From: Lutjanus erythropterus
Lineage: Eukaryota; Chordata; Actinopteri; Lutjaniformes; Lutjanidae
Length of the DNA stretch: 64,000 nucleotides
Direction: 5' to 3'
Assembly (NCBI GenBank): GCA_020091685.1
Contig: CM034598.1
Coordinates: 17,341,362 to 17,405,361, forward strand
Positions 1 to 64,000 of this stretch are shown piece after piece. Under the pieces are notes generated by a model. The model ran no database searches and had not been told where the DNA came from. It saw only the letters and a list, made by a program, of their open reading frames with translations. The first letter of the stretch is position 1. Each line of letters starts with the position of its first letter. The translations under genes and the position numbers were made by a program.

Positions 1-1336
1 CAATCTGATGTGTAATCTGTTAAACCTGAAATGGGACCCTGCTGCAGCGCCCCATACAACATGTTTTCTCCAGGATGGTGAAGTCTGTTTTATGGCTTTC
101 ATTCTTTCGTATGTATTTGGTCATGTTTTACGAAGGGCCATGCCATAAAAAAATGTAAGCAATCATATCACATCCATACAGGGTTAGTGGCATAGGTTTA
201 GTAGCTGTTTAAAAATTGCGAATGTATATACATTTTTTACACACTTGTTGGATCAGTACTTGTTGTTGGCTGCTATACAAAGTTCAGATATCGGAATTGA
301 GATGGAAAAAATGGTATCTGAACATCTTTAAAACTGTTGACAGCAAGTTCTGTGAATTATTCAGCATCTGAGGTGAGAAGCTGAATGTTTTCAGCAATAC
401 TGCACTTACTGTTCTCAGAAAATTAATCCCCAACAATTTTGATGATCAATTCATAACTTTGGTTAATTATTAAGCACTGTGAGGATTTGCTGCTCGTATC
501 TGATTTATATCATCAAATGGCCTGGCCTTGACAAACTGTGGTAGACATTTGGTTACTCTTTATGGACATTTTTAGACCTCAAAACCAGAGCATATACAAC
601 CAAAACTACTAGGGCACTAGGTCTCTGCAAAGATCAATAGTCCAGTCTACGCTGATGTGCACATCTGTAAGTGTAATCACTATGTGTGGATATATTTAAA
701 TAGGCTTATTTTGGTTATACTGACTAGGAAAAAAACAGTAAGGATAATGTAGACATTGCTTATTTCTTACATGCCTACTGAATTTGTTGCTACAGTGATA
801 TTTGACATGGCTCTAATGTTTTGCTGTGTGTAGTTACATCACACTATTCACTTTAATTATCATGTGCAATGAATTCAGTTCATTTTCCAATAGACAATAT
901 GTTAACAAAAGTGAAAACTAATTTGTGTATCCACTCTGTGAATCAGATCTGCTCCAAAATTTAATGAGTTATTCCTTGGCCCATGCTACACCCTTCCGCC
1001 ATGTTTCATGAAAATTGGGCTGGAAATTTTTCCATAATCCTGCTGACAAACAAACAAAGAAACAAACTGAAAACATAACCTCCTTTGGTGAAGGTACATG
1101 AAATCTGTATGGCCTCCATTGGAGTTAAGTAAGCAAATGTGTGGGGTTTTTTTTATAATTTGGTTGAACTGACCCTTTGCAGGTGGCAGCACATGTCGAC
1201 ATTAACTTAACTAAATGGAAAGACAACAAAGCAACATGCATGCAACTGTGCATAATTTGTTCCTCTGTGCTGTCTGTCATATTGCATCAGTTAATTATGT
1301 GCCCTGACTTTCATGGTGCTGCGTCTCAACTAACAG
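1..1336 (+). other. Left flank: probable intron 1 of plp1
   Basis: No exon is supported here. The next downstream exon begins in mid-codon and needs a start exon that supplies ATG plus one base. The only candidate seen, an ATG next to GTGAAG near position 75, gives the wrong phase, so the start exon probably lies left of the window. Roughly 930-1130 resembles the 3' end of a dispersed teleost retroposon, with a 'gctgacaaacaaacaaa' run at about 1042. The sequence is otherwise AT-rich without recognisable content. Confidence 0.5.
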
Positions 1337-4300
1337 GTTGCTATGACTGCTGTATGCGCTGTTTGGGCGGTGTGCCATACTGCTCCCTGGTTGCCACACT
1401 GCTCTGCTTCTCTGGCATCGCCCTCTTCTGTGGTTGTGGGCACCAGGCGCTCACAGAGACAGAGAGACTCATCGAGACATACTTTGCCCGTAACCTTCAG
1501 GACTACATCACCCTCGCCTACATGTGAGTGGTAAATTTAAGCATTTCCATCATTAGAGTGAGATCTTTTTAACCCAGCCATGGGATTTGTCTGGATTCAT
1601 AAGGTTTAGGTTCTTTGTAACCCTGAATTTTGACTGTTTTCTTTCCCATTTTCTCCTTCTTCTCAGCATCCAATATTTCCAGTATGTCATCTACGGTTTG
1701 GCCTCCTTTTTCTTCCTCTACTGCATCGTGCTGTTGGCTGAGGGCTTCTACACCACGAGCGCTGCCAAGCAAACCTTTGGAGAGTTCAGGAGCACCATGT
1801 GTGGCCGCTGCCTCAGCTCCTCGGTGAGAGGGCCCAGAGTGGGACAAGTAAAGGGGATTGGAGAGATTGGATGGGATTAATACACATATCACTCCCTGGT
1901 GGGTGCTGAGCCGAAAATCTTAAAGCTGCTAAAAACCTTTGGGGACATGCAAAGATAAGCATACAGTGTGTGTTTGAGCGGTGGGGGGAAGAAAAAGCTG
2001 AGTGGTTGGAAGACGAGGAGGAGAACAGAGAGTGAGATAATAAGTAAAGCTAATCAGAAATGGAGTAAATGTGGTCACTAAGTGAGTCACTGCTCATAAA
2101 AACACTCTCTTAGATTACTTACTATGTGCACCAGCTTATTATGATGATGCACTGTAATGTTTATTTTGCTTCCTCTTTATACAGTTTATAGTGGTGACGT
2201 ATGTACTGGCTGTGCTGTGGCTGTTGGTATTTGCCTTCTCGGCCCTGCCCGTTTACTTCTTCTACAACATGGACGCCACCTGCCACACCATCGATGTTCT
2301 GACTGAGACCCCAGCGAGCATCAACCAGCTCTGTGTTGATGCAAGGCAATATGGTAACAAGACGTGTGTTAATATAACCCATTAGCCTGGTGACATTCTG
2401 TTTTTCTTATTGCTAACAAATCTCATGACAAGACCAAAACCAACAATGATTTTTTTCCTACTAGCTGCTTGTGTAACCAAAGCTTATGCTGCATTCCTGT
2501 GTTCCTTGAATGGTACCATTTCCTGAGTTGGGAAGTCATTCTACCGTTTTCGGTGTGTTCTCGAGGTTTTAGGTCGTAATGTGGAAAGAGCATGGACGCT
2601 GCATCAGTACATTCCCTCAAACCACTAAAATATTGCTTTACTTTGACTTGTTGTCAGGGTTAATGCTAATAAACCTCATGATAGTGCCAGAGGAAAAGGC
2701 AGAATTACCGAAGTCATTAGGATTCATCCTCTGAGGTCCATCAATGGCTGTACAACATTTTGCCAATAGACCTTTTTCACAGCAGCCATTTTGGCATGAA
2801 ACAGTTGCGTAAACACAGGTATTACCAGTGATACTAATTAAGGTTCTGTTCCATTCAGGTCAAACTAAATGGAATGTCACCTTAATTAGTATAATTGGTA
2901 ACACCTTTGCTTACCCTACTATTTCTGTGAAAAAGGTTTATAGTCATACTATCTCACTCTGGCTTACCTGCAGACCAACATAACCATCCCTAGAGCCTTA
3001 GAGTCTGGCTAAAAACACAATGAGCCACACTGTTGCACTGAGTGACATGTTCCTTCATTACCATGAACATGGGCACTGTATGTCAGTCCCACATACACTG
3101 TCCTGGGGCCTCATTACAGAAAAAGAAGCTGCTTGTCCTATCTCAAGTTTCAAAGACAGGAAAAGTCCCATCTCCCCATTACGGAAGCTATTCCTAAACT
3201 CTGTCTATCTGAAGAAATACTAACTACCTGTAAACTCAATTCGTCAATCAGCGCTTGTCATGTTATGCCTGTATCTGTGTTTAGAATGTACAAGAGACTG
3301 TCTGCATCCTTAACGATGGCTGTCTCACTTTACTTTAGTGGCTACCTAGCTGCTATAATGGACAAGAAGCGACAATATAATTGTGCTGCCAATACTGACA
3401 GTTATCTTTAAGGCTCTGTGAAATCCTAACATAGGATTCCAGACTTAGGAAACTCTTCTTTTAGAACAGATCAGTAATGGGTAAATTCCTATCCTAATAT
3501 ATAGATTTTTCCTTAAATTCAGTCGGGAAACATGTTTATATAATACCAAAAATCCTAAATGTCAGCTATGACTGAGATGAGGTAGGATTGCAGACCAAGG
3601 GAGTTTCTGTAATGAGGCCCCCGATAGTGTAAATACTCAGCAGCTCATCAAATGTGTATTAATATGCAGCTGAAAATAGTCCTTCAACAAATGTGCTATT
3701 TACTCATGTTTTGGTGTTTGCTAAAAACTACAGTGCCCAGCTGTAACCAGTGGGTTTTTGCATGCCACAGACAAGGTTTGTAAGTCAGAATTGCAAGTTT
3801 GTTATTGAAAACAAACTAACAGGTTGTTGATTTTGGTCTTTTCATGTTATTTGTGGACAATTACAAAAATATAGAATAAGGCAGTCTTTATCCTTTGATT
3901 ATCTCTGTACTTAAGAGACAGAATTAAATATTGATATTTGATTTTTAACAGGGCTCCTGCCATGGAACGCAGTGCCAGGGAAAGCCTGCGGCATAACTCT
4001 GTCCACTGTTTGCAAGACCAGAGAGGTAAATACCACGATAATAATTCAAGCTCTGCTGTCATGTTCTGCAGTTTGCCTGACATGAAATGAATGTGACATG
4101 TTATCGCCACATCACCACTAATGCAAATCTCCTTCTATCAGTACCAAATGACCTATGACCTGTACATCGCTGCCTTCGCCGGTGCGGGCATCACTCTCTT
4201 GGCTCTGGTGAGTGATTATGCTTCAGCCGTGGCCAATTTGGCTGCGCTTCCACAGTGGGTTACAACAATAGTGTTATGGCTCATGTGACTAAGTGACGCT

Positions 4301-4698
4301 CAAAGTGTAGGCGGCGAGGCATCTCAGGCCTCCATGACTGATGACTTCTGTACTATTGCTCTCTGTTCCTCTTTCTCAGCTGACACAAACATCATAATAA
4401 TGCCGTAATGTCTGGTGGTTTTCCAGCCAGGCAAATGGTGCGGCCATTAAACTGGCATGCTCCATTACAGAAGCTGTTATACGGATGGTATCTGCTATCA
4501 AATTAACACCATTAGCAGTTGATCATATTTGTTTTATTTGCAGTGTTTCAGTGTTGTGTATTTTTCTTCTTTTCACTTCTGTTCTGACACTTCCTCTCTC
4601 TGCTTGTGCTTCCATAGCTCACCTACACTGTGTCAACCACCTATAACTTTGCGGTTCTGCGGTATCTGGGGAGAAAGGGCATAGGTGCACGGTGTTAG
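1337..4698 (+). CDS. plp1: Myelin proteolipid protein, DM20 type (partial: exons 2-7)
   Basis: Four-transmembrane tetraspan of compact myelin and glial membranes. Exons: 1337-1523, 1667-1823, 2185-2353, 3952-4025, 4142-4207 and 4618-4698 (TAG). The first five lengths (187, 157, 169, 74, 66) equal those I recall for human PLP1 with the DM20 form of exon 3. Visible hallmarks are an N-terminal cysteine cluster (GCYDCCMRC, palmitoylation type), the first membrane helix ending [22 protein letters not shown] in helix 2, PVYFFYN after helix 3, [12 protein letters not shown] in the large outer loop, and a fourth helix followed by [13 protein letters not shown] and PASINQLC favour the PLP/DM20 branch over M6A/M6B. 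With an off-window start exon the protein would be about 245 aa. There is no PLP-specific insert after exon 3. The C-terminus (GARC) differs from mammalian GTKF. Whether this is the a or b teleost paralogue cannot be decided here. Confidence 0.93.
2771..2936. mobile_element. Short inverted-repeat DNA element (MITE-like)
   Basis: In plp1 intron 4. The ends are exact inverted repeats: cctttttcacag at 2771-2782 and ctgtgaaaaagg at 2925-2936. Internal arms around actaattaaggt and accttaattagt (about 2835 and 2880) are also complementary, so a single strand could fold into a long hairpin. No coding capacity. Confidence 0.65.
3105..3622. mobile_element. Non-autonomous DNA transposon with 18-bp inverted ends
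   Basis: In plp1 intron 4. ggggcctcattacagaaa at 3105-3122 is the reverse complement of tttctgtaatgaggcccc at 3604-3621. The interior (about 500 bp) has no transposase frame. The target-site duplication is not clear. Confidence 0.7.
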
Positions 4699-5131
4699 GC
4701 TTCAGTCTGATCACAACCACCGACACGGGTTTCAAAAGGGACACCAACAACGCTCTACTTCCACATCATCTGCACAGAACCACCTGTGGTCACGGACTCC
4801 TAAAAATGTCTTTATATTTTTACTTTTCTTGTTGAGAAGATTGTTCTTGGATTTTTTCTTTTTGTTTTTTTTTGTTTTTTTTTTATGTGTGTGAGGTTTG
4901 TCTGCTGTTTCAAGACGCAATAAGTCCTATTTCTGTATTTTCAATGCCGTATCACCAAAATATTGTTCTCATTGCGTACTGATGTTAGTGTCTAAATTTC
5001 ATTTCTGCTTCCTGTTGCACTCAAAACACAAATAATACACCACTAATGAATTAACATATATACGAAATAACCACCAATTTGCAACACATGTGCAGCTAGA
5101 ATGCAGCTGTTGCAGAGAATAGGGATTACAG

Positions 5132-5174
5132 GTTACCATGGTTACCATCCCTCACATCTGGTTGCCATGGTGGC
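5132..5174. promoter_or_regulatory. Cluster of X-box-like (RFX) half sites
   Basis: GTTACCATGGTTACCAT at 5132-5148 is followed by GTTGCCATGGTGGC at 5161-5174. The GTTRCCATGG core matches the half-site type bound by RFX factors (known for ciliary and immune promoters). The function is inferred. The cluster is about 100 bp before a 260-base open stretch. Confidence 0.3.
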
Positions 5175-5267
5175 AGACAAGCACGCATTTGCAGTCTCAC
5201 GCTGACCTCAGGACTTTTCTCACGGGCTGGAGAAAAGCCTCAACAATGGAGTCATGGCCATTTCTAA

Positions 5268-5528
5268 AAGCTAGCCAATGAGGAGACAGTCGTGGGGGCC
5301 ACCTGCGCTACGAGGCTCTGCCAAGGGTTATATTACATGTCAAGGGAGGGGGTCCTCTGGACAAAGAAGGGGTTAGACCTCTCTAAAGCCTCAGTGCAGC
5401 TCTTCTGGGACAGCAACCACAGACAGAGCACCATCCACATGCTGCTCCATGACCCCCTCCACCCTGAGAATAATGGAAGCAATGGAATCAGTGAGGGGAG
5501 TGAAGGAATCCAAGATTATTTTGAATAG
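5268..5528 (+). other. Open stretch of uncertain status downstream of plp1
   Basis: One frame stays open for 87 codons to a TAG at 5526-5528 and has a plausible composition, including SREGVLWTKKG and LSKASVQLFWDSN. I do not recognise the protein. A TAA lies directly upstream, no convincing splice acceptor leads into it, and the only good GT (about 5489) does not keep frame with the exon at 6497. It may be conserved plp1 3' UTR, a decayed exon or chance. Confidence 0.25.
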
Positions 5529-5659
5529 TTTCTTTCTGACAAAGGGACATACTTGTTTAGTTCTGATCTAGAAAGGTCTGAAATTGTTTCTCATAATTTT
5601 GAGATGGCAAAAGCACTAGGTGCTAACTTATCCAGTGACCTCATTTTATTCGACCAACG

Positions 5660-6012
5660 ACACAGATTCCAAAAAGGTTGGGACGCCATGTAAAATGTAA
5701 ATAAAAACAGACGGCAATGATTTACAAATCATTTGCGACCTATAGTCAGTTGAATACAGTTCACAGGCAAGATATTTAATGTTCAAACTGATAACCTTTA
5801 TTGTTTTGTAAATATGCACTGAATTCTTAAGTTGAAGCCTGCAACATGCACCAAAAAAGTTGGACAGGGGAACAATAAAGGTTATCATTTAGAACATTAA
5901 ATATCTTATCTTTGTGCTGTGTTTGATTGAACATATGTGGGAAAGTATTTGCAAATTATTGCATTTTGTTTTTATTTAAATTCTGCAGTGTCCCTACTTT
6001 GATGGAATTGTG
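5660..6012. mobile_element. MITE-like DNA transposon remnant
   Basis: The left end carries ccaaaaaggttgggac and then gtaaataaaaaca. The right end carries the inverted partner (tttttattt, then gtccctactttgatgg). Inside, aataaaggttatcatt and aatgataacctttatt-like segments are also inverted. The end sequence is characteristic of a DNA transposon group abundant in fish; a longer relative is at about 13.3-13.9 kb. Confidence 0.55.
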
Positions 6013-6496
6013 TTTTTAAAACACATTGTTGAGGTGTGAGTCCCCCCTGCTGTTAATGCATGACTGAGGTACTTCTATAGAGATAGGACAGCTTTGTTTT
6101 GTCTCTAATTCTTTAGGAATTTTATTGTAGTTATTGTATAACACACCTTTTTTACTTACCGTAGCTGAAATTACAACTGCCTTTTACACTTTGAGTATTA
6201 CTAACAAGCGGCTTAATAAGTAGGTTATTCTATTTGGTTGAAGCTTTACCCAGCGGTGAGTGGTGGATTTTGTGGCCGCTGGCTGTTTGATGATTATTAT
6301 TTTTTTGTGTTGGTAAAATTTGATAATAAAAAGAATATTCTTTGAAGTGTTTGTGCGGAGTGCCTGTGAAAACACATGCAGTGTACGGTGTAGTGTCACC
6401 GCGCTGAACTGGCGCTCCATCCTTGGCTTCCTGCCACATCTAGGGGGCCAAGGTATTTTGTAAGGTGTTTTGTATTCTCTCCTCTGGTGTCCACAG

Positions 6497-6673
6497 GTGC
6501 ACTGTTCCCTGCACTTGGCTGTGAACCAGGTGTATGAGAGGAAGCTGAGGCACAGGGCGAAAGAGGAGAGGAGAGGCTACGACCTGTATGGGCGGCTGCA
6601 GAGAGATAGGGGAGGGACGATGTGCTCACCGTACCCTGCAAACACGTCTGACATCTCCCGACAGAGCCTCTAG
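6497..6673 (+). CDS. Unassigned coding-like terminal exon
   Basis: A strong acceptor (a pyrimidine-rich tract, then tccacag) leads into 58 open codons ending in TAG. Third positions are rich in G/C. The translation is basic and charged (VYERKLRHRAKEERRGY, then YGRLQRDRGG), suggesting a helical cytoplasmic tail. I do not recognise the family. No in-frame upstream exon was found, so this may be the last exon of an unidentified + strand gene, an alternative plp1 3' exon, or a remnant. Confidence 0.35.
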   Translation: MHCSLHLAVNQVYERKLRHRAKEERRGYDLYGRLQRDRGGTMCSPYPANTSDISRQSL

Positions 6674-8619
6674 TTTTCCATGATGACCATTACAATTAAG
6701 CTGGTTATCAAAATTATACTGTTTTGTAAAGTGTTTGAATTTATTGGTACAAATTGGTAGTTCCCTTCATTATTTGTTTTCATTAAAATACAGGCTATTC
6801 TGTGTGACGATATAAAATGGAACAAATGCAGTTGGCAACTTGTTTTTTGTTGTACTTTATTTTACAGTGCACTAATGAGACGAAACATAGTATCAAACAG
6901 ACAAAAAAGTAGAAACAATATGTTCTTTATTTGACAGTAAACAAATACAATTATAGCCAAATTACACCTTACACCCAACAGTATAAGAATAAGACCAATC
7001 AAGCTGTCCTTTGTATTAAATTAACCGTAACCTAGAAATTATGTTCTTTATTAGACTTTATTGGAGCGTAATTTGGGACACATTACAACAGAAATATACT
7101 GTTAACTGAAGTGTATCATTTCCCCACTATTAGACCTTTATTAGATATGTGATTTCACTTCAGTTTACAGCACAGCTCTGTCGCAATGTGTCTCTAATTA
7201 CCTTGTAAGAAAGTTTAATGATGTGTTCTTTATTACCTTTATTACAATGTCTAATAAGGGTCTCATACTGTCCAAAGAACATATTATTTCTAGTTTTATA
7301 ATTTGATACAAAGTACATCTTATTACATCTTATTATTGTCTTGTAAAAGAAAGTGCAACCTTTTTTTTTCAACTGAGCCGTAACCATTCAATATTTGGTT
7401 TTATTTCCTGTAATTCTCTGCATTTGACTGTGAATAGAATATATAGTTTCTGTATTTTTCCTTAAGTCAGATTTAAAAATATGTAGTTTGATAGGCAGAC
7501 ATGATGAAAGAAAAAAGTTTTTTTCTGCCCAGGTTTAATTTCACAGTTTGCGGTGCATGCTTGATATCCTTTTTAATGAAGGGGAAATAAACAGCATTCA
7601 CTGTCTCTTGGGTTCCCACACATACTTGGTCATTCAAGGACATTCAAGGTCTTGTGTGATGAAATCCAAACAAGATGCATTTGGGGTAAAAATTCGTGTG
7701 ATTTACTCGTGATCTTGCTGACAAACAGAGTAATGCTTCATTTTAACATGGTAAATATTGGCTCTTTTTTCCCCTGATGGAGAAAATGGCTGCAGAAAGG
7801 TGGAGCGCTTAAGTATACTGATTAATTTGAGTGACCTAATTTGGTTTTAAAAATAGTTAAAGAGCTTTTGTTTCCAAACTTCAAAGTCATTTTTAAAGCC
7901 ACACACTTTGATGAATTTTCAAGGCATGGGCACAAAAAACACAGACAAGATAAGAGTCTCCATTTGGTATGTTGCATTTTTTTATTTGTAGCCAAGCACT
8001 GGAGAGTATACACCACTTTGCCAGCATGTTGGCACACCCAGTCTCATCCTCTGTAGTGCAAAGGGGAATAAGGGAAGTTGTCCATTAGTCCAACACATAA
8101 TCAAGATGAACAGTCTTACTTCCACGCAGCTTAAATCACACTCATGGGTCAAGCACTGAGGGTGAAACAGACGTTCAGTGTCACTTTGTACATTATTTTA
8201 AAATGAATGCCCTTTGCAATTTACATAAGCCATTAATATGGACAGTCCAAAGAAATTTGTTTTTACATTCATAAATATTACAGCAACGTTAAAAAAAAAA
8301 AAATACTGACATTAGACAGGGATGCAGTGACAGAAGACAGCATCATAAGAGCGACACACTGTTGGGTTATGCTACCAGCTTGCAAGTACCAGCTGATTCT
8401 CAGGTAAGTTAGATTCCAGGTAAACATTGTGGTAGGCTACATTATCTGAACAGGAGAACAACTGAAATGGTACCATAAGGAGACAAAATAATTCTGTTTA
8501 ATACAGAAAATATGAATAACACTGACAAACGATAAACTAACAGCCCTCATTTTTGCTTTGGGTTAATGTAGGCTACCAGCTTGATTTTGCGAAAATGCCC
8601 TACTCAGTTCACAGTTAAT

Positions 8620-9176
8620 ACACTGTAAAAAAAAAAAAAAAAAAAGTTGAGAAAACTCTGGTTCAAGGCAACAGTCATCACTGTAAAAAGAAAAAGTTTG
8701 AGAAAACACAAAATTTAAAGGCAACTTACTTAAATAGACTGAGTTTTGAGCCCAACTCAAACTCTTACGTTTTTAAAACATTTTACAAACTCATCCTTTG
8801 TTGTGATCATTTACTTTTCTTCTTTAGATAAACTTGAATCTTTGAGTTTTAGAAACCTCTAAAATTCTGTATTTCCAAAGATTGTGAGCCTGATTTGTCA
8901 TTATTTGGGTGTTTGAAAATGTTTGAAAAACAGTTTCAATAGAAAATATAATAATTATTAACCATTATTCACATTCACTTTAAGTTCAACCGTTTTTGAA
9001 ATACATTTTTTTCTACTCACTCAAGTTTTTCGAAGGTGAAACGTGAAGTATCTCAACAAAAGATTACAGGTCAGCAAAACATTTATTTCTAAATGGAAGA
9101 GTTTGATTAAAAACTCAATTCTGGTGAAGACAATTTCCTTGAAATTTTGAGTTTTCTCAACTTTTTGTACAGTGTA
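8620..9176. mobile_element. MITE with tacactgta ends
   Basis: tacactgtaaaa, a poly-A run and gttgagaaaactc at the left end are mirrored by gagttttctcaac and tacagtgta at 9148-9176. A second internal copy of the end motif (cactgtaaaaagaaaaag) starts at about 8680. No coding capacity. Confidence 0.65.
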
Positions 9177-10398
9177 AAGTTTCTCTCCCTGTGAGTACCA
9201 ATACTCCACACATCTTATTTAAACTCCAACAGCAATCATATGCACAAGCCATTTGTCATGAGCCTACATTAAAACAAAGATCCATGTAGTAAATAAATAC
9301 GACCTGTACCTGATTGGGTTTGGTTCACTTTCACAGTTCACCATTAGTTTGCACACACACCGAAATATTAAGCAGTTTTTGACTTAAAAGGCAAATAATG
9401 TGATCTCAGACTGAGAGAATCCACAAGACCTTCAACTCAACAGGATAAAAGCTATGAGAACATGGACTGTAATGACATTTAATAACATTTGACCTTATTT
9501 CTGCAACAGGTATGGTTGTTTGAGCAGATGCAACATACAATATCACTCCAGCAGCAATGGAAATACTGATAAATGAATTTAAACCATGTTAAACTCAGTT
9601 TGAACTTAAGCATTGACTGTCAGGTATATAATATTACTATTTACTTGAACCGTGCAGGCGACCAACAATGCCCTCTGGCTGATAGCAGCAAAACCAAAGG
9701 GACAAATTCAAACGGCAGTAAGCCTGTATTTCAAAACACTGAAATGAAAATAAAGTACCATCCAGATGAAAACAAGTAAACATTGTTAAGTTGTCAGAAT
9801 ACTAAATTGCACTCAATACTTTATGAATGGGATTATGCACAATGCACACATTAGTCTTAACAGTTGTAGCCCTCTGTTGAGGATATTTTAAATTTAACTG
9901 AGACTTAGAATGACCAGTCTCACAGCACACGGTGTGTATAATGTATCAGTTAAGCAGAGAAGGCCTTCAGAATAGGCAAAGCTAAAGGACTGGAATGTTT
10001 AGTCCTGCAACCCAATTAACAAGGCAGATACAGGATTACAAACATGCCATAATTATAAAATTATAGTTAATTCTAATAACGGTAATCTCCACTAATACAT
10101 CAGGAAAAGAGACTTTAATCAGCCCTTAATCAAACACTTAAGCCTAATGTAAATATCACTCAATGTCTGTTAAAAAAAAAAAAAAAAAAAAAGTTTACGG
10201 ATGGAAATGTGCTTCACATAAAAACAAACAGCAGTTGATCAACAACAGTAGCAAAAGCAGCATTATTTTTTTAAGTCTGAAAGAACACTGAACCTTACAT
10301 AGAAAATAGGCCCATGTACATAAATCAAATAAAAATGATCTGATAATGCCTAACTCGTACTCCTGAAACCTCCGGCTACACAGTAGTGCAGTGGGTAT

Positions 10399-11024
10399 TA
10401 GAGCTGCAACAATAGTCAGCTAATAGATTATTCCCAGGGTTCCCAAACTGTTTCATCACAAGGACCCCCACAATAGATTCACATTAGACCACAGACACCT
10501 AATTTGAGTATTTTTTTTAAAGTGTGAAGATACTAAAGTCTTCAGTGTCAATCAATGATCAAACTAGGATCAATAGAATACAATCAATCAAAGCTACCAA
10601 CCCTACTTCTTCCCTTGTTCCAAGTTCCCAAAAATGCCACAAAAAATTAAATGTTCTATTCTTCCTTTTGCTGGTGACCCCCTAGCACCCATTCAAAGAC
10701 TCCTGTTAGTCCCTGGACCTCAGTTTGAAACACGCTGTTTTAGTTGATCGACTTGAAAAATATTAACTGCCAAGTATTTTGATAATCTATTAATGAATTT
10801 TTCCATTCAAAATGGCAGAAAATGCTGTTTCAGCCACTCATATATGGTGATGTTCCTGTTTTTCTCTGTTTTATATCTCATTAAATTGAATATATTTGGG
10901 TTTTGAACTGTCAAAACAAGACATCACCTTTGAGAATCTGGGTTGGACATGTTTCACTATTTTCTGACATTTTATAGAAAAAACGATCAACTGATAATGA
11001 AAATAAATGTTAGTCGCAGCCCTA
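10399..11024. mobile_element. Dispersed repeat split by a second element
   Basis: The left arm agagctgcaac (10399-10409) and the right arm gtcgcagccct (about 11013-11023) are near-perfect inverted ends of a repeat family common in teleosts. Its left part is interrupted at about 10435-10738 by a segment starting cagggttcccaaactg and ending cagtttgaaacacgctg, which has inverted hAT-like ends. The sense of the host repeat resumes at about 10740. Confidence 0.6.
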
Positions 11025-11863
11025 GTGGTATAAGATGTAATAGTCAAATGAATAAAAGCACCACGATAGCTCATACCCACTGCTTACAGTCAGAGCTGCA
11101 AGATTAAAGCTCACAATTCCCTTGGAGACAAACAAGGTCATCTTCTTTTACAGAGCAGCAATCACTGAACTTCCTCGTACCTCAAATCACACTGGTCATT
11201 ATACCAATACTGGGAGTTCCAAAGCACAATATCTACCTGGATTGAGGACACTATAACTCTCACTGTCTGTGTCCAGGAAACATAGCAGCCCTCCACCTCT
11301 GCTAAAAGATCTGATAGCAAGAAAAATTTGATGTTGTATTCAAAGTCCCTCTAAAACCTGGAAAAATCAGCCCATGGACAGACTGCTGACTAGTAATAAG
11401 ACCAACTGTATGTTGCTGTGCCAAAGGTAGAGTGTGCTCTTCAAGAGAGGACTGCTATATTCTGTCATCCGTTGTATTAGTTAAAATTATCTGAATTAAA
11501 ATTAATGCTCTGAAAGCAGCACTATTTGATACGACTCCTGCAAAGGCAGACGAAGCTGAAGCTGGGTAACAATGTTTTTGTGCAACACTACTGAAAGCAG
11601 ACAGAGTACAAAGGATGAGTGTGCCTGTTACAGTGTGCCTGTACCTTGAGCAATAATTCAACGTTGCAGATACCAGCTGAATCCCTGACACGGCCCTCCC
11701 CAGAGCAGCTGTATCTTATCCACATTATCTTTAGGGGATACTGTGCTCGGTACCTTGTACCTATAGTATGTGTACCATAAACAATATCTGACCTGCTCTC
11801 AAAACTGCCACGGGCAAGTTTAGGCCAGAGAGATTAAGACAAGGTGGATTCACCCCTGACCAA

Positions 11864-12472
11864 TCAGCAGCAAGACGTGCGAGAGGTTTTGCGGTTGCCA
11901 TGGAGATCGATAGTACTACTCAGTAGCGCATGGTCAATCTGGTCCTCAGCAGCCAGCACCTCCCTGACAGCCGCCTCGAATGCAGCTGTGACATTAGTGT
12001 CATCCTTAGCACTGGTCTCAAAGTAAGGGCAGCAGCCATTCTCTTCACACCAGGCCCGTGCTTCATCCTCCCCCACCTCTCTCTGCTCCATGTCCACCTT
12101 ATTTCCCAGTACCACAAAAGGGAATCGCTCAGGGTCTTTAACGTCTGAGTAGTACATGAACTCCTTCTTCCAGCAGCCGAGGTTCTGGAAGCTCTGCAGG
12201 TCGTTCACAGCGAATGTGAGCAGGCAGCAGTCGGCGCCTCGGTAGAAGGGCGTGCGCAGAGATTTAAAGCGCTCCTGACCTGCCGTGTCCCAGATCTGAA
12301 GAGTGACCAGGCGCCCATCCACCTCCAAGTCCCGGTTGAGGAACTCCACACCGATGGTGTGAAAGGACTGGGAGTCGAAGCGGTCTGTGACATAGCGGTT
12401 CATTAGGGAGGACTTGCCCACACCACCGTCTCCCAGCAGGATCACCTTCAGCAGCAGGCTCTTCCCGCTCAT
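11864..12472 (-). CDS. rab9b: Rab9B small GTPase
   Basis: Rab9-type GTPase that directs late endosome to trans-Golgi traffic (family knowledge). The 202-aa reading frame is a single exon. All G motifs are intact: GDGGVGKS at residues 14-21, HTIGVEF in switch I, WDTAGQE in switch II, NKVD for guanine specificity, and ETSAK. The C-terminus ends SCC, a double-cysteine prenylation signal. The MSGKSLLLK start at 12472 matches the family N-terminus; an extra ATG lies one codon upstream, and the frame is open further upstream only as leader. An acceptor at about 12553 (tttctag) shows the coding exon carries some 5' UTR. Rab9B rather than Rab9A is favoured by sequence and by the neighbouring convergent plp1, the same pairing as in human. 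Confidence 0.95.
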   Translation of the reverse strand: MSGKSLLLKVILLGDGGVGKSSLMNRYVTDRFDSQSFHTIGVEFLNRDLEVDGRLVTLQIWDTAGQERFKSLRTPFYRGADCCLLTFAVNDLQSFQNLGCWKKEFMYYSDVKDPERFPFVVLGNKVDMEQREVGEDEARAWCEENGCCPYFETSAKDDTNVTAAFEAAVREVLAAEDQIDHALLSSTIDLHGNRKTSRTSCC

Positions 12473-12553
12473 CATGTTTCCTCCCACCCAGCCAGGCCTC
12501 CTCACTGGGTTACAGGCCTCCACACCAGGTGGCAGAACAGGGCCAATTTAACC

Positions 12554-14990
12554 TAGAAATGGGAAGAAGTGCAAAATAGATACTTACTAAGCAATTTAAG
12601 GGAAACACAAGTCACCATTGGGCAATAGGAAATGGAAATACTGACTTCACAGAAAACATTCAACTCCCAAACCAGCCTGAGGGCTTGACTGTGCTGATAA
12701 TCAGAGATTGGGAGTATTTCAATTAAATGTATTTAAAAGGTTCATTTAATCACTTTTGAGTATTTTGTAACTTGTAATTTGCTGGGCATAAAACACAAGA
12801 TGTTATTTATAACAAAATACTTTACGTGCTTATAGCTGTGTATTTGAAATATTTAAAATACATTATCTAATATGTCATTTTGATAAGATAAAGATATGGG
12901 ATCAAAATATAATCTGATATTGCATGCTAAGCAAGCAAGCTTACTGAATGACAGTGATATACAACAGAACAAAAGAGCAATTAGCAAACATGTAACAAAC
13001 ATTCCACAGATAAACAGGTTAACCGGTGACAGGTGACAGGGGCCTCTTTGAAAGGCTCAGTCGTTCACAAGCGAAAAATGGGTGTGAGATTCACCACTTT
13101 GTGAAAAAACGTGTCAGCCAATAGTCCAACAGTTTAAGAGCAACGTTTCTCAACACAAAACTGCAGCATATAAAACTATACATATGCAGCAAGGCTGAAA
13201 ACCAGTATTGAATGCTCATAACCTTTGACCCCTCAGGCAACAAAAGGATACTACATGGGCTTGGGAACCATTGTCAGTAAACAGTTTGTTGCTGTATCTA
13301 CAAAGCCAAAGCCATATATCTACAATATCCAGATACAATGAAGACTTGTCTGGGCCCAAGCTCATCTGAGATGGACTGACACAAACTGGAAAAGTGTGCT
13401 GTGTTTTGATGAGTTCACATATCAAATAGTATGTATGTTGTGTCCTCTGAGCTAAATAGAAAAAGGACCATCCAAATTGTTACCAGGACTAACTTCAAAA
13501 GCCAGCATCTGTGAAGGTATGGGGGTGTGTTAGCATCCATGGCATCATGGGTAAGTGTCACATCTGTGAAGGCACCATACTCCAAAACCATACAGGTTTT
13601 GGAGAAACATATCGAGGCACTGTCTCTTCCAGAGACGTCCCTGCTTATTTGAGTAAGACAAAGCCAAGACACATTCTGCCACAGTGTGGCTTTGTAGTAA
13701 AAGAGTTTAGGTACTAGACTGGCTGGCATCATACTCAGTTCCCAACTGCTTATTGAGTGCTGTTGAAAGAAGAGGTGATGTGTCACAATGGTAAGCATTC
13801 TCCTGTCCCAGCTTTTTTGGAACATGCTGTGGCATCAAATTCAGAATGAATGTATATTTACAAAAGTCAGTCAGGGCTGTGGAATAGTAAATCATCCATC
13901 TCTGCTCACTGTATCTCAGCAATTCTGACACTCAGGTGTGAATACATAACAGGTTGTATGAACTTCTTTTGACAAAATGTTAAATTATTTTTTATCTTAT
14001 CAGTATTTGCCCTGGAAAGCAGATAATTATTGGTTATCGTCTTCAAAGAATCCGTATTGTGCATCCCTTACTATTTTGTATTTTATTTAACTATATTTGA
14101 AAAACAAGTGCTTGCCATTTGTAAGAAGATACTTTGTGTATATTTTCCGCCCATCTTTGGTGATAATTCAGTGCTGATAACAAGGGGAAAAGACAGCTGT
14201 TCTTGCAGGATTTAACCCTAAATTAACCTTTCTGACAAGACATGAAAGCGATCTGACAGATGTGTAATGGTTGACTAGTTTCAGTGACACAATAACAGGG
14301 GTGAAGGACCGTGATGTCTGCAAAGGTCTCTGGCTGAAGTTCTGGGCTTGATGATTACAGCCTTGTTGTTTACTACATGACACAGTAATACAGACTGATC
14401 ATCATCTACACAGGCACTAATGCTTGTACACAGCGTAGGACATAAAAGTTATCCTAAATAAATGGTTCTATGACCTGTAGAAACAGGAGAAATGTTGGAG
14501 TCCTACGCCACAACAACAGGGACGAGTCAGGACCCTTAGCTGAGTCTGGAAACGACCACTGCACTTGCGCAGACCACAAACATGCACCAGCTTGTTATCA
14601 ACTGTAGCTGGAGGCTAAAACTCTGATTAAACTGCAGTCGATGCTCCTGCGAAACTGTTCACGAAGTGTTTCAGAACAGAAGTTAACTGGGAACCGAAAC
14701 AGGTAACAGATTTCTAAAAGAGGAAACCTGAATGCATCTGGCAATGTAACTGTTATGTGTGTGGCGGCTTAGCAAACATTAAAGCCAACGAGCAAGCTAG
14801 CCGGCTAGTGTGAGAGCTTGTTGACATTCCAGCCTGGTCAGGCTAGCCGTTAGCCTCAGAGCATCTGCGACTCAAAACTATTTTAAAAAAACACTGTAAG
14901 CAGCCAAAGTACAAATGGTGCATTGAGGTGATTTATCTATAATTAAATGCACTATACTGTTTACAGAACAAATATGTTATGTCACTCACC
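12554..14990 (-). other. 5' UTR intron of rab9b
   Basis: The intron runs from a donor at about 14990 to an acceptor at about 12553. It holds an AT-rich repeat at 12700-12870 and the transposon remnant at about 13250-13930. No other gene was recognised. Confidence 0.55.
13250..13930 (+). mobile_element. Decayed DNA transposon remnant with transposase-like traces
   Basis: On the + strand, short broken frames recall a transposase (WAQAHLRWTDTNWKSVL near 13350). The tail gtcccagcttttttggaaca (about 13806) is the terminal motif of the same family as the small element at 5.66 kb. Stops and frame changes show it is inactive. The exact superfamily is uncertain. Confidence 0.5.
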
Positions 14991-15090
14991 CTGTTCCTTA
15001 TAGTTTATATTGCGTGCTCTGCCTGCTCCACATCTAACTGAGATTGTCGTGACGTGCGCGTCCACATCCAGGAGCTTCACGTGCACACGG
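14991..15090 (-). promoter_or_regulatory. rab9b 5' UTR exon and promoter
   Basis: A strong minus-strand donor (GAACAGG then GTGAGT, read leftwards at about 14991) ends a non-coding first exon. Just upstream of it are a TGACGT (CRE-type) element at about 15048-15053 and a CACGTG E-box at 15078-15083 in a GC-rich patch. The transcription start is not determined. Confidence 0.45.
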
Positions 15091-16722
15091 CCCTGGCACA
15101 CCAAGGTCCTAAAGCCCTTCATTTTCCTTCGCTTAAGTTATGACAAAGTGTCAGTGTGAGGTGTGTGTGGTTACTGAACGAATGGACCGTGGGCTACTAA
15201 TCACTTTGCAGATGAAATGTATATATTGTGTTTGGGACTATTGGTTGGAGAAGCAAATTAAAGAAGACATTTTAGGTTCTGGGAAATTATGTTTAGCATT
15301 TTTCGCCATTTTTTTTAAATATATTTTACAGATTTATTGATTTATCATAATGACATTATGCCTTAGTTGCAGCCTGCAGTTGCGACATGCTGTCTCTCTC
15401 AGACCACAGTGTTGGTTAACACACTAGTACTAAACAAGGGTTAAAAGATACTAAGGTAGAAACAAAATACTATACAAGATCCAAAAATTTAAAACTTGAC
15501 AAGCTAAGCTCAGGGCCAGGGGAGCATTAATAGGGCACATTAAGGAACAAGGACTGTAATGATAATATCAACTGTAATGAATCATTTTAGTGCAAATAGA
15601 ACAAATAGTGCAATAGGTTGTACAATAATAACAATGCAATAATAGGCTATAACACTCTCACAAGGAATTTTACTTTTGGTGCATTTTACTCCTAATATAT
15701 CTGGACTTAGGTACTCAATTCCTCAAGTAAAATATCAAGCAAAGGGAAATATCTGTCAACTTTGCCTTTAGATAGGATTGACAATAATATAGGTACAAAA
15801 CTGCAAGTACGAGTCACAGATATACAATTAAAATAGTCAAGGATAAAAAAAAAAAAACAGTAAAGATTAAAACCTTATATGCAGTGGGAACCACCTCTTT
15901 TTAGTCATTCAACCTGTAATTTAAAAAAACCGATTATTTAAAATACTAACTTAGTAGGTTAACTTTCTTTCATTTCAAAATGTTATTAGTTGTAGTATTA
16001 TTTGCATTGTTTTTTTTAATCAAATATTGAAAGCAAATGAAGGAATGGATACTGTTTTAAAATATAAGTAGTATAGTAGTATAAATGTACTAGATTGTTG
16101 CTGTGATTATTTTTATATCTGTTATAATTTCTGTACATCCACACCCCCGCCATCAAAACACAAAACAAAACAAAAAAATCCACTTTGTCTAAACTGAACA
16201 CTTAACATCTAGTAGAGCAACTTACCCTCCGGAACTGTAAGCGGCGTGTTGCAGCTCGGGTTGACTTGCGATTCAGCGAAGAAGAACAGCAGAACCGTAG
16301 AAGAAGAATCCGGCTGTTTTTATTCCCAGTGCACCGTTGGCTGCTATCAGACAGCATCCTGCCCTCAAAACCAGTTTGCACAGATAATAACTGGATATTT
16401 TTGTTTTGAAGAATAAAGAAAAACACATCTTCATGTGTTTGCTGCAGTGACAACGGTAGGACACAGTGTAAATGTTTCGATAGTTTGTTGCATGCCTGAA
16501 CTCGCACATAGGACTGAAATGTTAGTCAGCTGCTAATGTTTGTTCAACGAAGTTTGTTACAAAGAGAAATAACTGGATCCGTGACGCTCTGATTTAGGTT
16601 GTGAGCACCAAAACTGGATTAGGAATCAGTAGACAGATGAGACAGCTGATTTGTCCTTTTGTATGGTGACCTACTTGTATCCAAATATCTCTATGTGTTG
16701 TCTGATCTTTCCCACTTTGCAG
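15091..16722. other. Head-to-head spacer between rab9b and fut11
   Basis: Mostly AT-rich, with no gene recognised from 15.1 to 16.2 kb. At about 16221, read on the minus strand, CCGGAGG then GTAAGT is a near-ideal donor; 16222-16330 could therefore be an alternative minus-strand non-coding first exon. The fut11 5' UTR exon must lie in or left of this segment, since its coding exon opens right at an acceptor. Confidence 0.4.
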
Positions 16723-19700
16723 ATGGCAGGGAGGGGCAGGATGGTGTCCTGTGTGTGTCTGGGGCTGTTTGGTGTCCTGTGCTGGGTCTGGGTCTCCTTC
16801 GCCTCCTTTCCAGATGATCAACTTCCCCTGGAGGCCTTGGATGCAGCAGACCGAGGAGCCTTTCAGCCCCAGAGTGCTCTGTCAGAGATGGAGTTCGCCT
16901 CCATCAGTTCATACACAGGACCTGGCAACAGTGACCGCCGCACCAACAAAGAGCTGCCCATTATCCTGTGGTGGAGCGGGGGACTGTTCCCACATTTTCC
17001 CGGTGACACTGAACGCATCGACTGTGCCACATCCTCCTGCCTGGTCACAAGCAACCGCAAGGTACCACAGATATTTAACCTTGGCTCAGACAGAAGGAGG
17101 ATGCATGCATGACATTAATAATAATTATCATCTGAAGTTGTTCTGCCAGTAATCTTGAGTTTGATCTTGAAAGGTGCAGCTGTACAAACGGACAGCATCC
17201 ATCATCTTTTATGGGACAGACTTCAGGGCATATGAGGCACCGCTCCCTCGTCTCCGCCACCAGACTTGGGCACTGTTCCATGAAGAGTCACCCATGAATA
17301 ACTACATCCTCTCCCACGGGCCGGGCATCAGGCTGTTCAACTACACGGCCACGTTCCGCAGGGAGTCAGACTACCCTCTGACCCTGCAGTGGCTGCCCTC
17401 GCTGGACTACCTGCTGACGCCTGTAGCCGTGTCCCTGGAGGAGAAGAACCGGCTGAGGGGGAAAGGCCTGGCTCCTGTCCTCTACATGCAGTCTCACTGC
17501 GATGTCCCATCAGACAGGGATAGATATGTCCAGGAGCTCATGAAGTACATTCAGGTACAGTGCAGATATGTTTTCTCATGGCCATTTTTACTAGGGCTGC
17601 TCAATCCATTGAAATAGTGTCAGAATTGTAGTGTGGCCAAGCGCAATATTCAAATCATAGAAGCTGCAAATGTTCAGTAAAAGAAAGAATTGTGAAAAAA
17701 ACAGCATTATAATGAAGTGCTGTGGTGCTGCAGAGATGCCCTGGCCTACAAAACTTGTTCTCTAGATCTAAGAAAACATGTTTGTTTGGTACAGATCCCA
17801 ACAAATGTCACATCATCATGATTTTAATAGTTAAGTAGTGATCATTTCCACTAATCTTGGATCTCATTGCATGCTTTACGTTGGCACATGCTAGATGAAT
17901 ATGGCTCTTTATTCTTTAGTGCTTGTGCCTGGATGCATAAAGCCAGTTTGGCTAAGATTGCCCTTCAATTTTCATTAAAGAATGCCTTAGGAATAAATGA
18001 GTTGCATAAAATCACCACAAGGACGTCCTTTAGATGTTGTAATTGTTGAAGTGTTTGACCTTAGCTACTTAAGTATCCCCTTTTGTGTTGCTACAAGGTC
18101 CTCAGTGACCATTTTTCTCAGAAGATTTTCAGGGACCCACAGCGGTCCCCTAAACATGAAATAATTAGTGGAACATAAGACAGTGGGTGAATTTACGGTG
18201 ATTGAAGAGGAGGAAAAGACACGTCTTTTGAGACATTGAAAAAGAAAACTAAAAAATGTGCATCTATTGTGGGGGTCTTTACCTGAGAAAGTCTGGGAAC
18301 CCTTTGTCTAGGCTATAGATTTGCCCTTCAGTTTATACTAGCAATTTTGTAGCTCGCCAAACATTGGCGTAACTTTGTCTCACTTTGTGTCTTCTGTTAG
18401 CTATGCTTGTGTGTATTTGTATTGGCAGCTGGGCTAAATTTACTTTGGATTACGTGTTCGCTTGTGTTTTCCATATTTTTTGAGGAGAACAACATTCTCC
18501 TCTTCTGTCCAGTTTGGCTTTCTCTTAGTTTTCTCTGTATTATTAAAGGGACATTTCAACCCCAAATCAAAAATGCATATTTTTCCCCTGGCCTGTTGTG
18601 CTGTTTATCCATTTAGATTGTTTGGTTACTGAGTTTCGGACATATCAGCTGTTGAGATGTCTCTGTTAATCTATAATGGAAACTAAATGGTACTCAAGGA
18701 AAACATTTGAAAAATTCATAACCAGTGTCTCTTTCCAAAAATCATGACCTGATTAATCAAGATAGAAGATTAGAAAGAAAGTAGTTCTGGTAGATTCTAC
18801 TGCTAATATCTCCAAAACCAGACAATTCACACCAAAAGCTGGATAAATAGCACTATTGGACAAAATTTTTTCCAGTTATTATAACTAAGAAGCAATAATT
18901 ACAGTTCCACAATCCACATGCTGTAGCATTGCTGTGAATAAAATTAACATAATTACTTTTGCAGATGTTGGTGGGCACGAAACCTGAAGGAGGAAGTACC
19001 ATTTATTCCAACATTCTTTTTACAAAAAGGGAATGGTATTAAAGTGTGATTTGTTGGTGTATTATTTATTTCAAGCGCATCCTCTGACATTTCGTTCCCG
19101 AGTAGAACACTTTCTTTTCTAAATTGTCTTATTTTGCCTCTGCTCCTGCTCTGTGAAAATGTCAGGACACGTTTCTGCTCGGTGTCGAATACCATTTTCA
19201 GTAGCCTCCTCAATTTTGAACCCTACCATAGCTTTTCATTACAACAAATATCAGTTGGCTCATGTGCACTGAAAGTCTCCAGCCTGGAGTCTTCCTTGTC
19301 TCCACTTGCACAGGTTAGTAAGTCAGAGTCATTCATCTTCACACTTGCAGCTGCAGTCACACCTCTGTAAATGTTCTGTAAATATAAGCCTCAGTGTAAT
19401 GTTTGTGAATCCACATCAGGGATATGAAATGTGTGTGTGAGTTCAATTAGAAATGTCTCATTGGGGTTTTATGAAAAATGCAGATCATTAACTGGCGCTG
19501 GTGTCACATTAATAATCTCCTCCCTAATAATTCCTCAGTGTGCCCTAGTCTTTCTCCTTTCTCACGCATTATTCTCCTCTATGTAGGTGGACTCTTATGG
19601 GAAATGCTTGAACAACAAACCTCTGCCTGAACATCTGGAGGACACTTCCACAGCTACTGGCGAAGAGCAAAACTTTATGAATTTCGTCGCACGCTACAAG

Positions 19701-20529
19701 TTTCACCTGGCACTGGAGAACGGCCTGTGTCCAGATTACATGACAGAGAAGCTGTGGCGGCCTCTCCATCAGGGCTGCGTGCCCGTCTATCGAGGCTCCT
19801 CCGTCGTGGCGGACTGGATGCCCAATGACCACACTGTCATCATCATCGATAACTTCCCCTCGCCGAAAGCTCTCGCTGAATTCCTCAAACATCTTGACAC
19901 GAATGACGATGAATATGCAAAATATTTAGAGTTCAAGAACCCCAAACGCATCACTAACACTCGTTTGCTGGAGGCTCTGGAGACCCGCGAGTGGGGGGTT
20001 AATGACATGAGTAAACCCAACTACCTGAATGGATTTGAATGTTACGTGTGCGACCAGGAGAATGCACGGCTGGCAGCAGAACGAGCCTATAGGAAAGCCC
20101 CGAAGAAGAACCCGCCCCCTCAGCCTAAAATGGCCAACAACTCTCACATGGGGTGTCCCCTGCCCAGCCCGGGGTATGGACACGTCCAAGACCTTCCTAC
20201 AGATGATGGGTGAGCTTGTCTTAAATTATTCACCGTGCCAGGTGTGAAATCCGTCCTCCTCCTGTGCTTTAATGTGAACAACAACATCCCGAGGGGGGGG
20301 GAGAAATCACTCTATTTTAATGGTCTAATTAAAATATTCTCTGTGATGAGCCTAATCTGTTTGTATATCTGTCCGCAGATGGTTGCAAATATGGCCTCAG
20401 GATTACTGGCAGAGTCTGGACCAAGCGGAGGGGCTGGAGTCTCTGATAAGACATAACGAGTCAGACCCTTCGCTGCTCTGGAAGCATATCCAAAACATTG
20501 CTGTGAGCAGAGCCAGAGGAAAACACTGA
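16723..20529 (+). CDS. fut11: Alpha-(1,3)-fucosyltransferase 11
   Basis: Golgi/ER type II glycosyltransferase of family GT10. FUT10 and FUT11 have been reassigned in recent literature as protein O-fucosyltransferases. Exons 16723-17061, 17174-17554, 19587-20209 and 20379-20529 give 497 aa, close to human FUT11 (492). The start ATG lies exactly after an acceptor (ctttgcag). Residues 7-27 form a signal anchor ([19 protein letters not shown]). Family marks include [33 protein letters not shown]-type QSHCDVP, and the donor-binding motif FHLALENG followed by [10 protein letters not shown] and VPVYRGS. A C-terminal CYVCD cysteine pair matches FUT11, as does the tryptophan-rich tail (QDYWQSLDQ). All four junctions keep frame. 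Confidence 0.95.
17555..19586 (+). other. fut11 intron 2 with repeat fragments
   Basis: Two-kilobase intron. About 18100-18310 carries inverted 'gggacccacagcggtcccc' and 'gggggtctttacctgagaaag' segments of a hAT-like remnant. 18542-18865 is a truncated copy of the element annotated at 43.2 kb. The rest shows nothing recognisable. Confidence 0.5.
18542..18865 (+). mobile_element. Truncated copy of the 'cccaaaatcaaaaat' MITE family
   Basis: Begins ttaaagggacatttcaacc followed by ccaaatcaaaaatgcatat, the same left end as at 43191. Internal landmarks (aaatcatgacctg, ctaatatctccaaaacc, caattcacaccaaaa) follow in order. The right terminal repeat is lost. Confidence 0.6.
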
Positions 20530-21245
20530 CACAGGCCCTGAAACAGACAGACGATGGAGCGCGTCCAGGATTACAGGGGTGTCCCATAGTATGCATCCCC
20601 TCTGTTTAAATGAGGGAACGAAGCAGAAATTACTCAAATTTTTGCACCTGAGCCAGAATCCTTTTACCCTTATGAGCAGTTCAGTTTGACTGTAACAGAT
20701 TCTGATATTGTATTCAGCTGACATAATACCTTTGTCCTTTTATTCCAAGTTCAATAATGGGAAAATAATGTTTTAGAGCGCTATATGCTAATATTTTCAA
20801 GCAGTTTTACTACTATAACTGAGGTGCCCTTTCTCCGCCTTGCATTGTTAACATTAACTGCATGCAGTGCAGTTGTTCCACAGAGGCACATTCTCATGGG
20901 AGGCAGGTTTTCATTGGACTGGGGCAGAGCCAAAGACTTGTCCTCTGTACCGAGGGAGCTCTGCCTAACTGTGTGTGAAGACCATCAAGGCGCTAGCCAA
21001 TGAGCTGCATTAGCCTCTTTACAGTTACTCAGCAGGTAGCTGATGGTTATTATTAGCTAAAGTCACATTTGTGTACACAGGTGTTATAAGTGGCTATGCA
21101 AGGAAAATGTTATTTCACTAAGGAGTCCAGAGGAAGGCAAATGTAAAGTTGAGCATGTCTCCCCTGTTGGAAATAACCACTGTATTTGCAAAGTAGTTCT
21201 CAGGAACAGCCCATGTCATGAAACTCTTTAGCAGACACTTTATGA
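20530..21245. other. fut11 3' flank
   Basis: 3' UTR and spacer. No canonical AATAAA was recognised close to the stop (an aataatg lies at about 20754). No gene seen. Confidence 0.45.
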
Positions 21246-22530
21246 CAGTGGTTCTCAACCTTTCTGAGTCACGACCCCTGAAGTTTGTAACTGTTCAATC
21301 ACAGAAAAAATCATAATTTATTCAGGGTAATGTTGTGTTTCCTTGGTAGCTGTTAGCTGCTATAACTTCCATGAAAACACAGGATACGTCGGTTACGTCA
21401 GAGTGAGTGAGTGAGGAAGTGTGCAAATGTGATTAAATACATTACCTATTCCAAGAACGTGATTTCTGCCTGAGTCATATAGGTTAGATTAGATTTTCAT
21501 CTGCAGTGGTGGTTGTTAAACAATGAAGGAAACAGCTCCCATAATCCTATGCTACTTCAGATGTCATTAAATTACATCTTTTGTTTAAATGTAAAAGAGA
21601 CCCCTAGCAGCAAAACATACATGTTGTGCATTTATTCGATCAGTTTTTTTGGTCTATAAAATGTCAGAAAATGGTGAAAAATGCTGATCAGTGTTTCTCT
21701 AAGCCCAAAATGACGTCCTCAACCGCCTTGTTTTGTCCACAGCCCAAAGATATTCTGTTTACTCTCATACAGGACTAAAGAAACCAGGAGATATTCACAA
21801 TTAAGGAGCTGGAATCAGAGAACTTTGATTTTTTTCTTTTAAAAAAAGGGGGTTAGGGTTAATATTCAAACTAATTAATCGATTATTAAAATAGTTGGTG
21901 ATTAATTCAGTAGTTGACAAATAATCAGTTGACAACTAATTGATCATTTAACTAATTGCTGCAGCTCTTGTGGAAATTACCCAGTCTAAAATACAGCCCT
22001 CGTTTCCCATCACGTTTGCTGAACTGTTCAGTTTGTTAAGGAAACAATTCAAATACTCAGTCCTCTGACAGTAACACTACAACCACAGGGAAAGACATAG
22101 TTTATTAAATAGGATTTAAATACTTAATATACAGCCTATGGCTCTAACTCACTGTTTGGACTCAAATACTCATTTTTGGATGTGCAGTTGTTACATAATG
22201 GTCCTCTAAGTTTGATATTTGATGTTAAAATATGTTACTCTGTTACTGTTTTTGTTTGTTCAGAACTCGGTAGTTTATGTTTGTCATTGTCATCTGGTTT
22301 ATAGTTTTAGCAATTAGTGAGGTGGCTGTTACATTCCTGGAGGCCAGCTGTATTTTACATATTTTTGAGAGCTTGTCCCTTACGTTTACTGTCTTCAAGG
22401 AGCTGACGTGGCAGAGAACTGTTCGCTGGCTTTGATTCTGTGTTGTTTGGCGCGATATTTTATTTTATCATCCCTGGTTATTATCTCATGGCCCCCTTGG
22501 AGGTCCCGACCCCCAGGTTGAGAAGCACTG
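21246..22530. mobile_element. hAT-like element with inverted ends and near-matching 8-bp duplication
   Basis: cagtggttctcaacct at 21246-21261 is mirrored by aggttgagaagcactg at 22515-22530. The flanks ctttatga (21238-21245) and ctttacaa (22531-22538) agree at 6 of 8 positions, as expected for an old hAT target duplication. No transposase frame is present. A second repeat family (tataaaatgtcagaaaatgg near 21656, to the gctgcagctctt end near 21957) lies nested inside. Confidence 0.75.
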
Positions 22531-23163
22531 CTTTACAACATGGCCCATAACTGTTTCCTCTTTACATGATGCTAAGTTCATGTTTATGTGCAATATTTTT
22601 TTTTTTAAATCTTGCTTTTTTTGAAACATGTAACTGAGACTCCATGACAGTCCTGTGTATTTTCCAGGACATTGCCTTTGTAACACGATGATTATATAAA
22701 TCATTTTATTTTCTTAACAAAGCATCATACATGTGAACACACTGTTTTCTATCCAGAAGAGCAAAATAACATTTTCTAATAAAGTCATTTTCTTGAATAA
22801 CTAGTGTTGTTAAATCATAATATTGTACCCCACTTTCCAGTATTAGTCTGTTCACAGTTGCTGTACAGACACATCCTTCATAGGTTACTGAGGCAGATAC
22901 AGCTTTCACCACCAGGAAGAAAAAAAAAACACAACACAAGCTTGTGTAACATGTTTGAGAAATTAGAAATTTAACCTAACATAAGAATCAAGTAATCATA
23001 TTGTTCACTCTGTAACATTCCTCTTTGATCACTATAAACCACATCATTCCTGAGTTCAAACCAAGCACAGTCCAAACTTTGTGAAAGGCCACTTCTCACT
23101 TTATATGCAAATGAACATGAGGGAAGGGGATGAGGATAAGAGGCAGCTGAAGAGCTTCAATAA
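22531..23163 (-). other. znf185 3' UTR region
   Basis: Downstream of the znf185 stop on the minus strand. An AATAAA signal occurs at 22710-22705 (minus strand), so the message probably ends near 22690. Confidence 0.5.
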
Positions 23164-25420
23164 TCACTCGAAGGCTTTGGAGTAGCAGCTCTCGCAGTTG
23201 ACTTTCCCACCATGTAGGAACATACTGTCGAGAAGGTCTCCCATTGGCTTACTACACACGGCACACTGAAAAAAGAAAGGGAAGAATGTTATTAGAAAAA
23301 TGTAATTAAGAGAAAATGCGGTGAAGAGCAGTGTTTTTGTCCTTGAAAGTCTCTCATACTAATTTATCGCTCCATACAAAACTGCAGCTTTGAAACACAA
23401 TTAAGTGGTTAAACCTTTGATTCATGGACTGGAAATATGCAATAGCAAGATATAATTTGTATTTGAAGACTTATTTAAAAAATGACTATTAAAAGGGAAA
23501 ATTTGGCACTATTCATGTTGGATGTCCAGTCAGTGTTGATGGTAACTGTAGTCAAGTGAACCACTGAATTCCTCGGTGTGGCTTTACTGACCAAGAAAAC
23601 TGACTTCAAATCTGTAGTTCTGTAGGAAGAACTACAGGCTATTTCTAGTCTCCTCCTCCAGGTAGCCAGGGAACGTGTTTTTGTCATCTAACACCATATT
23701 TTGGCAAACAAAGTAATAGCTACAGGTTAGGGTGGTGATACACTGCAACATGGCTGTGTGAGTCACAAGCTTGAGTGCAAAGCATCCTGGTACATGCAGG
23801 CGCTGCAGGCACAGCTCTGGAGCAGGAGAACTCAGTTTTCTTGGTCAATATAGCGTGGACTGGGGACTTTGTCATTTACAGACTGGACTGGACATCCACA
23901 TGAAAAGTGCAAAATGTTTCCATGAAGGAACAAAGGTTAGTGATTATAAATATTAAAGGAATAATTTGACATATTGGGAAATACATATATAAAGAGTTAG
24001 ATAAGAGGATTGATACCACTCTCGTGTAGATCTGTCTGTCTTAGCATAAAGACAGGAAACAGTGAAACAGCTAGCCTGGCTCTGTCCAAAGTTAAAAAAA
24101 AAAAATCTACTAGCATCAGCTCACTAATTAACATATTATATGTCTTTACTTAAAACATGTGGTTGTATAACGGGTTCTCTGCTGGGCTATTTGTTTGTCA
24201 GGAGCAGTTTCTGGAGTCACCACTGGTCAGGGTTGGGTGGTAACAAAATAAATGTAACAGAGTTTCGTAATCAGGATACAAAAAACAGTTACTAAAAATA
24301 AAAATTAGCAACACATTGAGTAAAAATGGGGATTATTAGCAGGATTATAATTTTAAAATAAAGAATGATATACTACTACGCACAGTATACACACATTACA
24401 ACACAAATCTTTCAAATGCTTTCTCTGGGTGGAAATTTCACCTTTGTTGTGTTTTAAATCAGAAAAGGGGGACTGACATCACAGTATATTTCTGCCTTTT
24501 GACTGAAAATGCTGTTAGCACTGACATATACTTTAAAGGAACACTTACAAGTAAGACCAAGCGCTAACGTTAACTACACAGAAATCCAGTTAGCTATCAT
24601 GTCAATACTTTCAGTAATAATACTGCTGCTGCGACCACTGAGAAATATTTGGGAAATGTAGGTGGTGATGCTGTTGACTGGGACGGTATATAGATAAAAT
24701 TACAAGCCTCAGACCTCAGAAGAAAGTACATTTAAATGTGCATAATTAATCCAAACGAGCATTCACATTTAAAGGGAAGAATATAGCAGGACAAACAATT
24801 AATCAACCAATCAACCAACATAAAACATTTTTGTATTGAGATAATCCAAAATTAACAAAAGTAATTGAGTTATAGTACTTTAATATTGTGATATTTGGAT
24901 TAGGTTACTTACTACATATTTAACAGGTAAATAGTACCTGTATCCCTCCCAACCCAGTGGTTGCCTGGTAACATAGTAGTGATGTAGGCGGAGTCTTGAA
25001 CTATGGACAGAGCCACACGAGCTCATTCCTCATTTCCAGTCTTAATGCTGAGATAAATTAAAACTGGCTCACGGCTGCAATGATATATTTATTATACAGA
25101 CATGAGAGTGGTACCAATCCTCTCATCTAACTTTCTGCAAAAAAGAATATAAACATATTTACCAAAATGTCAAACAGTTTCTTTCAGGGGAACAAAAGCT
25201 TATTTTCTCTGTCAGTCCCTTCAAGGACACGTGAATGCGTCCAATAATTTATAGTCCAATAAATGCCAAGTTGTGTCTTCAGCAGAACTGTATCTGTGCA
25301 GACAGATGGATTACCTTGAAGCAGGCAGGGTGGCAGTTGATATTGAGGTGCTCGATGGAGATCTTGGCATCGTTGCCCACCAGCTCTCCGCAGTACGTAC
25401 AGGTGGATGACAGCGAGCCG
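23164..25420 (-). other. znf185 LIM-domain exons
   Basis: Exons 25315-25420 and 23164-23265 (TGA) encode one LIM finger. The zinc ligands are CTYC, then HPAC after 19 residues, then C-A-V-C and a closing CESC. The intron falls exactly between the first zinc module (ending HPACFK) and the second (starting CAVCSKPMGDLLD). KPMGDLLD is nearly identical to the human ZNF185 LIM. All eight ligands are present, so the domain should bind two zinc ions. Confidence 0.93.
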
Positions 25421-28400
25421 CTGGGGAGACACAGCGAGTTCGAGTTAGTTGGTCACCGACTCAAGCGGCTCTCATGCAGCTGCAGCTCTGTCTAGTAAAA
25501 TAACCTGTGACCCTTTCTGTCCTGTGCGAGGGAACTTAATAAGTGTAAATAATCCTTTGATGTCCCCGCTTAGCCTCCTAATGAGCAGGCTTGGTGGAAT
25601 TTCTGCCCTACTGCTTACACATATCCAGTTTCGTCAGAACTGGAGATAACGAGGCAGGGGGAGAAAGGGCTCCGGCTTATAGCTTGTTTAAAACAGGTTT
25701 ACAGAATTGTGTTGTTACTTGGAGTGAGCGGGGGAGCGGCTGTAAGAATACCTGACAAATAATCTGACCCATTATGGAAACTGCGGAAAATGTACATGAA
25801 ATGTTTGAAGTGTCAATGACGGCCACCTGGTCACAATTCTCTCATATTACAGTTAAATGGCACACTAAAATATGTTTCTGAAAAAATGTTAGGGGAGAAA
25901 TAGGTGACGCAGTAACAGAAACTTATTTGATCAACACTGTCTAGTTTGACAGTTTGATCTTACTTTTGGGAGGCTCAGTTTCTGAGCAAAGCACAAAATG
26001 GTGGCCACTAGGTTACAATCTTTTACGTATAGCAGGTCAAAGTTATATTTTTCGGCATTTTAGGTGAAAAATAGGCAATGTAGTAACCATAATCTTGATG
26101 CGTATTTGTTCAACACTGCCTAGTTGGCAGTTTGATCTGTGTTTTGTGAGCAGTGTGTTTTCTGATGTTGCTTTATTTTTTTATTTTTCAAACTTCCTTG
26201 AGTAAATGAAGTGCACGTTTTTTTTGGGGATGCGGCTGATGTACTACGACCTCTACTGGCAGTGAATGTCACTTAAGTGTGAGCGCCAAGTCAAGTTGAA
26301 GTATACTGTAAGTTGGAGTGAAAGTGCTGTAAGGAGTTGAAATGTCACTCAAGTGTAAGTGATGTATTCAGCTAGAAGTGTCAGCTGAAGTAAAATGCCT
26401 GAAAGAAATTAGCGGCAGTTCAAGTAAACTGAAAGATATCAGTGAAAATGTCGGCTGAACTGTAAGCAGTGAAAGCAGCTAAAATATATTGTGCATGAAC
26501 AGTGAAATTTAGAAGAGCTGAAGAAGTATTCTTTTAGTTGATCTAACACTTGAAAGGGTTATAAGTGTTAGTCAAAGTGTGCACGCTGAATGTCAGCTGG
26601 CGTGTAATTAACGCTTCCCAAGTCTGAGCTCCAATAACTGTTCTGAAATTTTAGCCAATCTGCATCAATTTTGCTGGGTACGTACAAAGCAAAAAGGAGT
26701 GAGACTTAGGAAGGCTGAATTGGTGAAAGCAGTTGAATTGCCATGTAAAAAGCTTCAGTCAGGCTTACAGCTTGTTTGAAACAGGTTTCGAGCATTGTGT
26801 TATTACCTGGAGCGAGCGGAGGGGCTGCTGTAAAGGTACCTGTTGGAGCTCGATGTCAAATAATCTGACCCACTGTAGAAAAAAAGAGCAGTTAGTGATT
26901 CATCCTGAGAGCAGTGGTGCCAGCTTTATTCAGGTGTATGTTTTTTAATGAACATTGTAATTTGGCTGTGTAAACAATGTATTGGTCCTACCCATCGATT
27001 GTATCTCTTGCATTATGCAAGGACATCTGTGTTGTATCGACATACTCCTTCACAAACACAAACCCCCTTGAACAGAGATAGGGAAGAGTGAGTTCATATG
27101 CATAGTTAAAATATTAGCTGTCACTTCAGTTTAAACGTTTGCAGAAATCACTCACTTTTTGGCCTCAGGTTCAGGTGTTTGCGCACGCTGGTCTTCTTCT
27201 GTCACAGTCCTGGAATAGGTTTCATAACTGGAGACAGAGTGCAGCAGCGTTAGTCTCATCGTTCACTCGCCGACGTCGACAGTACTGTGATGGGTTATAC
27301 AGAAGGACTCTACATCTGTCAAATGTAACTCAGGAGATAATCATTTTCTGCCACCGCTTGTTAATGGCATGCTGTTTAACGGGCTGTGATTTGACAAAAG
27401 GACATCTCTAATACACATCATTAATCTGACATCTGGAGACTGATAATTAGAGGGAGGGAAATGAGGGCAAATTGAAAGACAATGGGAGCGCAGATCTTGT
27501 CATTTAACTTCAGCAGCAGAGTTGAGTTCGGAGACTTTCTGCGTCACACAGGAGTTGCAGGTAACTTTAGATCCAGACTACAGTATTATGTGGATACACC
27601 TGTGTTCCCACAGGGATTGGCCTAAAGCTCTCGCCGCCTAACTAAGACGGCGGGGTTACAAGCACGGAGACAAAAGCAGCAGATCTGGAGGGCGGAAGTG
27701 TAAAACAAGTCCAGACGATCTAAATTTTAAATGGAGTGTGTTTTACTTTAATTACGTCTTATTAAATGGAACATTTAGGCTGGGTTGCACTGACAAGAAT
27801 TAATTTTTAAATCTAATTAAATCATGGTTGAACATTATGTTGCACCAAACTTTTAAACTAGCTTTAAATTCAGAAAGATGCCTCTTTGTAAACCTCAGTT
27901 TAGTTGAGTCATACTATAAAGCTCGATTAAATTTAATTCTGTGAGATCCAGTATTCATTTTAAACTTACAGTTGAGAAGGTTTAACTTTTAGCTGCCTTT
28001 TTGAGACGGATTGAGAAAAATAATCAAATTCTTTGAAGTTCTCTTCTTTCTTTCTCTCCTTTGTTTTTCTAAAAGGAGGAGAAATTAGAGCTTCTCCACA
28101 GAGCCATCATGAGTAGAAGGCTAATTAACTTTTTAGCTAGCTAACAAACAATGCAACATGTTGTTAATGTTTTAGCCAGATAGGTAACAATGTAATATTT
28201 TGTTAACTTTTAGGCTAGCTAGCAAATAATGTGATGCTTTGAAGAATACAAAGCAGCCAACAGTTTTCCCCACTCTGTTATACTTACTAGGTTCCAACAG
28301 CACTTTTTATTTGTTTATTTTAATTCGGGTAAATTCTATTTAACTCTATTTAATCATCACTAAACTTAGATTTACTACACAGAGAACAGTTTGTAATTGT

Positions 28401-31400
28401 GCCGCATGTAATTGGTGAAAGCAGTTGAATTTTCTTATAAAGAGCAAGAGATGAAAGCAGCTGAAGCGTCAGGAGTAAAAGAGCGTGGGCTTATAGCGTG
28501 GTTAAAACAGGTTTAGGGAATTGTGTTATTACCTGGAGCGAGTGGAGGGGCTGCTGTAAGAGTACCTGGTGGTGCTTGATGTTGAATAATCTGACCCACT
28601 GTGGAAATAAAACAGCTGTTAGTAAGTCATCATGAGAACAGCGCTGGAAGGTTTACTCAGCAGTATTGTTATTTGATTATGTAAATAATGTATTGGTCCT
28701 ACCCATCAATTGTATATCTCCATATTCATTAAACTATATTTCATTTCAACTTACGTCAATAAACTTAGATTTACTAAATGGAAAACAGTTTGTAATTGTG
28801 GAACAGAGCTCTGCTTAATGAATTTACTCACTTTAAACCCCGTCAACCTAGTCTTATTCCACTTATAGAATAACTGGTAAATTTAATTTCTGTGCAGTGC
28901 CACTGTTTTTTTTAACGTTCATAAAAGACAAAAAGCTCTCCGAGTGTCTTCACAAAATCAGAAAATCAACAGACCAAACTGTAGAAAATAACACTCTGGA
29001 GAAAGTATTCTTGCATTATGCTGTCTGACGTTAACAAGATCATAAACTTACCGATCCATAGCCGGCTCGAGCTCACTGCGCGTCTCCCTGGAAAGTAAAG
29101 AAAGCTGTGTTAGACTTTTACTGTAGGCTGGAGCAGTCAATAACCTGGATGGTATCCAGTGAACAAGAATTCTGCAGTTTTTATAAGAGTATGACGCTGA
29201 TCTCTCTGACTCACGGCTCCAGAGGGGTCGTGGTTTATTGACCAGGTGTGGTCTAGTTTTCTATTGTGCCGCAGCATTGCCTCTTTCTGATCCCGCCTCC
29301 CATTGTAAACTTCACCTACATGCCTCTCACGCTCTCAATTCCTGCTAATCCACCCAGTTTTTGATCACAAGATGTGAGTTTTAAGAATTTCAAACCTGAT
29401 AGTGGTGATGGTTGTGACTGTCTGTGTATCCTCGGGGCTACAAAACAGAGGACATTCCTGCATTATAATAAGTCTGGCAGTACAGGTGAAGAAGTGACAG
29501 CATTAAAGTAAAAATAACAAGTCGAGAAGAGGGTTGATTATTCTCAGACTGAGCCGTGAGGAAGTTTCAACTTGTATTTAGCTTGCTTTCAATTAAATGC
29601 TTGACAGCCACTGAATTTTAAGGCACTATAATCACATCCTGCTAGAATTGTGAAAAATAAAGTGGTTTAATATGCATTTAATGAGCCCAGCCACAGTGGA
29701 GATACCTTTCCTCCTCCTCCTCCTCTTCCTCCTCCTCCTCCTCCTCCTCCTCTCCTGTGGCGGTAGTGATAGTATATACAGTGGGTGATGTCCACCTGTC
29801 CCATGGGGAGTCATTCTCTTTGGACCTTGAGCACAAACAAAGACATGACACTGTAGCTTGAGAGGATGACAAATTCACATTCTGTGTATTGTAAAAAAAA
29901 GAAAAAAGTCTGAAAGGGGATCTGCAATCATGGGGAAAGGTTGTAACACGTACATATCTGACCTATTTTTATCAGCACCAGTGCACAATGTTTTCTGGCT
30001 CAATGAGTAGATGCTGCAAAAGCCTAGTTCCTCCGCTGTAGTGAAAGGGAAGGAGGTTATGGGAATAAAAGGAGCAGGAGCTTTAAATAAAAAGATGACT
30101 TACTTTCTCTCAAACATGATCAGCGTCTCTTGATCTGCAGCTTGGCCTTCTGGTTCAGCATCTTGGCTGAAAGGGGACACATACATTGAAAGGCTTTTAG
30201 TGCGTAATGGACATGGATGGATGCGTGTAGATGAATGAAACACAGTGGAGCGGCTGCATTGTGTGGCAGCGTAAAAGTATATCGATGCGTGTCATCACCT
30301 CTGCTCTGTGTTAGTCTGCTGAGGTGTGCTGGGTTCCCATGAGCGTGCCCATGACCGCCGAGTGCTGAAATTGGAGAGCCTAAGTGCGGAGTGCAGAAGT
30401 TATGACAGATCAGGCAGATCAGATAAAGGTAATGTGTACAGTGTGAAAGAGAGTCATTTCTGCAGGTCTTCCTTTCCCCTCCACCTCTCACTCCTACATT
30501 CATAACACAATTATGCACTAGACTCAGTTTAATACCTTGTGGTGTCAGTGTTGATAGGGATGATGTCGTCTGCAAGGGATTCCAGCGCATTACTGCTCAT
30601 ACTGTCAAACAAGCACACACACAAAAAGGGGAAAAAAACATTTAAAAAAAACCCATTAGAATTAATTAATTAACAGCAGCCTTTGGGTTTAAGGCACTGA
30701 ATATGAACCATAATGTGTCCAGTTGCCCTCAGCTCTTTCTCCCCTCATTTCCTGCCATCTCTCTCATGTCAAGTCTCTATAAAGTGCACAAATACTTAAT
30801 TAATAACTACAGGAGCACACAGCGGACATGGCACTGAATATACTACAGAACAGTCTGTGTGTGAGTGCTGTTCAGGTGAGAAAAAGGTGTCCCTCTGGTG
30901 CTCTTCGGTTTGGGTTCCTGCCCCATTTTGCTCTGTGTTCCATTAGCAGTTGAGCAAGCTCAGTAAGCACTGGAACATTTTGTTTTTCTTGTACTCAGAT
31001 ATGCAATGTGCCGGGCTCAGCTATGTTGAGAAGAAAACCAAATTTTGGAGATGGTAACAAACTGATGCTGGAGGACGTGTAAAGTTAGATCATGTTAGCA
31101 AAAATAACTGATGTAGCCTAAATTAGTAGGGCTAATTAGCTAGTGTTTTGCTAACACTGAAAAATGGCTGAAACATGTAGGCGTGTTTTTAACTGCTGCT
31201 ATGACTAAATAGCCACAAGTTATTAAAGGCTTTAAATTGTTACCCTAGAGTGCCTCAGATTTCTGTGAAGAAAATTTGACTTAGTTGAAATTTTAGTTGG
31301 ATAAGTTGATTGATCATTAATGATATTTCGGTTATTTATCAAGCAAAAATACCAAACATCTTTTGGTTACAGCTTCTCAAATGCAAGACTTAGACTAAAC

Positions 31401-34400
31401 AAGAAATTTAATTGAAACTTTACTGTTTTATTAAAAAATAATCAAACAAATATATATAGAAAGGGAGCAATATACTGAATATCATATTAAAAACTGTATA
31501 TAAATGTATGTAACTATATGTAACTATATATAATTTGTTATATATATACTGTATATATCATTTATTATAAGTGACTGCTACTCACTGCTGCATTGTTTTC
31601 GTTTTGTAATTGTACAAACACCATTTAAGCTTTAATTTCCAAACACAGTTCACGCCAACTATTGCACATGCTTAGGTCATGTTTACTTTAATTTTATTTT
31701 ATTCAAGAAGGAACGCAGAAGAACTTAAAGTTGAGAGAAAAAATACATTTCATACAAAAAATTTGCTGTACACATCAGATTTGCTATTAAATAATAAACA
31801 TTTAATAAGAAGTTGTGATTTTTCTTTTGTTTTTTAATGTCATAATATTATAATATCATCATATCTATATATATGTTCATTCATTTATATATATATTTTA
31901 TCATAGTATTATTGTACCCTTTTTAGCATCATTTCATCCCTAATTGATATTGAAGATTATTGATAGGTGATGTTACCACAGAGAAGGTGTTGGATGCAAC
32001 TTACGTGGTTTCTGCACTTGGATCTTTGTTCTCTGTGGAAGTACTCGACACCCTGAAGAAATAAAACAGTTAAATAAAACCAACATTAGTGTATCAAGGA
32101 GATGGAGCCACAGTGCTCAGCATGTCTGCTATGATAGCCTCTGATTATGAATAATAACGATCACAGAGTGAATCAGTTGTAGTAGCTAAGATCGTATGTA
32201 GTAGCATGATAGTATTGGTGCTACAAACAGAGGTTATGATATAAGAAAAAAGGGGAATTTGCATTATCATTCCTTTACCTGTTGATGGAAATATCTGAGA
32301 GGGGCTGGAGCAGGTCAGAGGAGCTGCAATAGAGAAAAGTGGCTCATAATCAGAAACTGCTGCATTATGCATGCCGAGATACTATCTGGCTGGCTGGAAA
32401 ACAGTCACAGCTCCAAACCAATATGATTACCTGTTAGGGGATGTGGTCCCTATCGGATATGGATCAAACGGATCAGCCGAGCTGAAAAACAATTTCACAC
32501 TGATTTCACTCTCAATTGTCAGCATGGCCCATCTTGTGTCGGAGGAATTCTGATCACATTGACTCATAATGGAAAGATTTAATGCAGTTTGAATGGTAAA
32601 CAGAAACACAGAGGAACCCGGGGCCAAACTCAATCAAAATCAGAAACTGAATGTCTTTGACAAATAGAAGGACCACTCTGCTGCAGAATGGCAAAATCAG
32701 TGTATTTCAGGTTTTCTTCACCTAAAATGAACCTAGATTCCAGTCCATACCAATTACTACAGCTAAGGAGATTGTAGATATTATCAGATCAGATATTTTG
32801 CCAACAAGAAAATCTTTCCCTTCCAGTTAATTTATCAACTGCATTAAACTTAATTTGCCTATTTAGCTGAAATGACAATCTATCTTACAATTCAATAAAA
32901 AAAAAAAAAACACAGTCGCCAAAGAAAATCTATTTGATACAAGTCAGGAAGAAATCAAGTTCATGGACAAGGTAAAATTAAAGTTTTATTCACGTTACGT
33001 TTATTTACATCTACAAATACTTCCTGATGTATTTGACGTATCCCATGTTTTCCCTGAAGGTATAGTAACTACCCGCTAGCAGGACATGTACCGATACCTT
33101 GAATATATTATGTATTTATCAGTGTTTGAAGATTGTTGGAAACATTTGGGGTAATGTCAACACACCCCCCAAGATATATAAAAAAAGATCAAACATTTTT
33201 AGACATTTTAAAGTTAAAATATGTAACATTTCAGCATTGAAATATCTAACAATCACTTGTGTTAAACTCAAGGACTGCATCCAGTCCATCACGTAAATTT
33301 ATGTGTAAAACAACAAAGGATATAATTTGTGCGACACAATTCTTTGATGCTTTATAGAAGGTGTCCTTAAACTACATGTTCCAGAATGCATCCAGATTTC
33401 ATTATCTGTGCACAGAAGAACAGCGGCAGCCTAGTAAAATATCCAAGAAAAGAAAAGCTGATGCAGAGGAACGGCAATTTATTGAGAGATGAGATGGTGT
33501 GTTTCCTACTAGCCCTGGCAAGCTAATTGCTAGTTACTACAATTTGCGGGAAAAAGTAGGATAGCATCCATATACCTGAAAGTGAGGAAAGAAGTTGGTA
33601 AATGTGACTAAATGTAACTGAATAAAACTTTAATATTACTTCATGTATGAACATGATTTCTGTGTGAGTCGTCAGATCGATTTTCATTGGCTATTGTGGT
33701 TATTAAAAAGTGAAGAAAACTCCCACGCGACTTCACGACATTATCTAACTTTGCCTTTTGTTAATGTTTTAATATGAGAGACCCCTAGTGGCAGAACTTA
33801 CATATGGTGTGTTCAATGCAGAAATGTTACATATTATTGCTTTAGGCAAATTAGTTCCTTTTTTTTTCACTCAGTGTCAGTGAAGTTAAGTATTTTCTAA
33901 ACACATTTACATACATATTGCAGACATCTTAAAGCGCTTAGATGTAAATAAACTACCTTGATTCAGTGACTGTGGTTGTCACATGTGAGCTCCAGGGATC
34001 TGCATTGCTCTCCTCACTGCATGGCGGCAAGAAAAAAAAAAAGCAAAGGAGGGGTGGTACGGATGAATGGCATGATGGGAAGAGAAAAGAGGGCAAGTAA
34101 AGGTTAGTGTGGTGCTTCTCATACACTATTTACAATGCCAGCCCTTTAAAAAAAGCTTGAAACCCACTGAACAATTTAACGAGCATGAAAACCATCTGAA
34201 TATAGTGCAGAACAGACTTTTTCTCTGTGTGTGTGTGTGCTCTCGTACCTTTTGTCAGTAATGATCACAGTTTTGGTGGTTATAGTGACTGTCTCAGTGG
34301 GGCTGGCGGGCAGAGAGACACACGGCACAGTTGCAGGCAGAGTTAGTATAAATCATTACAAGGCATATCTGAATAGAATGCATTTCTGAGCAGGAACAGC

Positions 34401-37400
34401 TCTGCATAGATAGATAATTGTTTAAGAGCAGCCTGTCATCTCCCTCTACCTTTGTGTTTCTTTGGCTGTCTCATCTGTCTGTTTCTCCTCCTCTCGCTGC
34501 ATGCTGAGGCTGGCGGAGACAAAACAAAGCCGCAATACTAATCAGCACAGAACATTCTCTTCTATTTCCAGTCGCGCTGCAGATAAGACGTGGCTTTCTG
34601 TTTCAAAGTATTACTCAGTCGCTTCAGGAATCTGCGACTTTGTTTCTATCTAACATGGAGCAGGGGGGGTTAAAATAGAACGCTGGAAGTAGAGGAGCCC
34701 TGATTTATGGATCAAACTTGAGGCGGATGGGATTTATTATGAGTCTTACACCTCGGGGAGCTGGGATGCTTGGCCCCTTCATCTGTGGTGATAAGAATTA
34801 ATTGTACACAAGGAGGGTAGGAGGGATGGAGGGATGGGGAGCAGAGGCCACCACACGTCTGCCTGCTTCTCACCTGCGTGCCTCTGTGCTGATTGCAATG
34901 TCATCATTAGCCAGGAGATCCAGGGTGCCGCTGGTCTTTGCTGGGCTCGACTCACTACAGACATCAAACACAGAAGTCAAATACAGAGCAGAGTTTGTGT
35001 ATCCAAACTCTGGCGAGGTGAGTCAGGGTAAAACCTCTACTTGCTACTGACAAGGGAGCTATTGATTTTCTCCTGATGAAAGGATAATTCTTCACATAAC
35101 TCTGCATTTGGGTGGGAAAGAGCTCTTCCTATACCTGTCTAGCCCGCTAAGCAGATCCTGGCTCCAGCGTCCTGGGCTGGGGGGAACGGGCTCTGCTGCT
35201 GACGCCTCTGGACTGCGGAGGTGGAAAGGAGGAGAGGAAGAGGAAGTGGAGAAGGTGATGAACAAAGGGGGATTTAGGATTCAGAGGAGATTTCAGAGCA
35301 AGAACAGGCCATTTGAGGTAGAGGAGTAAAGAGATTAGAAGTCCAACAGTGCCACCTTGTGGGAGAATTTCTAATTTGAGGATCAGAATTATTAGAGTTT
35401 TGTACTTTATTTTATCTACTTTATTTTTATTTCGTTTAATTTTTTTGTTTTCAGTTCAGTACCACTTTACAATAAGACTACCCTTACATATTACTTATAA
35501 GTGGTTTATAATTGGGTTATTAATTACACTGGACACACTTTGTAAATCATCAATAAACAGTTTAAGAAAGTAGTACTCGTAAATTCTACTGCAGAAAGAG
35601 AGTAGTTCCTAATTTTCAGAATTTAAAACAGACTAGAAATCATTTATGAGGGTAAATCTTATTGTAAAGTGGCACCTTCAATTCAGTTTAGTTTAATTTA
35701 GTTTCCTGGGTGAGTTTGATCATTTCACTTTAGTATTTATTGTTTAAAATGGTTAGTTTTAGTTTTGTTTTCATTGAACTCACTATTAGTTTAAGTTTCT
35801 TTTTATTATAATAAAATTTGTCAGGGGAAAAAGGTTCATAAGGTATTATGATACAAACGTAACACTTTGGCTGCGTTCACACTGCACCCCCACCCACCTG
35901 CCATATCGGAATTCACTCAACTTTTATGCCTGAAGTGAAAAGTAGTTAAAAGTTAAAAGCAGCCCTTCAACATCCTGCAATTTGGGATGAAATTTGTTTC
36001 TGTGAAGCCATTCACATCACAATCCCACCACTCCTGGCTCTGATTCCACATCCGCTCACACCATCATACAGAAGTAGCAGCCATTGCTCCACAAAGCTGC
36101 AATTAAAAATTTGGCTCTCTTTCTCCTCAACCTTGACTCTGTTGTCATATGATCATGAATTTGTTGGCTTCTACTGCACATCAACTCATAAATGAAACCA
36201 TAAATACGGACTTTAGCACGACAGCGTGCTGCATGTTAAGTCATTGTTATTGCTGTTTTGTGCATGCAGGTCATTTCAGAACTGTGACCTACTGACAAAG
36301 AATCTGATTTTGAGAAACAATGGGAGCATTCAGACCTGAGCAGTAAATCAGAATTGAGCACTTGGGCTTGCAGTGTAAATGTAGCCATAGTGAAGACAAC
36401 AGACACACAGTCATGTTGAGACGTCCCAGTCTCAATAAACATATGCACTGATGCCTCCCTATGCTTGTTGTGTTGACCAAACTGACAAACTCATGATTTC
36501 CGGTGTAATTTCTGTTTAAGTTTAGCTAGTTTTGTACAGTACTGTTTCAGTTTGTTTTTGATTTTTTTTCTAAAGTCTAGGTTTTGTTTTTTTATTTCAG
36601 TTAAACCTACTACAGGGAGTTTTTAAGTGATTATGAAACAGTCTTGATTTAATACTGATGCCTCTATATGACCTACAGAAGAAAACGAGACCATCTGCGA
36701 GAAGACTGTTTTTTTTAATATATAGTTATTCTTTACACCTGCCAACAGGTCAGATTCTTCGTGAAATCTGATGAAATGAGCCTGTGTTTATATTTTCCCA
36801 GAGAACGTTACAGTGATTAGTAAATTAGAATAAATAAATTAGCCAAAAGAAGCAGGAGCAGATTTTTATTTAGATAATTTTTCTAATGACATTGTATTAT
36901 ATGGTTGTTACAGTGGAAACACTGCCGCTTTTGTCCACAGGTGCCTCCAAATGTTTTTTGTAGTAGTTTTAACTAAAATAAATTTTGACACTTTTAGCTT
37001 TAGTTGTGGTTGACTGTTATAACCTTGTTGAGGACTGCTTAATTACATAAATGCTAAGAATGTATTTTTAACAAACCCATCACTGAGAGCCAGGAGATCG
37101 TCTGTCATTGGTACACAGTTGCTGAGCTCCGGTGCTGGCTCCTGTTCAACACTGCAGACAGTAAGAAGAAAAAAAAAATAATACATCGGTGCACCTGCTT
37201 TGGCACATATGCACTCATCTCTATATTACATTTTTAAGTACCACATTTAATCAAGTCTAATCTGGGACACCCTCTTGTGTGAGGAAGTTTTAGGCACCTG
37301 AAATTGAGATGTGGGTTATTTTGTGATTACTTTGAAGTGAACACTGTGGCAGTTAGCCATTATCTGTTCTCCTGCCAACACTGCTATGACATGAATGAGG

Positions 37401-40400
37401 AAGTTGTTGGTTTCATACCCATTCTCTGTGGTGCGACTGTCCGCTGAGCCTCCCTCTTCCTCTGCCAGCACTGGCTCATCATCCTTAAAGCTGGGGGAGG
37501 AAATAAACTCTTATTATCAGATGGCGTGGTGCTAAGGCTGGAGGCACTAACATGATTTTTTTTTCTTTTTTCATATTGGTTTCTGCTGCTTTCGGCTTTG
37601 TCTTTTTCCCAGTACCTGGTTGAACTCGTGCCGAAAGAAATGAGGGTGTCGGACAAGGCGGTGAGCGTGTCAACACTGGAGCTGTGAAAATAGATGGAGA
37701 ACAAACACCAGCACAGGTTTCAATCATACATATGAAAAGAAGGAGAGCAAACATACTGCAGAAATACACAAAGAAAACCACCTGAAAGCACATTTAAAGC
37801 TTTGATTTTCATTTATATATACTGATGTTAACACTATGCAGTGGTGGAAGAATTCAGCTCCTTTCAAAGTCAAAGTCCTGTTATCAGAGTTTTACATCAG
37901 TGTTGTGAGCAAAATGTACTTTAATTGCCAAAAGTGCTCAACACCTCGGTGAATATTATATTTCTATATATTGAATTAGTGAATCTTTATCACTGATGCA
38001 TCAGTGTGTAAGTAGCATTTTATTAAGCTATATAATATAAACAAAGTAGAGCAAATTTCATCTGCTTATTAAATGTTTGGTAGTTTGAGCTATAACAATG
38101 CACAAGAGTATATAAATCAAGATGAAATAAAAAAAAATGCCTTTTTAACCATTTTAGATCACATCCCGACAGGAATGAGACCTCAGATCCAGAAATGAGT
38201 TAGCATATTAGCACTTCTGATGCTCACGTCATAAAGTCAGTAGGTTTTTTTTAATGTGTTTTTAGTTATTTGCCACAAAAAAGGTCTGTGTTTAACACAA
38301 GCATAAGTACGTACCCGAAATACCATATAATCTGGACTTTAAGTTGATATTTGCATGTAATATCTGAATATTGGTTAGTAGAAATCTTACCTTGGTTTTG
38401 GAGATGGTTGAGGGTCTTGCTCTAGTTCTGGTTCTGGTTCTGGTTCAGTCTTCACTGTGATCTCTGGGACGGGTGACACAAGGGCAGGAGACAGTGGGGT
38501 AAGAGGCACTGGGAGAGGGGATTCTGGGACAGTTGAAGCTGGGGCAGGAGATGCTGGGGTCGGTATCACCGGTGCGAGTTCAACCAGCGGTTTGTCATCC
38601 TGCGCAGAAACGTCTGAATCCTCGGCTTCTGGCTTCGTACAGACCGCTTGAACAAACTCAGGGAGGAGCACAGGGAGGGGAGTGTCCACCTTGGTGCAGC
38701 CTGGTGTCATTTGGTCAAATGGGTCTTTTTGTATAACAGACACTGGAGGGGGGTCTTCTTTCACTGGCTCCGGGGCGGGCTTCTCTTTCTCCACCACCTT
38801 TGGTGCCACCGGCTCATTAACGGGGACATCAGCAGCTGCCTTAACGCTGCTGTCGGCTCTGTGAAACACAAAGATAATGAATGAAATGGAAGGAACAGGA
38901 GTCACTTGTTGCTCTGGAAATAGAAAACATGGCATAGGGCTCACATTTTGCGTGGTCTGGGCTGAGGGACGGAGGCAACAGATGTGACGGGGGCGATAGG
39001 GGAGGGGGGTGGAGAGCTGGCAGGTGCTTGAGTCGAAGCACTCTCATCATCATCAGTAATCTCCACCCTGCATATTTGTAGCCAAGCAGGCAGAAAGAAT
39101 AAAGTTTGATCACCAACTTGGAGGCTTTTCTTTTCTTTTAGAGATATTAGATGGAGCATTTACCTTTTAGCCACAAATGATACACTGGTGTTGTCCGGTG
39201 AGGGTTCCTGTGGTTCTTGAGACCTGAGATTTTATGAAACACAGCTCTCATGAATACCTGCTCACCATTTATAGTGATTTTCTCAATGTGTCGTAAGTTT
39301 TTCCTCACTTCTTTTATGATTTAAGAATTCCAGGTTGTGTGTTCAGATTAGTGCTGGGAGAGACTTAAGACATACATACTCAAATTTCTTAGCAGCAGAG
39401 AGCACATAAGACCTCTGCCTGGCTGCAGATTTCCTCAGAATACTGCTGGCTGCCTCCGTCCTGCGAAAAAAAAGGAATCATTATGATGCTAATGTAATCT
39501 CTTTTCTGACCATGTGAGTTCATGGTGTTTCTTTGCATGAGGACAGTCTTCTTACCGTTTCTCCTGCTCCTCCTTGCTAAGCAGACCCTCCTGGTTCTCT
39601 GAAGTGGACTTCACAGTGTGGGGTGCTCTGAAGAAACACAGGAGCAAATACATACGCCGCATGAAAATACATTCTTGCTCAGCTGCCAGCAGCAGTTAGC
39701 TGAATCTGATTTGCATGCGCTCACATTTTCTTGTAGCTCTCTGAAGGTTTTTTGGCGAACTGTGTTGTTCCACTAGAAGAAGAAAAAAAAACAGATTACA
39801 CATTACTGTGGGAACCAGAGAAGAAAGTGAATCTATTATCACTCTTTTAACGCACTTATTCAAGAGAAGCTGTTACCTGTAACCATTAGGCGTTGAGGAT
39901 GAAGCAGGCTTGTCTAGTTTAGTCCAAACACCTCTGAAAGGAAAACAACAATATGAAAACATACCTTTTCCCTTCAGTGTAGCTCAATAGCTGCTATTTT
40001 TAGTACTCAGACATCCCTTCTTTCAAATATTTAGAAAATATTGCAAAAGCTCACCACTGTAGAAAATAAAGTAAAAGAGAAATAGGAAAAATAATTAAAA
40101 AAAAATCATATCAGCAGATCACTGGAAAGATTCCACAAGTGGAAATATCACAATTAAAATACTGGTTGGAAAGTAAGCATAGAATGTTTTCTTACACCCA
40201 ACAAATAAGGCAAATATATTAAAAATCTAAAACTTTTGCAATGGACTTGAAAGAAACAACTGAGCCTTCCTAAGACCCGTCCACTTTGGAATTTTCTCCT
40301 TTCCTGTTTCCTGTACTTAGATGCTTTGTGCAAGGCTTGTCTATGTTGAGAAGAAACACATAGACAAGCCTAGCAAAAGAAGGGAAACATCACTGTGCAT

Positions 40401-43400
40401 TTTCAGTGGGCCGTATAACCAGGAAGTAAACAGAGAAGCTAGAAAACTTTTCTGGCTTATATGCTAGGTAAGCAACTCTCATTGGACTGAATGGGCGCCA
40501 TCTTTGCGTACATTATCCAGCTCATTATAATATATCTATGGCTAATAAACATCAATCATTACATCTGATAGGTAGTTACATCTGATAACTAATGTTACCA
40601 AAACTCTAGCTAACTAGCTAGCTAATTATCAATCGTTAGCTAGCTAATTAGCAAGGAAAGAGGAAGTTCACTGAGGTTCTGCCAGTTACCCAGGTTGCTC
40701 AGCTGTTACTGGCGCACAGAACAAACAGGGGCAGGACTTAGTAAGAGTTAGTGTCTGGAAAGATGAACTTTCAATCATTGCAATAGAGTATTTTTTAATG
40801 ATATCCCTGTTTCTGCTTTTGATTTAGTTTCAAATAGGATATCTCAGTGTACAGTGTGATCGTACCTGATTAGGTATCCAGGCGTTGCAGCTCTAAATTC
40901 AAAACAGAGACTTGTTATCAGCACCATCATGTTTTCATAGCATTCGGTAGATAACTCTGTGGCATTAGAAACCAGTGTTTACCTTTCACTGTCAGACTTG
41001 GTGGGTGGTGGAGTGGGTTTTGTTGGGGAGGACACCGGACTGGTCTCAATGGGGGCTCCATTCACACGGCCAGCCCTTACTTCTGCTAACCTGTAGGTAT
41101 GCACAGCTACTTAGTGTTTTTTTTCCTATTCAAGTGAGTGAGTGAGTGCTGCATGATACAGGCAGGGGTCTGTCTACACATGTGGTTTACCATGGTTTCT
41201 CCTCCTTGGTTTCAGCCTCAGGTTCATTGCGGCGCAGCAGCCAGCTGTTGTCTCCTTTCAGCTTTGTCCGCACTTGGGTGGTACGGAAAACAGTTGCTTT
41301 GTCCACCTCTGAGACACAAACACGGGCATGTCACATGCTGGTACACCATCTGAGATATTATACACACTGTAGGCTGCATCATGATGACATCTTAATCAGC
41401 ATCTTGATGGCATGCATCATATTCAGTCCCCTTTGGCTCAACACGCACCACATGATCAACCACTTGTGTTTTACATTCAATCAGGGCCATGACAGAAGAT
41501 CAGACTTTACAGAGTCATCAGCCTGGCACAGAGACACGCCTTCTGATTTCATTCGAGGAAACACGTCATCTCACATTTAGTTCACATCAGTCACCGTGCT
41601 CACCTTTAGACATGCTTGTTCTAGAGGTTTCTCTCTCTTCTTTCTTCCGCTTCCTTTACAGACCACCTGAAAAATATATTGGAACCACATTGAGACGCAG
41701 ATCATGTTGAAAGAAAAATTGTGCAATTTGCTGCAATTTATTATAACCACACTTGCCAACCCTCCAAATTCTCTGTTTTCTCAGGAGAAGTGTTTTTCAT
41801 TGCCCTCTCACAATTCTCCCATATTTCTCCTTCTTTATGACAATTTTCACTACATTTTTCCGTCTTTGTTTAATCTCATAACCTGTTTCTGACTCTGTAC
41901 AGTGTGTTTAAGCTCTGTGACCCTAAAGGTTTCCCCATGGACAGCAATACAGCTGCACCAAATGTTTCTTGACATTCACAGGACATAGAAGAGAACAGAA
42001 GAGACTGCTCGTGCCTCGTCAGTGAATCAGCAGTGCAGACGGAAATGCCGAGTACTGAGAGAAAGAAATACTCAAGCAAATTTCAGATGTCCTGGAAAGA
42101 ATAATTCGAGTTTCTTATGTAAAGTGGCAGCTTTAGATCACTATTACCGACCCGGACAAAAGAGACAAAGAAAGAGACATTATTAAAAATTTCAAACATT
42201 TTTTGCTCAGTATCTACAGTAATAGCACTCAAAAAACATAAAATACTATTTGTTTCAGTAACATGGTGTCATCGCCTTTTCATTATTGTAGAATCTTTGA
42301 GGTAACTGTTGGCCCCTGTTGGTCCTCCCCTAGAAGTGCCCCAACAAAGAGGCATGCATTTTGTAAAATCTCTCTAAGGGGCAGGGGCAAAAAATGAATG
42401 AATAAAATGAATGAATGAATGAAAACTGATGATGAATATTAGCTTATTCCAGAGATTTCACAACAGATGGGCAAATTACTTTGTATTCTTTCTTGAGAAT
42501 GAAAACTAAAATGAAAAGTACATGAAAATTCAGTTTCAGTGTACTTATTATTTTTTTTGTTATTTTCATTCTTTAAAAGTCCCCAGAATGCAGGAAACAA
42601 AGTGTCTGAAACTTTTTTCCTGGGGTGGGATCCACAGAGCCCCCACTTTGACTTCTAAATCCTGCTTATTTCTGAGGTCTGAAGGTTGACAAGTATGCTC
42701 ATTACACATTTTCAAAATGGTTGTTCCCACGCTATGTTCCCTCCCAACAAGGAACATGTGCTCTGGAAAGAATTCCTCAGTCTCATCCATTAGACATGCA
42801 GATGATCCTGTCCTACCACTTTCCTAAAAAAAAAAAAAAAAAAAAATACTGCGGTTGCTTAAATATGAATGGACACATACGCAAATACCTATATCTGATT
42901 CCTTTGTGTTTCGATATATACACTCGCATTAAGGCTGTTACAACATCAGATTTTCACTACACAATTATTGTGGCCAAAAATGTTTTTACAATAACGGTAT
43001 TTTCATGATATGAACATAAAATGTGAAAATAATAATAATGCTATCGGTCAGATTCACCTTTAACTTTGTTAACTGTGTGTTTTGTCTGTTTTATCGGCAA
43101 ATGAATTACACTCAAAATACGAGTGTAGTGGGGTGGACAGAGAGTCTGTAACCATAACTGTACGTAAACATACAAAAGGTGCAGTTATGCTTAAAGAGAC
43201 GGTTCACCCCAAAATCAAAAATACATGTTTCTCCTTGGGCATGAAGTGCTATTTATTCTACATATTTTAAATTACATTCCAGTTAACACATAGAAGCTTT
43301 TTCATTAGACGTTTTGTAGTTTCTTTGAATTTGGGTTTTGATAGTAGAAAGAAAGTAGTTCTGTTAGATTCGACTGCAGAAAGAAAGAAATTCCTACGTG

Positions 43401-44370
43401 AAACTGCTCGTAACAAGGTCTGTGAATTGTCTCGCATAACTGGGTCATGATTTCTGGAAAGAGACACTAGTGTTGAATTTTTGAGCGCTACAAGCTGAGT
43501 GTCATCTAGTTCCATTATATTCAAGAGAAGGCAGACATCTCTTCAACTGATATTGCCACAACTCGGCAACTCACACCAAAACTTTTTAGAAGGATGAATA
43601 CCACTACAGATAAGAGGAAAAATAAGAACTTTTGATTTTGGGATGAACTGTTCCTTTAATGGACAGTGAAAAGGCAAGTGATGAACTGATAAACAAAAGA
43701 TCCAGAAAGCCTGATCATATCATCATGCTTGTAGTTGACCCCGCAGTTATTTAAGGTCAAAAACAAACTGCTCGGAGGCAAACCTCTTTCCCCGGGACAC
43801 TGAACGAGAAGAAGGAAAACACTATTGAAACAGTGACTGTTCCCTTATCTAAAAGCAGGCGCAGACTACATACAGCTTATGCAAAACTGTGGAGTACTGC
43901 CAAATTCAGAATGCAAATATAACTTGTAAGAACTCCTAGGGCTGTGAATCTTCAACAGCACGTCGCCACAATATCTCTACAGGATATTGTCCTCAATATT
44001 GGTGACAGAGCAAATACACAGAGAGCTCAGGAAGCATATTTATCCTGGGTTTAACACTTCAGTCCACACAAGATAAATTATTGATGAAGGCCAAGGAGCA
44101 AGACAGACAACTGTACCAACGAGCAGTCATGACAGGGGAACACCCAGACAAATGAGGGCAAGCACTGACAACCACCAGGTAACTTTTAACCGTTTATGTA
44201 GCAGGATTGATTACTTTTTCATGTTTTGTTCTTACAGTTTCTGATTACTGAAGCTCTACAGACTAAAGCATAATGTAAATAACACACGTACCTGCTTTCA
44301 CTTTGTCTCCAGCAGAGCAACGTCCACTTGGTTCAGTCAAGTCTGAGATAACTGTGTCCCTCTGAGCGTG
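23164..44370 (-). CDS. znf185: ZNF185-like LIM-domain, actin-associated protein
   Basis: Family role: a cytoskeletal protein in which the N-terminal region targets actin and the C-terminus is a single LIM zinc finger. I traced 34 coding exons giving 907 aa; human ZNF185 is about 690 aa. Translation starts at ATG 41613 in an exon whose acceptor is near 41667. A likely non-coding exon ends at 44292 (CAG then GTACGTG). N-terminal exons: 41604-41667, 41191-41308, 40983-41090, 40866-40892, 39877-39933, 39725-39772, 39556-39627, 39380-39460, 39164-39223, 38945-39067. Matches to human ZNF185 include VRTKLKGDNSWLLRR, TPGYLIRGVWTK, SESYKKM, EAASSILRKSA and RSYVLSAAKK. The middle exons and LIM exons are listed separately. 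Every junction keeps frame and the summed length is a multiple of three, which strongly supports the model. Its nsdhl neighbour is the same as in human Xq28. Confidence 0.92.
23962..25175. mobile_element. 1.2-kb inverted-repeat element between the LIM exons
   Basis: Left arm tttgacatattgggaaatac to ataagaggattgataccact (about 23965-24022) is the inverted counterpart of catgagagtggtaccaatcc to ttaccaaaatgtcaaa (about 25101-25174). The arms are about 60-75 bp. Inside, about 24230-24310 looks like a second repeat (ggttgggtggtaacaaaata). A familiar fish motif, cagctagcctggctctgtcc, is at about 24069. It occupies most of the final znf185 intron. Confidence 0.7.
25719..25772 (-). pseudogene. Dead third copy of a znf185 exon
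   Basis: Homologous to the exons at 26807-26872 and 28533-28598, including flanking intron (cttgtttaaaacaggttt and aatctgaccca). It has lost the acceptor (ccacag has become ccataa) and carries a 13-nt internal deletion relative to the 26.8-kb copy, which breaks frame; the donor GT survives. It cannot serve as an exon in its present form. Confidence 0.75.
25800..26160. repeat. Direct repeat, two diverged units of about 170 bp
   Basis: Landmarks recur in order: ggccacctggtcacaat and ggccactaggttacaat (about 25820 and 26004), gaaataggtgacgcagtaac and gaaaaataggcaatgtagta (about 25896 and 26066), and tcaacactgtctagtttgac and tcaacactgcctagttggca (about 25930 and 26109). Intronic in znf185; no known function. 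Confidence 0.55.
26270..26600. repeat. Degenerate tandem array of an 'agtgaaagcagctgaag' motif
   Basis: Many loose copies of AGTGAAAG-, GCTGAAGT- and AGTGTCAGCTG-like words run through this intron. The unit is too diverged to fix a period by eye. Similar words recur near 28430-28470. Confidence 0.45.
26720..28720 (-). repeat. Tandem duplication containing a znf185 exon
   Basis: About 300 bp around 26720-27000 matches 28412-28720: ttggtgaaagcagttgaatt, then the exon beginning (minus strand) TGGGTCAGATTATT, then aatgtattggtcctacccat. Both exons are 66 nt, keep acceptor and donor, and encode GSDYLTSSSNRYLYSSPSAR-like peptides. The upstream copy also carries the tail of the GFVFVKEYV exon (ending at about 28704) but not the exon itself. 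A third, dead copy lies at 25.7 kb. Confidence 0.8.
29706..29825 (-). other. znf185 exon with poly-glutamate run
   Basis: 120-nt same-phase exon. It encodes NDSPWDRWTSPTVYTITTAT and then a run of 15 glutamates built almost only from GAG, seen on the + strand as a (CTC)n microsatellite from about 29710 to 29751. The acidic run is coding, so length changes in the repeat would alter the protein by whole residues. Confidence 0.8.
33640..33830. repeat. Dispersed repeat related to a segment at 21.45-21.64 kb
   Basis: Shares, in order, gatttctg-gtgagtc, gattttcat, gtggt-tgttaaa, and gagacccctag followed by aca-acatac-tggtgt words with 21450-21635, which lies inside the hAT-like element. It is probably a fragment of the same or a related element. 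Confidence 0.5.
35461..35673. mobile_element. Short MITE with accactttacaataaga ends
   Basis: accactttacaataaga at 35461-35477 is the inverted partner of tcttattgtaaagtggc at 35657-35673, with one mismatch. About 213 bp, non-coding, in a znf185 intron. Confidence 0.7.
38391..38858 (-). other. znf185 largest exon: Pro/Glu-rich segment
   Basis: 468 nt, encoding 156 residues dominated by P, E, V, A and T with low-complexity repeats (PTPASPAPAST, PVPLTPLSPALVSPVPE) and a closing EPEPEPELE. Contains KDPFDQM, a DPF tripeptide of the kind bound by endocytic adaptors; that role is only inferred. Probably disordered. This one exon accounts for most of the extra length over a compact family member. 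Confidence 0.8.
41749..42700. mobile_element. Probable DNA-transposon remnant in znf185 intron 1
   Basis: cacacttgccaacc near 41749 and ggttgacaagtatg near 42686 are imperfect inverted ends, with gagaatt/aggtctg-rich interiors. No coding capacity. A tetranucleotide aatg repeat lies at about 42394-42422. Confidence 0.4.
43191..43659. mobile_element. Complete MITE with TTAA at both ends
   Basis: The left end ttaaagagacggttcacccc with aaaatcaaaa and the right end ttttgattttgggatgaact with gttcctttaa are inverted repeats of about 30 bp. Both outer borders are TTAA, which fits insertion at TTAA (piggyBac-like) or simply the element's own end. Other copies are at 18.5, 59.6 and 60.4 kb. Confidence 0.7.
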
Positions 44371-47300
44371 GCAGGTGTGTGCAGAGGGGAAGTGTCTCTC
44401 TGTCTGACAGGTGCCTCAGTCCCTTTGCTAGAGAACAGGTACGGGCGTGAGCAGCAACAAGCCCAGCCAGTCATGGGAGGTAGGTGTGGGGTGGAGCAGA
44501 ATGTGTTTGTCTATCCATGTGTGTGTGTGCGTGCGTGCATGCATCCGTGCGTGTGTGCGTGCGTAATAGAGGTTGCTAAGAACTCATTTTTGTTTACTAC
44601 ATATCTGCTTTGTTCGTGGGAGTCAAGCAGGCAAATACCTGTCGTACAGGTGGCTGACAATCAATTGGGAGAGCAAGCGAAGCAAAAGGGAAGGAAGAGG
44701 GCAACGAAGACAAGGTGCACAGCACGGCATACATAAATGAAGCGACTCGCAGCAACATCTCCTGTGGGAACTGCTGCTCTCATGCTCACTGGGTAGGAAA
44801 ACCCAGGAAGCACAGACATCATTAAAATGAGATCAAGAACAACACCCACAACAAATCTGAGATAACAAACAGGAACAGTGGTCCACACATAAAAAGAAAT
44901 CATATAAAAGCCAATCCTGCCATTAAAAAATGAATATATTGAATTCTATTTTTTTATATTTGAGATGGAAAGCTTGTTTTTTATACAAATAAAATCTAGT
45001 AAAAGTCAGCTATGACTTGGCTTAACCTTCTGAAGCTCATTTTCTAGGTAGAAAGGCAGATTAAAGCCTACAATAAACAAAGTGTTTGCTCAATGTGAGT
45101 GTTTGTATAAGTGAAAGACAAGAAGAAAAGAAGTCAATGTTCCAGCAATCGTTCCTACAATTTCTTCAACAAATTGCAACAGAAAGCACTGGCCCCAGTG
45201 TGGTCTCTTTGAAAACACAACATGGAAATGAGCCGACCACTGTTTCTACACAAAAAGCAATCTCACGCATGCTGTGCATACACTTACGAAGCCTTTTCAA
45301 ATCAGAAAAAGGGTGTGAATAGATTTCGCAACATGTCACAGAGAGAGGGTGGGAGGGTGGAAGAGGAAATTAGCAAGTCTGAGAGCCAAAGTTTCACTCT
45401 GGTGAGCACTTTGGCAAGTGTAAACGCTCAAGTCTATTATCTACCTGGATCCCTCTCCCTCTTCCCCCTTAACAAAAAACCAGTCGGACGGCCTTGCCCA
45501 ATGGTGCTGACTCCAGCAGTGAATCATTAGGGTGCTGCTGGCGCAGAATTAAAACGAGAATGCAAAGTATCTGAACTTAACCCCCACCTTTCTGCCACCA
45601 CACCAAGACACGGAATGACAAAAATGCACCTAGAAAAGGAAAACGTCTGTAGCTGCTCAGTAAAACATTTAAAATTAATACCATGAAAATGAGGCACTGT
45701 ATTATCTAAAAGCTCAGCAGTTTTATACCTTTTTATAACTTTGTTGTCATCAAGTTTGTCAAAAGGATCAATACTTTTTCAAAGCCTGAAGCAAAGCTTT
45801 TCCCCAAAACTAAAAGAAAAAATCTAAGCACTCACTGAAGATATCTGTTCAGTTTAGTCTCGACAAGATTTTTGGCTTGCAGCAGTTTTCAGTGACTTTT
45901 TCAGTACCAGTAATATGCACAGGTTGTTCTTTTAAAAAGGAAAAAAAAAGCCTTTGTTGTGTGCCTAGGACTCTATTTTCTTTTTGCCATGGTATCAAAA
46001 GAGTTATCAAGTATTGTTTTTTTTAATACTAGTATTGTAACAAAGTTTAAAAATCTGGTATTGTGACAGATGACAGATAAAAATAGGACTGTACGTTATG
46101 ATGCTTTGTCACTGCCCATCCCATCATTGTCGTCACTGACAGTCTTTGAATAGTATTCTAGCTAATCGCCAAACTCACATACCATCCTAATGATATACAG
46201 TATCCAATACTAGAAATACTCCAGTATCAGAGTGAAGGTATTAAGTGTGTTTGGAATTGGTGGCAAGTGTGTGTTAAAATTATGTATATATGGAAATACA
46301 GTACATAGCCAAAAGTATGTGGACACCAAACACTAGTTCCCTATGTGGTGTTGAGAATTTCAATGAGTGGGATGATTTATGAAGTCTGAAAGAAAGAGTT
46401 AAAGCTGCTTCAATCGACTCACAAGGAACTGCAGACTTGTCCAGTGCTCTCAAGGGCGGGATAATCCTGTCACAGGTAAGAATTTGAAAATAGGTCCAAT
46501 GTATCCTGGAGCACACGCATTAAGGCCACAAAGTTTTAATAAGTGACTAACATTTCAACACCGGATGCATTATGAGGTTATTTAAGACAGAGGTTCTCAA
46601 TATTTTCCTAAGGCAACCCCTTACAAATAGATTATCTATTATATATACAGGGACCCTCTCATGTATGTCCTATGGAATAATTTGATGTAGCCCTTTTTTT
46701 CTTTACACTTCTACTTAGTTATGTGAAAGAACAACACACAAATGAATCAGATAGATATTAAACATGAATTAAAATATTTGCACGTCAACAAAGAATACCC
46801 ATGAGATTTTGACCTCCCGCACATTTCAATAAAGCTATATTTATGATGCTCATTATAGTTCAATGATTTCATTTTTTTTCCCCAGTCAACTTAATTTGTT
46901 GTTTTAAAAATCTGTCCATTTTAACAATCTCTGACTGCCTTGACATCAATCCCATGTAGAGAGAGCTGGTTTCCACCATTAATGGGCAACATGTGCTTGA
47001 CTGGCAGGAGGAAGATTTAGATATTATAGACTGATAGATTAGAATTTAAAAAATTAAAATATTTTATGTTGAACAACAAAGCCTTTTAAATATTCTTTAT
47101 ATTGTGATAATTTAAATGAATATATTTGAAAACTTTTCACAGACCCCCATTAAGAACCACTGATTAAAGAGGATGTGAGTTTCTGATGTCATAAATTTAG
47201 TCACTTATCAAAACTTTGCTGCTTTAATCCGTGTGCCCCAGTATACTTTGCACCCATTTCCCAAATCTTTCCTGTGACAACTTTGTGAAGTCTGTCTCAC

Positions 47301-48177
47301 TACAGTGCTCACATGGCCGCAAGCACAGTGAAACAGCTACAGATCGCTATAATCCTTCCTCCTGTCCATACCGGCCCCTCTGCCCCATTAAGATTGGGCA
47401 GAGGGGTTGAAAGGGCTGATCCCAAACTGTTGCCACATATTAGAAGCACACTGAAGTATCACTGAATGCTGTATGTTAAAAGTCCTCTTAACTTGAACTA
47501 AGCTGCTTTTCAAAATAATCTGACAATTATTTTCTTGAGTAATCCATTCATTTATAAAGTTTTGGTGAAAAATGAAAGTGCCCATCACAATTTCCCAGAG
47601 TCCAACATGACGTCTTCAAATTGCTTCTTTGGTCCAGCCAACAGACTCTTCATTTACAGCCACAAGACAGAGAAACAAATCCTCACATTTAGAAAGACGT
47701 CAACAAACGTTTGTCATCTTTGCATGAAAAATGACTGAAACGATTAGATTATCAAACTAGCGGCAAAATAATTTTCTTTAGATCGACTAATCAATTATTG
47801 GACATATGGAATGTATTAAGGCATTTTAATATAAACAGCAGCATCTGACTGTGTAGTACAGCACATGGAAATGGAAGAATATTTGTATATCTTTGTAGTT
47901 TACAGTGTCATATCAGTATATGTAAGTTTTCATAAACTGTGCTTTTAACATTTACCAAGTCCTTTAAAACTTCTATAATGTCAGACTGTAGTCCGCTGAC
48001 CTTAACCAGGACCATCTACTGCCATCTGCTGGAGAAAATGGTTCACACAGACACACAGATGCTACACACACTGAGGTTTGTATAAAGATGAAGTGTCTGT
48101 TCCCTCATTTTGAGCCGTCCATTCAGTGTGACCTGATCACCTTAGATGTCTCAACAGTTTCCTCCTTCATTTTCCCA
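44371..48177. other. Spacer between znf185 5' end and nsdhl 3' end
   Basis: The znf185 promoter side is near 44.4 kb (GT/GC-rich microsatellite at about 44517-44565). It holds the hAT-like element at 46.6 kb, a repeat start (catagccaaaagtatgtgga) at about 46303, and a diverged copy of the 'gtgaaaaatg / gatcgactaatcaattatt' repeat at 47540-47805. No gene was recognised, and the nsdhl poly-A site was not fixed. Confidence 0.55.
46588..47162. mobile_element. hAT-like MITE with near-exact 8-bp target duplication
   Basis: Left end cagaggttctcaatatt and right end taagaaccactg are inverted. The flanks atttaaga (46580-46587) and attaaaga (47163-47170) match at 7 of 8 bases. 575 bp, AT-rich, no transposase. 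Confidence 0.7.
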
Positions 48178-51100
48178 TCAAGCCCCTTGTCTGAGATGAG
48201 GATAACTCTGCACCGTACGTTCTATCCCCTCCTTCAGACTGACCACCGGTTTGTAGCCCAGATCCTGCTTGGCGCGCTCACAGCTGTAATAGTGGTGGGT
48301 TCCGGCCAGGGCCACTCTCATTGGTGTAAAGGTGGGTTTAAAGGACACCAGAGGGCGCAGGATGAGAGCCAGCAGCCAGAGGAGCAGGGCCAGTCCATAC
48401 ACAAGAGCATAGGGGAGGTGGTAGCGGGGGGCAGCGTATCCCAGACCCACCAACACCTCGGACATGAAGTCCCAGAATCTAATTGGCTCATCGTTGGTGA
48501 TGTGGTATGCCTGAAAGTGACGTGGACAGTAAAAGATTTAGGATGTATTCACTTGAAATACAGCTTGCGAAGCATCCGCAAATAAAAAATCTGACACCAA
48601 ACACTGAGAACTGCCCATTTGCCAGGGGCAAGTAAAATGTCATGTTGGGCTGGCAAACTCATGTGCCTGATTGGGTAAGTGGTACAAAAAAAACAAAAAA
48701 TTGATTTATACAAAATGGCAGAAACACCATTTTCAGCCTCTCTGATGTGAAGATTTACAACTTTTGTTACCTTGTTTGTTACCTTATGAAACTTAATATT
48801 ATTGGGTTTTGGAGTGACGACAAGAGACACTACAGCCTAACATGACGATTAACTTTAGTCTTTGTTATTATCTGATAACTGATAACATATAAGAAGTGAC
48901 TTTGGACAAGTAGATTTCTGACACACTTCCCCCGACAAGTGAAATTAAAAAAACAAACAAAAAAAACTAATGTTGAACTCTGAGCAATATCACAATGTTG
49001 GCTCTGACTTTGATTTTATTCTCACTCACTTTTCCACATGTGGGGGAGTCCGTCCTCAGGCGTTCAGCAGCCAGGATGTGGCCATGAACTACATTCTCTA
49101 CAAAGGTGAAATCCACTAGATTGGTCCCATCACTGAAAACAAACAGAGAATTAAATTAAAACTATACCAATAAGCACTAAAAAAACATGTAATAAACAAG
49201 TATTTAATCATTCAGCACACTGGTAGAGCAGTGTATGAAACAATTTTGATTCAATTCAATTCACACCACATTCACATTTAACACCATCAGTTACATGTGT
49301 AACATCTGCGTTAAAGTCACAAACATGAGCATTTATTAACAGGTTTTGAACAGCAGTAGTCAGGGAGAGGAAAGAGGAGAGTTAAGAGAGACAGTCAGTT
49401 CCCTGCAGTCCAACAAGGCTGTCTGTGTGAAACAGCAGATCGTCCCTCACTCTCTCACCGCCTGGTTGATCGCTACCTCCCCTTCACACAAGGCAAACAA
49501 TAAAATTATTATGCTTTTTTTTCCTGACTCAGTTAATCTCTGTTGTGAGGTTTTTACAACAGAGTTTTGTTGTTGTGGCCAAGATCAACTTTCACTTGGT
49601 CCCAGCTGCAGCACAGACCTACCAGAAGTTGAGATGTAACTTGCTTCATGAACACTAAACTAAGCGTTAAAATACAATAAAAACTATTGTCTGGCATACT
49701 CACTTTTAGTCACAGGAACTGTTTTAGCCAGCAGCAACACACTATCCACCTGATCTCATGTCAGAAACGCAGCTGAGTCTGTGCAGCAACACTGCCTCCA
49801 CAAAGAAACTCAACTCAGCTACTCCTGTTGCATGATTCCTCCTCTCTAGGTGTTTCATCTCATCAGACACTTGGACTTTAGGTGGTCTGACAGCAGCAAA
49901 AAAAATGTTTGCCTCCTCCTGGCAGCCTCCTCATCCTCTCTCCTGGGATAACTGACTACAATCTTTACTAGATATAACATATCATGAAGCTGTCAGTAGC
50001 AAGAATACATAATGCCAAACAATCAATCATCAGGGCCTGAGCTTCTTTTAACAACAAAGTCTCATGATTTTCTGTGAACATTGACCTTATACAATTATTG
50101 TTATACAAATACCATGAACCTATCTTTGCATTTTAACATAGTTGTCATGTGATCATTTTATAAAAACAAATTTCTCCCTCGTAATTCATCAATCGAAAAA
50201 AAAAAAAGTTTATTACGTCAAAAAACATCTAAAACTAGGACGGGTTAAATGCAGCAGATAAATCTTACTGAATAACAGAAAAAGTGACAGACTTGCAATG
50301 AGAATTACAAATAAATCTGAATATTAAAGGTGATGATATGACATCAATGATCACTGAATTGATACATTGATCCAGACTGATTGTTAAACTCCTAGACAGT
50401 AACATATCAGAATCAAGTATATTTGATTATGGTCTGAGACCACAAAAACATACAAATGTGATGATTTTACAACCATATTCCGATCAAACAATTTTGCAAC
50501 GGCAACACAAACGTTAACAGAACTGGTCAGAACCTCTGAAAATTGGTGCTCGTGTGTCAGTTTTGCCTTCACACGTCGTTGATAAATTAGTTATGTGTAC
50601 TGCTTCCTGTACGTTAGCTGAGTTTACACACCGCACAGGTTTTATAAAGCTGTGCATTTATATTTATGAAGCTAAAACGGGGCTCAGCTTTGGAACAGTT
50701 ATATCCACACTGCATGTCAGTCTGATGAACCGAACTATCAAAACTGAAAATATCTGACTATAATTGACCTTTCTCCCTCCATTTTGTAATTGTTGACTGA
50801 ACACAACTGTGCTTCTGCATGCACACACGCACACACTTACATGCACACATATATATGCTAATGGACTCATACTCTCACTAGATTTGTATTTATTCCATGT
50901 TTGTGCTTGTTTTATGTTGCCTACTTAATGTTTGCTCTTTGGTCCCATGGTTGCTTGTTTGCTGACTCTTCTGGATTACATGGGATTGTATTTGTTTACG
51001 TACAAGGCTTCCTTCTTTTAGCCTCTAGGGTTTTTCAAATCTCACCTACACAATTAGCTTTTTTCTTTATTTTATTGTTGTATTGCTGCCCTGTTTTATT

Positions 51101-54100
51101 GCACAAAATAAACAAATAAAAATGAAAAAGCCCCTCCATTAGAGTTGAGGTTCGGGGGAGCACTGAGCACAGTGTCCTGGTCGCTCACTTATCTTAGTTT
51201 CTGAAACATGAGCCTCAATTATTCACACATAATTACATTTTTAAACATTTTACATTGATAATTGCTGAAACAACAATGTTAATTAGTGGATTAAGCGAGT
51301 CAGATTGGCATTAATGTAATAAATCAAATTGTTAAACTCCTTCGACTTACCCAATGATGAACTTCATCTTGCCTCTGCGAGCCGTGTCCACTAGGATGGG
51401 AACCAGCTGCGGGTCCCGAGGGCCAAAGATGCCATGAGGCCGGATGGCAACCGTGAGGAAACCCTTCTCCTTGTTACAAGCCTCGAGGACCAACTAAAAC
51501 ACAGCGGCAGCAGAAAATATTAAACTCTGCACACTTCAAAACAGAGGATGCTGCAAAAGAGTCCTCTGATAATTTCCTCTCCTCTCGTCTCTCTCATAGG
51601 TGTGTCTGATTGTAAAGGGCACAGGACAGATGACTTGCAAAAGACAGAGAAGTGCATGAAAGATGCACAAACTACTGCTGAAGATGATATTAAGTTGTTG
51701 TATAATGCTGATGAAAATAAAGACAATTACACAAAATACATTTTGATAATGATCTCGCTGAGAGGAAGGAGCAATTCCACAGAACTGTGACTGAATCATT
51801 ACAGCACATAACAGGATTAACACAGACACACAGCATCCATTTCAAACTGACTTTTCAGGAAGAAACATACAAATTCCTTGTGGAAATGTACCAAACAATA
51901 TTGTTTTGAGGCTAAAGTGCTACCTTCTCTTGCTCTATCTTGGTCTCTGTGTAATAGTCAATGGGCTTCTTGGCGTACGGCAGATCCTCTCTTCCATTCT
52001 TAACGTCTGTCCCTTCAAACACCACACTGGCGCTGCTCGTCAGGACCAGTTTCTGACAAATTCAGAAAGTTACGCCACTTCAGTGACATCTTTTATCATA
52101 GGTATAAACACAAGAAAAAGCCACGTTTCTCATTCCTTGGCTGCCTCACCTGTACTCCCGCCTCGATGCAGGTCTGAATAACGGTGCGTGTGCCCTGAAT
52201 GTTGACCCTCTCAAACAGCCGCCGGTCATCGCTGGCGGGGGCTGGGGAGGCACAGTGGAACACCAGGGACACGTCCTTCAGAGCTGGCAGCAGAGCCTGA
52301 GGCGGAGTGTGACAGACACTTCACAGCTATTGACAATTTCACCAGAAGCCACAGTCCAGGCCAGAGATGTTTAGAAAGTCTTTTGGGGAAAATCTCAAGT
52401 GTTCACTGGCAAACTGCAAGTAGTTCAGGTCTCTAAAACCTTAAAAATGGCACAATGTTTGACCATTTTCCTTATACTTAATAATATTTAAACATCCAAG
52501 GCCTAACATGTCACTGTCTTATTTATGTTGCAGGGGAGACCTGGGGCAATTGTAACGTTTTCGTTCATATATATCTGCACTAATTAATAATTAATAATAC
52601 CGTTGATATATTTTCACTAATAAGAACAAGACTATAACAATACATTTAATGTAAGACGTCAGACTGTTACAGTGGCCCCTGTGGTGGGGGCAGTTGTAAC
52701 ACTGAAGAATACGTTATACAAATCTACAGCTCAAAGTAATCACATTACTGCTGTAGTGTCTCATACTGTTACAAAAGATTTTTTTGTATATAGTTCAAAT
52801 TCTGTTCTATTGTCATCATATGCATTCAAAGGAAAAGTCTGTTTCTATTTTTGCAGAAGACTCAGCAACAATTCTTGTGGAAACTTGATTTAAATTATGT
52901 GAATTGAGTTAAAAGTAATTTTACATTTAGAGAAATATGTTCATTTTCTAACATAAAAGTATGTCAACGCAAACAAACAAGGTTTTTACACTGGGCCACG
53001 CGGCTCATCTTGCAGCTAGGATAACTTTTCATATTCTAGCCAGCAACATCAATACTAGCAGTTTGTTCATGGTAATTTTTAACCAATAAACCACAGATAA
53101 AATTGATTCAAGTTTAAATAATCATCTAAACTTTAGACAGCAGAAGAAAAATACTGTCCATCCACAAAGTAACTCCAACGTCACACCGCTGACCCTTTTT
53201 TTGGGGTGAAAATAACCATTCTAATTTGAATGGCGATAAATACAAATTCCAAGGTCTTTGCCAGTTCAAAAGTACAGAATAAGAAAACCTCATCATTGTT
53301 TAGCTATTAGGAGCCCAAACCGTATGACCAGTTAGAAAAGATTTAAGATATAGAGGTCCTTTCAGTCTGCCTTCAGTAGAGTGGACATACCTGACTGAGT
53401 CTTCATTTCAAACAAGTCACTTTTTATATTGTCAAGACACTTTATTTTGTTGTCTTTGCAGACTATTGATCCATACTCCACTCTAAAAGCAGATGTTTTA
53501 AGGTAAGGACAGACTCTTGTCTGATTCACTTTGATCTACAGGCACAATCAGCACACATCATTGACTCAGTGACATCATTAACTAACCTGTGATGAAGTGT
53601 TTGACACAAACACACATACTGACCGGTTGCTTTTACAGTGTGTTTAAAGGGGGGCAAAGTTGTTCTCAAGACAGGGATGTGAGTCACTGCTGTTCTTATC
53701 CATCGCCTCCTGTTACAATTGCCCCCAGTCTCCCCTTCTGTTTGCTAACTTTACCAAGACTTGAGACTTGAACGTGCTCAGTTAAGTCAGGTCAAGTCTC
53801 TCAGTTGAGTCAAAGTCAAGTGTCAAGTCCCCAGTTTTTGTGATTTACGATTTGAAGTCTCTGACAGTCTCACCTGTTTGTCACAGAGGTCTCCCTGGTA
53901 GAAGGTGACACCGGGCAGCTCGTAGCTCTGACGGATGTCAAACACACAAACAGAGTAGCCTCGATCCAGCAGCTTCTCCACCAGGTGTCTGCCCAGGAAA
54001 CCAGAACCCCCGACCACTGCACACCGTTTATTACTCTGCATGGCCCCCACAAATTAGATTACTGATACAGATCAAGCACAAAACTCAGCACCAGCATCAT

Positions 54101-54165
54101 GTCGTAAGCAGAACTGCACCATTATGTATTTTTTTTTAACTCACCGGTCGAACTCGCGTGGCCAT
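48178..54165 (-). CDS. nsdhl: Sterol-4-alpha-carboxylate 3-dehydrogenase (decarboxylating)
   Basis: NAD(P)-dependent enzyme of cholesterol synthesis. It removes the C4 carboxyl group after SC4MOL/MSMO1 oxidation, at the ER and lipid droplets (family knowledge). Exons: 54145-54165, 53874-54035, 52150-52296, 51924-52052, 51351-51493, 49030-49132, 48178-48510; all junctions keep frame, giving 345 aa (human 373, longer at the N-terminus). The Rossmann motif GGSGFLG is near residue 16, with the cofactor-selecting acidic residue in VFDIR. The catalytic YxxxK is in DYYTETK, after [25 protein letters not shown] and [11 protein letters not shown] are family signatures. A C-terminal hydrophobic anchor ([12 protein letters not shown]) precedes [19 protein letters not shown]. 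The first exon encodes only MATRVRP; a second in-frame ATG at 54041 could start a form without it. Introns carry transposon remnants. Confidence 0.95.
49640..51350 (-). other. nsdhl intron 5 remainder
   Basis: The intron spans 49133-51350. An A-rich run lies at about 50198-50207 and a CA-rich stretch at 50820-50846. A few open stretches lack splice signals or recognisable composition. Nothing supported. Confidence 0.5.
52533..53735. mobile_element. 1.2-kb DNA element with 24-bp inverted ends in nsdhl intron 2
   Basis: ggggagacctggggcaattg plus taac at 52533-52556 is mirrored at 53712-53735 by gttacaattgcccccagtct plus cccc, with 22 of 24 positions complementary. No transposase frame is evident. 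It fills most of the intron. Confidence 0.75.
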
Positions 54166-55938
54166 AATGACTGAAAAGTGATCAACAGGTGAGAGAAACT
54201 ATCTGGCACTGTGGTAAAATGTATCAATAAATGCTCCTAATTCTACCAGACGCAGGGCAATAAAGGTGACAACTTTTAGCAGAAGAAGCACGCGACACTA
54301 CACTGTTTACCTGGAGTCAGCGCGTGCATCTACACGGCGCACGAGCCCTGAACTATCCGTATGAGCTGAGTGAGAATTGCTCCGTGATTGGTCGAGCCTG
54401 AGCTCAGCACAAGGGTGACGTTCGATTATAGCCAATGGACGGCAGAATACGTCAAAGAACGCCACAATTTGAACCAATCAGAGATCACCGAGTGATTCCG
54501 CACGCTTCCTAGGTTAAAGACCACGCCCCTGGCGCGCGTCGGACCAATCCAGTGAGAGCCACGGGGAAACGTGTGAATTAATGTGTTACTATAAACATGA
54601 ATATCCTGTTAGTACATTTTTTAATCCCTCTGGCGTTTTTGTCTGGTATTCATTTGTTTTACCGTGTATTTATTAGTGAGGAAAAGGCTTCAGGAAAAAA
54701 CAAGTAATGTCCAGAAATCTGTCAAATGCCTGTTGATTTCTGCTGCAAGAAGGAGAAATGTTTGATGGAAGGTAAAAAAAAAATATATATATACTATAGT
54801 GAGAACAGAATAATGATATTAGAGCATATATTTGAGATGTGTAGAATAGTACATCACAGTAATAACATGCTTTCTACAGAAATTACAATTGTCCTCTTTA
54901 TAATAGGGGCCATGGATTATGGACAGGAGTGCCATAATAAAGAATACATCATAGGAAGAGGAAGAGGAAAAAAGAAGAAAAAAGAAAATAAAATGTAAAA
55001 ATAAACAACAACATATAAACATTATATTTGTCATTATTTCCACGTGTATTTAATCTTTCTTTCCTCTTTGTATTTCCACATTTATTTTCTTATTCTTTTA
55101 CAGATTTCTTTTCTTTTTCTGGCACTTGTATGACTCCAAAGTGGATGTTGGCTACGAACTCTATCATTAATTATATTAGTATTTCATTTTTACTTTATTA
55201 CTGTCATTAGCTTTTCCCTATTATCTTATTATTCTCTATATAATTATCATCTTCTTTTATGAGAATCTTTGGGGTCTGATGTCTGCTGACACTAGAGGGT
55301 GTATTGAGGCAACTTCGCAGATCAACACGAGCAAACGCACCACTTATGTTTTACAATATGTAGGATGATCTATATTGCGCATATGAAGAAGACACAGACA
55401 CTTCACCGTTTTCTGTTCGGTGTTTTATATTTCTATGTAAAATCTCCTCTCTGGATTTTCTTGTCATATATTCACCCCGTGATCATCCGGAAACCAATCA
55501 TCTTTCTGCCCGACTGGCGCGTTTGATTTTTACTCCCATATGTGCCTGTCTGACCCCCCGTCTCAATCGCTCAATGGCCGTAAAACAACTATCTGGTCTG
55601 CTGGCACAAAGGGTGAACAAATCAAACACCCCCGGGTCCATGACAGCAGCTGCTGAGCAGTGAAACCTGTGCATGCTGTTAGCCACTTAACGTTTATTTT
55701 TTTTGTACGTTTTAGCGTCTGATTCTTTGAACTCAACAGACGGGTTCGAGGAAGAAGAGACTATCTTACATTTAGTGCAATTAAAGGATTAATGCGAGCA
55801 CCTGATGTGAAGCATAAACCGTTTCATCATCTTCTCCTCCTCCTCCCTAAATGATAGGGAGGCTTCATAGCCCAGAGGAAAACACTGATTGTTTAATACA
55901 TCTGCAGCTCATCTTTGTCACTCAAATAACAGCCAGTG
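54166..55938. promoter_or_regulatory. Head-to-head spacer and nsdhl promoter with CCAAT cluster
   Basis: Four CCAAT boxes (either strand) lie at 54387-54391, 54432-54436, 54474-54478 and 54544-54548, spaced 42-70 bp, about 220-380 bp before the nsdhl start. Between them, ATCACCGAG at 54484-54492 resembles a sterol regulatory element. NF-Y plus SREBP control is the known pattern for cholesterol-synthesis genes; its use here is inferred. From 54.6 to 55.3 kb the DNA is AT-rich with no gene; the cetn2 promoter side begins at about 55.5 kb. Confidence 0.5.
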
Positions 55939-57784
<1,846 letters not shown>

Positions 57785-60697
57785 CGGACGTGCGTGACAT
57801 CAGAGTCAGTGATGTTGAGAGGACCAGTGGTGGTTTTACATGTAATGCTGCTCATATATATCTACTTCTATCTCAGACATCCTCAAAATCTTTATTATTG
57901 TGTCGTGCCATATATTTTCACTTAAAATTAGGTTTTAAGAGGGTAGTTTAAGTTTTTTGAAGCAGGGTTGTATTAGGTACTTAGGTCCATAGTCACTGTA
58001 TTATCGTCAGTAGATGGTGGTCAGTACTCCCCCAGTTTGGAGAAGCAGTGAGCACAGGTGTAGGAAGCTAAGAAATGTACTGCTGTGGACAGGGTCAGTA
58101 ACAGAATGTATTTTAGCTACCTAAAGAAAGCAATATCAGTTATGTGTATGCTATATTTAGAATATTTTCAATGCTTTACCTTGCCACCGGACAGCCTTTT
58201 ACAAAAGGAAAATGCCAAATGTTGCTCTCTTCAAAGCAACCAGACTGTTTTACTGCTCTCTCGATTGGTTAGTTTGTTTTTGTTATTGTGTGATAGAGTG
58301 TATCAGAAAAGGCTGTGTAATAGCAAAGTAAATAAGTGAAAAAATATTTGAAATACAGCATACACTTAAACTGACATTATTTTTTTTTAATTTGCCTTAA
58401 ATTCAATTTTGTTTCTGACCCTGTCCACTGCAGTAAATTGCTAAACTCCCTACAACCATACTCCTGCTACTTCTCCAAACTGTTGGCGTGCCGACCGGCA
58501 TCTACTGCAGGAAATACACTGATTATGGTTGTGTACCTCATACACCCCCGCTTCAAAAAATGCAAACTATCCTTTTAACAATCATGTATTACCTTGAAAA
58601 CAAATTGTTTAAGACTTCAGCACAAAGTCTCGTCAAATGCCACATTATCCTGCTTTGATTTGTATGATGATCTACATTTACAGTTGCCAAAAACGGAGAG
58701 AGAAAACTCTCTTTCTTGTTTGGAATGCTGCAAACTTTTCTGAAGAATACACCGATAGTATCAACGGTAATATAAAGGTTGTTGTCAAGAAATTCTCAGT
58801 GCCTACTGTACGCCTACAGTGACAAACACAGTACATTCCAATGGTTTGATTAATACGGTATGTGCATTAAGTTTAATCCATGTGTATATTGTTAGGTTTA
58901 TACTGGTGGTAACTCCAGCGTTTCATGTCTTGGCTCTTGTATGCTGGCTCTCCAGAGAAATGTACAATGTGAGCAGCTGGTTAACCGCTGATGATTGGTT
59001 AGTGCTGTCCGACCTCAGTGCTACCTGTGGATTTGTGCCTGTGCCTCTTTAAAGGGGTGATCATCACAATCAGGGAAGCTGCCCGACGTCTCTGACCTGC
59101 ACCCTCCTACTATCCTTAAAGCCTGACTGATGGTGTATGTATTTTTCTTGTAGCATTCAGTATTTATCCCTCTGTATTCTTGAATGTTTTATATAATACA
59201 TAGTGACTTTAATGTGTAGATATACAGCATTTAAGTGTTGAAAGTACAAAAAATTAAATATGTTGAAGCAGTTCGTCCTGTTTTTTATTCAGTATTATGC
59301 GCATCCATGTGTCCAGTAGTTATCAGTGTTTGAGCAGCTTGCTTGCATCATAAATTCTTGATTTGATTTCACTGTTGCTTATAAAACTCGTGTTGTTTGC
59401 CTGTTGTATGCAAATGGATTACAGGAAGATGCTGCTGCTGCTTCACCACAGCATATTGACTCAGCCATCCAACATCAGTATTGCAAACAGTCATCTAAGT
59501 TCAAAGCGTGATGCAATACACAATAAAATAAACCTGCTGTGCCGAACAGAAAGATACTGCTCCTCTCGTTCAGGCAGCACAGGTTAGAGGGATAGTTCAT
59601 CCCAAAATCAAAAATACATATTTTTCCTCTTGGCTGTGGTGCTGTGTACGCATTTAGATTGTCATGGTGTGAAATGACCGACTTATCTTGTAGTGCTCAA
59701 AGGGCTGAAATATTATATTTGAAAAATTAAACAGCAATCTCTCTTTCCAGAAATCATGACCCTGTTACTGAAGATAATCCGCAGACCTTGTGAGCAGTTT
59801 CATGAAGGAACTATTTTCTTTGTACTGTCTGCTAATCTCATCACTGTGCCGAAGGAAGTGTAGATCTTCTTATGGATGAGAGAGGCTCGTGCTCGTGACA
59901 GCCCAGACTGTCTCATTGTCAAGTCGTCAAATACCAATGTTTTGTCACACCCCCTCAGCAACTCATACAAATGCAAAAGATAAAAATAGCAGTTTCTCCA
60001 TGCAGTAGTAAAGAAAAGTCCATGTCTGGTGGAGGTGTGGAGGATGGATGGTTCAAATAAACAGGACTTTCATCCAGAAGACCAGGGTTTGTGTCCAATG
60101 TAAAAGTTTTAAGGTACATAACTTTATGTGCATCATGTGACTTTGTCTTGACATCATGTGATGTGTTTCCCAAAGTTAACCATGTGTTAAAAATGCTTTC
60201 TGGCAGTGTCTCAGACAGCCACTAAAGAGTACCTTGTGCATCAGTGTGAGATGCTGAGGGGTATGACAAGGGCAGTTGGTAGTCAATGAGCTGAATTGAG
60301 AACATGTTGGACAGCCCGGCATGTAAATATCAATGGTGTCCTCCTCTGCTGAGCTGAGGAAGAGATCCACATTTCTTTTTGTGCAATGATACAGTTAGCA
60401 GGTGTATTTCAGTAGGAATAAATTAGATCCTACATAAAACTGCTCACAACAAGGTCTGTGGCTAACCTTGAGTAACCACGTCATGGTTTCTGGACAGAGT
60501 CGGTGTTGTTGAGATTTTCAAATGTCTTTATTTGGCACCACAAGCCAAGTGCCATCTAGTTCCATTATACTGGAAACAAGGCAGACATCTCTACAGCTGA
60601 TATCTCCAAAACTCAGCAATTCACACAAAACAATCTACTTTGATAAAAAGCACTACAGATAAATCAAAAATATGTTTGTTTTGCAAATGAATATTAT
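57785..60697. other. cetn2 3' flank with an inverted pair of repeats
   Basis: cetn2 3' UTR with no fixed poly-A site. 57930-58600 has a loosely inverted arrangement: cagtactcccccagtttgga with gaagcagtg near 58022, and ctacttctccaaactgttgg near 58469. At 59589-59850 and 60410-60690 lie two oppositely oriented copies of the 43.2-kb MITE family. No gene recognised. Confidence 0.5.
59587..60690. repeat. Two opposing copies of the 'cccaaaatcaaaaat' MITE
   Basis: 59587-59850 starts agagggatagttcatcccaa and reads one way; 60410-60690 ends ctacagataaatcaaaaata and carries the opposite half (caaggtctgtggctaac, ccatctagttccattatac, gatatctccaaaactc). Together they bracket about 560 bp that are unrelated to the element. 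They may be one element split by an insertion plus rearrangement, or two insertions. Confidence 0.55.
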
Positions 60698-62480
60698 TCA
60701 GACTTCATCACAGACTTTGCTCCAGTGTGCTGCCTGTCGTATCCTTTGCTGCAGCTCCCGTGAGCGGTAGCCATAGACCAGAGGGATGAGAGACACCCCC
60801 AGGTTGTAGGTAATGGTGGTCGCTATATAGACAGCATCGCTGTGCATGCTGCTGGGGAGCAGGTAGCTGTCCATGACCACAGGAGCAGAGAAGAGAATGG
60901 TCTGAGCTACCTGGAGAGTCAGGGTGACCCAGGCTCTGTTGGTGCAGAGCAGTCCTGCACGCATGTCCCAGCAGAGCAGGCAGAAACATCCTAGGATGGT
61001 CAGAAAGCAGAGAGGCACCACCACAGCTGATCCCACAGTGCCATAAAGTATCAGAGCCGACGTCCCTGACAGGCAGGGTGACAGGATGAGAGGTCGACAG
61101 CGGGAAAGGGGAAAATCGACCTGGATGGTGCTGAGGCCGATACACAAAGCCACACTGCTGAGCACAGCTGATAAAGTCCATGTGGCTGCCACAGTTGCTC
61201 TCCTCCTTTGAGCACACATCAGGAATTCATAGCGCAGAGGCCACTTGACAGCTACAAAGCGGTCCACTGCCAGAGCCGTGCTCAGGAAGAGGTCCACCTG
61301 TGCAAAAGAAAGTGGACGTCAAGTAAATGCGACCCTCAGTTTTGGCTGTTAGTTGCCATGTCAAGATTTTTAGAAATGCAGTTTTCATAATATGTGAGTC
61401 AAAGCAGGCAGACTGTCTGCAGAGCGTAGAACGCAGACTTTTTTATAAAAGCCTCAGGTAAAATGAGTCTCATCTCCTCTATAATTTACTGTGCTGCTGT
61501 TTGGTCTTATGCTTTCTCTCTCCTGAATAATTCACATGCATCATACTGCACAGACATTATACAACTCCACGCTGGAGATCTGATCTAATAATATGGAGTA
61601 AAGATGAAAAACTCATAATGTCAAATCATTATTATGACCACACAATAACTTAATTTCATTTCGAAGTAAGAGATGGGTGTCAGCAATCGACTGTCCTCAT
61701 GCAAAAACTGAACCTTAAAAGCCCTGTTTTTAGTACTTTTTTAAAATCATCCTTCTGTGAGAGCTCAGCATGGAAACACTGAGCAGATTCAAAAGTAGGA
61801 AATTTTTAAACTAAGGCTGTAATCTTTGTAGATACTTTTTCATATGTATAAGTCAAACTATACTAAACCAAAATATTAGCTTTGTTTTAACTTAAAGCTC
61901 CTATGAGGTCAAAATCAATGTTGTGTTTTTAGTTATTTTGTTGTGAAGAGTTTTTATCACATAGCTTTGTTTTCCACTATACGTCACCTATGTGTCAGTA
62001 TCTGTCCAACCATGACAAATAAGTCATTTTGTAGGTATTATCTGGTAATTTAAATATTTCAGAGTTTGTCTTTTCCTGGAAAATAAACCTGTTGATGACT
62101 CATTCTGCACTCCATGCAAAGGAGCTGCTGAAATAATAATAAGGTCAAGGGGTATTATTATATCATCATCATCATCATCATCATCATCTGTTATAAAGAA
62201 AAGGTGCATTGGAATGGTTTCGTAAATAAATCTGTCCAGTCAAAAAGTATGGACCTACAGTACCTGGAGGTTGTCACACGAGAGGAGGTGTGTGAGGAGC
62301 AGGAAGCGAGTGTGTCTGAGGAGGGACGGGGGGGCGTACGATGACCAGGAGTAAAGGAACACTGAGTACAGTGTTCAGGGAGCAGCTCACACACATGCTG
62401 ACCATGTTAACCAGGCAGAAGATGGTGGAGTTGATCTGTGTTTGGGCCTCCAGTGTTGTCACATTGCAGTCGATATCCAT
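60698..62480 (-). pseudogene. Rhodopsin-class GPCR (GPR148 / odorant receptor 131-2-like), apparently disrupted
   Basis: Two coding blocks. The first (62264-62480) starts MDIDCNVTTLEAQTQIN (N-glycosylation sites NVT and NST) with membrane helix 1 ending VPLLLVIV and the start of helix 2. The second (60698-61297) runs from the end of helix 3 through helix 7 with VDRFVAVKWPLRY (DRF variant of DRY), a PLVYGY near the end of helix 7, and the tail WSKVCDEV. Two defects are seen: a run of seven C residues (+ strand G at 62328-62334) shifts the frame, and deleting one base would restore RPPSLLRHTRFLLLTHLLSC; and the last part of helix 2, outer loop 1 and most of helix 3, with its conserved cysteine, are missing between the blocks. 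Splice sites at 62264 (donor) and 61298 (acceptor) are good. The family call is by memory. Confidence 0.6.
61298..62263 (-). other. Intron-like gap of the GPCR
   Basis: About 0.97 kb of AT-rich sequence with no minus-strand frame resembling the missing transmembrane segment. It includes a (tca)n microsatellite at about 62161-62188. Nothing else seen. Confidence 0.55.
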
Positions 62481-64000
62481 GGCACAAAGCGTCCTCTGAT
62501 CTGCCTGCCAGATAGTCTTGTTTCCTAATAAATAAATATTAGCACATAATGAGCTTAAAACCCAACTAAAAACCACTTTTACTTCATCTCAAATGAAAAA
62601 AAATGATGCAATACACTCACCCTCACACATGTTTCAGAGTTGCTCGTCTCTCTTGACCATTTCCAGCATGACATGGTACATCAGACACATGGTCAGGAGT
62701 CACTTTCACTCTGATGGCGACTGACTCTGCCTGGTATGTGCCAGCATTACAGGCTGTCCATTTACTCAGCTTCACCATGTCAACTTGTCAGACCTCAGGC
62801 TTAAAAGCCTTGTCCCTGTGGACAGTGATGTGTCAACAGCCAGTATTTGTTATCAGGATTACATTTGCTTATTTATACAAAAGTCAGGGACAATAGTAAT
62901 ACATCTGTACCGAACTGTATTCTACCTGTCAATATTTGCCTGATAACAGAGGCACAGTCATGGAAAACATAACGCAATCTGCTCTGGCGCACACACACAT
63001 TACCATATTTCTGCAAAATATTTAGAGAGATGCTTCAAACTTGGAGCAAAAAATCTCTCTTTACTCAAAAATAATTTTGTAATTCAAACACTTTCTTTGT
63101 GTGGAAAAATAAATTAATATGAAGGGAATGTAGCTTTAGGAAATTAGGTGACTATTACATGAAAAGTATGAACCTTGTAAAATCGAGGTACAGACACTGG
63201 ATTAATAGATCTAAACTTGTAATTTATGGTTAAAACCAACTTTCAAAAACCTATACCGTTTACCACACTATCATAAACAAACACTTACTAAACCAAAATG
63301 AAATGTTATAAATGTGAGGCTGAATAATTCAGGAATAGATTTCTTGTTATAGAAATGTTTGCATATAGATATCCATACATAAAGACATGGTTCCTTCACT
63401 GTTTCCAACATGAAATTCAAAAATTCAAGCACTTTTCATTGTGCCTTTTTTGTTCCAGCACTGGATAGCTGCAGTAAACTCCATGTTTATATACATATGT
63501 ACTAAAAATAATGGTTTCATTTCATCACAATAAATCAAATGTTACGGTGCTATAAATAAAGAAAACTTTTTCATGATAGAAGGGTGACAAATTAAAGGAA
63601 AATACAAAAGTTTCAAAACATGTCTAGACTTAGCATCCTGTATAACCTGCCTAAGCTAATATAAAACAATCACAAGGCAACTAACATCAATTTCATTAAA
63701 ATCTTTTTTTTTTTTATTTGTTTGTGTCTGTTAGCCTCTGGATCATTATTCCATCAGAATGTCAGATCAGACATGGCTGGATATAATTACTGTTTAACCT
63801 CGCATTTGCGTATTCTTCACTTATTCACAACCATCACTCCCAGTGGGCACAGAATATGCAGGACAGCCATGATGTGCATGCCTAGATAAAAGCAAGTATA
63901 TCTCTGATCTTACCATAGCTAGATGTACAGAACTGCAAGCAAGGCTTAAGCCGTCATCTTCATTTTGAGCAAAAGCTGATTCCTGACTTATTTCTTTATG
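62481..64000. other. Right flank without recognised gene
   Basis: The GPCR upstream side (an acceptor, tttattag, at about 62526 suggests a non-coding 5' exon further right). The rest is AT-rich with a T-run at about 63704-63716. No coding exon or repeat family was recognised. Confidence 0.5.

What the first reader, a model, noticed from the sequence alone, without database searches (positions are those of the whole stretch)
26807..41090. Thirty consecutive znf185 exons share length mod 3 = 0 and the same codon phase
From the exon at 40983-41090 to the one at 26807-26872, every exon I could define is divisible by three and splits codons after base 2. Any subset could be skipped or duplicated in frame, giving a very large number of possible proteins from one gene. 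The rest of the gene (start exons and LIM exons) does not follow the rule. The modular layout recalls sciellin, but the run here seems long.
Basis: seen in the sequence. Interest (0 to 1): 0.7.

Follow-up and report, generated by a model that had tools for sequence, protein, structure and literature searches.

The report
Run of same-phase exons in znf185
A predicted fish gene for a LIM-domain protein is built from about thirty mostly small exons in a row that all break the reading frame at the same codon position, so nearly any of them could be skipped or copied without wrecking the protein, a layout already known from other long modular genes.

Summary
The minus strand carries a gene that reads as fish znf185. 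Between asymmetric start exons and asymmetric LIM exons I define 31 consecutive exons (41090 to 26807), all divisible by three and all entered and left after codon base 2. Site choice does not explain it: a dynamic programme with fixed ends, blind to or biased against phase 2, returned 19 of 19, 20 of 20 and 16 of 16 such exons between the two asymmetric ones, though missing 12 to 15 of my 33. Elsewhere in the window 7 of 67 candidates have that class. Equal phase and length mod 3 are one fact. Exons 28 and 32 are a tandem duplication with a decayed third copy. Use of many combinations is not shown. Nebulin has 177 of 182 exons divisible by three (PMC9222585, passages), so the kind is known. 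No other fish could be compared.

The parts
41604..41666 (-). start-codon exon of znf185 (ATG at 41613), ends after codon base 1; outer boundary predicted
41191..41308 (-). exon 1, 118 nt, class 1-2, ends in TG
40983..41090 (-). exon 2, 108 nt, 2-2, first of the run; skipping it alone makes TGA
40866..40892 (-). exon 3, 27 nt, 2-2
39877..39933 (-). exon 4, 57 nt, 2-2
39725..39772 (-). exon 5, 48 nt, 2-2
39556..39627 (-). exon 6, 72 nt, 2-2
39380..39460 (-). exon 7, 81 nt, 2-2; weak donor, a better-scoring one 4 nt on would break the frame
39164..39223 (-). exon 8, 60 nt, 2-2
38945..39067 (-). exon 9, 123 nt, 2-2
38391..38858 (-). exon 10, 468 nt, 2-2, Pro/Glu-rich
37616..37681 (-). exon 11, 66 nt, 2-2, leucine-type module
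37419..37490 (-). exon 12, 72 nt, 2-2
37077..37151 (-). exon 13, 75 nt, 2-2, leucine-type module
35135..35212 (-). exon 14, 78 nt, 2-2
34874..34954 (-). exon 15, 81 nt, 2-2, leucine-type module
34450..34509 (-). exon 16, 60 nt, 2-2
34249..34302 (-). exon 17, 54 nt, 2-2, Thr/Val-type module
33957..34016 (-). exon 18, 60 nt, 2-2, DPW motif
32431..32481 (-). exon 19, 51 nt, 2-2, DPF motif; upstream acceptor at 32532 also keeps frame
32279..32323 (-). exon 20, 45 nt, 2-2, leucine-type module
32005..32052 (-). exon 21, 48 nt, 2-2
30536..30601 (-). exon 22, 66 nt, 2-2, leucine-type module
30299..30379 (-). exon 23, 81 nt, 2-2; inner acceptor at 30364 scores higher and also keeps frame
30104..30166 (-). 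exon 24, 63 nt, 2-2
29706..29825 (-). exon 25, 120 nt, 2-2, run of 15 Glu
29396..29437 (-). exon 26, 42 nt, 2-2, Thr/Val-type module
29052..29087 (-). exon 27, 36 nt, 2-2
28533..28598 (-). exon 28, 66 nt, 2-2, duplicate of exon 32
27970..28068 (-). exon 29, 99 nt, 2-2, doubtful member (lowest codon score)
27156..27227 (-). exon 30, 72 nt, 2-2
26992..27066 (-). exon 31, 75 nt, 2-2
26807..26872 (-). exon 32, 66 nt, 2-2, last of the run, duplicate of exon 28
25719..25771 (-). decayed third copy of exon 28/32: 53 nt left after a 13-nt deletion, acceptor AG lost at its place; from an AG 9 nt upstream it would be 62 nt, still not divisible by three
25315..25420 (-). first LIM exon, 106 nt, class 2-0
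23164..23265 (-). last coding exon, rest of the LIM domain, stop codon

Best explanation
This is the znf185 gene of a fish. An N-terminal part and a C-terminal LIM domain are joined by a middle of 840 residues, disordered by composition and encoded by 31 mostly small exons of class 2-2 (predicted). I infer that the linker grew at least in part by tandem duplication of exons with intron sequence. Only symmetric exons that match the phase-2 introns on both sides can be added, lost or skipped without a frameshift, so the class spreads and persists while copies that lose symmetry decay. In use, most exons are probably included, with some skipped in frame to set linker length and short motifs; that step is not shown.
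For: 31 of 33 internal exons are 2-2 and phase-blind tests agree. The phase-2 frame scores best or is the only open one in 31 of 31 (the exons were picked to be open in it). LIM: Pfam E 9e-7, the only family found up to E 0.1. Middle: 76.8% disorder-promoting residues, LIM part 50.7%. Exons 28 and 32 with flanks: 78% identity over 248 columns, E 2e-55; exon 88%, flanking introns 82 and 81% with gap columns left out. The third copy has lost its acceptor and its divisibility by three. Exon peptides look related more often than chance: 13 of 435 pairs at a shuffle fraction of 0.01 or less, 4.35 expected (exon 10 left out, 300 shuffles a pair, 28/32 included). In human ZNF185 a construct without exons 11 and 12 is made, is not cut by thrombin and protects cells from it (PMC9834212, passages).
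Against: Only one exon pair is a clear duplicate; the rest of the shared phase could be an old ancestral layout. For that pair dN is about equal to dS (0.138, 0.142 over 63 nt), so selection on it as coding sequence is not shown. The dynamic programme missed 12 to 15 of 33 exons. Exons 8 and 31 score no better than an unsupported 2-2 candidate (8.8 and 8.9 against 8.9), and an unsupported 1-1 candidate at 34782-34750 scores 12.9, above some ten of my exons. One study finds that, outside collagens, symmetric exons are only modestly linked to disorder (PMC4838654, passages). No transcript or orthologue was compared.
Confidence: 0.75

Rival explanations
1. Combinatorial bank: the exons are heavily and variably spliced, giving many linker proteins by tissue, and selection for that keeps all exons in one phase. 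(Not exclusive of the best explanation.)
For: 523 of 528 forward joins are stop-free. Alternative acceptors of exons 19 and 23 also keep frame. Tumour-linked splicing changes are reported for SCEL, LMO7 and LIMCH1, the SCEL one checked by RT-PCR (PMC4446417, passages).
Against: No transcript evidence here. 26 of 33 acceptors and 27 of 33 donors lie at or above the 90th percentile of all AG and GT sites of the region, which by inference speaks for regular inclusion of many exons. Skipping the first exon of the run alone makes a stop; the best-scoring exon 7 donor breaks the frame.
Confidence: 0.15
2. Frozen history: the ancestral gene already had phase-2 introns throughout this linker, and the phase now has no role; AG|gt junctions give Ser and Arg codons that a disordered linker tolerates.
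For: 21 of 32 native junction codons are Ser or Arg. Of 435 exon-peptide pairs only 13 stand out from shuffles.
Against: A tandem duplication still visible in the introns, with a decayed copy, shows turnover.
Confidence: 0.25
3. Artefact: the reader, and I after it, chose splice sites to fit one phase.
For: All exons are predictions. In 11 of 31 neighbourhoods splice score alone prefers another candidate, 8 of them not divisible by three. Exon 29 has a negative codon score.
Against: Phase-blind tests give the same class, also with the phase-2 prior lowered to 0.05.
Confidence: 0.03

Closest known systems
ZNF185 (mammalian), LMO7 class of LIM proteins
   Same: One C-terminal LIM domain; no CH or PDZ family found (class described in PMC3305314, passages); nsdhl-like neighbour (human order recalled)
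   Different: This model has 35 predicted coding exons; exon phases of mammalian ZNF185 were not seen
Sciellin (SCEL)
   Same: LIM protein with a modular middle: 16 inexact repeats of 20 residues (PMC5041940, passages)
   Different: Exons here are 27 to 468 nt without a regular repeat array; sciellin exon phases not seen
Nebulin and titin
   Same: Most exons divisible by three: NEB 177 of 182, TTN 311 of 363 (PMC9222585, passages); 93% of alternatively spliced titin I-band exons symmetric (PMC12580133, passages)
   Different: Giant muscle proteins; the passages give length symmetry, not intron phase
Teleost Piccolo (pclob) zinc-finger exons
   Same: Teleost exon amplification: 15 zebrafish exons in tandem, all starting and ending in frame 0 (PMC3484663, passages)
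   Different: Frame 0 not 2, exons of 702 to 1350 bp, conserved zinc-finger content in every copy

Membership tests
ZNF185 | single C-terminal LIM domain | tested here: met
   Pfam PF00412, residues 890-950 of 951, E 9e-7; LIM chains in the PDB by sequence
ZNF185 | no CH or PDZ domain (unlike LMO7) | tested here: met
   LIM was the only Pfam family up to E 0.1 in the predicted protein; rule from PMC3305314, passages
ZNF185 | conserved neighbours (NSDHL, CETN2) | tested here: inconclusive
   nsdhl-like and centrin-like exon candidates at 48-54 kb and 56-58 kb; EF-hand found in the latter, the one nsdhl-like piece scanned had no Pfam hit; human order recalled
ZNF185 | N-terminal actin-targeting domain | not testable with these tools
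   no vertebrate ZNF185 sequence was compared; likeness of the N-terminus is recalled only
Sciellin | tandem repeats of about 20 residues | tested here: not met
   no exon-scale tandem repeat in this middle; 13 of 435 exon-peptide pairs above shuffles, one clear duplicate
Genes with symmetric exon arrays (nebulin type) | most exons of length divisible by three | tested here: met
   31 of 33 internal predicted exons
Genes with symmetric exon arrays (nebulin type) | exons shown to be skipped or varied in frame | not testable with these tools
   no transcripts

The most novel reading that the evidence does not exclude
The 31 exons form a frame-neutral module bank in which fish epithelia choose linker length and short motifs (DPF/DPW, DLLxxL, Thr/Val runs) by exon choice, while exons keep being born by tandem duplication and dying when they lose symmetry.
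Probability: 0.12. Interest if true: 0.6.

Novelty: new member of a known kind. Interest (0 to 1): 0.35.

Why it matters
Long runs of one exon class are natural test cases for how exon duplication and reading-frame constraint shape disordered linkers. A duplication still visible in its introns, with a dead copy in the same gene, would let exon birth and death be dated across teleosts. As it stands it is a clean example of a known layout.

Tried and rejected
Rejected: that length mod 3 and phase are two independent regularities (once one junction is known, each follows from the other); that the phase is an effect of choosing sites; that the middle is a regular repeat array; that the decayed copy at 25771-25719 is a 32nd member. 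A 2-2 candidate at 27538-27431 (score 8.9) was left out for want of other support, while exon 29 (9.2) was kept but marked doubtful, so the count is 30 or 31 and the line between them is my choice. Three short motifs were looked for after seeing the protein: DP[FW] and D[LI]L..L exceed shuffles, L[ILVMF].[ILVMF][DE] does not (1 found, reached in 0.26 of shuffles).

Led nowhere: own-genome search (no answer, six tries); the 1997 ZNF185 gene-structure paper is not held. Of the paper searches, one search listed 40 of 208 papers that hold znf185; I read passages of two papers on ZNF185 itself. One search (teleost terms) listed 15 of 74,537, one of which holds znf185 once; one search listed 15 of 46; one search found none. 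So absence of a paper on this gene's phases is not shown. All ten searches.

The value 0.21 to the power 31 is not used as evidence: introns made by duplication are not independent, and 0.21 is recalled.

Full report
What is there. The minus strand from 41666 to 23164 reads as one gene. A start-codon exon (ATG at 41613) ends after codon base 1; exon 1 (41308-41191) is class 1-2; then come 31 exons, 41090-40983 to 26872-26807, all class 2-2; then a LIM exon (25420-25315, class 2-0) and a last exon with the stop (23265-23164). The product is 951 residues with one Pfam family up to E 0.1, LIM, at 890-950. All boundaries are predictions from sequence.

Which gene. By exon candidates the neighbours look like plp1, rab9, a fucosyltransferase, nsdhl, a centrin and a rhodopsin-type receptor (names are my reading). 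Of seven neighbour pieces scanned, six matched Pfam (PLP, Ras, both fucosyltransferase parts, EF-hand, 7tm_1) and the nsdhl-like piece did not. That human ZNF185 lies by NSDHL and CETN2 is recalled. [quoted passage not shown]

Is the regularity real. Four tests did not use phase. By splice score alone my exon ranked first in 20 of 31 neighbourhoods, and the top candidate was divisible by three in 23 of 31, against 0.36 of candidates on average (P about 1e-5 at 0.35); in 8 of 31 the top candidate was not divisible by three. A dynamic programme through the gene, with start donor and last acceptor fixed, gave 19 of 21, 20 of 22 and 16 of 18 exons of class 2-2 under vertebrate-like, uniform and anti-phase-2 priors, the other two each time being exon 1 and the LIM exon; it missed 13, 12 and 15 of my 33, and in two runs took a shorter form of exon 23. 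Without chaining, 17 of the top 20 sense candidates are 2-2 against 1 of the top 20 antisense (P 4e-7). One scan of the whole window gave 22 of 32 on the gene's strand in the gene region, 0 of 11 on the other strand there, and 7 of 67 outside. Six nsdhl-like candidates that I picked for protein likeness have classes 2-0, 0-0, 0-0, 0-2, 2-0 and 0-1. Weak members remain: exon 29 has codon score -2.7 and exon 4 -0.3; exons 8 and 31 score no better than an unsupported 2-2 candidate; an unsupported 1-1 candidate scores 12.9, above some ten of my exons.

What the rule allows. Of 528 forward joins between the ends of exons 1 to 32 and the starts of later exons up to the first LIM exon, 523 are stop-free at the junction. 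The five that are not start from exon 1, which ends in TG: joined to exons 3, 4, 6, 10 or 29 it reads TGA. The run is free inside but guarded at its entrance. Exon 7 has a weak donor with a better-scoring frame-breaking one 4 nt on. This says what the frame permits, not what splicing does.

How it arose. The block 28719-28488 matches 27008-26762 at 78% over 248 columns, and a third copy matches at 25780-25671. Exons 28 and 32 are 88% identical, their flanking introns 82 and 81% with gaps left out. The third copy has a 13-nt deletion and no AG at the old acceptor, leaving 53 nt; from an AG 9 nt upstream it would be 62 nt; neither is divisible by three. So an exon was duplicated with intron sequence in tandem, and the copy that lost symmetry is the one that decayed. 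dN and dS for the pair are about equal (0.138, 0.142), too little sequence to show selection. Among 435 pairs of exon peptides (exon 10 left out), 13 reach a shuffle fraction of 0.01 or less against 4.35 expected, with a leucine-type group (exons 11, 13, 15, 20, 22) and a Thr/Val-type pair (17, 26); some of the 13 rest on five or six residues.

What it does, most likely. The 840-residue middle is disordered by composition (76.8% disorder-promoting residues; LIM part 50.7%). ZNF185 is reported to target actin by its N-terminal part and to bind PKA by its C-terminal part; a human construct without exons 11 and 12 is made, is not cut by thrombin and protects cells (PMC9834212, passages). I infer that the exons set length and motifs of a linker between the two ends. 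Splicing changes are reported for relatives (SCEL, LMO7, LIMCH1; PMC4446417, passages) but nothing of the kind was tested here.

Known or new. Genes in which nearly every exon is divisible by three are known: nebulin 177 of 182, titin 311 of 363 (PMC9222585, passages), and 93% of alternatively spliced titin I-band exons (PMC12580133, passages). Teleost Piccolo has 15 tandem exons all in frame 0 (PMC3484663, passages). Outside collagens symmetric exons are only modestly linked to disorder (PMC4838654, passages), so the layout is not a general rule of disordered regions. A run of 31 in phase 2 is a good example, not a new kind. Whether it is in print for znf185 I cannot say: my ten searches were capped listings and the 1997 gene-structure paper is not held.

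Noticed in passing
window 25671-25780, minus strand: Decayed third copy of the exon 28/32 block: acceptor lost at its place, 13-nt deletion.
   Followed up: yes
window 39376-39380, minus strand: Exon 7 has a weak donor and a better-scoring donor 4 nt downstream that would break the frame.
   Followed up: partly
window 29706-29825, minus strand: Exon 25 encodes 15 Glu in a row; a trinucleotide tandem repeat lies at 29709-29756 and may vary in length between individuals.
   Followed up: no
predicted protein residues 280, 559, 576 (exons 10, 18, 19): Three DP[FW] motifs, shuffle mean 0.18, reached in 0.001 of 2000 shuffles; looked for after seeing the protein. Such motifs bind adaptor ears in other proteins (recalled).
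   Followed up: partly
window 60797-61297, minus strand: Rhodopsin-type receptor piece (Pfam 7tm_1, E 1.7e-10) beyond the centrin-like gene.
   Followed up: partly
window 30985-31036 and 40307-40356, minus strand: Related intron stretches (79% over 52 columns), perhaps remains of a dispersed repeat.
   Followed up: no
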